Below are positions 1 to 51,687 of a stretch of DNA of 51,687 nucleotides, one piece after another. The stretch lies in NCBI GenBank assembly GCA_903833215.1, contig CAILEM010000119.1:1-51687 (forward strand), given 5' to 3'. This DNA comes from an uncultured Armatimonadota bacterium. Lineage in GTDB: Bacteria > Armatimonadota > Fimbriimonadia > Fimbriimonadales > Fimbriimonadaceae. The stretch's first letter is position 1. Each line of letters opens with the position of its first letter. The translations under genes were made by a program, and so were the position numbers. The notes beneath the pieces are model-generated. The model had not been told where the DNA came from. It was given only the letters and a program-made list of their open reading frames with translations, and ran no database searches.

Positions 1-180
1 CTGCTGCGTCGGTACGATCACCGCCGACTACGGATCTGGTTGGTGGCTACGGTTTAGGCGTGCTTTTCGTCGGCTGCTGCGTCGGTACGATCACCGCCGA
101 CTACGGATCTGGTTGGTGGCTACGGTTTACGTGTGCTTTCCTTCGGCTGCTACGTCGGTACGATCACCGCCGACTACGGT
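1..180. repeat. 73-bp tandem repeat, 2.5 copies, probably non-coding
   Basis: The block starting CTGCTGCGTCGGTACGATCA at position 1 recurs at 74 and, with one change, at 147, so the period is 73 bp. The third copy diverges near 180. The period is not a multiple of three and both strands meet stops, so this is unlikely to be a protein repeat. Each unit contains GTCGGC and GCCGAC arms that could fold back on each other. The first copy is cut by the window edge, so the array may extend leftwards. From 181 to 343 I see no gene or clear signal. Confidence 0.85.
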
Positions 181-343
181 GGCTCTTGGTGATTGGGGTG
201 GGATGTGCAACAACGATGGGCTGGGGGATTTCTCCTGCTGGAACGGAGGGGGCGTTTATCACGAGTGCATAAGTGCGGATATTCGCTTGGCCCGAGCGTC
301 TTTGTCGTGAGGCTCGTGTCGTGATGGGACAGAATGTACGCCG

Positions 344-1168
344 ATGACTTTGAATGTCTTATTTGTTGCAGCCCTGGTCCTCACCGAGGGGCATCACGGC
401 CCATCTCCAAAGGATGTGACATTGAAACACAAAGTTGCGGTGGCATTCGCTCGTGTCAACCCCGCCAAGATGCTTAGGTCGGATCGCGACTGGATCGATG
501 CGGCTAAAGAAGTTCATGCCGACCAGGCGCGGGTCGATCATCAATTGCGAAGGTTAACGGCCAGAGAACTCAACCGATTCGTCTTGCGAAAAGGCCCCCG
601 AGAAGGGCTCAAGATCGCACTCACATTTGATGATGGCCCCCATCCTGATTTCACTCCGAAGCTGGTCAAGATCCTAAAAGCAGCAGACATTCCAGCAACG
701 TTTTTCATGATCGGGCATATGGCTGAGACCTACCCCGACATGGTGAAACTGGTTCAAACCAACGGGTTCGAAATTGCCAACCACACGTACAGCCACGTCA
801 CCCTTACCAAGCTGACGAATGAAGAAGCTGGCATCGAATATCGAGCTGCCAACGATGCTCTTAAGAAAATTACTGGCAAGGCGCCCCGCTACTGCCGACC
901 GCCCGGTGGCGACTTCGATCTCAACGTTCTTGAAGCAGCCTACGGCGAGGGACTAACAACTGTCTTGTGGACCGACGATCCCGGTGACTATGACAATCCT
1001 GGCGACATCGTCCTTCTGGAAACCGAAACCGCGAAACTTTCGCCGGGAGGAATCATCCTGCTTCACGACGGCTCTCAAGACACCCTGGACACTCTCGCCC
1101 GATTCATCGCCTCCTGCAAACGGCGCGGCTACCAGTTTGTGACATTGGATGAATTGCGTAAGCGTTAA
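344..1168 (+). CDS. Polysaccharide deacetylase family protein (NodB homology, CE4)
   Basis: A 274-aa protein with a short hydrophobic N-terminus (possible signal peptide or anchor) and a NodB-type deacetylase domain at about 88-270. All five CE4 motifs are visible: TFDDGP (94-99, metal-binding Asp), HTYSH (147-151, metal-binding His pair), RPPGG (185-189), WTDDPGD (209-215) and LLHDG (239-243, catalytic His). Family members remove N-acetyl groups from chitin, chitooligosaccharides or peptidoglycan outside the membrane; the substrate cannot be read from sequence. No strong Shine-Dalgarno precedes the ATG, so the exact start is uncertain. A GH75 chitosanase-like gene lies at 25541, which makes a chitin/chitosan role conceivable but unproven. 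Confidence 0.9.
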   Translation: MTLNVLFVAALVLTEGHHGPSPKDVTLKHKVAVAFARVNPAKMLRSDRDWIDAAKEVHADQARVDHQLRRLTARELNRFVLRKGPREGLKIALTFDDGPHPDFTPKLVKILKAADIPATFFMIGHMAETYPDMVKLVQTNGFEIANHTYSHVTLTKLTNEEAGIEYRAANDALKKITGKAPRYCRPPGGDFDLNVLEAAYGEGLTTVLWTDDPGDYDNPGDIVLLETETAKLSPGGIILLHDGSQDTLDTLARFIASCKRRGYQFVTLDELRKR

Positions 1169-1243
1169 GTAATCGCGTAGCGCTGTCCCTTCATTTGAGT
1201 TTGTCTTGCCCCTGTCGGACTGACGCGATCAGAAGACGGGGGA

Positions 1244-1396
1244 ATGATCTTTCTTGCCGTTTTGGCCACGGTTGCGATCCAGTCCGTGAGTGCCCCTCTT
1301 AACGTGACAATCCAAACCGATGACATTCCCCACTTCTGGCACCTGTACGAAACCCTCCCTGTCGAAGTTAGCCATTATCGGCGATCTTTTTTTTAG
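1244..1396 (+). pseudogene. Short signal-peptide ORF, possible remnant of a DUF2268-like protease
   Basis: A 50-codon ORF with a GGGGGA directly before its ATG. It encodes a signal-peptide-like start (MIFLAVLATVAIQSVSA) followed by TIQTDDIPHFWHLYE and stops after a run of eight T at 1387-1394. The DI-x-x-FW pattern after the signal peptide recalls the start of secreted DUF2268-type Zn-protease domains, but the rest of such a domain is missing. It may be a decayed gene, a gene cut by deletion, or a chance ORF in the 306-bp gap between 1168 and 1475. I see no clear terminator in this gap. Confidence 0.35.
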
Positions 1397-1474
1397 CCTA
1401 GATCTTCAATCCCCTAAAACCATATGTGAGAACTAGAATCCAACTCAAGGCGTCGAATAGCTGTTGAGAAGTTC

Positions 1475-4400
1475 ATGACCGGTTTTGGCGTTTCGCGATA
1501 TGCCTCCATCCTATGGCTTGGCTTTATGGCTGCCATGCCGGCAGAAGCCCAAAAAGCCTCCCCAATCACACCGCAATCACTCATCGAGTCCACCACGGAT
1601 CCTATTGCCAGAGAGTGCCTTGAAAGAATTGCACCATCGCTCGTTCAATCAGAAGGACAGTTCACGACCGAACTTCGAAAGACTTATATCGACTGGTGCT
1701 GGAGTTCGATTCTACGAGCGCTCATGCTCAAGCAGCAAACAGTATCGGATGCGACCATCGCGGATATCCAGCAGGACTCGACGCTGAAGGATGCGATTTG
1801 TGGATCGGTCTACCCGCCGGACCCGAGCATCCTTCAGAATTACGACCTCCTTCAAACACAGCTTGGGAAGAAGTTCACAACCAAGTACCGTAATCTCGCA
1901 ATCGGCATCGCGGTCGCTCGCAGGGTGAAAGGCGTCGAGACCGACCCTGGGGCCAATATTGGGCGAGAGAACCAAGTTCCAATCTGGGCTTACTCGCCTC
2001 TACAACGTCCGGCATCGGAGGCGGACAGGCAATTTGTCGTCCTGATCTCTAAGTTCATTCGCAGCAGATCTTGCTCCGCCCAAGATGTTTTCAACAATCC
2101 TGATCTTCGAAAGCAGCTGCGGCTGTATCTGACGGAAAGCAAGGTGGAAGCCCGCTACATTAACGAGGTCGACCGCACGACCGGTTTTGGTGAACGCCTG
2201 AAGAACGCGATGATCGTTCTGAATCAGCGGCCAGCATCCCGAACTCAAAAACCCAATTGCGTTGATTGGTTGAAGCATCTGATCGCCACCTATGAATCCA
2301 ACCCAATCTCGACACCTTCCGAAGGGATGCATTGGCCCCTGTTCTCCCTCGAACAAACCCCTTGGCCGTTATTGATGCCCCTTTCGCATCCGGTCCCGCT
2401 CGACGAGGCGAAGTATTTGTGGGATTCGTTTCAAGGTCTGCATGGGCAAGACCGGTATCACACTTACGGCCCCTACCGAGACGACCTCACTGCAATGCCC
2501 GACATGCTTGCACCGTCCAAATGGTTCTGGAACGCCGTCCCCGATCAGATCATTCACGGGGGACAGTGCATGCCTATTTCGCTTGCGACGCTCGACCTCT
2601 ACTCTTCGCTCGGAAAACCCGCCACAGATGCTGCCCAGCCCGGACATGCAAACCTGATCTCCTATCTCAACGACGGAGGGACGTGGAAAGCGGATATCGA
2701 GCAGGACTTCGCCGGTGGTGCTCGAGTCACCTATTCCCAATGGTATTTCGACGATCAACCAAGGAGCGAACTCCACTTCCGCGACCTCTTCGGTTGGCCG
2801 GGGGCTGAGTACCACCTGGGCCTTGCCGTAGCGATGAACCTCGGAGTCAGCTCTTACGTCGACACTCGCATTGCTTCCCGAATCTTCGATCTCCTACCAA
2901 AAGAGGCGCGCAAAAAGATGGGACACAAGTTGCTCACGAGCGCCTTGCAGGCAAACCCCTTCAATCCCGAAGTCTGGTACCGAATGGGCGCTGAGACGTC
3001 TGATTCCGTCGAGAGTCTCGCACTGGCAAAAACCGTTAAGGCCCACGACCCGAACCACCTGATCGACGCCTTACCGTCGAAGTCCTCGGCCAACTTCCTT
3101 AAGACTGGCCGGGCTGCCCCAGCCGTCAAAGATATGGACGACTATTGGTCCGTTCTGCTGGAAAACCTCTCTAGGCTGACGCTCCTTGCGCGCGGTGCGC
3201 CAAAGGACGAAACGGCCATGCATGACACCTACACCTTTCTCACGACGGTGCCTGGTCTCGATGCAAGCGAACTTGCCGGATATACGAAGCGATTTGTCGG
3301 AGTGAAGACGGTCGAAGCCGCTGCCCAAGACGCCCAGGTTGACCTCAAACTGGCAGAGAGCGGGGATGCATTCGGGTGCCTCAGAATGGGGCAGCGATAT
3401 CTTGATGGCGACGGGGTTCCTCACGACGAGCGCAAGGCGCGTGAGTACCTGATCCGGGCAGCACGCCAGGGAGAGATTTCTGCCGCATACGGACTCGAAA
3501 ACTTAAGCATCCCGATGTCGAGCGATGGCGTTGCGGTGTCGGCGTCGAGTACCTATAGCCCGACTCAGGACGTCCACCACCTCATCAACGGCGCAGGCAT
3601 GACGGGAGGCGTACACGACAACAATGGCCCCGCCGCGACAATGTGGCAGACCGTCGACAACCCGCCATCGACAGTTCCAGTGCCAGGGTTACCCGCTTCG
3701 CCAGCGTGGGTACGTTTCAACTTCCCTCAACCTCGCACTTTCGATGCGGTCGAAATCTGGAACCACAATCAGGCAAACCTAACCGACCGAGGATTCCGCA
3801 AATTCCAGATCTACGGGACACTCGATGGAAAGCACTGGTCGCCCCTAACCCATAATGCCGAACTCCCTCGCGCAAGTGGTGGGCCGTTCGAACCTGCCTA
3901 CACCGTACAAACAACATCCTCTGGCCGCCTCCTCAAGTCGGTCATCATCACTGCGGCCGCCACAGGTGGAAATTACGGCAGTGCCGATTTCGGCTTAAGT
4001 GCGGTTCGCTTCGTCACCCGCCCCGTGGCTGCCGCCTTACCTGCCTATCAGATCCAGGTTCACGCATCAAGCCAATACAGTGATAGCCAAACCGCCAACC
4101 ATCTCATCGATGGTGCAGGCATGACCGGCGAGTTCCACGACAATCACAATGGGGCGGGAACCATGTGGCAGACCCTTGAGAATCCAATCTCAACGGCACC
4201 AGCACCACTCCTTTATAAGTCGCCAGCATGGGTTCGCTTCAACTTTTCTGTTCCGCGTTACTTCGAGTCGATCAAGATATGGAACCACAATCAGGCAGGC
4301 TTGACCAACCGAGGCTTTAGAAAGATGCGAATCTACGGCACGTCAGACGGAGTGGAGTGGTTCGTATTGACAACCACGGACGACGTCCAACTTCCGATGG

Positions 4401-4597
4401 CCACCGGAGCTTCTCTGTCCGCTGGTACGACCTTCTTCAATGTCTCTCCCGAACGTCCTATCCGATCGGTGGTGATCATCGCTGATCCCCAAGATGGCAA
4501 TTACGGTAGCAATTGCTTCGGTCTCAGCGCCGTTCGATTTATCATGCCTTCTTCCGTGCCATCAACAGAGTCGGCCGATAAGCAACCCGTCCGTTAG
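1475..4597 (+). CDS. Large secreted multidomain protein: transglutaminase-like core, Sel1-like repeats, two F5/8 type C domains
   Basis: A 1040-aa protein with an N-terminal signal peptide (about 1-25, ending PAEAQ). The first half is helical and unrecognised. A segment with GGQC (Cys365) followed by QPGHA (His391) looks like a transglutaminase-like Cys/His core (inference). Residues about 635-675 resemble a Sel1/TPR-like repeat (GDAFGCLRMGQRYLDGDGVP). The C-terminus holds two related discoidin/F5-8C domains, at about 680-845 and 855-1030, each with HLI-N/D-GAGMTG, TMWQT, PAWVRFNF, WNHNQA, GFRK and NYGS blocks. Such domains usually bind carbohydrate or the cell surface. The two copies are clearly an internal duplication. 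Its function is unknown; a surface or matrix-binding role is likely. Confidence 0.75.
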   Translation: MTGFGVSRYASILWLGFMAAMPAEAQKASPITPQSLIESTTDPIARECLERIAPSLVQSEGQFTTELRKTYIDWCWSSILRALMLKQQTVSDATIADIQQDSTLKDAICGSVYPPDPSILQNYDLLQTQLGKKFTTKYRNLAIGIAVARRVKGVETDPGANIGRENQVPIWAYSPLQRPASEADRQFVVLISKFIRSRSCSAQDVFNNPDLRKQLRLYLTESKVEARYINEVDRTTGFGERLKNAMIVLNQRPASRTQKPNCVDWLKHLIATYESNPISTPSEGMHWPLFSLEQTPWPLLMPLSHPVPLDEAKYLWDSFQGLHGQDRYHTYGPYRDDLTAMPDMLAPSKWFWNAVPDQIIHGGQCMPISLATLDLYSSLGKPATDAAQPGHANLISYLNDGGTWKADIEQDFAGGARVTYSQWYFDDQPRSELHFRDLFGWPGAEYHLGLAVAMNLGVSSYVDTRIASRIFDLLPKEARKKMGHKLLTSALQANPFNPEVWYRMGAETSDSVESLALAKTVKAHDPNHLIDALPSKSSANFLKTGRAAPAVKDMDDYWSVLLENLSRLTLLARGAPKDETAMHDTYTFLTTVPGLDASELAGYTKRFVGVKTVEAAAQDAQVDLKLAESGDAFGCLRMGQRYLDGDGVPHDERKAREYLIRAARQGEISAAYGLENLSIPMSSDGVAVSASSTYSPTQDVHHLINGAGMTGGVHDNNGPAATMWQTVDNPPSTVPVPGLPASPAWVRFNFPQPRTFDAVEIWNHNQANLTDRGFRKFQIYGTLDGKHWSPLTHNAELPRASGGPFEPAYTVQTTSSGRLLKSVIITAAATGGNYGSADFGLSAVRFVTRPVAAALPAYQIQVHASSQYSDSQTANHLIDGAGMTGEFHDNHNGAGTMWQTLENPISTAPAPLLYKSPAWVRFNFSVPRYFESIKIWNHNQAGLTNRGFRKMRIYGTSDGVEWFVLTTTDDVQLPMATGASLSAGTTFFNVSPERPIRSVVIIADPQDGNYGSNCFGLSAVRFIMPSSVPSTESADKQPVR

Positions 4598-4613
4598 GTA
4601 AATTCACTTCTTC

Positions 4614-5444
4614 ATGGCAGATGCTCTTGACCTGGCCGCCTATGCTCGCCGCATAGGATTTCAAGGGAAATTCAAGCCTGACCTCGTGAACCTTCGGGAG
4701 CTAGTCAGAGCACACGTTACGCAAATACCCTTTGAAAACTTGGATGTTTTGCTCGGCAAACCAATACTCCTGACACCCTCGGCCCTCGAGGAGAAGATCG
4801 TTCATCGACGACGCGGTGGCTATTGCTTCGAAAACAATGGGTGCATGCTTCAAGTTCTTGAGCAGATCGGATTTGACGTCACTCCCCTCGCAGGACGTGT
4901 TCGACTTGGGGCTCCGGCAGATGCCATCACACCTCGTACCCATATTTTTATGAAGGTTGTGATCGATGATGAAGCTTGGTTAGTAGATGTCAGCGTCGGC
5001 GGCCTTTCGCTGACAAGCCCCATTCGCTTTGAACTCGATATTGAGCAGCCGACCGACCACGAGCCCAGACGCATCATCCAGCAAGGCACACGCTCTTTTC
5101 ACCAATACTTGGGAAGTGATGGGTGGCTCGACGTCTACGAATTCGGCGGAGACGAGATGCCTCTCGTCGATCGTCAGGTCGGAAACTGGTGGACGAGCAC
5201 CCACCCCGAGACGAAGTTCCGCAACAACCTTTTCGTTGCCCTCGCTCAGGCGGATGGAACTCGCTATGGGATACTCAACAATCGGTTCACCCATCGTCGC
5301 GGTCCAGACGTACTGAGCGAGTCTACAATTGAAAGCCCAGGTCAGCTTGAAGACCTCCTGGAAGCTCGGTTCGGTTTGTCGAATCACACTGCAGAGGAAC
5401 TTGATATCTACTTCGCGATATCCACCAAGCATTTGACCAACTGA
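4614..5444 (+). CDS. Arylamine N-acetyltransferase (NAT family)
   Basis: A 276-aa protein, the normal length for bacterial NAT. The Cys-His-Asp catalytic triad is in place: Cys71 in RRGGYCFE, His110 in PRTHIF and Asp125 in LVDVSVGG. The N-terminal IPFENLDVLLG block is also typical. The family transfers acetyl groups from acetyl-CoA to arylamines, arylhydrazines or related amines, or acts as an acyl-transfer step in secondary metabolism, in the cytoplasm. The gene begins 16 bp after the preceding stop, so it may be co-transcribed with the large secreted protein, although the two functions have no obvious link. No good Shine-Dalgarno is seen before the ATG. Confidence 0.93.
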   Translation: MADALDLAAYARRIGFQGKFKPDLVNLRELVRAHVTQIPFENLDVLLGKPILLTPSALEEKIVHRRRGGYCFENNGCMLQVLEQIGFDVTPLAGRVRLGAPADAITPRTHIFMKVVIDDEAWLVDVSVGGLSLTSPIRFELDIEQPTDHEPRRIIQQGTRSFHQYLGSDGWLDVYEFGGDEMPLVDRQVGNWWTSTHPETKFRNNLFVALAQADGTRYGILNNRFTHRRGPDVLSESTIESPGQLEDLLEARFGLSNHTAEELDIYFAISTKHLTN

Positions 5445-5719
5445 TGCTGAAATTGGGTTACAGATTGTCTTGAATAGGTGAATCGCCCAAATAGCAGGCA
5501 CCTGGACTGTTGCTCCCTTTCTGTCAAAGGGTCGAAGCCTTCTGTCCCGCTTGAATCGATGCCTATCCAGCGCGTTCTTCAAATATCTGAAAAATAGACG
5601 GCGTATTACAACTGAACAAGGGCAGAATGTCTTTCGTCATCCCGATCTAAGGGAATCCAAGAGCTGAGTGGTAATGACCGCTCGCTTGATACGTTTACAT
5701 TTCACCTCGTGGAGAATCT

Positions 5720-8386
5720 ATGAACCAAACCAAATTTCGACTTGGGTGGACCGTCGCGCTATTCCTAGCCGCGGTTCTTGCAAGTGCGCAAACCGGAATC
5801 TCCGTCACCGTAAACGGTGAGTCTGTAACCTTCAATGGAACAGGCCCACAAATGGTGAACGGAAGAGTTCTGGTACCGCTGCGCGGCATCTTCGAAAAAC
5901 TCGGTGCCTACGTTGAGTGGCACGCTGACCGACAGCAGATCATCGCGAACAAGGGCTCGAACAGCGTCGACCTTCAAATAGGTAATGCCAACGCGACCGT
6001 CAATGGCCAGAATGTTCATCTCGATGTTCCTGCCCAAATCGTCAACGGCTCAACCCTCGTACCGATTCGCTTTGTGAGCGAATCGATGGGTGCTGAAGTC
6101 AGGTGGGTTGAATCGCAACAGCTAGTTGTGATCAATGTTGGGCAACTGAATTCTGTTGAGACAACCGCACCGACCACACCTGAGCCTGAACCTGCACCCG
6201 AGCCAGCGCCGGAACCCGCTCCTGCCGATGCCGGAGACGGACCTGTTCGCATGGCCCGAATCGCCGTTTCCGAAGGTAACGTTTCGTGGCGGCCAGGTGA
6301 CGACGTCGATTGGTCAGAAGCCTCGGCAAACATCCCCCTACGACAAGGTGCCGAGATCTGGCTTAGCCGCGGTGGCAGAGCCGAACTTCAATTCGATGAC
6401 GGCAGCGTTCTACGACTTGGCGACAATGCTCTCGCGACGATTCACACGATGTATTCCGATAGTCAAGGAGAGTTCACGGAGATCAGTCTCAATACTGGAA
6501 CGGCTTCCCTTCGACTGACGACCGCACTCTCCAAGTACCAAATAGACGCCCCATTGGCATCTGTGACGGGAGCTGGCCCTGCTAACTTCCGCGTGGACGC
6601 AACCAATGGACTCCGAGTGGTTGTACGCTCTGGACAAGTCGAGGTCCAAGGCGAAGCCGGCAATGTCACAGTAGGATCCGATCAATTCCTTCGACTGGCG
6701 AACCTCTCATCCACTTACAGAATCCAAGACGTCCGTGGATACGATGACTGGGATCGCTATTGCGATCAACGTGATGGCATCGTCCTTCACCGTTCGCAGT
6801 ACCTGCCGTCGAGCATTGCCCTGGTTGCAGGCGACCTTGACAGTTATGGAACTTGGGTTCGAGATCCCCAATACGGTTACTGCTGGCGACCCAACGGCAC
6901 CGGTCGAGACTGGGCACCCTATCGAGATGGACATTGGGTTTGGGTAAGCCCGTTCGGCTGGACATGGTGCGGTAATGAACCATGGGGCTGGGCACCGTAC
7001 CATTACGGAACTTGGTTTGCCGGTCGAGATGGATGGCTTTGGCGACCAGGGCCTGCTCAGCAGTGCTGGTCTCCTGCGGTGGTTCACTTTAGTTCGGACC
7101 GAGGCAATATCGGCTGGTCTCCGCTCGCTCCATCGGAAGTTCGATATCCGCCAACAGTCGATGTTAGGTTCAAAATTGGAAACTGGGCGATCAGCTTCTC
7201 CATCGGCGGCGCTGCGAGTTACTATCCTGAGAACTCAGGCTATTGCGCACCGCGAGCCTGGAAGAACCGTGAGATCAACCGAACCACGAACATCTACAAC
7301 ATCACGAAGGTCACCAACGTCACGAACGTCTACGTCACAAACGTGTTCGTGCCGAAAAACTCTCGGGTCGTTGGTGGCGCTACCGTAGCCACGACCTCTG
7401 AATTCGGTGGTCGAGGTCGATTCAATCGAGGAAACCAAGCCAACGCGGATATATTCATCCGCGGTAGAGGCTTCGCGCCACCGACGGGTGGGGCCCTTCG
7501 GTTCGCAGGACCGACAAGCGTCCGTCCAACCGCGGCTTCGTTTAGCCCTACTCGCATCTTGATCAAGGAGCGACCAAGTGATGCGATCCGGAATCGAACG
7601 ATTATCCGCGCCCCGCTGCCACCTCACATTCAATCCATAAGTCGGCCTATCCCATCTTCGCGGATCATTCCGACTGCGCCGGTCACCCCGCCTCAACGGA
7701 TCATTCCGAATGTTCCGAACCGAAGAGGTACTGGTGGTCGGGACAATACGCCCCAGACACCGGTTACGAGACCAGTTCCGACCCAGCCAGTCACGCCGCC
7801 CCGGCGCCCTTGGGACCGAAATCGAGTCACGCCTCCCGTAGTGCCACCAACAACCAACCCACCTGTAGTGCGACCCGGGCGCAGAAATCCGCCTGTCGTG
7901 ACACCGCTGGTGGTAACTCCACCAGTGGTAAATCCTCCAGTGGTACCTAATACGCCTCCCACATCGACGATCCCAAATCGTCGCCCTCGAAATCCGAGGG
8001 GCACGAACCCGCGATCTGTTCCTCCTAAGAGTACTGATCCAACCGTTGTTGCCCCAGATCCAACGGCACCTGTGCCGACGAATCCGGTAACCAACCGACC
8101 CGTCCGGACAAGACCTGTCCCTCCCGCACGCCGGCCGACTCCGCCAGTGAGGCCTCCGGTCGTTCCACCTGCCCAGAGAGGAGACCCGACGAATCCAGCG
8201 GACTCTGGAGTGAAGGCGAACCCTCCTGGGGGCGGAGAAATCCTAAGCCCCAGCAACCCACGTCAGAGACTGCCTGCCCCGCCACGCCGTGGTGCGCCTG
8301 CTCGGAGACCAGCACCGAAAGGCAAGGTTGACAACAAGGCAGATAACAAGACGGACAATAAGTCCGACAACAAAAACGGCGGCTAG
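5720..8386 (+). CDS. Secreted copper-amine-oxidase N-domain / FecR-like / proline-rich surface protein
   Basis: An 888-aa protein with a signal peptide (1-23, ending ASAQ) and a GGAGA-like ribosome site before the ATG. Residues about 28-140 form a copper amine oxidase N-terminal-like domain with the paired motifs GRVLVPLRGIFEKLGA and STLVPIRFVSESMGA. An acidic-proline linker (EPAP repeats, about 154-168) leads to a FecR-like domain (about 175-335). Next come Trp/Tyr-rich YxWxP-type repeats like those of DUF6600 proteins (about 340-460), an Asn/Val/Thr block, then some 280 residues of Pro/Arg/Thr low complexity and a DNK-repeat tail. The architecture suggests an envelope or surface scaffold, not an enzyme: the copper amine oxidase catalytic domain is absent. 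Confidence 0.85.
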   Translation: MNQTKFRLGWTVALFLAAVLASAQTGISVTVNGESVTFNGTGPQMVNGRVLVPLRGIFEKLGAYVEWHADRQQIIANKGSNSVDLQIGNANATVNGQNVHLDVPAQIVNGSTLVPIRFVSESMGAEVRWVESQQLVVINVGQLNSVETTAPTTPEPEPAPEPAPEPAPADAGDGPVRMARIAVSEGNVSWRPGDDVDWSEASANIPLRQGAEIWLSRGGRAELQFDDGSVLRLGDNALATIHTMYSDSQGEFTEISLNTGTASLRLTTALSKYQIDAPLASVTGAGPANFRVDATNGLRVVVRSGQVEVQGEAGNVTVGSDQFLRLANLSSTYRIQDVRGYDDWDRYCDQRDGIVLHRSQYLPSSIALVAGDLDSYGTWVRDPQYGYCWRPNGTGRDWAPYRDGHWVWVSPFGWTWCGNEPWGWAPYHYGTWFAGRDGWLWRPGPAQQCWSPAVVHFSSDRGNIGWSPLAPSEVRYPPTVDVRFKIGNWAISFSIGGAASYYPENSGYCAPRAWKNREINRTTNIYNITKVTNVTNVYVTNVFVPKNSRVVGGATVATTSEFGGRGRFNRGNQANADIFIRGRGFAPPTGGALRFAGPTSVRPTAASFSPTRILIKERPSDAIRNRTIIRAPLPPHIQSISRPIPSSRIIPTAPVTPPQRIIPNVPNRRGTGGRDNTPQTPVTRPVPTQPVTPPRRPWDRNRVTPPVVPPTTNPPVVRPGRRNPPVVTPLVVTPPVVNPPVVPNTPPTSTIPNRRPRNPRGTNPRSVPPKSTDPTVVAPDPTAPVPTNPVTNRPVRTRPVPPARRPTPPVRPPVVPPAQRGDPTNPADSGVKANPPGGGEILSPSNPRQRLPAPPRRGAPARRPAPKGKVDNKADNKTDNKSDNKNGG

Positions 8387-8403
8387 CCGTTCATGAAAAG
8401 AGT

Positions 8404-8434
8404 GGTCCAGGCTCGTCAGCAGGCAGCCTGGACC
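8404..8434. terminator. Stem-loop between convergent genes
   Basis: A perfect 10-bp inverted repeat, GGTCCAGGCT (8404-8413) and AGCCTGGACC (8425-8434), with an 11-nt loop. It lies between the convergent genes ending at 8386 and 8534. No T-run follows on either strand, so it may be a bidirectional, possibly factor-assisted terminator. Confidence 0.65.
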
Positions 8435-8533
8435 GGTCCTCCAAACGATCGTCCAAGAAGATCGTCAGGGCAAACTCGTTTTGCCAAGAACCACGCCAAA
8501 GCCTAGTTGGCGCGATCCGCATTCACCGTAGAG

Positions 8534-10252
8534 CTAACCGAGTTCCGCCCGATCTCGGTTTGGATGGAGGATTTTGGAGAAGTCGCCGCGCGGTGGAGGC
8601 ATCGGGTCAGCATCCTGTTGAGTTCGCGCAACAACCCAGCCGTCACTCACTAGGGCCTCAAGAGTCTTGATGAACTCTGTCCAAAGGTCGACAAAACTCC
8701 CTCCGCTACCGATTTCAGTGGCTTGGTAATCGTACGCCGCTTGCGCGAGTTGGTGAATGTCATGTTCGGACAGGAGTCTTCGAGCCATCCAGCCCATCAA
8801 GCCGATCATTGGAAGAGTTCGGTCCTGTCTCGTGTAGGAACGGTATCGCGTGATCCTGCCGTTCTTCAGGTCTGCAGTCCAGCCCTTAACTGCATCATCG
8901 AGGTTGGTTCGGAAGTGCGTCTTTCCCGTGATCTCAAAGAAGGGCTCATCTCCCGAAAATGAGGCTACGATTTCTTTGCTGAGTAACAATCCATACAACG
9001 CCAGATCGGTAGAGCTAGAACGATTGATGAACCCGCCTTGACCAAGCCACTGCCACGCCTGCTCTGAAGAAAGATCCAATCCTGCTTCCGTAGCGATCGT
9101 TTTTGCATGCTCCTTTAGATCCGAAAAGACTCCATTTGCCGTGTACCAATACTCCGCAAATCGAATGTGCTGTCTGATTTGGGTTTGCTGTGTTTCGCCG
9201 TAGTGTTCGCGAATCCAGTCAGATTGGTAATCCGATCGGTCGAGAGCGAGAATCGAGTAAGCAACATGTCGGGCACCAAAATGAGTGAGAGAGAGCCCTG
9301 CGGACAGGATTGGGTCCGCAAAGCCAGCCGTATCACCGACGAGAAACCAGTTTTCTCCAGAGAGCCTATCCGCGACGAAGCTCCAATCTTTCGTTGTTGA
9401 TAGCTTCCCTTCGCGAGCTGCTTGTTGGAGGAGTCGACTTACGACAGGGTCTGATCGGACCGCTTCCAAGTAAAGCTCTTCAGGTCGCTTGCCGTGCTCT
9501 TTATAGTAAGAGGCAGGGATAACAAGGCCAATCGAAGTTCTTTGGGGACCTAACGGGATAAACCAAATCCAGCCGTAAGGAAGCGACAATACTTGAATTC
9601 GGGTTCCGCCAATTCCGACCGAAACAGCCCATTCGGCGTTTTGCCAATAATCCCAGATGGCGATGTTATGAAGAGCAGACGGATATTGAACATCAACACC
9701 CAGTGATCGCCGCAAGAAGCCCGATGCCCCGCTACAGTCCAGATAGTATCTCGCTTGAACAACGGTTTCGTCAGCCAATTCCAGACCGTCAACACGGTCG
9801 TTGCTGGATATTACGCGTCGGACGGCAACGTTCTCATGGACATGACACCCCCACTCCGCCGCGTGATCGAGCAGGATCTTATCGTATACCGCGCGGTCAA
9901 CCTGGAAGGCGGTTCTGCGTCTTTGACCCACGTATTTAGCCGGTCTCGGTTCGAGGTTGAGCTTTCCATCCGGTAGAAACTCAAAATCCCAAAGGTCGGC
10001 GGTCCGCCCCCAGCGATAGGTAGCACCAATCTTGATTGGAAAGCCAGCGGCCTCGACCTTGTCCCAGACCTCCATTTCTTCTAAAACTTTCGAGATGACA
10101 GGCAACTGGCTCTCTCCGACATGATCTCGCGGAAATACCTCACGCTCAAAGATATGTATCTTTAGGCTAGGGTTGTACTTCTTAAGAAGCGATCCTACTG
10201 TGGAGCCTCCCGGCCCCCCACCGATGATCGCAACATCACAATCGATGGTCAT
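8534..10252 (-). CDS. FAD-dependent oxidoreductase of the flavin-dependent halogenase type (paralogue B)
   Basis: A 572-aa flavoprotein. An N-terminal Rossmann motif (GGGPGG) binds FAD. The WIWFIP segment matches the WxWxIP signature of flavin-dependent halogenases, and the Lys in FPIKIGATYRWG sits where these enzymes keep their active-site lysine. GDTAGFADPILSAG is the second FAD contact. I place the start at 10252 because this ATG overlaps the stop of the upstream gene as ATGA, which implies translational coupling; a longer in-frame start at 10279 lies inside that gene. The neighbour at 10249-11964 is a close paralogue. Substrate and true halogenating activity are unknown; an FAD monooxygenase or hydroxylase is the alternative. 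Confidence 0.82.
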   Translation of the reverse strand: MTIDCDVAIIGGGPGGSTVGSLLKKYNPSLKIHIFEREVFPRDHVGESQLPVISKVLEEMEVWDKVEAAGFPIKIGATYRWGRTADLWDFEFLPDGKLNLEPRPAKYVGQRRRTAFQVDRAVYDKILLDHAAEWGCHVHENVAVRRVISSNDRVDGLELADETVVQARYYLDCSGASGFLRRSLGVDVQYPSALHNIAIWDYWQNAEWAVSVGIGGTRIQVLSLPYGWIWFIPLGPQRTSIGLVIPASYYKEHGKRPEELYLEAVRSDPVVSRLLQQAAREGKLSTTKDWSFVADRLSGENWFLVGDTAGFADPILSAGLSLTHFGARHVAYSILALDRSDYQSDWIREHYGETQQTQIRQHIRFAEYWYTANGVFSDLKEHAKTIATEAGLDLSSEQAWQWLGQGGFINRSSSTDLALYGLLLSKEIVASFSGDEPFFEITGKTHFRTNLDDAVKGWTADLKNGRITRYRSYTRQDRTLPMIGLMGWMARRLLSEHDIHQLAQAAYDYQATEIGSGGSFVDLWTEFIKTLEALVSDGWVVARTQQDADPMPPPRGDFSKILHPNRDRAELG

Positions 10253-11964
10253 GGAGAAACCGCCTGATCCGAATTCCACTTTAAGACTCGATCAGACCAC
10301 GGTTCGGGAGTCCAAAGCGGACGCGTCGGTTCAAACCTACACTGGATCCATCCGTCGGACACCATTGCCTCAACGATCGCCATGCCCGAGTAGAACAACT
10401 CGTCGACTTTACGAGCATCGTCGAAAAGTGCTGAGAGCGCATTGCGAAACTGTTCAACGATCTCGGAAATATCCGAGTAGCGCTCTAGCACAGTTACGAT
10501 TCCTTCAATGTGATACTCAATGGGCAGAGCACGGTCGCCGCGGACATAGCAGGGCGTCTTCTTGACACGGCCCTCAACATAGGAGGCTCGATCCTTCCAA
10601 CTTGCTCCAGACAAGTCGAGTTTGAAAACATTGAATGTTGCGAACGGTGACTTGGAATCCAGTTCGCCAAGCATCTCCGACATCGCCTTAATTGAGGACA
10701 GAGAGTATCCGCCAACTCCCACGCTAAGGTCCTCATCAATGAACCCACCTCTTGCCAGCCAAGCCCAGGACTTGTCTGGTGACATGTCGAGACCACAATC
10801 CTCAGCAAGCGTCTGTGTGAATCCTTTCAGATCAGTGAACTGTTCATTTGCCGTGTACCAGTAATCACCAAAGCGGATATGGGTTCGGATACGTTGAGCT
10901 TGCCTTCTCTGAAATTCATCCCTAAGCCATGTCCCGTTGAGCTTTCCACGTTCCAGTTCTAGAATCGTATACGCCGCCTGACGAGCTGCGATGTGAGCCA
11001 TCGTGACTCCTGCTGAAAGGATCGGATCCGCAAACCCAGCACACTCACCGATAAGGAACCAATTCGAACCAGCTTGTCTCTCGGCAAGAAATGACCAGTC
11101 GCGGGTCGTCTGAAGTTTGCCCTCGTTACGGGCATTTCTGAGCAATCCCCTGATCATAGGCTCCTCAAAAATCGCCTGCTCGTAGAGTTCTGCCGGGGAT
11201 TTGCCGCTTTGTTTGTAGTAGTCCGCCGGGACAACAAGCCCCAAACTGGTTCGGGTCGGGCCAAGTGGGATGAACCACAACCAGCCGTAACCGACAGACA
11301 TGACCTGAATGCGCGTTCCTCCTACGCCAATCTCCACCGCCCAATCGGCGTTCTGCCAGTAGTCGTAGATCGCGATATTCTTCAGAGTGCTAGGGTAGTC
11401 ACAAGGTATTTCTAGTGCCCGACGTAGAATGCCGCTGTTTCCTGAAGCATCGATGTAGTGACGGGCTTCGACGATCTCGCCGGAGCTTAGATGCAGCCCT
11501 TCGATCCGATCGGCATTCGCAAGTACCTGGACGACCTGTGTGCCCTGGCTTACATCGCAACCCAGTTCCTGAGCATGGTTTAGGAGGATCGTGTCATAGA
11601 TCGAACGATCTACTTGAAACGCAGTCATCTTCCGTTGGCCAAGGAATGGGGCAGGGCGCCGTTCGTCCACAAACTCGTTGGAAGGATAGAACTCAAAGTC
11701 CCAAAGCTCCGGTCGACGGCCCCAGCGAAATGTTGCTCCAATTTTGATTGGGAAGTTCGCGGCCTCGACCTTGTCCCAACATCCCATCTCGTCGAGAATG
11801 CCGGAGATAGGCGGCAAAAGGCTCTCACCGATATGATCGCGAGGAAACACTTCGCGCTCAAAAATCCTAACGTGCAAATCAGGACGATATTTCTTGAGGA
11901 GGGCACCTGCCGTAGATCCAGACGGTCCCCCTCCAATAATTGCTACGTCGCAACCTGTGTTCAT
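10249..11964 (-). CDS. FAD-dependent oxidoreductase of the flavin-dependent halogenase type (paralogue A)
   Basis: A 571-aa flavoprotein and the first gene of a two-gene minus-strand operon. It has GGGPSG (11-16) for FAD binding, candidate active-site Lys74 in FPIKIGATFRWG, the halogenase signature WLWFIP (228-233), and GECAGFADPILSAG (306-319). The C-terminal 200 residues are helical and diverge most from the neighbour, as expected if the two act on different substrates or positions. No flavin reductase gene is adjacent, though such enzymes need FADH2 from a partner. The promoter should lie in the 420-bp gap shared with the divergent pseudopilin gene, where palindromes are found about 40 bp upstream of this ATG. 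Confidence 0.82.
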   Translation of the reverse strand: MNTGCDVAIIGGGPSGSTAGALLKKYRPDLHVRIFEREVFPRDHIGESLLPPISGILDEMGCWDKVEAANFPIKIGATFRWGRRPELWDFEFYPSNEFVDERRPAPFLGQRKMTAFQVDRSIYDTILLNHAQELGCDVSQGTQVVQVLANADRIEGLHLSSGEIVEARHYIDASGNSGILRRALEIPCDYPSTLKNIAIYDYWQNADWAVEIGVGGTRIQVMSVGYGWLWFIPLGPTRTSLGLVVPADYYKQSGKSPAELYEQAIFEEPMIRGLLRNARNEGKLQTTRDWSFLAERQAGSNWFLIGECAGFADPILSAGVTMAHIAARQAAYTILELERGKLNGTWLRDEFQRRQAQRIRTHIRFGDYWYTANEQFTDLKGFTQTLAEDCGLDMSPDKSWAWLARGGFIDEDLSVGVGGYSLSSIKAMSEMLGELDSKSPFATFNVFKLDLSGASWKDRASYVEGRVKKTPCYVRGDRALPIEYHIEGIVTVLERYSDISEIVEQFRNALSALFDDARKVDELFYSGMAIVEAMVSDGWIQCRFEPTRPLWTPEPWSDRVLKWNSDQAVSP

Positions 11965-12004
11965 AAGCCCAACGGACCACTCCGGCGTGTATCCGAAACC
12001 CAGT

Positions 12005-12018
12005 GTATACCGATATAC
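12005..12018. promoter_or_regulatory. Palindromic operator candidate GTATA-CCGA-TATAC
   Basis: An inverted repeat with 5-bp arms around CCGA, 40 bp upstream of the halogenase-like gene start at 11964. Its core (TATACCGATATA) differs by one base from the perfect palindrome at 12139-12150, so the same regulator may bind both. A half-site-like AATACCGGAG follows near 12041. LacI-family operators often centre on such a CG step, and a LacI-family gene lies at 13626. Confidence 0.5.
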
Positions 12019-12107
12019 CTCGATTCCGTGAGGGTCATTTAATACCGGAGTCTAGATTAAACGTTCTATCGGTGAGAAGCGGACCCGCTAATTATGATTA
12101 TTGGCAG

Positions 12108-12119
12108 TTGTGATCACAA
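12108..12119. promoter_or_regulatory. Perfect 12-bp palindrome TTGTGATCACAA
   Basis: A perfect dyad 20 bp upstream of the second TATACCGGTATA-type site, in the divergent intergenic region. It lacks the 6-bp spacer of a CRP/FNR site, so I do not assign a regulator; it is only a candidate protein-binding site. Confidence 0.35.
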
Positions 12120-12135
12120 ATGTTCAAAAAACGCT

Positions 12136-12163
12136 TGGTATACCGGTATATCTAGGTTATGAT
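12136..12163 (+). promoter_or_regulatory. Sigma70-like promoter with palindromic operator in its spacer
   Basis: TTGGTA (12136-12141, 4/6 match to the -35 consensus) and TATGAT (12158-12163, 5/6 match to the -10) are separated by 16 bp. The perfect palindrome TATACCGGTATA (12139-12150) overlaps the -35 and fills much of the spacer, a classic position for repression. Transcription would run right towards the pseudopilin gene at 12385, giving a leader of roughly 215 nt that holds two hairpins. The LacI-family protein at 13626 is the obvious candidate regulator (inference). Confidence 0.5.
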
Positions 12164-12274
12164 GTCTCTCACTGTTGGCAGACATCGACATTTGAGGGGT
12201 GGGTGAAGGCGCATCTCGGCCTTGCAGAAGGCTGTTGCTGAATAGGCAGCTCAATGACGAGGATGTCTTCGGTG

Positions 12275-12297
12275 GCCAATCCCACGTGCGGATTGGC
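12275..12297 (+). promoter_or_regulatory. Leader hairpin 1 (terminator-like)
   Basis: A perfect 8-bp stem GCCAATCC/GGATTGGC with the 7-nt loop CACGTGC, followed by ACTTTTC. It sits between the promoter candidate at 12136-12163 and the pseudopilin start, so it may act as an attenuator or stabilise the leader. Confidence 0.5.
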
Positions 12298-12319
12298 ACT
12301 TTTCATCTCTTGAGGGTAC

Positions 12320-12337
12320 GCAGATCCCGTGATCTGC
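12320..12337 (+). promoter_or_regulatory. Leader hairpin 2 (terminator-like)
   Basis: A perfect 7-bp stem GCAGATC/GATCTGC with the tetraloop CCGT, followed by TCCACTTTTACTT. Like hairpin 1 it is followed by an ACTTTT stretch. It ends about 35 nt before the ribosome-binding site of the pseudopilin gene. Confidence 0.5.
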
Positions 12338-12384
12338 TCCACTTTTACTTAGCCAAACATATTTATCCAACGGAGGATATTCAT

Positions 12385-13245
12385 ATGCAACGAAGAAAGG
12401 CATTTACCTTAATCGAGCTGCTTGTTGTAATCGCCATCATCGCGATCCTCGCCGCCATCCTCTTCCCAGTGTTCGCTCAAGCGAAGCTGGCGGCAAAGAA
12501 GACAGCTTCTATCAGTAATCTGAAGCAATTCGGCCTCGCATCAAAGATGTATGAGGGCGACAACGACGACATGATCACGCAGTCGCAGTTCTGCACCAAG
12601 TATCAGGATGGAAACACACTGCTGACATGGGAGAACACGCTCTATCCCTATATCAAGAACGGCAATAACGTTGTCGATCCAACATTTGGAACTGGCAACG
12701 GCTCCCCGGATCGTGACGTAGCTGAAGGCATTTGGGCAGATCCAGGTGCTCCGACGAAGCAGAGCTTCCCTTACGGAATCAACTTCCGTCTTTCTCCTGA
12801 TAACTGGGGATACACCTGTGACAACGTCTCGGACGGTATGAACGTCTCAATGAGCGCTACAGCGGTTCCGCGACAGTCGGATGCGATCTTGATCATGACT
12901 AAGGGCAAGACCGAAACCGAAAGCAGTGCACAAAGCAAGTGGGGATGGATCTATTTCATCTCCGATGAGTACGGTTGGACTTCTCACACCGCCCTCGACT
13001 CCAGTGGCCAGCCACTTCTATCCGGTGAGGTCGACGATCTCGCCCAGAAGAACGGCGACTGCGATGGTGCTGACGGCACCGGGTCTGGTGAGGTTTGGGC
13101 TGGTTGCGGCATGCTCCCTCGCTACAGATATAGCAAGGTCTGCCCGGTCGCATTTGTCGACGGTCATGCGAAGACGATGAATAAGAACTCGATCACCTTT
13201 GGCAAGAATATCTACGTTAACGCCCCGAATCAGGGTATTTGGTAG
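12385..13245 (+). CDS. Prepilin-type pseudopilin, H-X9-DG-like C-terminus (copy 1)
   Basis: I start this 286-aa protein at 12385, where GGAGGA (12372-12377) sits at good spacing and translation gives [15 protein letters not shown]; longer in-frame starts would run through the leader hairpins. The type IV prepilin cleavage site precedes the FTLIE motif (Glu5 of the mature protein), followed by the hydrophobic helix and [14 protein letters not shown]. Near the C-terminus [11 protein letters not shown] matches the DG motif of the DUF1559/H-X9-DG pseudopilin group. Prepilin peptidase would process it and it would be exported as a type II/IV pilin-like subunit; its partners are not in the window. 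A small lipoprotein gene follows immediately. Confidence 0.9.
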
Positions 13246-13247
13246 AT

Positions 13248-13475
13248 ATGCGAAGTCAAGTCTGCCTGATGGCAATTGCCTTGGTAGCAGCATGCTTCAT
13301 CGCTGGATGCGACAAGGATTCTGGTCTCAAGCCGGATCCCAACGCAGGCAAAAGTATGGCTCAACGCCAAGCCGAAGATATCAAGGCCATTGAAGACAAC
13401 CCAAATATGCCAGATAGCGCCAAGCAGATGGCAATATCGGCAATAAAGGGCCACGGTCACCCGGGAAAGAAGTAA
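13248..13475 (+). CDS. Small lipoprotein following pseudopilin copy 1
   Basis: A 75-aa protein starting 2 bp after the pseudopilin stop. The signal peptide MRSQVCLMAIALVAACFIAGC ends in the lipobox IAGC, so Cys21 would be lipidated. The mature part is short, charged and hydrophilic (DKDSGLKPDPNAGKSMAQ onwards). An in-frame TTG at 13239 would overlap the pseudopilin end, but the ATG is preferred. Tight spacing implies co-expression and perhaps a role in pseudopilin export or anchoring (inference). A similar but smaller gene follows copy 2 at 18180. No family is recognised. Confidence 0.75.
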   Translation: MRSQVCLMAIALVAACFIAGCDKDSGLKPDPNAGKSMAQRQAEDIKAIEDNPNMPDSAKQMAISAIKGHGHPGKK

Positions 13476-13485
13476 CCGGAAGGCG

Positions 13486-13514
13486 GAGCGGTTAACCAAA
13501 TAGGTTGACCGCTC
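13486..13514 (+). terminator. Stem-loop after the pseudopilin/lipoprotein pair
   Basis: Twelve-base arms GAGCGGTTAACC (13486-13497) and GGTTGACCGCTC (13503-13514), pairing with a single G-U wobble, around the loop AAATA. It ends transcription from the 12385-13475 pair. There is no T-run, so it may need a factor. Its arms share GGTTGACC with the terminator after pseudopilin copy 2. Confidence 0.65.
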
Positions 13515-13539
13515 TCCCGTGGCGAAGCGGTAATATTGG

Positions 13540-13554
13540 ATGTCCGGTGGACAT
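13540..13554. promoter_or_regulatory. Perfect dyad ATGTCC-GGT-GGACAT upstream of the LacI-family gene
   Basis: Perfect 6-bp arms around GGT, about 70 bp before the regulator start at 13626. Its position suggests an autoregulatory operator. It differs from the TATACCGGTATA type, so it may belong to another regulator. Confidence 0.4.
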
Positions 13555-13625
13555 TGTGTTCACACACGAAATATCTTTGCCAACGTCGGCACAATGTGAT
13601 CAGGGACACGCACCGCAGGAAGATC

Positions 13626-14699
13626 ATGCCGGTTACACTTCGTCAAGTTGCGGCCCTGGCTGGCGTCTCACCAGTCGTGGTCTCAAGAGTTCTGCATAAC
13701 AAGGCCCTTTCTATACATGTGGCCGACCAAACGGCTGAGCGGGTTCGACAAGCAGCCAAAGAGCTCGGATACCGCAGAAATGTCACGGCAGTGAATTTTC
13801 GAGCCAAGCAAACGATGGCGATCGGGATGCTGCATGGGATGGGCTCGGCGATTGTTCCACTTGAAGGAGGTACCAAATACCTCGCCTCTCTCATGGACGG
13901 TGTCATTGGTGGAGCATTCTCAAATGGCTATTCGGTTCTGCTATGCCCTCAACTCCTAGGAAATACGCCCGTTGATGCAGTCAGCGACGGAAGGTGTGAT
14001 GGGTTGATTCTCTTCAATGTAGAACTCGTTCAGGAAAACATGGATATGCTTTCCCGTTGCACACTGCCAATAGTCCTTCTGCATACTCCAGCGTGTGCCT
14101 TTGGACAGAGCTTCCCTTCGGTCGTTTGTGATAACGAGCAAGGAATCGGCCTTGCAATGGCCCATCTACTTGAAATGGGTCACAAGCGCATAGCGTTCAT
14201 CCACGACGAGCCGGATGACTTGCGGCCCACACTAAATCCCCCAACCCCTAGTGAGCTTCTGGAAGCTTCTCCCCAAAGAATTCGAAGCCGAAGCTACGAA
14301 CTCAGTACCAGAGGCAGCGCTTTCCTGGAAAATGCGCGTCACTTGCACCTCGGCCTTGATTCATCGGATGTGATTCACATTCGCCAGATTGATCGCCTAT
14401 TCGATTCCGATTACACTGCGGCCCTCTGCTTCCACGACGGAGTCGCCGGCCTCGTTTACGATCACGCGGCAGAACGCAATGTGCGAATTCCCGCCGACCT
14501 GTCAGTCGTAGGCTTTGACTCAACTTCCTTCTGTGACGGGCTCCGACCACCACTGACCTCAGTCTTTCAGCCACTGAAAGCCATGGGAGAAAAAGCTGCC
14601 GAGATCCTGGTTTCGATTATCCGGGAGGAGCCTAACGAGTTGAATGAGGTTGTTTTCCCATGTGGTTTTCACATCCGACAGTCGGTCGCTCGACTCTAG
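13626..14699 (+). CDS. LacI-family transcriptional regulator
   Basis: A 357-aa protein of normal LacI length. I choose the ATG at 13626 because AGGA (13617-13620) is correctly spaced and the helix-turn-helix follows at once: TLRQVAALAGVSPVVVSRVLHNK, with the hinge at about 50-60. The periplasmic-binding-protein-like sensor domain spans about 65-355, with late signature elements ADLSVVGFDSTSF and PPLTSVFQP. It would bind a small sugar-like ligand in the cytoplasm and repress or activate nearby genes. It sits just upstream of the CE15-like/SGNH esterase gene, a plausible target, and downstream of the palindrome-bearing promoter at 12136. An upstream in-frame start at 13536 would place the 13540 dyad inside the coding region and is less likely. 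Confidence 0.93.
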   Translation: MPVTLRQVAALAGVSPVVVSRVLHNKALSIHVADQTAERVRQAAKELGYRRNVTAVNFRAKQTMAIGMLHGMGSAIVPLEGGTKYLASLMDGVIGGAFSNGYSVLLCPQLLGNTPVDAVSDGRCDGLILFNVELVQENMDMLSRCTLPIVLLHTPACAFGQSFPSVVCDNEQGIGLAMAHLLEMGHKRIAFIHDEPDDLRPTLNPPTPSELLEASPQRIRSRSYELSTRGSAFLENARHLHLGLDSSDVIHIRQIDRLFDSDYTAALCFHDGVAGLVYDHAAERNVRIPADLSVVGFDSTSFCDGLRPPLTSVFQPLKAMGEKAAEILVSIIREEPNELNEVVFPCGFHIRQSVARL

Positions 14700-14793
14700 C
14701 TCCAACATCGGTTTGTATCAACGGGAATTCAATTCTTGCAAGTCAATCTCCATTCTCGAATGAAAATATAACGTTCCGTAACAAGAGGTAACG

Positions 14794-16926
14794 ATGCCCC
14801 AAACCCAGGAACCCAAGTTCACAAAGTCTGCATTCACTTTCGGCCTATGTCTGCTATCCGCGTCCATACTTGCCGGACAATTTGGCCCGCCAGGTCCTCC
14901 TCCCCCGTTCGACGACCATTCAGAAATGATGAAACAGCTTGGGCTCAAGTCGATTCGACCGGGACCCAACCCGAATAATCAATCCACTTTTGACGAAGCA
15001 GTGGCGAATCCGTTCAAAGATTCGATGCCTGGTGTCCTGACGCTAGACGATGGAACGAAGGTGACCCGCCCCGAACAGTGGACAAAGCGCCGACGAGAAA
15101 TTACTGAGTTGTTTAGCCGCGAAGTCTACGGTCGAGTACCCAGGAATGCACCCAGAGTTCGGTGGGAAGTCACTGGCATTACTCCCGGCATGAGCGGTGG
15201 AATCCCAGTCGTCACTCGGACGCTGATTGGGCACGTGGATAATCGGGCCCATCCCAAAGTCAAAGTCGACATTCAAGCAACTTTCACAGTGCCTGCGCAC
15301 GCCACTGCAAAAGTGCCAATCATCGTCGAGTTCGGATTCATGGGTGGGTTCGGGTTTGGTCCACGAAGCACCGCAAAGCCTTGGCCTCAACAAGCGATCG
15401 AAAACGGATGGGGATACGGAATTATCAACCCAAATTCCATACAACCCGACAACGACCACCTCGAAATGGGAGTGATTGGACTGTGCAACAAAGGCAGACC
15501 TCGCAAACCTGAGGATTGGGGTGCACTTAGGGCTTGGGGATGGGGTCTAAGTCGTCTCATCGACTACTTCGAGACAAATCGAAACTCCCATGTTGACACC
15601 AAGAAAGTCTGCATTGAGGGTGTATCTCGGTATGGAAAAGCCGCTCTTGTTGCCGAAGCTTTTGATACACGCGTAGCCGCGGGATTTATCGGTTCTTCGG
15701 GCGAGGGTGGGGCAAAGCTCCACCGCCATATTTTTGGCGAAGCTGTTGAGAACTTAGCTGGTGGCGAGTATTACTGGATGGCAGGCAATTTCATCAAGTA
15801 CGGCGCATCTGATCCTCCTAAGACTGCCGCCGATATACCCGTTGATTCCCACGAACTGATCGCCCTGTGCGCCCCTCGCCCCTGTTTTATAAGCTACGGG
15901 CTTGTGGAAAAAGGCGACGCCAAATGGGTCGATGCTCACGGGTCGTTCATGGCTGGAGTGCTAGCTGGACCCGTTTATAAGCTGTTAGGGAAGCACGATC
16001 TGGGAACCGCAGGTGACTATCTCACCGACCCTATGCCACCGGTAAACAAGCTCATTGGCGGTGAGTTGGCATGGCGACAACACGATGGTGGGCACGAAGT
16101 CACTCCCAACTGGCCAGCTTTCTTTCAGTGGGCATCGCATTACATTTCAGCTCCTCCTTTACCGACTGACCGTTCACCTGTAAAGGCTCGGTCAGATGTG
16201 CCGGCTTCACGTAGCGACTCCAATTCGATGATCGCTCACATGCAGCTCGTTCAAAAGGCAGCGAAAGGTGGGATCGACCTCTATTTTGAAGGAGACTCAA
16301 TCACCCGTCGCTGGGGAACGAGTGATGCCGCTTGGAAGGCCCTGTTCGCAAACTGGACAAAGAACTTTTTCGGCTGGAACGCAGGAAATTTCGGATGGGG
16401 AGCCGATGGAACTGAAAACATTCTATGGCGAGTGAGGAATGGTGAACTGGACAACGTAAATCCGAAGGTCATCGTTGTGCTGGCAGGAACCAACAACATC
16501 GGAGCAAACCAGAGCTCTGCTGAAGTGACAAAAGGGGTCGAAGCCATCGTCCGAACGTGTCGTGAGAAGGCTCCGAAGGCAACCGTTATCCTCACAGCCA
16601 TATTCCCGAGGAACGATAACATGGCATTCCTCCCGACGATTACTGCTGTCAACCGCGAGTTAGCCAAGTTCGCAGATGGAAATCATGTGAGGTTCCTTGA
16701 TGTCAATTCACGTTTGGCGGATGAGAAGGGCAATCTTTTCGAAGGCATCTCAGACGACAAATTGCATCTGACTGTTAAGGGATATCAAGTTTGGGCCGAT
16801 GGGCTGAGGCCGATCTTAACCGAATTATTGGGTACCCCAGCCAAGACGGATCATGCGCCACCGGCAACGGGCGATCCAAGTCAGGCACCTCGGCCAACCG
16901 GACCTCCGCGACGCACAAATGGGTAG
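14794..16926 (+). CDS. Secreted two-domain esterase: glucuronoyl-esterase-like (CE15) plus SGNH/GDSL hydrolase
   Basis: A 710-aa protein with AGAGG at good spacing before the ATG and an N-terminal signal-like segment (about 10-28). Residues about 60-455 form an alpha/beta hydrolase like CE15 glucuronoyl esterases: nucleophile Ser278 in GVSRYGKAAL and His434 in HDGGHE. Residues about 490-690 are an SGNH hydrolase with Ser502 in GDSIT, GTNNI, and the Asp655/His658 pair in DDKLHLT. CE15 enzymes cut ester bonds between lignin and glucuronoxylan, and SGNH domains often deacetylate hemicellulose, so the fusion suggests one enzyme that strips ester decorations from xylan. A LacI-family gene lies 94 bp upstream, so sugar-responsive control is likely. 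A Pro-rich tail ends the protein. Confidence 0.88.
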   Translation: MPQTQEPKFTKSAFTFGLCLLSASILAGQFGPPGPPPPFDDHSEMMKQLGLKSIRPGPNPNNQSTFDEAVANPFKDSMPGVLTLDDGTKVTRPEQWTKRRREITELFSREVYGRVPRNAPRVRWEVTGITPGMSGGIPVVTRTLIGHVDNRAHPKVKVDIQATFTVPAHATAKVPIIVEFGFMGGFGFGPRSTAKPWPQQAIENGWGYGIINPNSIQPDNDHLEMGVIGLCNKGRPRKPEDWGALRAWGWGLSRLIDYFETNRNSHVDTKKVCIEGVSRYGKAALVAEAFDTRVAAGFIGSSGEGGAKLHRHIFGEAVENLAGGEYYWMAGNFIKYGASDPPKTAADIPVDSHELIALCAPRPCFISYGLVEKGDAKWVDAHGSFMAGVLAGPVYKLLGKHDLGTAGDYLTDPMPPVNKLIGGELAWRQHDGGHEVTPNWPAFFQWASHYISAPPLPTDRSPVKARSDVPASRSDSNSMIAHMQLVQKAAKGGIDLYFEGDSITRRWGTSDAAWKALFANWTKNFFGWNAGNFGWGADGTENILWRVRNGELDNVNPKVIVVLAGTNNIGANQSSAEVTKGVEAIVRTCREKAPKATVILTAIFPRNDNMAFLPTITAVNRELAKFADGNHVRFLDVNSRLADEKGNLFEGISDDKLHLTVKGYQVWADGLRPILTELLGTPAKTDHAPPATGDPSQAPRPTGPPRRTNG

Positions 16927-17084
16927 ATCGCCAATACACGTGATGAGCAGGCGGTCTTGTGGCGTTGACATAAATTCAGACGTTTCAACCGACGATTGAG
17001 CCATCGAATGAAATGCCATAAAACCTGGGACCCATTTGGGTGGGCTAACGTCGTATCATTAAGCTCTTAACATAACTGTCCTGC

Positions 17085-17219
17085 ATGCGATTTTGCGGTG
17101 TGTCACAAACAGCCCAAAGAGTTAGCTCAGGGCAGCTGAGTTCGCTAGATGAAATCCTAGAGTTACGCAAGAAAGGCGCTGATGAACTGCTCATCATGTT
17201 AATGATTCGGGCCGTTTGA
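17085..17219 (+). CDS. Possible small protein or gene remnant (44 aa)
   Basis: An ATG-initiated ORF in the 432-bp gap after the esterase gene. The second half, SLDEILELRKKGADELLIML, reads like a real amphipathic helix pair of the kind found in small bacterial proteins (an L-x-EI-x-x-L-x-K-x-G pattern). There is no visible ribosome-binding site and no recognised family. It could be a small protein or the tail of a lost gene. The rest of the gap (16927-17084) shows nothing clear. Confidence 0.3.
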   Translation: MRFCGVSQTAQRVSSGQLSSLDEILELRKKGADELLIMLMIRAV

Positions 17220-17266
17220 AGACTGTCATTCATGCGGATTTCCATCTTTTGGCTTCGAAATGATCA

Positions 17267-17347
17267 TAAGGGATTGCGACCTTCTGCTTTGCAGACGTGG
17301 CCTGCAAACTCCAAGTGATATCCCTTAGTGCGCCCAAAGACGGTCGC
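17267..17347 (+). promoter_or_regulatory. Structured 5' leader of pseudopilin copy 2, alternative pairing possible
   Basis: An outer stem TAAGGGAT (17267-17274) / ATCCCTTA (17320-17327) encloses a 7-bp hairpin TTTGCAG (17288-17294) / CTGCAAA (17302-17308). GCGACC (17276-17281), just inside the outer stem, is also complementary to GGTCGC (17342-17347), 11 nt before the ATG at 17359. The two folds would form a pseudoknot or exclude each other, which could control ribosome access. No strong Shine-Dalgarno is present. This is a folding prediction by eye. Confidence 0.4.
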
Positions 17348-17358
17348 CTAAAAATCAT

Positions 17359-18162
17359 ATGAAAAAAGCATTTACTCTCATCGAGCTTTTGGTGGTTATC
17401 GCCATCATCGCTATTCTCGCCGCCATTCTTTTTCCTGTCTTCGCTCAAGCTAAGCTTGCCGCAAAGAAGTCTCTTTGCGTCAGCAACGCGAAGCAATTGA
17501 ACCTTGGATTCATCATGTACGCCGGAGACAACGACGACACGATGGTCACCCAAGAAAACGGAGGAATTCACCAAGACACGCGTGAGTTCCAAGTCATCCT
17601 TCAGCCATACCTGAAGAATCGAGACATCATGTTCGACCCGACTCGCTTCCTTACCGGGTGCAGCACGAACGTGGATCCAAAAGGAAGATGTATCGGTTTT
17701 GCACCGAACTTCGGAATCTATTCCTATCGAATCGGAACCGGTATGTTCCATGCCGTGCAGAGTGATACAGATGGTTCTGGTGACTCTGAGTGGCGAGGCG
17801 TTAACTTCGGCGAAGTTCAGTCACCAGCCCAAACCATTTTGGTCGGCCTGACGAATGACACCAACATGTACACCCTGTCGTTCTACTTCCAAACAGGTGA
17901 CGGGACAACCCCCTCGGCTGTTCGCTACGGCGGACAATATCCGATGGGCTATGTCGATGGTCATGCAAAGACTGTCAAGATGGCGGCGTACAGCTTCCAG
18001 CACGATGGAGATGATTTCGACATCATGCCGATGAATGTCAACGACATTAAGTCGTATTGCCGAGACGTCAACGCAGTTCCTGAACTGACCAATGGATTTA
18101 GCGGCGCTGTCCCCTGCGGTCAAATCGCTGACCAACTCGTTCAGTTCAGGGTGCCGCTATAG
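17359..18162 (+). CDS. Prepilin-type pseudopilin (copy 2)
   Basis: A 267-aa protein beginning [18 protein letters not shown], with the prepilin cleavage site before Phe and the same long N-terminal helix and [14 protein letters not shown] block as copies 1 and 3. The C-terminal half differs in sequence but keeps the DG motif ([12 protein letters not shown]). The shared [17 protein letters not shown] region after the helix is typical of the DUF1559/H-X9-DG group. A very small lipoprotein ORF and a strong terminator follow, as after copy 1, so this looks like a duplicated cassette. It would be processed by a prepilin peptidase in the inner membrane. Confidence 0.9.
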
Positions 18163-18179
18163 GACGGCGACTCATTCTA

Positions 18180-18281
18180 TTGGTGCTGGCGGCGGTCATG
18201 GCTGGGGCAGCCCTTGGCTGTGATCCAGGATCAACAGGATCCGGGTCGGCCAAGCACGTCGATAAAACCAAGAGCAAGTAA
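18180..18281 (+). CDS. Tiny lipoprotein ORF following pseudopilin copy 2 (33 aa)
   Basis: It is in the position of the small lipoprotein gene that follows pseudopilin copy 1. The frame after the pseudopilin stop reads LVLAAVMAGAALGC, a signal helix with a lipobox-like ALGC, then a short polar tail rich in Gly, Ser and Lys ending at TAA. There is no ATG at the front: TTG at 18180 or GTG at 18183 are possible. The frame stays open upstream through RRLIL back to an ATA overlapping the pseudopilin TAG, which would supply the positive n-region. The start codon may therefore be unusual or mutated. Too short to classify. Confidence 0.5.
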   Translation: MVLAAVMAGAALGCDPGSTGSGSAKHVDKTKSK

Positions 18282-18295
18282 TTTGTTACTCCTAC

Positions 18296-18335
18296 GCGTG
18301 CGGTCAACCCCCAGTATGAGGGGTTGACCGCACGC
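18296..18335. terminator. Strong bidirectional terminator
   Basis: A perfect 16-bp stem, GCGTGCGGTCAACCCC (18296-18311) with its complement at 18320-18335, and an 8-nt loop CAGTATGA. TTGTCGTTCT follows on the plus strand. It separates the pseudopilin copy 2 unit from the convergent GNAT gene ending at 18344. Confidence 0.88.
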
Positions 18336-18343
18336 TTGTCGTT

Positions 18344-19207
18344 CTAGATCTTGATCGACCAGCGCTCATGGTTGCCTACGGTTTGGAAGCCGAGTTTGCG
18401 GTAAACGGATTCCCCGAGAGGACTCGATTGGAGAACTATCCGCTCCAGGCCCATGTCAGCGGCTGCCTTCATCGCGGCGTACGTTACGACAGCACCGATA
18501 CCCTGACCGCGGACTTCTGGCAACGTTCCGACACAAAAGATGCCACCTTCAGATTGATGACGGAAGATAGCAGACACGCCTACGGCGATGCCGTCGGCAG
18601 AAGCCAAAAAACACCGAAATTGCTGATCGGGACCCATTCCATTTTTCAAGCAAGGTCCCAAGAACAGCGGCTTCAACTCATCTGAAAACTGAAAAACAGC
18701 TTGAAGGGTCTGTATCCAGGAGTCAAGATCCGCTCCCGTCAGAACTTCGCGGACTTCGACACCTGGTTTGATGACTGGATCTTCTGGGAGTCCTCGAAGC
18801 GATGCAAGCATCGCCGGAGCAGTCCCCGCAACCACAAATCCAGCCGAGGTGAGTACTTTCGGCAATTTGTCGAGTTCTTCATGGGTCTGAACGAACCACG
18901 ACATGATGACGCCCTTCTCTTGAAAGTGCTGACGAATCTCCATCGCTTTCTGGACGGCAGCATCGCCAGCTAGCGAACATCGCAGAACAACATTCCCCAA
19001 AGGATGAGAGATCCCCGTTTCCAGCATCTCGACTCCATCTGCACTGGTGTGAACACCGCCCGGAAAACACGACACCCAAAAGCGAAAGGCCTCGGCAACG
19101 TGATTGGCCACAAGATCGCTTAACAGGGGGTCGCGAGCAACGTTGTCCGAAGAGGTCATGCCCCCATTATCACCCCCTTCTGGGCCTGATGAACATGCTC
19201 GGTTCAT
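18344..19207 (-). CDS. GNAT family N-acetyltransferase
   Basis: Up to 287 aa; a start at the internal ATG (19159, MTSSDN) would give 271 aa and remove a low-complexity, Gly-rich N-terminus. The C-terminal GNAT domain (about 150-285) has the acetyl-CoA binding loop as VRGQGIG, preceded by the strand GGIFCVGTLP, and ends with SVYRKLGFQTVG. The N-terminal half is probably a degenerate second GNAT fold. The substrate is unknown; such proteins acetylate small molecules or protein N-termini in the cytoplasm. It is the only minus-strand gene between two pseudopilin genes and may be read through from copy 3 upstream of it. Confidence 0.82.
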   Translation of the reverse strand: MNRACSSGPEGGDNGGMTSSDNVARDPLLSDLVANHVAEAFRFWVSCFPGGVHTSADGVEMLETGISHPLGNVVLRCSLAGDAAVQKAMEIRQHFQEKGVIMSWFVQTHEELDKLPKVLTSAGFVVAGTAPAMLASLRGLPEDPVIKPGVEVREVLTGADLDSWIQTLQAVFQFSDELKPLFLGPCLKNGMGPDQQFRCFLASADGIAVGVSAIFRHQSEGGIFCVGTLPEVRGQGIGAVVTYAAMKAAADMGLERIVLQSSPLGESVYRKLGFQTVGNHERWSIKI

Positions 19208-19217
19208 TCGCCAAGGG

Positions 19218-19247
19218 TCGCCCCTGAATAAGCTCTTTCTGGGGCGA
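19218..19247 (-). terminator. Weak stem-loop after pseudopilin copy 3
   Basis: Seven-base arms TCGCCCC (19218-19224) and GGGGCGA (19241-19247) around a 16-nt loop, between the stop at 19283 and the GNAT gene. It may reduce read-through into the GNAT gene. No T-run on the minus strand. Confidence 0.4.
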
Positions 19248-19282
19248 CAAGGTTTATGGATGGTTTCCGTATAGGCTGGAGG

Positions 19283-20188
19283 CTAGTTCGGCCATGGCGT
19301 TGGAGTAAAGCCAAGGGCACCGCTAAAGATCGTATCGATGAACGTGGAACAACCCATGTTGGGAAGTGGCAAACCAAGGTTCGCAGGGGTGACCTGAACG
19401 GAGTCTTGCGAACACCAGAAACTGTGCCAATTCGACCGATCCGCTGGCATTGCGATGGTTGATTCTCCGGGCGCTTGAGCACTTGGATTCGGGAAGTTGA
19501 ATACTTGAAGCTTCTGAGCTTTCGCGTGGCCGTCCACATAAGCAAAGTTGAACGAACCACCATACCGGAGACTTGACGCCTTCTTGTCTCCCACGTAGTA
19601 CTGGAGCAGAGAGCCGACCGCACTCATCGTGTATCGGCGTCCGTTGTAGCTATCTCCAAAGGCGGCCAAACTTGCCGGATTGCTCACGGCGGTCATGGAA
19701 ATTCCAGGAGTCACGGTTCCGTTCGGGCTCGCCTGTTCGGCACCGAGAAGACCACCACCTGCCCAGATTCCGAAACCCCAGTTGTAACCAAAAGAAAGGC
19801 ACCTTTTCGCATCAGCACCTGACGGGACGTAGTATCCGGCGGGTGTATTGGTATTGTCGCAGGACATCGTCTCGGACCCAACAGCGTCACCATGGTTGTG
19901 GGACCACTCGGAGCTGAAGAACACCCCCATGTTCTTCAGGTAGGGCTGCATCGTTTGGTAGACATCGACAGACCCTTGGCCGCTGACCGTGAAAACAATC
20001 GGCGCTGTATCGTCACTGTCCCCGACATACAACTGCATGCCGAGCCCGATCTCTTTGGTATTGCTCAACGCGACCGTCTTCTTGGCAGCCAACTTTGCTT
20101 GAGCAAAGACCGGAAACAGGATGGCAGCAAGAATCGCGATAATCGCGATAACGACAAGCAGCTCGATAAGGGTAAATGCTTTCTTCAT
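19283..20188 (-). CDS. Prepilin-type pseudopilin (copy 3)
   Basis: I start this 301-aa protein at 20188, where translation gives [13 protein letters not shown] after an AGGA at fair spacing; the longer in-frame start at 20335 would overlap the neighbouring gene and add a non-pilin N-terminus. The prepilin cleavage site, hydrophobic helix and [14 protein letters not shown] block match copies 1 and 2, and [12 protein letters not shown] carries the DG motif. Unlike copies 1 and 2, no lipoprotein ORF follows. The short upstream region contains TTAATATTAA (20220-20229), a possible AT-rich promoter element. Confidence 0.88.
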
Positions 20189-20268
20189 GGCGTGAATCCT
20201 AGGACACACTCTACACACATTAATATTAAGGGACGAATAGCTGCCAAGAACCTTAATTTGTTTGATCA

Positions 20269-22806
20269 CTATCGGTCTTCGCCGAGAACTTTGGCATTCG
20301 GTCGTGTCGCACTTCGCCCCTTTCTGGCACGCCATAAAATGTCGGCAAGTTCTCGATCAGGGGCCGATTCCTCACGTGTTGGATTGAAGAGCTTGGCAGA
20401 CTCCATCGCACGATACGATCTCACGGTATTAACCTCCATCGTTGATCGACTAGGAAGCAATGCGTCAACGGGGGCGATGTTTACAGGTGAGTTTGCGAAG
20501 CAGTCAATGGGGCTCGCTGTCGCCGTGAACTGGTTCGTCGGAGGCAAACCTAATAACCACTCAACGGTTCTCAAAGCATCGTCGGTGTTGTAGAACCGGT
20601 GGTAGATTCCACTTGGCTTGACCCATGGCGAGACGACCCAGCAGGTACTACGATGTCCGTCGACATGATCATAACCCCCTTGCGCATCATCCTCGATAAT
20701 GACAATGGCAGTTCGCTTCCAGAGGGGACCATGGCTGACGGTTTCGATCAATTGTCCAACCGCGAAGTCGTTGTCAGCGATCATCGCGGCCGGGGTGGGC
20801 GCACCTGGTGTCGTTCCCTGCGTGTGATCATTCCCAAATCGAACCAGCATCAGCGGCGGAACCTTATCAGCTTTGACCAACCTCTCGTAATCCTTCTTCC
20901 ACTCCTGGAACCGTGAGGTTGCTTTGGAACTGCCAAAGGTTGCCCGCCTCTTTGGGAAAGACTTCCCGATTTTCTCCCAGACATCGCTCTCGGCATAGTC
21001 GAGATCAAACATTCTGAAGTCAGTATCACACCGGCCAAGAAATGCTTTCTTCGTTGGCTCATTGTCGACAGAAATTGGCTTGCCCGTCTTGGTTTTCACA
21101 TTGATGCCAGCCGCCAAATACATCCCGTAATTTTTGAATTCAACATGGTGGGCAAGAGCGTTGTCCCAGAGGTAGCCACCGGCAGGTTCGTTCACATCTC
21201 GCATGCCATAGGCATCCGAAGGAGTTCCATTGGTTTGGCCCTCATAATCGTATTCGCGCTTGTGGTCGGAATAGTCGTACTGCGCGTTTCGCTGGACATA
21301 CTCGCTGGTCATGCCTGCTGTCGACCAACTCCATCCATCGGCACTCATCTCCGCGCAGGCGTAGAAGTTATCGAAAAGGCCAAACCGCCGAGCAAGTGAG
21401 CGTTGGTTCGGAACAACGTCGTCTCCATAGAGCAACAGATCCTTACTCCCAGCGCCGTGAGAAAAGTCCCCAAAAAACTGATCATAGCTTCGATTTTCCT
21501 TGACGATGTAGATGACCTTGTCGATCCCGGGGCGCTTGGGCATGGATCGGCCAATCAAACTCAATCGGTTATTCGCCACGACTTGGGTCGTCCAACGTTT
21601 GAGTTGCGATTGTGAGGCAGGCCAATGAATCACGGCAACTTGTCCGTGCAGGTTCTTTCGGATATTTGGGCCAGAGTCGCCATCAATCATCTGCTGCTTG
21701 GTCGCCCCAGTTGGCGGAAGGTTCGGGTTGACGAGCACAGAGCCTTTGCCAGAAGCAACCAAGAGTCCGCCGAGACCGGTCACAACGCTGGTCGGATACC
21801 AACCGCTCGGAATCATTGCTCTAAGGGTCTGATGCTCGACATCGACGACGGCAACCGCATTGAGATCGCTTAACGCCACGAACAGAGTTTTTGCGTCGGC
21901 CGACAAATGGAGCCCAAGCGGACTGGCTCCAGGCAACCCACGCTGGGCGGTAGGGCGAACCAACAGTGTCGAAATCAGAGAGTCCGTCTTCGTATCGATC
22001 ACGGAGACGGTATCGCTGCTCGAACAGCTGACAAAGAGACGATCTTCGGCGGCGCTGAAGGTCATATAGGTTGGGTTAGCCCCAACCTCGATCAGCTTTG
22101 AGACCTTCATCGCCTCTGTGTCGACGACGGCAACCACACCATCCCGTTCACAACTGACATACAGCTTTTTGTCCCTAGACGGTCCCTTCGTAAGAAGGCG
22201 AGCATCAAGGGGAAAGGCGGGCAAAGGGATCACCTTTTTAGATTTCGGCTCAGCGATGTCAAATGAGGTTAAGCTGCCCTTGAAGTCGGAAAGAGCAAAC
22301 GACTGGTTGCCAACCGCATATAAACGTTTGCAGTCGGAACTCACCGCTAACCCGGCTACAAAATTGGGCATTTGAGCCTCAATCATCGGGCGTATGGAGT
22401 AGTAGTTGCCGATGGGTCCACTAAGGTGCCCTACGGCGCTCACCTCATAAGAGTCCACTCGATCAGCGGCACCATGGGAGACAAATAGCATTGTCTTTCC
22501 CTCTAATGTCTTCGCGAACCGAACACCAAAATAAAGACCATCTTTGGCTTTTCCATCCGGCCTTTGACCGTCGAAATTGAGCGACTGCACCAATCGGCCA
22601 TCCCGAGCATCCAGGATCGTCAGATTTTGCTCCGTCCCGCCGTGGATCACTGCGACGAACTTGCCATCCGGCGACAGCTCCATGTTCGTCGGAAATCCTC
22701 CGGTTCGAATCGACTGCCCCACGGGCGACAAACGCCGACCGGTTGAGGTGAGTCCCTGATTCTGCGGCGAGAAGAACACGTAAGCAGCAACTGCGAGGAT
22801 CAGCAC
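20269..22806 (-). CDS. YVTN beta-propeller plus phosphoesterase (AcpA/phospholipase C-like) fusion
   Basis: An 845-aa exported protein with an N-terminal hydrophobic segment (about 1-15, signal or anchor). Residues about 30-400 form a seven-bladed-type propeller of YVTN/lactonase-like repeats ([50 protein letters not shown]). Residues about 425-770 are a phosphoesterase-family domain with [14 protein letters not shown] near its start (metal and nucleophile region), [11 protein letters not shown] and [15 protein letters not shown]. The family includes acid phosphatases and phospholipases C. The propeller may bind a partner or substrate. The start at 22806 has no convincing ribosome site. Similar fusions are common in soil bacteria; the substrate is unknown. 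Confidence 0.87.
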
Positions 22807-22908
22807 TGCCTATTCTGTGCCAAGTCCGTGGCCCAGCTTTCAGGCTTCACGACTTCTTAATCATGCCGAATCCATTTGCATTGGAAAACTGGGGTGGTGC
22901 CCTTGCCA

Positions 22909-22920
22909 CGAGGGCCCTCG
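22909..22920. promoter_or_regulatory. Perfect 12-bp palindrome CGAGGGCCCTCG
   Basis: It lies in the divergent gap between the propeller-phosphoesterase (start 22806) and the membrane-fusion lipoprotein (start 23019). It could be a regulator site shared by both or a small hairpin. No T-run and no recognised consensus. Confidence 0.3.
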
Positions 22921-23018
22921 AATCGAACTACGAATGTAGATATGCCTATTGATCCTAGAAAAGGAACCTTTCCAGCCAATCCCCGTCCCCTATGCATCGA
23001 CTTCATTTGGCGGGAACT

Positions 23019-24176
23019 ATGATCAGTGTTTTTAGATGTCTTCCTTTATTCGGGCTAACGGTTTTGGTGGTTGGATGTAGCCCTAAACCGGAGTCCCAAC
23101 CTTCCGCGGCACAAACGGTGCCCACAACGGGGGTGGTGAAACGTCAAGATCTCACCGGCTATCGCTTTTTTAATGGCAAGCTAGTCATTCCGAGCACCGC
23201 ACAGGCCACTGTCTTCTCACCTTATGATACGCCGGTCGTATCAGTAACGACGAGTGTGGGCAAATATGTTGAGCATGGCGAGCCCATCATCACGCTCAAC
23301 ATACCGGGAGCAGATGACGCCAAAAGTCAGGCAAAGACCAACTCTACGATGGCAAAGGCAGCGCTAACGGATCAGAAAGAACTTTCTTCTGGCCCAGTTA
23401 AGGTAGCGCAACAAGCCCTAAAGGACGCCCAAGCCGCTGAAAAGGCAGCTCAAGACACCGTCTCAAGTGGCGGCAGCGCTGACGTCGCAGCAGCAACGCA
23501 GGCACGAACGGATGCGGAAGCAGCACTTCGAGATGCCAAGTTGCAACTGCAGCAGACCTTGGAGCCCGCAAAGCAGGCAGCGACTGCCTCGGCAGCCCAA
23601 CTTCAAGAAGTCAAGGCTGATGCAGCAAAAGGCATTGTGCGTGCACCGATCTCAGGCACCATCACGACACTTGCCGCCCAAATTGGAATGGAGGCAAAGT
23701 CAAAGCAGGACCTTGCGACGATCATCGATTTCGGTTCCTCCCGAGTAGAAGCGACTGTGCCACCAGAACTCAAGGATGTCATCGTAAAGGACGCCAGAGT
23801 CATTATCGCCATGAGTGGGCCAAGTTCGGAGCCAATGGCGGGAAGGGTCGTCTCTGTAAAGGTTCTGCCTCCTTCTGCTGGCGACCAAAAGCCAGACTTC
23901 ATTGCTATTATCGAATTCACGAAGCCGCGATCAATGTCTCAACCAAGTACTACTGTTCGCCGCGTAGGTATCAAGACGGGAGAAGTCAAAAATGCATTCG
24001 TTGTGCCCGTCGAAGCCGTGATTTCGCTAGACGGAAAGTCAATCGTCAAGATCCAGAAGGGCACCGAGTGGGTTTCAACACCGGTAGTCACGGGGCTAAG
24101 CGACGGAACCTTTGTACAGATTAAATCTGGAGTTTCCGGAGGGGACATCGTCGAAGTTCCTTCTACCCCTAAGTAA
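23019..24176 (+). CDS. Membrane-fusion-type periplasmic adaptor lipoprotein
   Basis: A 385-aa protein read from ATG 23019, which has GGCGGG before it; ATG 22992 adds nine residues. The signal MISVFRCLPLFGLTVLVVGC ends in the lipobox VVGC. It has the RND/HlyD adaptor plan: a first lipoyl half (about VFSPYDTPVVSVTTSVG), an alanine-rich coiled coil (about 105-200), a second lipoyl half (VRAPISGTITTL), then a beta-barrel and membrane-proximal domain. No inner-membrane transporter is adjacent, so it is an orphan adaptor, or its partner lies elsewhere. It is distinct from the adaptor in the metal-efflux operon at 27878. Confidence 0.85.
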   Translation: MISVFRCLPLFGLTVLVVGCSPKPESQPSAAQTVPTTGVVKRQDLTGYRFFNGKLVIPSTAQATVFSPYDTPVVSVTTSVGKYVEHGEPIITLNIPGADDAKSQAKTNSTMAKAALTDQKELSSGPVKVAQQALKDAQAAEKAAQDTVSSGGSADVAAATQARTDAEAALRDAKLQLQQTLEPAKQAATASAAQLQEVKADAAKGIVRAPISGTITTLAAQIGMEAKSKQDLATIIDFGSSRVEATVPPELKDVIVKDARVIIAMSGPSSEPMAGRVVSVKVLPPSAGDQKPDFIAIIEFTKPRSMSQPSTTVRRVGIKTGEVKNAFVVPVEAVISLDGKSIVKIQKGTEWVSTPVVTGLSDGTFVQIKSGVSGGDIVEVPSTPK

Positions 24177-24332
24177 GTCGCGCGACTTGGGATAAAAAGC
24201 AGGTCCAGATACTTCGTAATCAGCAATATCTCCTCCATATCTTGCGCAACCTAGATGAATGTTGTAACGTTAGCAAGGACGATCAGTTACGTTTTGAGCC
24301 AATACTTCCCGTGGCTCAATTTGGAGGAATTC

Positions 24333-25496
24333 TTGAAACTTGGTTTGAATCTGCTTCTTGCTACAGCATTGATCGGCGCTGCCACAACCGCCAATGCTCA
24401 ACGGCAATATTTCTTGGTTGGTGTCAGGCACGTTTACTCGCTGCCAAGCATGCCAGATGTGCATGAATCCGATCGACAGCAGATTGAAGAGGCTTATGCG
24501 GCAGCAATCAAAAGCGCTCAAGATCAATTTGATGCGGCAATGGCGTCACTCGCCGACCTTGAAGGCAAGAACAGCACGGCGTCCCTTGATGGCGCCCAAG
24601 ACACTCTCTTGTTGAAGATGGAAAGGGCGAGCGAAGAAGCCGCCGAAGTTCGCGACTCCAAGCTCAAGAGGCTCTATCGTAACGCCGACTACATCTTGGG
24701 AAGTCATCCAGAATTGAAACTGGACCAAGACGGCGCTTACATGCCGATGGGTGTCGAAACCTCGCGGAACGACCAGTTCACGAACACGACGTTTTATCAA
24801 CCGTATCCTACTTTCGTCGTTCCCCACCCGTTCGGTTGGAACTGGGGAACTTGGTATCCCTACGGCTCTTTCCTATCCGCAATCCGCTTGTTTCACTCCC
24901 AGTGGTATTCCCTTGGCAGCCCCTTCTATGGTCCGCTTTCATTTGGCGGCGTACGGTTTATCACCACGGCTCCGGTGCGGCGTCACGTCGTTGTGAATCG
25001 AACCCTGTGGACCATGGGTGGACCGCCCCCCCTGTCGGTTCGTGAGCGACAAGACTTCAAACGAGTTCGTCAAGTTCAGGTGAGTAGCGGAGTGGTGCCA
25101 GTGCACCCAACCACTCCTGTCGTGACGGCACCCATCTCACGCCCGGCAACAAATTCACCGTCAACTATTGAAAGGCATGAGATACCCGTGGTGAGGTCCC
25201 AGGAAACGGCTCCGGTTACCCATGCACCCACCCAGATTTCTGTTCCCGCTCAACGTCCAATAGAAATTAGGAACGTGAAGACGCCAAGCCGTGCACCCGC
25301 AACAAGGCGTATGAGTCAACCCTTGGTTGTTCCTCCTCATCCAACACTCCGCAAGCCACCGTCCAATCCTGGCGGGAATTTTCGACCTCCTGCCCAAGGC
25401 AGACAAGGGTCAAACGCCGGATGGGCACCTCCACGTGGTGGAAACATGCCGCACCCTATTCCTCCGATCAGAGGAAAGAAACGGGGTCGAGGCTAA
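24333..25496 (+). CDS. Secreted proline-rich protein of unknown function
   Basis: A 387-aa protein. I choose a TTG start at 24333 because GGAGGAAT lies just upstream at ideal spacing and translation then begins with a clean signal peptide, KLGLNLLLATALIGAATTANAQ; an in-frame ATG at 24255 adds an unlikely N-terminus. Residues about 35-110 are helical and Ala/Glu-rich (probable coiled coil). Residues about 145-230 are aromatic (Trp/Tyr/Phe/Gly). The last 150 residues are Pro/Arg/Thr-rich and basic, ending GKKRGRG. This plan recalls the C-terminal half of the protein at 5720. No enzyme domain is seen; an envelope or surface role is likely. Confidence 0.75.
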   Translation: MKLGLNLLLATALIGAATTANAQRQYFLVGVRHVYSLPSMPDVHESDRQQIEEAYAAAIKSAQDQFDAAMASLADLEGKNSTASLDGAQDTLLLKMERASEEAAEVRDSKLKRLYRNADYILGSHPELKLDQDGAYMPMGVETSRNDQFTNTTFYQPYPTFVVPHPFGWNWGTWYPYGSFLSAIRLFHSQWYSLGSPFYGPLSFGGVRFITTAPVRRHVVVNRTLWTMGGPPPLSVRERQDFKRVRQVQVSSGVVPVHPTTPVVTAPISRPATNSPSTIERHEIPVVRSQETAPVTHAPTQISVPAQRPIEIRNVKTPSRAPATRRMSQPLVVPPHPTLRKPPSNPGGNFRPPAQGRQGSNAGWAPPRGGNMPHPIPPIRGKKRGRG

Positions 25497-25540
25497 GCAG
25501 TAGCTGATCGCAATTCTCGCTTAAGGATCGCTAAACTTCC

Positions 25541-26146
25541 ATGACCATTAAAGACAAGCTAGACGCTCTCAAAAACAAAGCCAACAGTGAAGTTGTAGAT
25601 GAACATCTTACTGGCTTGGCCTGGATGACGAAAGTCTATTCGCAGTTAGGGGACCATGCGGCTTTCCTGTCAGAGTCCAAGCTTGATCTTGACACCGACG
25701 GCAAGAAAGACCCTTCCATCGATAGCAGCAAATACGACCATGATCACCAAGACACGACGAGCCTCGACACAACGGGCACTTGGCTCAATGCAAACAAGAT
25801 CTCTTATTTTGTTTTGCCGGGCGGGTTCGCCACAAAAGTCGCTGGTAAGGTACCAAGGCATGGCGGTATTCCTCTCGGTTGCTTAGGAACTCTCGTCTAC
25901 AAGGAAAAGTTAGCCCATGTCGTCTTTGCGGACATTGGACCAGAACACAAATTCGGGGAAGCATCGATCAACGCGCACCGAGTTCTTGGCTTCGAGAGGG
26001 TAAAGAACCACAGCATCATCGATGCAGGCATGGACAGTGGGGTCTACCTGCTGGTCTATGTAGGCTCACAAGTCTCACCCCTCGCGAACTTCACTCAGGC
26101 CGACATAGATCATCAGGCAGCAGCACTGTGGAGCAAATTCATCTGA
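25541..26146 (+). CDS. GH75-like chitosanase
   Basis: A 201-aa protein matching the core of glycoside hydrolase family 75, known mostly from fungal chitosanases. Visible family features are LDLDTDG (48-54), a DHDHQDTTSLDT segment, NKISYFVLPGGFA (85-97) and FADIGPEHKFGEAS, where Asp131 and Glu140 are nine residues apart, as are the catalytic Asp and Glu of fungal GH75. It would hydrolyse beta-1,4 links in chitosan. No signal peptide is apparent, so export is uncertain. With the CE4 deacetylase at 344 it could act in chitin/chitosan turnover. Its relation to the metal-efflux genes downstream looks accidental. Confidence 0.8.
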   Translation: MTIKDKLDALKNKANSEVVDEHLTGLAWMTKVYSQLGDHAAFLSESKLDLDTDGKKDPSIDSSKYDHDHQDTTSLDTTGTWLNANKISYFVLPGGFATKVAGKVPRHGGIPLGCLGTLVYKEKLAHVVFADIGPEHKFGEASINAHRVLGFERVKNHSIIDAGMDSGVYLLVYVGSQVSPLANFTQADIDHQAAALWSKFI

Positions 26147-26169
26147 TTCCATATGTTTCCGAGGGCAAT

Positions 26170-26643
26170 TTGCGGCCTCAAGGTATTCTTTGTCGCTTGA
26201 GGTGGTTCAAGTTTCTCCTCATATCGTGTCTCGTTGTGGTGCAGGTCCACCTGTGCCAGGCCTCCTATGAGCTGCCAAATGGTAAGCGCTGCTCGCTTTG
26301 CGATTCAATTACGCACAAACAGGAGACAGCCAACCATCAAGCTAACCCTTCGATGGGGCCAACCCACGGCGATTGTCACGACTGCTGCGTACTCAAAGTT
26401 TGTGGTGATCATGGAATCCCTCAAGCTGTAGCCACCACGCCGAACCACTACTCGCCAGTGATGTGTTGGACCGAGCCACGGTTCGAGGTACACATCCCTA
26501 CGGCTTTCGTACTGGCCCCGGCCACTGTCTTCGTCGAATCCGCCCCCGCTACCGGCCCTCCTGGCACCACGTCTTCTCGCGGACCTCCTGAATCCACACC
26601 ATCCTTGCCAATTGCTGGATGTGGGTTCGTTGTCGCTATCTGA
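26170..26643 (+). CDS. Small exported Cys/His-rich protein at the head of a metal-efflux operon
   Basis: About 157 aa from TTG 26170, with GAGG five bases upstream; TTG 26197 gives a shorter version beginning RWFKFLLISC. After the signal helix (ending about HLCQA) come clustered Cys and His: CSLCDSITHKQ and HGDCHDCCVLKVCGDHG, which look like metal ligands. The C-terminus is Pro/Thr/Ser-rich. Its stop is 41 bp before the TolC-like gene. Small periplasmic Cys/His proteins of this kind often accompany Cus/Czc efflux genes as metal-binding or metal-sensing accessories (inference). It could be missed by gene callers because it lacks an ATG. Confidence 0.6.
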   Translation: MRPQGILCRLRWFKFLLISCLVVVQVHLCQASYELPNGKRCSLCDSITHKQETANHQANPSMGPTHGDCHDCCVLKVCGDHGIPQAVATTPNHYSPVMCWTEPRFEVHIPTAFVLAPATVFVESAPATGPPGTTSSRGPPESTPSLPIAGCGFVVAI

Positions 26644-26684
26644 CGATTCGACTCGCTCCAGCCTGACCCGCATTGGAGCGTTGA

Positions 26685-27881
26685 TTGAAGATTTCCACCA
26701 CCCTAACCATTCTCGCTGCCGTCACGTACGGGAGCGCCCAAACCAACATAAACCCCCAAGACGCGCTGCGACTCGCCGCCAAAAATCGGCGATCTCTGCA
26801 AGCGGCCAAGCTTTTTCTTGATGAGTCCAGAGCCAAATCAAGGGCCCTTGGTGCCTACGCGTCTACCGTCATCGGCATTGGAGCCTCGACACGTAGTGAC
26901 GTTGGAGCCACCGACGGAGATCTCTATCTTAGTCAACCGATTGACCTATTCGGAAAGCGGGACGCTAACCAGCGAATCGGTAACGCGGGAGTCCAATTGG
27001 CACTCGCCACGTATTTCGCTGTAGCCAGGGACCTTCAGACTGAGGTTCTCACCGCATTCGCTGAAACTTCGACCGCTAGGGCCCGATCTGAGGTTGCAGG
27101 TGAACTGTTGAACGTCGCAGAGAGGCTCTTTGCAGCAACCAAAAGACGGTTCGATGAAGGCAATGTCGCTGAAACACAGGTCACACGCGCTTCTATCGAG
27201 CTCGCACGTGCAAAGCAGGCAAAGGATCTGTTTGCATCACAGTACATCAGATCCCTCACACGACTCGCCAGCCTTCTCGGCACCGAATCCAATGAGATCA
27301 CGGTCGAACCAGACTCGGATATCAGGCCGCCAGACGCAGCCACGTTCGAATCCCGTCCCGATCTGCTAACGCTGAACGCAGAACTCCAAATTGCTGAAGC
27401 AGAAATTCAGTCCGCAAAGGTGTCGAGTCGACCTGACTTAAGCATTCAGTTGGTCCGCACGCCTTGGAATAATGAGCCAGCTTCCTTTGTGGGGAGGGCA
27501 CAACTCACTTGGTCGATTTTCGATCACGGTCGGTTAAAGAACGAAGGCAGAGCAGCCACTTTGAGAGCTGAAGGATCAAAGAAGTCACTGGCCGATGCAA
27601 CGGCTTTGGCGACAAAAGAAGCTGCCACTGCGCAGATGGACGTGGCAGCGGCTCGCATTCAGCATAAAAGCTACGAAGCGATTTTGGTCTCGTCAAAGGA
27701 GTTGGTCGCAAAATCGCAGCGAGGTTTTGCCGAGGGGCTGGGAAGTCAGATCGACGTCCTTGAGGCCACACGCGCGCTGCGTGAAATTCAGCAAGAGATT
27801 ATCCTGGCGAAGCAACAACTGTCATTAGCAGTGATTGCGCAGTATCGGGCTTGCGGGTTCCTATCGGAGGTGCTCAAGTGA
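26685..27881 (+). CDS. TolC-family outer-membrane efflux protein (CzcC/CusC-like)
   Basis: A 398-aa protein with a TTG start at 26685; GGAG (26675-26678) is well placed and the signal peptide KISTTLTILAAVTYGSAQ follows. It shows two long alpha-helical repeats, with SRPDLLTLNAELQIAEAEI at about 225-245 and conserved turns (LGTES, EGLGSQIDVLEATRAL) typical of the outer-membrane factor fold. It should form the trimeric outer-membrane channel of the efflux complex encoded by the next two genes. Its stop overlaps the adaptor start (GTGA), so the three genes are translationally coupled. Confidence 0.88.
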   Translation: MKISTTLTILAAVTYGSAQTNINPQDALRLAAKNRRSLQAAKLFLDESRAKSRALGAYASTVIGIGASTRSDVGATDGDLYLSQPIDLFGKRDANQRIGNAGVQLALATYFAVARDLQTEVLTAFAETSTARARSEVAGELLNVAERLFAATKRRFDEGNVAETQVTRASIELARAKQAKDLFASQYIRSLTRLASLLGTESNEITVEPDSDIRPPDAATFESRPDLLTLNAELQIAEAEIQSAKVSSRPDLSIQLVRTPWNNEPASFVGRAQLTWSIFDHGRLKNEGRAATLRAEGSKKSLADATALATKEAATAQMDVAAARIQHKSYEAILVSSKELVAKSQRGFAEGLGSQIDVLEATRALREIQQEIILAKQQLSLAVIAQYRACGFLSEVLK

Positions 27882-29410
27882 GAGCATCTTGGATTCTAGT
27901 CGTTCCTGTGTTCGCGATTCTTGGATGTGGAAAGTCTTCTAGCGTCCCGGAAGGCGAGACAAAAAGTGAAGTGGCGAAGCCGCAGGAAAGCCAGATCGCA
28001 CTATCCTCCGACAGCCAAAAGCTAGTAGGAATCGAGACCTCACTAGTTAGGTATGAGCAAGTTCAGGAATCCCTTCAGGTTCCTGGTACGGTTGAAAGCA
28101 CAAGCAACGGTCGCGCTGTGGTGACGCCACCTGTCGCAGGACGTATCGTTTCCATTGCCATCCAACTCGGTGACAAAGTCCAAAAGGGCCAGTCGCTCGC
28201 AACAATGGAGTCACCCGAACTCGCTCAGGCTTGGTCAAACATCGCGGAGGCCACTCGACTACGAGACATCTCCAATGCCGACCTGAAACAGGCAAGAGCC
28301 GAAGTTCAATTGTCTTCAACGAAACTTCGGACTGCCCAACAGAGTCTTGCCCGGCAGCGCGAATTAGCGAAGGCGGGCGCGTTCAGTCAAGCGCCCCTCC
28401 AGCACGCCCAAACCGAAATGAACGATGCTCAAAGCGAGTTACTGAGCATTCAAAAGGATCAGGCTAGTCACGACGAGCAACTTCGTCGTCTTGAGAGCCT
28501 CCTCCGCGATGGCATTGTCTCACGAGCGGACGTCAACGCGGCCCGACTTCTCTCTGATCAAGATCACATCAAGCTTGAGCGGGCGAAGGCAAGCCTTGAA
28601 TCCGCGCGCGCCTCCTACGGTCGAGAGAAGACGATATTCGGTCGTGACCTATTAAGTGCAAAGGAAATTCAAACAGCGGAGGCCGATGTGAGGCTCGCTG
28701 AACTTGAGCTAAACCGTGCGCGCCTGCGCGTTATCTCATCCGAGTCAGCACTTCGCACAGCAAAACAATCCATCTCAAACGCACAAGCGGTCTATCAGTC
28801 GAATCAAGGAAATGGAAGCGGTTCAGTCGGTCGCGTCAATCTTACAGCACCCATTGATGGGACGGTCACGCGCGTCGATGTTACACGCGGTCAAGCGGTA
28901 GATCGCACCCAAGCTGTGTTCGAGGTCGAGAATCTGCAATCCGTTTGGGTCTCGGCAAGTGTGCCTGAGCAAGACTCGTCAAAGGTGCGGGTTGGAGCAC
29001 CTGCCCACATTACGCTCGCTTCACTCGTTGGAAAGGAATTTGAGGGCATCGTACAGGTTGTCGGTTCAAAAGTAGATCCCAAAACACGCTCAGTTCCAGC
29101 CTTGTGTCTCGTTAGCGGCGCTGCCGGACTCTTGAAACCAGACATGTTTGCCACCGTCCGATTGGGAGTAAGTGCCCGCAATCGGTCGCTTGTGGTACCC
29201 AAATCAGCGGTTGTAGCAGATGGGAAGAAATCGTTCGTTCTTGTACAGACCAAGGAAGGTTTTGAAAAACGCGCAATCGAACTCGGAGCCGAAGCGGGCG
29301 ACCATATCGCCGTACGAACGGGCTTGCATGAAGGGGAACGAGTTGCATCCGAAGGCACATTTGTCCTTGCGAGTGAACTGCGGAAAGACGAACTCAAGGG
29401 TGAAGAGTGA
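27878..29410 (+). CDS. Metal-efflux RND periplasmic adaptor (CzcB/CusB-like lipoprotein)
   Basis: A 510-aa protein starting at GTG 27878, which overlaps the previous stop as GTGA and has the strong site GGAGG upstream. The signal ends in lipobox ILGC (Cys17). Two lipoyl halves (VTPPVAGRIVSIAIQLGDKV and LTAPIDGTVTRVDVTRG) flank an unusually long coiled coil (about 125-310, some 185 residues), followed by a beta-barrel (SVWVSASVPEQD) and membrane-proximal domain (LKPDMFATVRLG). It links the inner-membrane pump to the TolC-like channel. No separate His/Met-rich N-terminal metal motif is seen. Confidence 0.9.
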   Translation: MRASWILVVPVFAILGCGKSSSVPEGETKSEVAKPQESQIALSSDSQKLVGIETSLVRYEQVQESLQVPGTVESTSNGRAVVTPPVAGRIVSIAIQLGDKVQKGQSLATMESPELAQAWSNIAEATRLRDISNADLKQARAEVQLSSTKLRTAQQSLARQRELAKAGAFSQAPLQHAQTEMNDAQSELLSIQKDQASHDEQLRRLESLLRDGIVSRADVNAARLLSDQDHIKLERAKASLESARASYGREKTIFGRDLLSAKEIQTAEADVRLAELELNRARLRVISSESALRTAKQSISNAQAVYQSNQGNGSGSVGRVNLTAPIDGTVTRVDVTRGQAVDRTQAVFEVENLQSVWVSASVPEQDSSKVRVGAPAHITLASLVGKEFEGIVQVVGSKVDPKTRSVPALCLVSGAAGLLKPDMFATVRLGVSARNRSLVVPKSAVVADGKKSFVLVQTKEGFEKRAIELGAEAGDHIAVRTGLHEGERVASEGTFVLASELRKDELKGEE

Positions 29411-32400
29411 TGCTAGACCGAGTATTGCACTTCAGCCTCACTCAACGGTTTTTAGTGGTCGTCGTTACCGCACTCATAGTTGCCTTCGGGTATGTCTCTT
29501 GGCAGCAGTTGACACTCGATGCGGTACCCGACATTACAACCAATCAGGTCGTCATCAACACCGAAACCGGGGGTATGAGTCCTGAGGAAGTTGAAAAGCT
29601 GGTTACGTTTCCGATCGAAACGGCAATGAGCGGAATCCCAGGAGTCGAACACCAAAGGAGCCTCAGTCAATACGGACTATCTCAAGTGACGGTGACATTC
29701 CGGGATGAAGTCGACACATATTTCGCTCGAAATCTTGTGAACGAAAAACTCGGGAGCGTCAGAAGTTCACTGCCTGGTGGTATCGAGGCTCCCCAGATGG
29801 GGCCCGTCTCAACCGGTCTGGGAGACATTTATCTCTACGCTTTGGAGAGTCCAGCCCGAAGCCCGATGGACCTCCGAGCCCTGCAAGACTGGACGATTGC
29901 TCCTCAGATCCGGACGGTTCCTGGCGTCGCCGAAGTCAATTCGGCAGATGGGTCGGTGAAGCAATATCAAGTTGTCGTCGACACAAGGGCCATGCAAGCG
30001 CGGGGCATCGCCGTGGATGAGGTCGTCACCGCACTGCAAAAGAACAATCAGAACGCAGGTGGAGGTGTGCTTGAGCGAAATGGCGAACGGGTGATGATAC
30101 GCAGCGTAGGGCTTGCCACGACCTCGCAAGACATCGCAAAGATCGTCATCAAGACAGAAGGCGGAGTGCCGATTCTGGTAAGGGATGTCGCCAAGGTGCA
30201 AGTCGGCGTTCCCGTGCTTACCGGCATTAGCACGAAGGACGGCAAAGAGGCGATGATCGTGACGATCATGATGCTAAAAGGTGCAAATGGTCGCACCGTG
30301 GCTGATGCGGTCGATGCCAAAGTCCGGGAGATTCGGTCTCAACTTCCCATGGACGTAACCCTCACCACTGTCTACAACCGATCGCACTTGGTCGGCGAGT
30401 CGATTCATACGGTAGAAAACAGCCTGCTGGAAGGTGGCGCGCTTGTGATCGGGATCCTTCTGTTGCTCCTCGGCAATTGGAGGGGTGCCATTATCGTCGC
30501 TCTTGCAATTCCTCTGTCGATGCTCTTTGCGATCATCGGAATGAATCGCTTCGGCATCTCCGGCAACCTCATGAGTTTGGGTGCGATCGACTTCGGCCTT
30601 ATCGTGGATGGAGCCGTTGTCATGATCGAGAATGCGGTGCGAAGGCTCGCCGAGGCTCGTCATCTCAAGGGCATAACACTTGACCGTCATGAGATTCGGC
30701 ATAGCGTTTGGGAGTCATGCCGCGAGGTCGCCAAGCCCACTGCATTTGCCGTCACGATCATTACGGTGGTCTACTTGCCTATCCTTGCTCTCGAGGGTAC
30801 CGAGGGCAAGATGTTTAAACCGATGGCCTTCACCGTCGTGTTCGCTCTTATCGGAGCATTAATACTTACGATGACGCTTGTTCCGGTCCTCGCCAGCATG
30901 ATCTTGTCAGGCGACACACGAGAGGGAAGGAATCATGTAATGAACCTTCTGAACCGTATGTACTCCCCACTGCTTCGTTTCGCATTGCGACATCGAGCGG
31001 TTGTTGTGAGTGCGGCGATCGCAATCCTGATCCTGTCTGGAGCGATCTTCACGCGGCTAGGCTCGGAATTCATCCCTCAACTCGATGAAGGTTCGCTCGT
31101 GATTCAGCCGGTTCGGATGCGAACAGTTGACGCGGAGCAGACGGTACAACTCGTTACCGCACTGGAGAAGAAGCTGCTGGAGGTACCCGAAGTTACGTCG
31201 GCATTTTCCAAGAGCGGTACCCCCGAAGTTGCCACCGATCCAATGCCGCTCAGCCTGACCGACACATTCATTAGCCTCAAAGCAAGAGACCAATGGCGAT
31301 CGGGCTTAACAAAAGAGATGCTTATCAAGGAGTTGAGCGAGAAAGCGAACCAGGTACCTGGCCAGGGGTTTGGGTTCACTCAACCGATCCAAATGCGCTT
31401 CTCTGAGTTGGTTTCCGGCGTTAAGGCAGACATTGGTATTAAGATCTTCGGCGAGGACCTAAAGGAGCTGAAAGCAAAGGCAGATGAGATTGCTTCTGTG
31501 GTGAAGGCAATTCCGGGAGCCAAAGATGTTGAGGTCGAGCAAGTCGACGAAGTGCCTGTCCTCCAAATCGACATCGACCGGGAAGCCATCGCCCGAGTGG
31601 GTGTGAACGTCGACAACATCCAAGAAATGGTCAAGGTAGCGCTAGGCGGCGAGCCAGTTGGTCAGATCATTGAGGGCGACAAGCGGTTTGCTCTGACGGT
31701 GAGGCTGCCCGAAGAAGTGCGCAACGATGTCGAGCAAATCAAGTCGATCCTGATTGAGACACCAAGCGGAGGCGGAGTCCCGCTTTCCTCACTGACTCAC
31801 ATCGAAAATATGCCGGCACCGGCCCAAATCTCACGCGAAGCGGGCAAGCGAAGAGTTGTCGTTCAGCTAAATGTTCGAGGCACTGACCTTGGCAGCTTCG
31901 TTCAGGCGGCACAGAAGGCGATCAATGATAAAGTCTCGCTGAAAGAGGGTTACTACCTCACCTGGGGTGGCCAGTTTGAGAATCTTCAAAAGGCATCCTC
32001 GCGATTGATGGTTGTTGTTCCCCTCGCGCTGGGAATGATCTTTCTTCTCCTGTTTTCGACTTTTGGCTCGTTGAAGCAAGCTCTGCTCATCTTCACCGGA
32101 GTTCCGCTTGCCATTACTGGAGGCGTCCTCGCTCTCTATGGACGGGGGATTCCCTTCAGCATCACGGCCGGGGTGGGGTTCATCGCACTTTCCGGGGTTG
32201 CGGTACTCAATGGAGTCGTGATGGTTTCCGCGATCAACCGACTACGTGAAGACGGGAAGCTCACGGTTGTCGAAGCAGTTCGGGAAGGAGCGACGCAACG
32301 TCTGCGACCTGTCCTCATGACGGCTTTGGTGGCAGCTCTCGGGTTCATTCCGATGGCATTGAACACTGGAATAGGCGCTGAGGTACAACGGCCATTGGCA

Positions 32401-32508
32401 ACCGTAGTAATCGGCGGAATCGTATCGGCAACACTCCTCACCTTGCTCGTCCTGCCAGCTTTGTACTCGTGGTTTGAGAAAGACATCCCCGTCGAGGACA
32501 TCGTCTAG
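29410..32508 (+). CDS. Heavy-metal efflux RND transporter (CzcA/CusA family)
   Basis: A 1032-aa pump of full HME-RND length, starting at ATG 29410 overlapping the previous stop (TGATG). The proton-relay motif of HME pumps is present in TM4 as DFGLIVDGAVVMIEN, with Asp394, Asp400 and Glu407. The periplasmic stretch GTPEVATDPMPLSLTDTF is closer to the CzcA (Zn/Co/Cd) pattern than to the Met-rich Cu/Ag CusA, so divalent-cation export is the better guess. Two large periplasmic loops and 12 membrane helices are evident. It works with the coupled adaptor and channel to expel metal from the periplasm or cytoplasm. Confidence 0.95.
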   Translation: MLDRVLHFSLTQRFLVVVVTALIVAFGYVSWQQLTLDAVPDITTNQVVINTETGGMSPEEVEKLVTFPIETAMSGIPGVEHQRSLSQYGLSQVTVTFRDEVDTYFARNLVNEKLGSVRSSLPGGIEAPQMGPVSTGLGDIYLYALESPARSPMDLRALQDWTIAPQIRTVPGVAEVNSADGSVKQYQVVVDTRAMQARGIAVDEVVTALQKNNQNAGGGVLERNGERVMIRSVGLATTSQDIAKIVIKTEGGVPILVRDVAKVQVGVPVLTGISTKDGKEAMIVTIMMLKGANGRTVADAVDAKVREIRSQLPMDVTLTTVYNRSHLVGESIHTVENSLLEGGALVIGILLLLLGNWRGAIIVALAIPLSMLFAIIGMNRFGISGNLMSLGAIDFGLIVDGAVVMIENAVRRLAEARHLKGITLDRHEIRHSVWESCREVAKPTAFAVTIITVVYLPILALEGTEGKMFKPMAFTVVFALIGALILTMTLVPVLASMILSGDTREGRNHVMNLLNRMYSPLLRFALRHRAVVVSAAIAILILSGAIFTRLGSEFIPQLDEGSLVIQPVRMRTVDAEQTVQLVTALEKKLLEVPEVTSAFSKSGTPEVATDPMPLSLTDTFISLKARDQWRSGLTKEMLIKELSEKANQVPGQGFGFTQPIQMRFSELVSGVKADIGIKIFGEDLKELKAKADEIASVVKAIPGAKDVEVEQVDEVPVLQIDIDREAIARVGVNVDNIQEMVKVALGGEPVGQIIEGDKRFALTVRLPEEVRNDVEQIKSILIETPSGGGVPLSSLTHIENMPAPAQISREAGKRRVVVQLNVRGTDLGSFVQAAQKAINDKVSLKEGYYLTWGGQFENLQKASSRLMVVVPLALGMIFLLLFSTFGSLKQALLIFTGVPLAITGGVLALYGRGIPFSITAGVGFIALSGVAVLNGVVMVSAINRLREDGKLTVVEAVREGATQRLRPVLMTALVAALGFIPMALNTGIGAEVQRPLATVVIGGIVSATLLTLLVLPALYSWFEKDIPVEDIV

Positions 32509-32514
32509 TTCCTG

Positions 32515-32551
32515 CCTCAGTTACCCTCGCCTTTCTCGAGGGCAACTGAGG
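32515..32551 (+). terminator. Stem-loop terminator of the metal-efflux operon
   Basis: An imperfect 14-bp stem, CCTCAGTT-A-CCCTCG (32515-32529) against CGAGGG-C-AACTGAGG (32537-32551), with one A/C mismatch and the loop CCTTTCT. It begins 7 bp after the pump stop. TCAATTCC follows, so the T-run is weak. Confidence 0.75.
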
Positions 32552-32584
32552 TCAATTCCACAACTTTGAAACGTCTTAGCCAAC

Positions 32585-33562
32585 ATGCCCGTGCGCAGTT
32601 TGCCCTTGATTCTTTCAATCGCCTTAACCTGCATTGGAATGGGGCAAAGCCAGCCGAATCGTGATTCGCTGACCCTCTCTCGCGTCGGCGATTTCTCTGT
32701 TCCCTATGGTCCTAAATCGCTTCGGTTTTCACCCGATGGCAAGGTCGTCGCCGTGGATTGCCTTTACGGGCATAAGGTCGTGCTTGTCGATCCGGGCACG
32801 CGCAAGATAACCGCTGAGATCCCGGTCGGTGGCGAGCCGGTCGAATGTTCGTTTTCTCCGGACTCTCGATTCCTTTGGGTGTCGCTCTACAACAAGGCGA
32901 AGGTGCTTCAGATTGATCTTTCCAGCCAGAAGATCATCAGCCAGGTTTGGGTCGGCAAGGTCCCAAAAGTCGTTGAGGTCTCCCCCAACGGCAAGTGGCT
33001 TTATGTCGCGAACTGGGAATCGGGCACCGTGAATGTGATCGACACAGCGACCAGCAAAGTCGTCCGTACCATTCGGGCAGGAAGGATTCCTCGGGGCGTT
33101 GCGTTCACCCACGACAGTAAATGGGCCTACCTGGCAGTGATGGGCTCGACCCAGGTTCTCAAGGTAGATGTTGAGCAAAACCACAGAGTCATTGGACCGA
33201 TTACAGTAGGTATTACGCCAAGACATCTCCAAATCGATCCACAAGATCGATTCATGTATGTGAGCAACAACCTAGCCGGCACGATCAGCAAGGTGGACTT
33301 GTCGGCCCGGAAAGTGACCGCGCGCGTCCACGTTGGAAAGAGACCCCGAACGATCGCGTTATCGCCTGATGGGACGGCACTCTACATTTGCCGGTACGAC
33401 GACAGCAAGCTAGGCGTGGTCGATGTCGCGAGGATGAAGCAGGTACATGTCTACGCAACGCGGACCCATCCTATAGGTGTCACCGTCTCTCCAGACGGAC
33501 ATTCGGTTTGGGTGAGCAGCTATCGAACAAGCACGATTCGGGTGTTTGATGTGAAGCCGTAG
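32585..33562 (+). CDS. Secreted YVTN-family beta-propeller protein
   Basis: A 325-aa protein with a signal peptide (about 1-23, ending GMGQS). Six to seven repeats of the YVTN/surface-antigen type follow, each with SPDGKxxxV, VIDTATSKV and similar blades (for example SPNGKWLYVANWESGTVNVI). It should fold as a single propeller in the periplasm or outside. It begins 34 bp after the efflux terminator; association with metal efflux is possible but not shown. Similar propellers occur at 20269 and 41104 in this window. Confidence 0.88.
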   Translation: MPVRSLPLILSIALTCIGMGQSQPNRDSLTLSRVGDFSVPYGPKSLRFSPDGKVVAVDCLYGHKVVLVDPGTRKITAEIPVGGEPVECSFSPDSRFLWVSLYNKAKVLQIDLSSQKIISQVWVGKVPKVVEVSPNGKWLYVANWESGTVNVIDTATSKVVRTIRAGRIPRGVAFTHDSKWAYLAVMGSTQVLKVDVEQNHRVIGPITVGITPRHLQIDPQDRFMYVSNNLAGTISKVDLSARKVTARVHVGKRPRTIALSPDGTALYICRYDDSKLGVVDVARMKQVHVYATRTHPIGVTVSPDGHSVWVSSYRTSTIRVFDVKP

Positions 33563-34071
33563 GAGTCTTGCGGATGGCGAAGAAGACTTATCGATTCGGG
33601 ACTGAGGGCAATCGTGACTCCGGTAGGCGCGATGTAGGACAGTTCAGGACCGAAAACTCTCGATTCCACAGGAGCACAGCAACAGCGATGCCCTCCACCG
33701 CGTCGAAGCGGGCGGAGGGTCGGGCGGGGGTGATCCGGTCCGAAATTGCGTCGCGACGCAGTCGTGACTCCAAAATGCCCGGTAACGACGAGAGTTCCCA
33801 GAGATAAGGAGTCCCGGCTCCGCCAGGACGCAGGGACCGCATAATCCTCGCCCGACCCTCTCCTTTTAGAAAAAGGCGAGGGCATCAATGCCATCCGGCT
33901 CTTGTGGAATAGAACGGCTAACGTCCCGGTAATAGCCGACGGATCGGTAAGTCAAAGACCGAAAAACCTCGATTCAACGTGTGCATCATCAACGTCAAAA
34001 GTCCCTAATGCATGAGCCACAGGATTACACCCACGGAGGATGTCGGTAAGCTCATCGCCTTCAAATAGAAA
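33563..34071. repeat. Intergenic repetitive-looking block with hairpin
   Basis: No gene is supported in these 509 bp. The word CGTGACTCC occurs at about 33611 and again near 33762. GACCGAAAA plus a CTCGATTC-like string occurs at about 33648 and about 33958. A hairpin, CCCTC-T-CCTTTT (33856-33867) against AAAAGG-C-GAGGG (33871-33882) with loop AGA, lies in the middle. The internal echoes and GC-rich, stop-poor minus frame suggest a dispersed intergenic element (REP-like), not a coding region. Confidence 0.45.
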
Positions 34072-34089
34072 TTGGCTTTGGAGCACAAC

Positions 34090-34584
34090 ATGCAATGTCG
34101 CATCCTCCTTTCCGCAATATGCCTCGCTTCGCTAGCGTCCATCGCAGCGGCGGATGGGCCGCTTCTCACCACATTTCGAATAGGTCCGGCGTCACCTGCC
34201 GGTGGACCATTGGGAATCGCGGCTGGAATCGACGCCCAACTCAATAGTCAGGACTATTCAGGCAAGACGAAAGGCGACCCTTTACCTATCGCCTTGTCCT
34301 TTGATGTGGTGGCCCATTCAAGATTCACGAACTTTCCTGCGTTGGTGAATTTCAGGCTCGACCCACCCATCGTCGGCAGCGCTTCGTTACCCGTGTTCTG
34401 TGAATTCGGACTGGGTGGACAACTTAGCGCAGGAAAAGAAAGCGGTGGACCAACTCTTGCCTATGGCGCCTCCGCTGGCTTGTTCCTAAATCACGATCAC
34501 TCTACCAGCCTCGAGGTCCGGTACTACGGTAGCGGGAATGCAAGAACCAATTCGATAGCACTTCTCTTTGGCGTTCGGTCATAG
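34090..34584 (+). CDS. Small secreted protein, possible outer-membrane beta-barrel
   Basis: A 164-aa protein with a signal peptide (MQCRILLSAICLASLASIAAADG) from ATG 34090; an in-frame ATG at 34072 adds six residues. The mature part alternates polar and hydrophobic residues with Gly turns (FGLGGQLSAG, YGASAGLFLN, LEVRYYGSG) and ends near-aromatic (LLFGVRS), as in small outer-membrane barrels. No family is recognised. It converges with the DUF1501 gene, leaving two bases between the stops. Confidence 0.65.
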   Translation: MQCRILLSAICLASLASIAAADGPLLTTFRIGPASPAGGPLGIAAGIDAQLNSQDYSGKTKGDPLPIALSFDVVAHSRFTNFPALVNFRLDPPIVGSASLPVFCEFGLGGQLSAGKESGGPTLAYGASAGLFLNHDHSTSLEVRYYGSGNARTNSIALLFGVRS

Positions 34585-34586
34585 AG

Positions 34587-36068
34587 CTAAGCCAGAAGCG
34601 GGCGAATCACTTCGCCGTGGACATCTGTGAGTCGGCGCATGCTTCCGTTGTGATAGTAAGTCAACTTCTTGTGGTCAAGGCCCAAAAACCTGAGCACCGT
34701 GGCGTGGAAGTCGTAGATCGTACACACGTTTTCGACTGCCTTATATCCAAATTCATCGGTTGCCCCGTAGGAAAAGCCCGCCTTGACGCCTGCTCCGGCC
34801 ATCCACGCCGTGAATCCCATCGGGTTGTGATCGCGCCCCTCGCTGCCGGTTTGATGGGTCGGCATGCGACCGAATTCGGTGGTCCATAGCACGAGGGTGT
34901 CTTCGAGCAGACCGCGTCGCTTAAGGTCGAGTATGAGCGCAGCGGTCGGCTGGTCCATGATCGGAGCATGCCGCTCGTAGTCCTTTTTCAGGGTTTTGTG
35001 CGCGTCCCAATTAAGGAATCCATCCACAGCGGAGGCATGCGATCCGCAATAGACCTGGACAAACCGGACTCCTCGCTCCACCAATCTCCGGGCGAGGATG
35101 CAGTTCCGCGCGTAGCCAGCTTTGGTCGCGTCATTGCTGTCTGCACCATAAAAGGCGAGCGTCTCTTTTGACTCGCGCGAAATATCGGTCGCCTCGGGCG
35201 CGCTTAATTGCATGCGCGCGGCAAGCTCGTACGCGCCGATGCGCGCCGAGAGTTCGTTCTGCCCAGGATGCTGACGCAGGTGCTCATGATTCAACGTATC
35301 CAAGAATTCGCGAAGTTCACGCTCGCGACCTGTGCCCCCGCTCGGTGGAGATTTGAGGTTCGCGATGGGCTGGTCATAACTAAAAGGCGTGCCCTGATAG
35401 GTCGCAGGTAAAAAGCCTCCACTCCAGTTTGCAGGGCCATTGGGCGGCATCCCGCGTGGGTCGGGAATCGCGACGAATGCAGGGAGATTCTGATTCGATG
35501 TTCCAAGGGCGTAGGTAACCCACGCCCCCATGCTGGGAAACCCCTCAAGGATAAAGCCAGTGTTCATCTGCAGCATGGCCGGCCCGTGAGTGTTGCTCTT
35601 TGCTGTGAGCGAATGGACGAATGCGATGTCATCTACACATTCGGCGAGGTGCGGCAGCAGGTCGGAGACCCACTTCCCAGATTTTCCATGCTGTTTCCAA
35701 CCCCAGGGGCTCTTCATCAAGGCGCCATTGCCACCCTGAAACGTAACGAGCTTCTCTTCCCCAGGCATCGGCTGGCCGTGCATGCGAACGAGTTCCGGCT
35801 TATAGTCGAACGTGTCGAGTTGACTTACCGCCCCCGGACAGAAAATCTGAATGACTCGCTTGGCTTTAGCTGGAAAATGAGGAGACTTCGATGCCAAAGG
35901 TGAGGTGTATTGGGTGGCAGCGCGAGCCTCATCGGCGAGCAACCAAGCAAGCGCGATACTGCCCAAGCCAGTTCCCATCTGCCCCAGAAATTGGCGGCGA
36001 TCCATGAGCCCCTCTGAAGTCAAGGGAGTCGTGTCGATATTGGGATCTTTAGAAGTAAAGGAACTCAT
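34587..36068 (-). CDS. DUF1501 domain protein (Tat-exported, sulfatase-like fold)
   Basis: A 493-aa protein. [29 protein letters not shown] at residues 22-50 is a Tat-type signal (I split it as DRRQFLG then the hydrophobic core). The ATG at 36005 would start directly at this signal with AGAGGGG upstream, while the ATG at 36068 adds 21 residues and overlaps the previous gene by 20 bp. The body has typical DUF1501 blocks: [56 protein letters not shown]. It is the second gene of an operon with the cytochrome-type DUF1549/DUF1553 gene, the usual pairing in planctomycetes and related bacteria. Its exact role is unknown. Confidence 0.9.
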
Positions 36069-38934
36069 TGGCGTTCATCAATCCTCGACACAATGTCGGC
36101 AATCCTTGCTTGGCAACGAGCCTTTGCGCAGCTTTCCTTTCCGCTTCAAGCGGCTTTCGGCCGAAGGCAAGCTGGAACGCTCGATCTACCTGCGCTTTCG
36201 GCTGAGAACCCGCTTCCCGCCTAACACGATCTGCGAAAAAGTCGGCCTGTTGGAGAAGGAACTTACCGTTCAGCAGGCTAAGCGCTTGGAGGGCAGTGGT
36301 GGTGGTGGCGCGTCGAGGTTCGCGCTGGGCGCTCTCTGGGCAGTCGAAGGTTTCAAGCAATTCGTCACGGATGGCTCGGGCAGAGGCACGGTACACGCTT
36401 CTTCGCCACGTCTCAGGACCATATTTGTCGAGCGGATCGTAGGTGGCAACATTCAGCTCGCTGTATTTGAAGAGTTGGAATCCAGGTCCACCCATTCGTC
36501 GATCGAGTTTTCCGCTGGTGGCCAAGATGGCATCCCGCAAGGCTTCTGCCTCCATCCGTCGCAACGGCATATGCCACAGGAATCGATTCCCCGCATCTAC
36601 TTTCGCACCATTTCCAGTTGATTCACCGGATTGGCAGTAGGTAGCTGACGTGACGATCATGCGGTGGAGGCGCTTCATTCGCCAGCCGTTGGCCATGAAG
36701 TCGTTGGCGAGCCAATCGAGAAGTTCGGGGTGCGAAGGCTTCTCGCCGTTCCGCCCAAAATCGCTTGGCGTCCCGACGATTCCTCGGCCAAAGTGATACT
36801 GCCAGATCCGGTTGACGATCACTCGCCCAGCGAGAGGATTTCGCTCGCTTCCAATCCAGTGGGACAGGGCGATACGTCGTGCGGGGTCGGTGTCGTTCGG
36901 TGCCTGGCAGAGGTCTGGTTCGAGAGACGCCACCTGAGAAAGTGCCCCTGGAGTAACGAGTTCCGCTCTCTGCATCACGTCTCCACGACGCAACAAGTAG
37001 GTTGGATCGGGCGACGTGAACTGGCCTGCATAAGCAGTGTTCAGGGCGGTCAGGGACTCCGATCGGCGACGTAAGTCTTGAATGTCCTTCTGTATTCGGC
37101 TCCGACGTATGCGCTCCGCCTGAGTCATCTCCTTGAGGAGTTCGTCTGGGTGAACATAGTCGCGAGCTGCACCTGTTTCTCGGCCACCCTCCGCAGATAC
37201 GGTTTTCCATGAGGTCCCATCGAGCGAGACTTCTATTCGGTAGCGCGTCGTAACTCGATCATCGAACCTCGGAACTTCGCCTCCATCGCGGCTCCAAACA
37301 ACGCCGTCTATAAGCTTTGACGACGGCAAGCAGATCTGAACCCAACCGGTTCCGCGTTTGTCGCTGATCCAACTGTATTCGTTGCCGAGGCGGCCGTCGT
37401 TCAGATGTCGAATCTGATGGAACTCGTAGCCAGGCAAAACGCCAGACGCAGTCGCGACAGCTCCATGGGAAGCAAGTGCGAGGTCATCATGGCTGCCCGG
37501 GCCGCTCACCTGAATTTCATCAAGGCAGGGTTCCGCACCGTCGCGGGTAGCTAGCACCGTGAACCTTACATATCGCGCAAGGATGGGAGTGAAGGTATCG
37601 ACATTGCGTCGAGCGTTGACGGCTGGTCGTAAGCCAGATGGGCGGCCACTCGTGTGTGGGACTCGCGGTCTTGCTGCGTCGTCTAGTTCATTGAGGGCGT
37701 TAATCGCTTGGAAAGCGAAGCTCGCAATTTCCGCCTTTGCCGCCTGAGCCTTTGAGAGTGCGGGACCGGAGATAATCGTCCGCTCTCCAAATCGAACACC
37801 GGCGAACACCGAAGCGAGGCGGTAGAAATCGCGTTGTGGGATGGGGTCGAACTTGTGGTCGTGGCACCGTGCGCAGCCGATCGTCAGTCCGAGAAAGGCG
37901 GCGCTGGTCGTGGATGTGATGTCCTCAAGATCGCTGATGCGTTGTTGGCGAGTACCCTCTTCCGTGGCGTTTCCGACCGTGTCGTGGATGCCAGCAACCA
38001 GGAAACCAGTCGCCACTTCAACATTGGGGTCACCTTTGCCGATGGTGTCACCCGCGAGTTGTTCACTGATGAATTGCGTATACGGGATATCTTTGTTGAA
38101 CGCCCGAATGACGTAATCGCGATACGGCCAGGCATTGGGGCGGATGATATTTCGCTCGTAGCCATCGCTTTCGCCGTACCGCACGACGTCGAGCCAGTGC
38201 CTTCCCCAGCGTTCGCCATAGGCCGGGGATGCCAAGAGGCGATCGACGACTTTCTCGTACGCATGGGTCGATGTGTCTTTGGAAAAGGTAGCGATCTCCG
38301 ACTGGGTCGGTGGAAGCCCTGTAAGGTCGATAGTGACACGTCGTAGGAGAGTCAGTTTATCTGCACGTGGCGCGGGGGCGAGCCGATTCGCAGCGAGGCG
38401 ATCAAACACGAAGTGGTCGATAGGGTTATGAGCCAGTTTGTCGAACGGTGTCTGAGGAACTCTTTGCGGCTGAACGGGTTGGAACGACCACAGGGGTTGC
38501 ATCGCCGGATTTGTAGCGACAAGCTTGGTGGCAGGATAGGCGGCACCACTTAGGACCCATTTCTGAAGGACCTCAATGCTCTGCTCTCCGAGCTTTCCAC
38601 TCGGTGGCATACGTCCCTCGACAACTTCACGTAGCAGGCGACTCGTTGAGAGCGAACCTTCGTTGATAACCTTTGCTGAGATTGCTTGAGATCGGGTGGT
38701 GAGGTCGATACCGGCCGTCTTCTTTACGGAATCGTGGCACTTGATGCAGTTGGCCTGAAGAATCGAAATCGCCCTATCAGAGATGTCGTCGCCTTTCGTA
38801 ATCCGGCGCCTTGGCGTCTCGTGGACAAAGTCAACGCTCGAGAGTTTGGCTCCATTGGTTGCCGTGCTGATCAAGAGAATCGTCGATGCGGATAGGGCGA
38901 CGGCACCGGCTTTCATGCGACCCATTATAGGCAC
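36049..38934 (-). CDS. Planctomycete-type cytochrome c protein, PSCyt1-DUF1549-discoidin-DUF1553
   Basis: A 961-aa exported protein with a signal peptide (about 7-29). A CxxCH haem site lies at 63-67 (NCIKCH) in the PSCyt1 domain. DUF1549/PSCyt2 spans about 165-375 ([48 protein letters not shown]). A discoidin-like insert with [24 protein letters not shown] and [12 protein letters not shown] sits at about 445-585. DUF1553/PSD1 covers about 690-945 ([47 protein letters not shown]). The pair with DUF1501 is thought to act in surface polysaccharide or sulfatase-type metabolism, with no proven reaction. The first gene of the two-gene unit; nothing regulatory is clear upstream. Confidence 0.92.
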
Positions 38935-38974
38935 GTTGCCGTATTTCAGTGAACAACCAGGTGATTAATCACGC

Positions 38975-39409
38975 CTAGAGTTGATCTTTACGCATGAATA
39001 TTCGGTCCACTCCGGGCGCGAAATCACTGAATCGCCCGTACACCGCATAGCCAAACTTCGCATAGAAGCCCTCTGCTTGAAAGCTCGCTGTTTCCACATA
39101 AGCTCGGGTAGCTCCGCGACGCCTTCCCTCTTCCTCAATAGCCTCCATGAGTTGCCGGCCTAACCCTTGTCCTCGGTACTTTTCCTCAATATAGGTGATA
39201 TCTATCGATAGCCAACCGAGGTGGACCGATCCAGCGATTCCCCCAACGGGCACATCCCCAACTTTGGCCATCACACTAAAGGGTTCTGACTTATACTCAC
39301 CCATAAATCGCACATTGAGGGCATGAAGTTCTGTGCGCAACCACTCATTGGAACCCTTCAAGTCCGATTCGGGAACTATCTCAATTGCCGGCTTTACAAT
39401 TTCACTCAA
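38975..39409 (-). CDS. GNAT family N-acetyltransferase (short)
   Basis: A 144-aa single GNAT domain. The acetyl-CoA loop is YRGQGLGRQLM (about 79-89), preceded by the strand WLSIDITYIEE and followed by ATRAYVETASFQAEGFYAKFGY, the usual C-terminal motif. The substrate is unknown; the compact form resembles enzymes acting on amino groups of small molecules. It lies between the DUF1553 gene and the alpha/beta hydrolase gene on the same strand, with about 50 bp on either side. Confidence 0.9.
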   Translation of the reverse strand: MSEIVKPAIEIVPESDLKGSNEWLRTELHALNVRFMGEYKSEPFSVMAKVGDVPVGGIAGSVHLGWLSIDITYIEEKYRGQGLGRQLMEAIEEEGRRRGATRAYVETASFQAEGFYAKFGYAVYGRFSDFAPGVDRIFMRKDQL

Positions 39410-39460
39410 AATATCCCACCTCGGTCGAATTTACTTCGTAAAGCGTGAAAAGATTCCCAC

Positions 39461-40333
39461 TTACTTGAATCGGCAATACCGAAGCCACTTTGAGAAGTAA
39501 TCTCGCTTACTGATCACGTCGTTGTGTTCCAGGGTCGTCGTTAAGACAACAAAGGGCCCTCGTTTCGCAACTTCTGCGTCGGTCAAATCTTCCTCGACAA
39601 GGACTCGAGGCTGTACGTGCCGCTTCTGCAGCAACGCGATAAGCCTGGCGTTTTCGTGGCCAAGGTGCTCGGTGCAAATCGAGATGAGTCTGCGATTTCG
39701 ATCTGCCGCGCAATAGTCGGCAAAGGCGGGGAGACCACCGTAAGTGGCGTCGAAAAGGATCACATCGGTGATCTTGTCAGCGAGTTCCTTTCGATCGACG
39801 ATATAGGTCGTGACGAGATAGCCTCCGCTGTGGGCGGTCAACGCAATGTGCCCAAGTTCTGAGACAGCGGGCACGCGACCCTCCTTGACAAGGAATTTGA
39901 TCGCTTCGTTGAGAAGCGCGGTCAGGGATCCTTTGTCGTACTGGAGCTTTCCGTCGGTGGAATCGGGAACATCCTTGGGCCCTTGAGGGACCAGCAGCAC
40001 AGCGTTCAACCCGCTCATCGCCATCTGTCTCGCGAGGTCGAACTGCTCAAACACTTGCTGAACGTGATTGTTGTGTCCGTGGAAGTGAACGACGAAGTTG
40101 ACACTCTTACTTGGCTTGAACCCCTTCGGGACAAACACTCCTACCGTCGAGTCAATGTAGTGCGGATCCCGGGGAAAAAAGGTCTTCCCCGCTTGATAAC
40201 CATGTTCACGGCTCGCGTGAGGAAAGGGTGCGCTTTGGAATGGCACCAGAGCCAGATCACCGTACTGAGAACTTTTCCATACGTGCGATTGAAGCGCAAG
40301 CATCGCAAATCCAAATCCACTGAGAAGATTCAT
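39461..40333 (-). CDS. Putative exported alpha/beta hydrolase
   Basis: A 290-aa protein from ATG 40333 (the in-frame ATG at 40360 adds nine residues). The first segment MNLLSGFGFAMLALQSHVW is signal-like. The core has VVHFHGHNNHV (oxyanion-hole-like), a nucleophile elbow ALTAHSGGY (Ser169) after strand 5, ILFDATYGG with the possible acidic residue, and TTTLEHNDVI with the His. This matches an alpha/beta hydrolase, but with His-Ser-Gly-Gly instead of the usual Gly-x-Ser-x-Gly. The substrate is unknown. Confidence 0.72.
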   Translation of the reverse strand: MNLLSGFGFAMLALQSHVWKSSQYGDLALVPFQSAPFPHASREHGYQAGKTFFPRDPHYIDSTVGVFVPKGFKPSKSVNFVVHFHGHNNHVQQVFEQFDLARQMAMSGLNAVLLVPQGPKDVPDSTDGKLQYDKGSLTALLNEAIKFLVKEGRVPAVSELGHIALTAHSGGYLVTTYIVDRKELADKITDVILFDATYGGLPAFADYCAADRNRRLISICTEHLGHENARLIALLQKRHVQPRVLVEEDLTDAEVAKRGPFVVLTTTLEHNDVISKRDYFSKWLRYCRFK

Positions 40334-40430
40334 AGGGCGACTTGAGCACGTTACCTGCAACCTTCAATTTACCGCCGATTTTGACACTCCATCGGCTCGT
40401 CAAAGTACATCGAGAAGTTGCAGTTCCGAC

Positions 40431-40892
40431 TTACTGTAAAGAAGACCAGCTGACAAATTCATCACGCACGGTGGCGCAAATTGGGCCACCTTTTGGATCC
40501 GTGCATCGAACGGTTACATGGACCTGATTATCTTCAATATTTACCCACGTCAGGTGTCCGAGCGGTAGCTTCGCTCGGCGAAAACCAGCCCACATGCCTA
40601 GGTGTCGATACCCCCAACAGAGGTAAACGAATCGATCCTGGACAGTGCCTTGCGCGCACGGCCCTAAGAAATTAGGAGAACCTTGGGATGAATCATTTCC
40701 CACCCGGAGTTCACATCTGAAGGAGGCAGTTTCAACGGGAAGCTTGACCTCCTGAACCACGTCTTTTCCCTGTTGAATCCCAAGCCAAATCTCGCGGTGT
40801 CCATCCCAGTTTTGCTGGGGGAGGTCAACACACTCGATCGTCAACTTCACGATTCGCTGCTCTCGACTCTGTATGCTCTCTGCTTTTTCCAT
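40431..40892 (-). CDS. DUF5990-like protein
   Basis: A 153-aa protein without a signal peptide. The block SPNFLGPCAQGTVQDRFVYLCWG, followed by WAGFRRAKLPLGHLTW, recalls the DUF5990 family (small cytoplasmic proteins of unknown function), and the N-terminus VKLTIECVDLPQQNWDGHREIWLGIQQGKD fits too. No catalytic motif is evident. It is separated from the hydrolase gene by about 100 bp and diverges from the propeller gene at 41104. Confidence 0.65.
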   Translation of the reverse strand: MEKAESIQSREQRIVKLTIECVDLPQQNWDGHREIWLGIQQGKDVVQEVKLPVETASFRCELRVGNDSSQGSPNFLGPCAQGTVQDRFVYLCWGYRHLGMWAGFRRAKLPLGHLTWVNIEDNQVHVTVRCTDPKGGPICATVRDEFVSWSSLQ

Positions 40893-41103
40893 TTTTCTTT
40901 TCGATATACGAAGCGTTAACTCAAACAGATCGTGTTGCGTTTAGATTCTACGGGGTTTGACATCCACGCAGAGGTCCCTATTTTGCCAACCTGATTAGGT
41001 TAAAGGGGTGTAAAGCAATTCCCCACTGTTAGCGTAATTGAAAGGTTGGGGGAATCACAGACAAGTAGACTGGCAAGGAACGCATCAGAGCGTAGGGAAT
41101 CCT

Positions 41104-42057
41104 ATGATTATTGAACTCGCTATTGCCTTTTCCTTTGCCATGTCGGCACCACGGGACGTTATTTCTGCGGAGGCACCAATTGTTGTCCCCGGCGGGGCGG
41201 GTCACTTCGACTTCATGAATGTCGATCCCATCAATCGATTGGTGTTTGCATGCCACCCAGGCAAGTCCTCATTCACCGTCATCAACCTGGACACGAAGGG
41301 TGTCAAAGATGTCGCCGTTGGGACAGAGTGCAATGGCATCTGTGCCGATGCGAAGGGCAAATACGTATTTGCGGGCGGACCAGGCAAGAAGCTCGTTCGA
41401 GTCGATACAAAGACTTGGTCGACAACAGGTTCGCTCGACCTCTCCGGACCTGCCGATTGCACTCAGTACGATGCGAAGCGCGGTGTTTTGTACGTTGACA
41501 ACGACGATGGCACCAGCCTCTGGGTGGTCAATCCGGCGACGATGAAACTGACAGCGACGGTAGAGATCAAAGAAGCGCCAGAGTATATGGAATACGACTC
41601 AACCCGAGACCGGATTTTCCAGGCGATCAAGTCGTCCAGCACGGTGCAGGTCATCAATCCAGGTAGCAAAAAGGTCGTCGACGAGTGGAAACTCGGTGGA
41701 CTGACAAGCCCACATGGTTTGGCCATCGACCGCAAGATGGGCCGTGTCTTTGTGGCTGGCAAGAACGGAAAGCTAGTGGTTCTTGATGCCAACAATGGCA
41801 AGTTGCTGAGCACCGTTGAGGTCGTCAAAGGTAGCGATCAGATCGCTTATGATCCGACCCTACAACGTGTCTATATCCCAGGCGAATCCAAGATCCAGGT
41901 CGTCCAAATCTCAGGAAACACCGGCACTGTCATCGGCTCGGCTCCCGTCGCCAAAGACTGCCATCGAGTCGCCATCGATCCCAAAACACACGCACTATGG
42001 GTCGCCTTCGCCGAAGGTTCAGACAGTTTTGTTCAACAATTCACCGTCAAGAAATAG
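41104..42057 (+). CDS. Secreted YncE-like beta-propeller protein
   Basis: A 317-aa protein starting at ATG 41104; the in-frame ATG at 41038 lies in the intergenic region and would add a non-signal N-terminus. The signal peptide is MIIELAIAFSFAMSA. Blades with GHFDFMNVDPINRLVFACHPG, GICADAKGKYVFAGGPGKKL, SPHGLAIDRKMGRVFVAGKNGK and VAIDPKTHALWVAFAEGSD form a YncE/YVTN-type propeller. Strongly terminated by the hairpin at 42137. Function unknown; such periplasmic propellers often bind metals, DNA or partner proteins. Confidence 0.88.
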   Translation: MIIELAIAFSFAMSAPRDVISAEAPIVVPGGAGHFDFMNVDPINRLVFACHPGKSSFTVINLDTKGVKDVAVGTECNGICADAKGKYVFAGGPGKKLVRVDTKTWSTTGSLDLSGPADCTQYDAKRGVLYVDNDDGTSLWVVNPATMKLTATVEIKEAPEYMEYDSTRDRIFQAIKSSSTVQVINPGSKKVVDEWKLGGLTSPHGLAIDRKMGRVFVAGKNGKLVVLDANNGKLLSTVEVVKGSDQIAYDPTLQRVYIPGESKIQVVQISGNTGTVIGSAPVAKDCHRVAIDPKTHALWVAFAEGSDSFVQQFTVKK

Positions 42058-42136
42058 CCCATTGATGGACCTCCGGGAGAGTTGGGGCGCGGGCCCCTTG
42101 CTCGCCGATGATATTTACCTGGCAACGAACATTAGT

Positions 42137-42167
42137 GTGAAGGCCGTGTTGCGGCCTTCACCCTTTT
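42137..42167 (+). terminator. Intrinsic terminator
   Basis: A perfect 9-bp stem GTGAAGGCC/GGCCTTCAC (42137-42145, 42153-42161) with a 7-nt loop, followed by CCTTTT. It ends the propeller gene at 42057 and faces the convergent gene ending at 42229. Confidence 0.85.
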
Positions 42168-42228
42168 CGGCCCGTGCTAGTTTCGTGGACTGTACCGATC
42201 GGATGAGTCGCTGGTAACTATCGTTCTC

Positions 42229-44556
42229 CTACTTCCCAGCCGATGGGTTAACGCGGTGTAGTTCCCATTTGAGTTCAGCCCGGATTTTGCCTTTCAGGCC
42301 CGCGAGAATGACATCTTGAGTCTGCAACCCTGTACCGTTGAGTGATTGAGGGTGAGGAGGCATCGTATCAGTGAACTCGATTGGCATATCCATATACTGA
42401 ATGCCCGAATCTCCTGGGCTATTCGTTAGCGTGCGCACATACTTACAGGGAAGGCTCCACTTAAGAGATCCGTTGATGCGTAGCTTATCAACGCCGCTAG
42501 CCCCGTTCTTGTGTTCTGATTGCAGCATGAAGGAGCCGGCTTGTAGTTCGTAAGGACTTCCCATCCGAACCACCGGACCATTGATCTTCAGCGATTCGTT
42601 CCACATCACTTTCTTGTCTGCACAAGCGTCTGGAGGAGGGAATTGGTGAGTGAGAGAATCTTTGATGTTGACGTCGTGAAGATCCTCAATCTGGAAATAG
42701 TACGCGCCGCGTCCTTCAGAAGAAAGGTTGTCCTTGAGGGTCGTTCCTCGATAAATTGAATAAATCTTTCCCTTGGCACTTCGATCTATATCCCAACTTT
42801 CAGTGTCACCAGGAAGGTGGCTATCTGCGTGCCCCTTGATCTGTAGTGTAAAGGTGCCTTCGTAAAGTGGTGTGGTCCAGTCGTGAACCTTCATCCGAAA
42901 TGTCTTGGTTGAGAATAGCGATGTGCGATTAAGCATGTCCGGCAGGGTCGTCTTAAGCAGAGCAGGTAGGTCACCCGAGTTGGAAGTTGCTACTCCTGCA
43001 ACCGCAGCAAATGCGTCCACTGTATCCTGATAGATGTTCGCCCCCTTTAGCTTCACCTCAACTTCGACCATCATCTTGCGATCAAAGGGAATTGAGTTTT
43101 CAGGCTTAACAACCCTCTGCCCAGAAGCTTGGACTCCGATGGTGCACTTCCCATCATTATCTGTTTGATTCGTCGACTTAACCTGGCCATCGCCAGCATT
43201 CCCAGGACTGACAAACTGCGCAGCTCTATCAAGAACATCTCCGGGCTCGTTGATGTGCCAGTTCACCTCAGCGCCGGCGACAGCACCGTGATCTGGGACG
43301 GAGAGGTCAGCGCCTAGTCCCCAACTAATGGCACGTGCGGACTTAGCCAGGTCCGAATCCGGGTTGTACGGCATGTTGATCTTAACAGTCGTCGTAAGGA
43401 CTTGGCTGGCGCTTGGAGTCTTGTCTTTGCGCCTTTGGAGTTCGACTGGTGATGGCTCCACTGTTATTTCCAAGTTGAGGAAAGACGAAACGATCTTGGA
43501 CCACGCTCCGACGGTGTTTGCGACGTCCATCCCCATCACTCCGTTTTTTCCGATATTCTCTGTCGTCGTGACAAATTGGTTAAAAACAGAACTGGCATAT
43601 GCTGCGTCGGCATCCATGATCGTGCCCGAATAGTCTCGATCATCGAACCCGACAGGATTCGTCGAGACATATAGGGTTGCCTCGTGCTTCTTTTTCATTG
43701 CTGCGTAAACATCGCCGTAGATCCGTCGATTGAGGAGCACCAACTGGATCATCGAAATGGGATTGTCCTTGTATATCCGCACATCCGATGGATCTTGAGA
43801 CGCCAATTGGCCGAGAGCACTCGCCTCCACGACTTGACCCTGAAGCGTTTGAATCGGCTCCATGGCTTGGATTACCGAAAGCCTATCCTGAACGGAAAGC
43901 TTCGGATCTGACAGCTTTGGGGTCAGTTCCGCCATCATCGAATTGCTATATGCTTGAATGGCATCGAAGCGACCTGAGACTCCCTTCATCGTCGATAGAG
44001 GTGAATTAGAGAAATAAGAGCTTCCAGGTCCCTGAATGTTTTGCCCCTGAATCGATGCAGGTCCCCAAATACTCCAGTGACCTTCGCCATGGACACTCAA
44101 ATCGTCAAGAAAGCGCGCCAAAAAGGCCATTTCCGGCACCTGGCGCTTTAAAGCATCACGCCATCCATCGACGATATTCGCGTGAATTGTCTGAAGTTTG
44201 TCTTGGCCGAGCAGCACGCTGAGGGTATCGCTAACTGTCTTGAAATGGACTCCGGGCCCATCCTTTCGAGCATTCACCATCGAAAGAACTTCATTCTCAT
44301 CTAGGGCAATCCCACATCCTTTGCCCTTAACGGGAGCGACAATGACTTGTTTCCCTCGGCCAATAATCGTAAAGCCGCTCGCCTGTAACGCCGCAATAAG
44401 AGCCGAGCCTGCATCTGCCTGGTGCTCAGCCACCTTTTGGGCCAAAACATCAGCAGGGTCTATCCCAATCCCATTCGGCATGGGCAAAGGAGTTGGTAGC
44501 GACGATAGCGCGGCTGAGCTAGTCAGAAACGTATAGGCTGCGGCAATAGCGAGCAT
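42229..44556 (-). CDS. Large secreted protein of unknown function (775 aa)
   Basis: It begins with a signal-like MLAIAAAYTFLTSSAALSS. I recognise no domain. The N-terminal third is helical (KVAEHQADAGSALIAAL, then VSDTLSVLLGQDKLQ), a central part has DYSGTIMDADAAYASSVF and a beta-rich stretch, and the C-terminal third reads like Ig-like or jelly-roll beta strands (FRMKVHDWTTPLYEGTFTLQIKGHAD). Two paired-Cys segments (DACADKK, LPCKYVR) may form disulfides. No transmembrane segment apart from the signal. It diverges from the aminotransferase gene at 44636 with a 79-bp gap. Confidence 0.7.
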   Translation of the reverse strand: MLAIAAAYTFLTSSAALSSLPTPLPMPNGIGIDPADVLAQKVAEHQADAGSALIAALQASGFTIIGRGKQVIVAPVKGKGCGIALDENEVLSMVNARKDGPGVHFKTVSDTLSVLLGQDKLQTIHANIVDGWRDALKRQVPEMAFLARFLDDLSVHGEGHWSIWGPASIQGQNIQGPGSSYFSNSPLSTMKGVSGRFDAIQAYSNSMMAELTPKLSDPKLSVQDRLSVIQAMEPIQTLQGQVVEASALGQLASQDPSDVRIYKDNPISMIQLVLLNRRIYGDVYAAMKKKHEATLYVSTNPVGFDDRDYSGTIMDADAAYASSVFNQFVTTTENIGKNGVMGMDVANTVGAWSKIVSSFLNLEITVEPSPVELQRRKDKTPSASQVLTTTVKINMPYNPDSDLAKSARAISWGLGADLSVPDHGAVAGAEVNWHINEPGDVLDRAAQFVSPGNAGDGQVKSTNQTDNDGKCTIGVQASGQRVVKPENSIPFDRKMMVEVEVKLKGANIYQDTVDAFAAVAGVATSNSGDLPALLKTTLPDMLNRTSLFSTKTFRMKVHDWTTPLYEGTFTLQIKGHADSHLPGDTESWDIDRSAKGKIYSIYRGTTLKDNLSSEGRGAYYFQIEDLHDVNIKDSLTHQFPPPDACADKKVMWNESLKINGPVVRMGSPYELQAGSFMLQSEHKNGASGVDKLRINGSLKWSLPCKYVRTLTNSPGDSGIQYMDMPIEFTDTMPPHPQSLNGTGLQTQDVILAGLKGKIRAELKWELHRVNPSAGK

Positions 44557-44635
44557 CCAGAAATATTACAGGGTTGGGGCATAACTACGGAAGTAGGTCA
44601 AGACTTCAAATGGCCAAAACCCTGTAGAATTTGGA

Positions 44636-45913
44636 ATGCTGTCTCGTCGCCATTTTATCGTTGGATCTGCGGCGGCTGTCGCAACATTCCGAAATGACAC
44701 TATCTCCAAGCTCATTTCGATAGAGCCTTCGTTATGGCTGTCACCCGAAGATATCGCGAAAGACGAAGGGTACTGGACGAAGGTGCGCGCCGCATTTGAT
44801 ATCGAAGAGTCCTTTCTGTATCTCAACAACGGAGGCATCTGCCCGGCGCCTCGATCAGTACGGGCGGCAGAACAGGCGTATATGGATCAAGCGGCTAAAG
44901 CCCCTGCGTACTACATTTACCGGAAGCAAGAGCCGCGTATCGAGGAAGTTCGCAAGCGACTCGCAAAACTGTTCAAAGCATCACCTGACGAGATCGCGGT
45001 GATGCCAAATGCCAGCCAGGGCCTGTTCACCGCCGTCATGGGCACCCCAATGGTTCAGGGAGACGTGGTGGTCACAACGAATCAGGACTATCCGAGAATT
45101 ATCACAGCGATCAAGCAGCGTGAACGAAGAGACAGAATAACCCCGAAAGTCTTGACTGTTCCCGAGATCCCACCGTCGACAGATGCGATTTTGGCCTCTT
45201 TGTCCAGTGCTTTAACCTTGAAGCCCAAGCTCGTCTGCATTCCTCGGGTCGGATACCTCAATGGGACCGTCTTTCCAGCGAAGGAAATTGTTGACCAATT
45301 CCGCGGGATAGGAACTTTGACTCTGGTGGATGGAGCACATGCTATTGGCCAATTACCGGATACTGCGGCTTCTGTCGGAAGCGACTTCTACGCATGCTGC
45401 CTGCATAAATGGATTCTTGGTCCAACCGGATCCGGCTTCCTCTACGTTCGGAAAGACCATATCCCAAATATCTGGCCCCTCAATCCCGCGGACGAAAGCC
45501 TGGATAAAGACATTCGCAAGTTCGAACAGTTCGGTACGCGCAACTCTGGAATCTTACTTGCCGTCCTGGAAGCACTCGATGCACACGAGGCGATCGGACA
45601 AGAGCGCAAATCAGCGCGGCTGGTCTATTTGCGGAAATACCTTAGCGACGCACTAAAAAAGATCCCCGGACTGGAATTTGGGTCCGCACTATCCCCTGAA
45701 CTTGGCCGTGCACTTCTTGCCGTCCGCTTACCGAATATTCAAGCGGGAACTCTCGCGACTTGGCTCATGTCGAAGCACAAAATATTTGTAACGACAACCA
45801 AGGTGGGCTCCTTCGAAGGAATACGCATTACTCCTCAGATATTTACTTCTCTTCCCGAACTAGATCGCTTTATAGGAGCCATGACCTCTGCAGTTAAAGA
45901 TGGGTTAGGTTGA
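44636..45913 (+). CDS. Class V aminotransferase (isopenicillin-N epimerase/cysteine-desulfurase-like), Tat-like N-terminus
   Basis: A 425-aa protein. The N-terminus MLSRRHFIVGSAAAVATF looks like a twin-arginine signal. The PLP enzyme core has VDGAHAIGQLP (Asp232, His235), the PLP lysine Lys258 in CCLHKWILGPTGSGFLY and RNSGILLAVLEAL near the C-terminus. The fold and the early LYLNNGGICPAPRSV block resemble the isopenicillin N epimerase-like branch of class V enzymes. An exported PLP enzyme is uncommon; the reaction cannot be assigned. It could act in sulfur transfer or amino-acid epimerisation. Confidence 0.87.
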   Translation: MLSRRHFIVGSAAAVATFRNDTISKLISIEPSLWLSPEDIAKDEGYWTKVRAAFDIEESFLYLNNGGICPAPRSVRAAEQAYMDQAAKAPAYYIYRKQEPRIEEVRKRLAKLFKASPDEIAVMPNASQGLFTAVMGTPMVQGDVVVTTNQDYPRIITAIKQRERRDRITPKVLTVPEIPPSTDAILASLSSALTLKPKLVCIPRVGYLNGTVFPAKEIVDQFRGIGTLTLVDGAHAIGQLPDTAASVGSDFYACCLHKWILGPTGSGFLYVRKDHIPNIWPLNPADESLDKDIRKFEQFGTRNSGILLAVLEALDAHEAIGQERKSARLVYLRKYLSDALKKIPGLEFGSALSPELGRALLAVRLPNIQAGTLATWLMSKHKIFVTTTKVGSFEGIRITPQIFTSLPELDRFIGAMTSAVKDGLG

Positions 45914-46041
45914 CCTATTCGTCTCAAATCCGACGGCTGCCCAATTTGGATTCGGACCACCCAATGGATCTCACCATTCGGTCAGTTCTACAACAGAGTC
46001 AACTTGACAGAAAAGGCTGAATCGATTACCTTTTTTTCCTT

Positions 46042-47424
46042 ATGATTTTGTTTGCAATGGCCCTGGCTTGCCTATCGAATAGAAGCAATCTGTCCGAGAA
46101 TTTTTACCAAGCAGGGGTTCTCTCCCAGATATTGAGTAAAGGTGCCGCTTTCGCCCCGGTTTCAAACGGACTAGCGATCCATTTAAAGATCGACAAGCAG
46201 GGAAATATCGGTCCAAACGAGTTCGACGTCTCCGGGACTGGCCTCCCTACCGCGGTTCACCTGGCACTTGAAGACCTGAAATATTCCGAGGGCAACATCA
46301 CCTTTCGTGCCGCGATTAAGAACACCTCGGGAAGCCCTATCGAAGGAGTGCGATTCGATCATTCGGGTGTTGCAGAAACCTACCGCGCTAAGGACAAAGA
46401 TGGGAAAGATATCCAACTTGTCCGCTCCCAGAGCGCAAAGTCGACGGCGCCGCCGTATTTTGGCGACCTTGCGACCGCCGAGACGGCTGATCCAATTCCA
46501 ATGCAGGTCTCAGGCGTTTCAATTAAGCCAGAAACAATCGCGGTGGATGTCAAATTCGTACTATCGGGACTACGTTTTATCAAAGCGTTCGGTAGCTCGA
46601 AGGGTCAGATGGCGCCGAAGTCGATCCACGTTGCCAAGGACGGTTCCCTCCTCATCTCCGCTGGGAACACCCCCAATCTGTTTCGCTTTGATGCCGAGGG
46701 CGAAAACCAACAGACCGTCTACTCGGTCGGTGAGCAGCCGTTCATCTACCACTCCGTCAACCCCAAAACCGATGAGTGGACAATTACCCCCTTGAACTCC
46801 AACGGAGTTCTCGCCTTCTCCAAGACGGGCACTCCCCAAGGCAAGTTTCCTCCAGGGGAAGAGGGGTTTGGCAACTGGGCACATGCAACGCGTTATGACC
46901 GGGAAGGAAACCTTTGGGTGGAACACTCATCGAGCATCCACAAATATTCCGGCGCTAAAAAACTACTCACTTGTGACAACGCGGGCGCCTATTTCGAAGG
47001 TTACGCGGGCTTTGATGTGGATGCGGATGGTCGACTTTGGGTCGCCTGCAAGGAGGGCCTTGTTCGCTTTGCTCCCGACCTCAAAGCAAAAACCGTTATC
47101 GCAACTGGACACAATCCTGCCCTCGGTGCTGTCGTGCTGAACGAGCAAGCTCGGAACGTACGCATTGACAGTGCTGGAAACGCCTGGTTATGCGAAGAGT
47201 TTCATATCGATCCCGCAGTGGCGCCTCGCATTTCCGTGTTCGATCGCAACGGACGTTTCATCAGGAGTTTCGGACGTGGGGGGCGAACTTCACCTGAAGC
47301 AGATTCGTCGCTAGCTGGTGGGCTTGGCCATATGGCAACCGATGTCGCATTTGGCAAGAACGGGCGTGTCTATGTCACCAGCGATGACCTCACAAAGTCG
47401 GTGTTGGTGTTCGAAGCTTTCTAG
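46042..47424 (+). CDS. Exported NHL/beta-propeller-like protein
   Basis: A 460-aa protein. The start at 46042 yields a short hydrophobic segment MILFAMALACLS (signal-like, weak), and no clear ribosome site is seen; the next in-frame ATG at 46057 is an alternative. The first 150 residues look like an immunoglobulin-like domain (LEDLKYSEGNITFRAAIKNTSG). The last 280 residues are NHL-type blades: PKSIHVAKDGSLLISAGNTPN, RYDREGNLWVEHSS, FDVDADGRLWVACKEG, VRIDSAGNAWLCEEF and DVAFGKNGRVYVTSD. Function unknown. It converges with the globin gene, 11 bp apart. Confidence 0.78.
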   Translation: MILFAMALACLSNRSNLSENFYQAGVLSQILSKGAAFAPVSNGLAIHLKIDKQGNIGPNEFDVSGTGLPTAVHLALEDLKYSEGNITFRAAIKNTSGSPIEGVRFDHSGVAETYRAKDKDGKDIQLVRSQSAKSTAPPYFGDLATAETADPIPMQVSGVSIKPETIAVDVKFVLSGLRFIKAFGSSKGQMAPKSIHVAKDGSLLISAGNTPNLFRFDAEGENQQTVYSVGEQPFIYHSVNPKTDEWTITPLNSNGVLAFSKTGTPQGKFPPGEEGFGNWAHATRYDREGNLWVEHSSSIHKYSGAKKLLTCDNAGAYFEGYAGFDVDADGRLWVACKEGLVRFAPDLKAKTVIATGHNPALGAVVLNEQARNVRIDSAGNAWLCEEFHIDPAVAPRISVFDRNGRFIRSFGRGGRTSPEADSSLAGGLGHMATDVAFGKNGRVYVTSDDLTKSVLVFEAF

Positions 47425-47435
47425 GCATCCAATCG

Positions 47436-47858
47436 CTATTCAGCGTGATTGAAGGGCAGTCCGGTTGGCACTTGAGTGCCATGTTCGCCCCAAACCCTCT
47501 GCCCTTCCGTCGCCCGACGGAAGTAGGCGGAGGCTCGGGCGGCGGGCGCGCCGGTGATGTTGACATCGGCGAGAGCTTGGTCGAACGCGGCTAGGCAGGC
47601 TTCATCGAGTTCGATATGGACGCCGTTGCATGAATGAAGTTGCTGAACGTAGGTCTCGTCGCCATATCCCGCTGAGTACAACTTGGGACCACCGAATGCC
47701 TCTGATAGATAAGCAGCAAGCCGCTCGCTGTGGTACGGGTGCACTCCGTGCTCAAACGGATGTGCTGCCTCCGGATCTTGGAGGCACAACTCGTGCCATC
47801 GGTGCGTCAGGGCAAGAACTTTGTCAAATCCACCTATTGCTTCGTAGAGCGTACTCAT
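47436..47858 (-). CDS. Truncated haemoglobin-like globin
   Basis: A 140-aa protein starting MSTLYEAIGGFDKV, typical of truncated globins. His75 in YVQQLHSCNGVHIE is the likely proximal haem ligand; GGP (56-58) and DP in LQDPEAAHPF match family turns. These globins bind O2 or NO and protect against nitrosative or oxidative stress in the cytoplasm. I cannot place it securely in group I or II. It is followed (in its direction of reading) by nothing; its upstream neighbour on the same strand is the cupin gene, 65 bp away. Confidence 0.8.
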   Translation of the reverse strand: MSTLYEAIGGFDKVLALTHRWHELCLQDPEAAHPFEHGVHPYHSERLAAYLSEAFGGPKLYSAGYGDETYVQQLHSCNGVHIELDEACLAAFDQALADVNITGAPAARASAYFRRATEGQRVWGEHGTQVPTGLPFNHAE

Positions 47859-47923
47859 TGTCGGGCAGAATACCTACTAACGTTGCCGAACGTCTGTTAT
47901 CAACCCTAGGCAACGAGGGTTTG

Positions 47924-48322
47924 CTAAAGTGCCCCGTACTCATCGTCACTGACCTTCTCCAGCCAGTCGACAACCTTGCCGTCGAGCTTTTCCGCGACGG
48001 CAAGGTGGGTCATGGCGGCGGTCGGGCTTGCGCCGTGCCAGTGCTTCTCGCCAGGTGCAAACCAGACGATGTCGCCAGGGCGAATATCTTCGACCGGTCC
48101 GCCTTCTTTCTGTATTCGCCCTTCGCCTGAGACGACGAACAAGGTTTGCCCGAGGGGGTGAGTGTGCCAGGCGGTACGAGCCCCTGGCTCGAAGGTCACG
48201 ATTGCGCCTCCGACTCGGGCGGGTTCCTCGCCCTGGAACGGCATGTCAATACGCACGGTGCCGGTGAACCAATCTTCCGGTCCCCTCACTGAGGGTTGCG
48301 AGCCATTTCTCTTGATTTCCAT
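47924..48322 (-). CDS. Cupin-domain protein (mandelonitrile-lyase-like)
   Basis: A 132-aa single-domain cupin. I start at ATG 48322, which has AAGGAGA upstream; a longer start at 48397 would overlap the aldo/keto reductase gene. Cupin motif 1 appears as [20 protein letters not shown] and motif 2 as [17 protein letters not shown], giving three or four His plus Glu/Gln metal ligands. This form resembles the small (R)-mandelonitrile-lyase-like cupins often encoded with aldo/keto reductases. It lies 22 bp downstream of the reductase gene and is probably co-transcribed with it. Confidence 0.9.
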
Positions 48323-48344
48323 CGTTGTTTCTCCTTGCCGAACC

Positions 48345-49328
<984 letters not shown>

Positions 49329-49551
49329 TTAGTGTTTTGTGTGCTTGTTACCGCTAGACGTCTAATTCTTCGCGGCACTTGGGTTGAATGAAATTCCAAT
49401 ATCTCCACAACACACGAATTTGGCATTCAGCTATTTCTGTCTAAATTCTATGCTTGCCTTTTCTCAAAACGATAGAATGAACTTCCGAGAATATTGTCAA
49501 TTCCTCTATTACGTTTCGAAGATTGGCTTAGGGACGACAAGAGAGTTCATC

Positions 49552-50478
49552 ATGATGAATATGAGCGAGCGCATCGATCGAAGGCAGCAAGAGGACCGTG
49601 CTGAGTTAGCCGAGTTGATTTCATCGCTTGTTCCCAATGACGGCATCATTGAGCCCATCTCGGGTCTTCGACTGACCCGAGCATCGGCTCCCACCGATCG
49701 CATTCATGCGGTTGCGAAGCCTTGCTTCTGCGTCATCGCGCAGGGTGCGAAGGAGGTGTATCTCGGCGAAAGTGTTTACCGGTATGACATCGAGAAGTAT
49801 CTGCTGACCACTATTGAGGTGCCCGTTACTGGTCGAGTTGTCGATGCATCGAAGGACCGACCGTACCTTGCGCTTCGTGTGGAGATTGATCCTAAGGAAG
49901 TCGGTTCAGCGATGATCGAGGCCGGCCTTCCCGCTCCGAGTGGCCAATCGGATGCGCGGGCTGTGATCGTGAGTCCGCTTGACTCGGGCCTCCTAGACAC
50001 TACCGTCCGACTTCTTCGCCTCTTGCTGCCTCCTACCGAATCGCGGGTCCTCATACCTGTCGTAAGAGCTGAACTTGTACTTCGCCTTTTGATCGGCGAG
50101 CAGGGCGTTCGTCTGCGTCACCTGTCTTTGCACGGCGGGCACTCTGACCGCATCTCGCAAGCCTTGGAGCGACTTCGGAACGACTTCGATCAGCCGCTCA
50201 GCATCGAAGCTCTCGCCAAGGACCTTGGGATGAGTTCGTCCGGATTTCATCACCATTTCAAGGCGGTCACCGACATGAGTCCGCTTCAGTTTCAAAAACA
50301 GATCCGGCTGCAAGAGGCGCGGCGCCTGATGCTCGGCGAGAACCTCGACGCCGCCAGCGCCGGGTACCGCGTGGGGTACGACGACGCGTCACACTTCAGC
50401 CGCGACTACAAACGCCTCTTCGGAAATTCTCCTGCCCGAGATGCGGAGAGGTTACGCACGATGGTGGCGGCGGATTGA
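49552..50478 (+). CDS. AraC-family transcriptional regulator (AraC_N type)
   Basis: A 308-aa protein starting at one of the closely spaced ATGs 49552/49555/49561 (ATGATGAATATG); a longer in-frame start at 49384 adds an A/T-rich stretch that is more likely the promoter. The N-terminal AraC_N sensor spans about 20-165 (LTRASAPTDRIHAVAKPCFCVIAQG). The C-terminal double helix-turn-helix covers about 205-300 (PLSIEALAKDLGMSSSGFHH, LQFQKQIRLQEARRLML, YDDASHFSRDYKRLFG). It lies divergently from the reductase-cupin pair, the usual arrangement for an aldehyde-responsive activator such as E. coli YqhC; that role is inference. Confidence 0.93.
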   Translation: MMNMSERIDRRQQEDRAELAELISSLVPNDGIIEPISGLRLTRASAPTDRIHAVAKPCFCVIAQGAKEVYLGESVYRYDIEKYLLTTIEVPVTGRVVDASKDRPYLALRVEIDPKEVGSAMIEAGLPAPSGQSDARAVIVSPLDSGLLDTTVRLLRLLLPPTESRVLIPVVRAELVLRLLIGEQGVRLRHLSLHGGHSDRISQALERLRNDFDQPLSIEALAKDLGMSSSGFHHHFKAVTDMSPLQFQKQIRLQEARRLMLGENLDAASAGYRVGYDDASHFSRDYKRLFGNSPARDAERLRTMVAAD

Positions 50479-50745
50479 TGTGGGTGATTACCCATCCAGT
50501 TCGCCAACGGCGACCCTCTCCAAAAAGCCAAGGCTTGAGTCGCCGACGGCTGTAGCCGGGGCTGAGAAACGCCTCTCGACAACTATGCCGAAGGTATACA
50601 GTCTCTGGCCTTTCACATTTCGACACTGCAGTAGGCCAGGATGTGGGGTCAGCCATCTTAACGATCCCGGCGAAGTCGAGACATCCATTTTCGCGTACGG
50701 CGGCGTATGCAACGCACCAAAAGTGGGTGAGAAACCATGATATCC
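50479..50745. other. Non-coding or decayed sequence beside the insertion sequence
   Basis: No gene is supported. The minus frame stays open and reads DSSLGFLERVAVGELDG at its end, which looks like a long chance or intergenic-repeat ORF, not a protein. The sequence joins directly onto the truncated transposase frame near 50750, without the transposase C-terminal half. It is probably what remains beside a deletion of the left end of the element. Confidence 0.4.
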
Positions 50746-50749
50746 ACCT

Positions 50750-51232
50750 TGTATTCACCCTTGAAAGCAAGTTAGCGAGATGCTCACCAAGAACTTCTCT
50801 GCTCACTCGGTCAACAACCGTTGCAAAGTAGAGGGTTCTCCCTTTGTATATGAGGTAGGTGAAATCAGTTTGCCAAACAACACCCGGAAATCTGGGACAG
50901 ATCCGTACGAGGTGGTTTTCAACCAAGAAGGTTGGCTCAGTATGCTGGTTCTTGAATTTCCTCTTTCGCTTCCTCGGTTGTATCAGGCTTAACATGCGCA
51001 TCACCCGTTGCGCATGTTTTCGGTTAATACCTAACTCCCAGGCAATGCGGCGAGTACCGCAGTCTTTGTGGTTGTTTAAAACCTGGAGTATTTCATCTCT
51101 GAACTGTTCATCTTTGGTTGGCTGTTTTGGGATGTAGTAGAGGGAAGAGCGAGAAACTCCCAACAGTTCGGCAGTACGTTTCTTGGTGAGTGACTCAGAA
51201 GCCACCGTTCTTTTTTTTCGTCCGCTCTGCAT
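50750..51232 (-). pseudogene. IS3-family transposase OrfB, truncated
   Basis: From the in-frame ATG at 51232 it reads as a normal OrfB start: an HTH_21-like segment (LTKKRTAELLGVSRSSLYYI), then WQTDFTYLIYKGRTLYFATVVD, which contains the first catalytic Asp (Asp123) of the DDE core. After GEHLAN (about residue 154) homology stops, so the second Asp and the Glu are absent. The open frame continues to 50396 as non-homologous sequence overlapping the AraC gene tail. This product cannot catalyse transposition. Confidence 0.85.
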
Positions 51233-51473
51233 CTACAGCAAAACGGCCTAGTATTTCGTAGAGTTCAGCGTTTTCACGCCGCAATCGCTGTAGCTCAGAG
51301 GCCACCCGATCTGGTGCTTGGCTCACTTTCTTTTCGAGCCAGCCGTGAATGGTTGAATCTGAAATACCAAATTCTCTGGCAATCTGGGCAATGGGTTCAG
51401 TTCCTAGCCTAACTCGGTCTAATATTTTTTGTTTCTTTGTGGGATCAATGGGGGCAAATCGTCCGCCTGGCAT
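51195..51473 (-). CDS. IS3-family transposase OrfA
   Basis: A 92-aa protein with a helix-turn-helix at about 25-50 (EPIAQIAREFGISDSTIHGWLEKK) and a short leucine-zipper-like helix (about 58-76, LQRLRRENAELYEILGRF). It ends ERTKKKNGGF. The A8 run at 51213-51220 near its end is a classic -1 frameshift site for making OrfAB. OrfA alone usually binds the ends and limits transposition. Confidence 0.9.
   Translation of the reverse strand: MPGGRFAPIDPTKKQKILDRVRLGTEPIAQIAREFGISDSTIHGWLEKKVSQAPDRVASELQRLRRENAELYEILGRFAVDAERTKKKNGGF
51213..51220 (-). other. Programmed -1 frameshift site (A8G on the minus strand)
   Basis: Eight T on the plus strand read as AAAAAAAAG in the mRNA. OrfA and the overlapping OrfB frame exchange here (OrfA ACG AAA AAA AAG against OrfB CGA AAA AAA AGA), as expected for IS3-type OrfAB production. 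Confidence 0.7.
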
Positions 51474-51520
51474 ATACGTTAGGATTAGACTTCTTAATCT
51501 CCATTTTAATCATGGAGTCT

Positions 51521-51546
51521 GTGTCTAGTATTTGGGGTCCATGTCA
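51521..51546. repeat. Right terminal repeat of the IS3 element
   Basis: On the minus strand this reads TGACATGGACCCCAAATACT and onward. It is the presumed right inverted repeat. Its partner at the left end was not found, consistent with a left-side deletion. Confidence 0.55.
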
Positions 51547-51687
51547 GGTGTGAGGTTCGGAAGAAAACTGGTCGCGGTTACCGACATGAGCGGTGCGAAA
51601 TCGCTCGGGGACGAGGATTTCGACAACTTGCGGCTGAAGGTCATCGGCCAGATAGCCGAAGAGCTTTGTCGTTTGAGAGTTCACCAG
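51544..51687 (-). pseudogene. PAS-domain signalling gene fragment interrupted by the IS3 element
   Basis: Read from the right window edge, this minus frame encodes LVNSQTTKLFGYLADDLQPQ then VVEILVPERFRTAHVGNRDQ and FSSEPHT before TGA. It is the central part of a PAS domain of the type found in bacterial sensor histidine kinases and diguanylate cyclases (LVN-x-Q-x-x-x-LFGY and ILVPERFR-x-x-H). The expected continuation (RPMG and the rest of the fold) is replaced by the IS end, whose first three bases supply the stop. The upstream part of the gene lies outside the window. Confidence 0.7.

Follow-up and report, generated by a model that had tools for sequence, protein, structure and literature searches.

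Two similar palindromes lie between a pair of halogenase-like genes and a pilin gene in an uncultured member of the Fimbriimonadaceae, and they raise the question of whether a single sugar-type repressor could govern an enzyme operon and a surface protein together, as an earlier note on this DNA had proposed. Sequence comparison across the window (the whole stretch of 51,687 nucleotides analysed here) and related genomes leads us to assign a probability of roughly 0.83 to the reading that these palindromes, O1 and O2, are operators of the neighbouring LacI-type repressor, which would co-silence the pilin and halogenase units (Table 1).

Table 1. Features of the locus, in window coordinates.
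Feature	Position	Strand	Remark
FAD-dependent halogenase-like protein 2	8534..10252	-	63% identical to its orthologue in the G017 cassette
FAD-dependent halogenase-like protein 1 (PF04820)	10249..11964	-	nearest solved relatives 8zop, 3e1t, CmlS, PltA
Predicted operator O1, TGTATACCGATATACC	12004..12019	.	40 bp 5' of the minus-strand halogenase-like operon
Promoter-like TTGGTA-17-TATGAT for pilin	12135..12163	+	conserved in G017 as TTGGTA-17-TATCAT
Predicted operator O2, GGTATACCGGTATATC	12137..12152	.	between the -35 and -10 boxes of the pilin promoter
Secreted pilin-like (type IV pseudopilin) protein	12385..13245	+	prepilin N-terminal methylation signal; orthologue in the G017 cassette
Small ORF, 75 aa	13248..13475	+	lipoprotein-like start (by eye); directly 3' of pilin
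ATGTCC-3-GGACAT dyad	13540..13554	.	5' of lacI; not conserved
LacI-family regulator	13626..14699	+	HTH recognition helix SPVVVSRVLHNK, Peripla_BP_3 body
Glucuronoyl-esterase-like + GDSL esterase	14794..16926	+	possible further gene of the locus

Palindromes, promoter and genes of the locus

The core palindromes are GTATACCGATATAC in O1 (14 bp, 12005-12018) and GTATACCGGTATAT in O2 (12138-12151), the latter enclosing the inner palindrome TATACCGGTATA (12139-12150). Both sites are palindromes of even length, about 16 nt or longer, centred on CG and lying 5' of a gene; LacI-family sites are as a rule even palindromes of 16-22 nt centred on CG, and local regulators make up about 90% of the family (PMC4052901). 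When the intergenic region of 420 bp was dinucleotide-shuffled 5000 times, no pair of palindromic 14-mers of equal similarity (at least 6 of 7 pairs) arose, and the exact motif TATACCGRTATA occurs in the 6.2-Mb genome solely at O1 and O2. With up to two mismatches it is matched 73 times genome-wide, against 72 for a reversed-pattern control, and since there is no excess, O1 and O2 are a local pair rather than a global motif. A genome-wide regulon for this motif is thus ruled out; across genomes, allowing two mismatches to the 16-bp consensus makes the search too unspecific to be of use. The same intergenic region contains a further perfect palindrome, TTGTGATCACAA (12108-12119), which is unexplained; it is absent from the upstream regions of sister cassettes and has one other genomic copy (G000:C108:20074).

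The earlier note had placed the O2 palindrome inside a sigma70-like promoter with a 16-bp spacer. Palindrome and both boxes are present (TTGGTA, 12135-12140; TATGAT, 12158-12163), but the spacer measures 17 bp. The pilin leader extends about 220 nt ahead of the start codon, and none of the Rfam families, riboswitch or other element, was found in it. The pilin itself carries the prepilin N-terminal methylation motif (PF07963, 35.7 bits, cut-off 21.2; TIGR02532, 31.3 bits, cut-off 16.3), and a Pfam search with the small ORF that follows gave no match. Two more pilin-like genes of the window (17359-18162 and 19283-20335) have no adjoining halogenase.

On the other side of the intergenic region, O1 precedes the ATG of the first halogenase-like gene (11964) by 40 bp, as had been noted before. 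The two halogenase-like genes overlap as ATGA (10249-10252), the start codon of the second (10252) overlapping the stop codon of the first, and therefore form one operon; a good sigma70-like promoter for it was sought next to O1 and not found. The two proteins score 110 and 119 bits against PF04820 (gathering score 21). Halogenases of this type are recognised by a WxWxIP-type motif, FxxPxxSxG and a Lys, all of which we located by eye in the sequences and in alignments with 8zop and 3e1t. The enzymes of the window share with CmlS, 3e1t and PltA the FAD fold, GGGPxG, WLWFIPL as the WxWxIP-type motif, FADPxLSxG and a Lys-containing IKIGATFRWG stretch. They differ in that no biosynthetic cluster is recognised around them, that up to 18 paralogues per genome occur, mostly beside pilins, and that they remain far below the cut-off of the CmlS equivalog NF033113 (184 and 174 bits versus 900). 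QhpG, LodB and GoxB, which modify a partner protein, belong to a related flavoenzyme family, and here too the enzymes are encoded beside a putative secreted partner; however, the enzymes of the window score under the curated cut-offs and modification of the pilin is unsupported. A related flavoprotein, peptidyl tryptophan dihydroxylase (7ctq), hydroxylates instead, and halogenating activity of the enzymes of the window is predicted.

The regulator gene (ATG at 13626) was correctly described as a LacI-family gene about 1.5 kb from the palindromes: its product scores 47.2 bits against PF00356 (cut-off 27) and 83.4 bits against PF13377 (cut-off 26.5). The locus resembles local LacI-family regulons of the RbsR and GalR kind (PMC4052901) in its even central-CG palindromes, the nearby regulator with HTH and Peripla_BP_3 body, and the few targets. 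It departs from them in that a pseudopilin and halogenase-like flavoenzymes stand in place of a sugar-catabolic pathway as the predicted targets, and in that no autoregulatory site was found at this locus. Binding of the regulator at the 13540 dyad only had been named as an outcome that would count against the proposal. This dyad is absent from all relatives' loci examined; it is probably not the operator of this LacI protein, and we rejected it as such. No operator of the O1/O2 type lies in front of the esterase gene.

Conservation of the sites and covariation with the regulator

The organism's relatives place it in the Fimbriimonadaceae of the Armatimonadota. Among 60 related genomes only a few contain the exact motif. 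One of them, that of the congener G017, has two copies, both in the orthologous cassette, which is ordered LacI - motif - halogenase - motif - pilin, with TATACCGGTATA before each of halogenase and pilin. The motif search in the genome and its relatives that had been suggested as a check thus found the motif kept upstream of orthologues and did not refute the proposal. The LacI proteins of the two cassettes are 48% identical overall and 71% in the HTH DNA-binding domain, and the pilins are orthologous. Pilin promoter and operator can be aligned together as AAAAAAC-CTTGGTATACCGGTATA-7-TTAT[GC]ATG, with the boxes TTGGTA-17-TAT[GC]AT.

Most of the closest LacI homologues in the family are encoded in LacI-pilin operons, often with site variants (approximately GATAYACCGRTRTATC) upstream. 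For many of these homologues, in other species and genera, the variant lies 40-180 bp upstream, so that the motif has a phylogenetic footprint shared with regulator orthologues. LacI-pilin operons are often preceded by twin sites exactly 22 bp apart (L226, L229, L236, L237, L238), three homologues have a weaker site about 1.4 kb upstream, ahead of the preceding gene (L141, L149, L150), and the LacI-pilin operon L227 of G007, a genome that also has cassettes L042 and L054, has the site GATACACCGGTATAGC. When the window motif was compared with the 250 bp upstream of 14 LacI homologues, leaving out the LacI genes of the window and G017, the best mismatches summed to 55 versus 74.8 +/- 2.4 in 200 dinucleotide shuffles (lowest shuffle 68), the loci not all being phylogenetically independent. 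A version of this test with a refined consensus was stronger, but that consensus derives from the same sequences.

In sister cassettes the LacI recognition helices are different, and so are the palindromes ahead of the genes, each of these being centred on CG. Helices of the class SP[VI]VVS pair with GTATACCGGTATA, [SG]KVTVS with TGAACCGGTTCA, S[TV]STVS with CGAAACGNTTCG and SPMAVS with ATATAACGNTATAT. Over 15 cassettes, helix similarity correlates with operator similarity (Mantel r=0.44, permutation p=0.001), part of which reflects shared ancestry. Upstream of the cassette genes, LacI-like palindromes are more numerous than in mononucleotide shuffles (halogenase, 31 versus 11.9; pilin, 20 versus 6.3), and the enrichment is smaller upstream of other genes of the same loci (60 versus 46.6).

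Alternative explanations

Several observations count against the palindromes being LacI operators. The 250 bp upstream of the LacI gene of the window hold no such site, unlike those of many homologues, the distance from O2 to the start codon of the pilin is 233 bp, more than for most LacI sites, the variants in homologues differ from the sites of the window at about 2-4 positions, and some members of the LacI clade, e.g. L143, have no clear site nearby. That O1 and O2 arose by chance in a promoter region rich in A+T is nevertheless scarcely credible: it would agree with the absence of any excess of two-mismatch matches, but not with the shuffling result, the uniqueness of the exact match in 6.2 Mb and its conservation in the orthologous G017 cassette. 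We also consider it improbable that LacI binds O2 with O1 as a mere auxiliary site, so that only the pilin would be regulated and the halogenase operon would be constitutive. A clear promoter is indeed found at O2 only, but in G017 a core-identical site is located 30 bp before the halogenase start, with 1.9 kb separating it from the pilin site, and this suggests that the halogenase is controlled directly. In addition, the 133 bp between the centres of O1 and O2 do not correspond to an integral number of helical turns.

Binding of another regulator, e.g. a GntR-type protein, deserves consideration as O2 contains GGTATACC, similar sites being known for some GntR regulators, and regulators with a GntR HTH and a LacI body accompany many sister cassettes. 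This reading is improbable given that the motif accompanies LacI proteins of the clade SP.VVS in other species and adjoins the orthologous LacI in G017; moreover, no regulator other than LacI was recognised in the cassettes of the window and G017, GntR genes lying outside the profile search. Overall, the G017 cassette, the motif variants of the LacI clade and the covariation with the recognition helix largely support the proposed joint control of enzyme pair and pilin by LacI.

Regulator, pilin and halogenase cassettes and their possible role

The pairing of pilin and halogenase had been called unusual, yet it is common in this lineage. The halogenase-like family numbers 14 in the genome of the window, and a relative has as many as 18. 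Of the 90 paralogues whose flanks are complete to 4.5 kb, 60 lie within that distance of a pilin, 43 of a regulator with LacI body (LacI- or GntR/LacI-type) and 42 of both; a TPR-sulfotransferase is near 26. With 103 pilins (N_methyl proteins) and 22 LacI genes in the 6.2-Mb genome, we estimate that chance would place a pilin near about a fifth of the halogenases and a LacI gene near about a twentieth, a figure that GntR-type regulators would raise. Relatives of the halogenase in Cyanobacteria and Phycisphaerae have neither pilin nor LacI nearby, and the association thus characterises this lineage. In about half of the cassette regulators the LacI-type sugar-binding body bears a GntR-like HTH, an AraR-like layout (L040, L045, L062, L089, L101, L112, L123 and others), which suggests that HTH domains have been exchanged over a common body.

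Cassettes of regulator, pilin and halogenase recur many times per genome (L038-L137, e.g. G000:C153 (L045), G017:C53 (L040) and G004:C34 (L089)), often with a protein combining TPR and Sulfotransfer_3; by eye, the three genes are codirectional in about 21. Seven halogenase paralogues (L049, L058, L069, L107, L121, L127, L128) adjoin a sodium/proton-antiporter-like gene, as judged by eye; these are mostly without a pilin, and five form a clade of their own. A pseudopilin expansion with 79 PulG-like genes has been reported for Fimbriimonas ginsengisoli Gsoil 348 (PMC4072686), which belongs to the same bacterial family and has the same kind of pilin; the main text of that report mentions neither LacI nor halogenases. 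A literature search for the combination of LacI, pilin and halogenase returned no description, and the paralogously expanded cassette of the Fimbriimonadaceae is apparently undescribed. As far as sequence can tell, the system would be a local LacI regulon, a known kind, with unusual content, set in a new, expanded cassette family.

How could the circuit work? Without inducer, a LacI dimer would occupy O2 in the promoter spacer of the pilin and O1 just 5' of the two-gene halogenase operon, and thereby keep both divergent units, pilin(-lipoprotein) and halogenase, switched off. Once a sugar or oligosaccharide is bound in the Peripla_BP_3 domain, LacI would be released and both units turned on. 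We infer LacI binding, repression rather than activation, and the sugar ligand, the last because of LacI family membership and the neighbouring glycosidase and esterase genes: GH2 and GH31 genes adjoin members of the LacI clade, and the locus of the window has the glucuronoyl-esterase/GDSL gene. A further step would be that each cassette has its own LacI- or GntR-type sensor and operator and that the halogenase-like enzyme, and the sulfotransferase, modify the co-expressed pilin to yield sugar-specific, switchable surface fibres. We regard this as unlikely; that the enzymes modify the co-expressed pilin is an appealing but unsupported idea, and a search for a Trp- or C-terminus signature that would mark halogenase-linked pilins as substrates found no difference from unlinked pilins.

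The findings offer a testable regulatory circuit for two puzzles of the Armatimonadota, namely their hundred or so pseudopilin genes and the role of many orphan halogenase-like enzymes. The changing pairs of operator and recognition helix within one genus are also a useful natural dataset for studying how LacI duplicates escape cross-talk. If sugars do switch these enzymes and pilins together, the substrate of the enzymes may belong to the cell surface and not to secondary metabolism.
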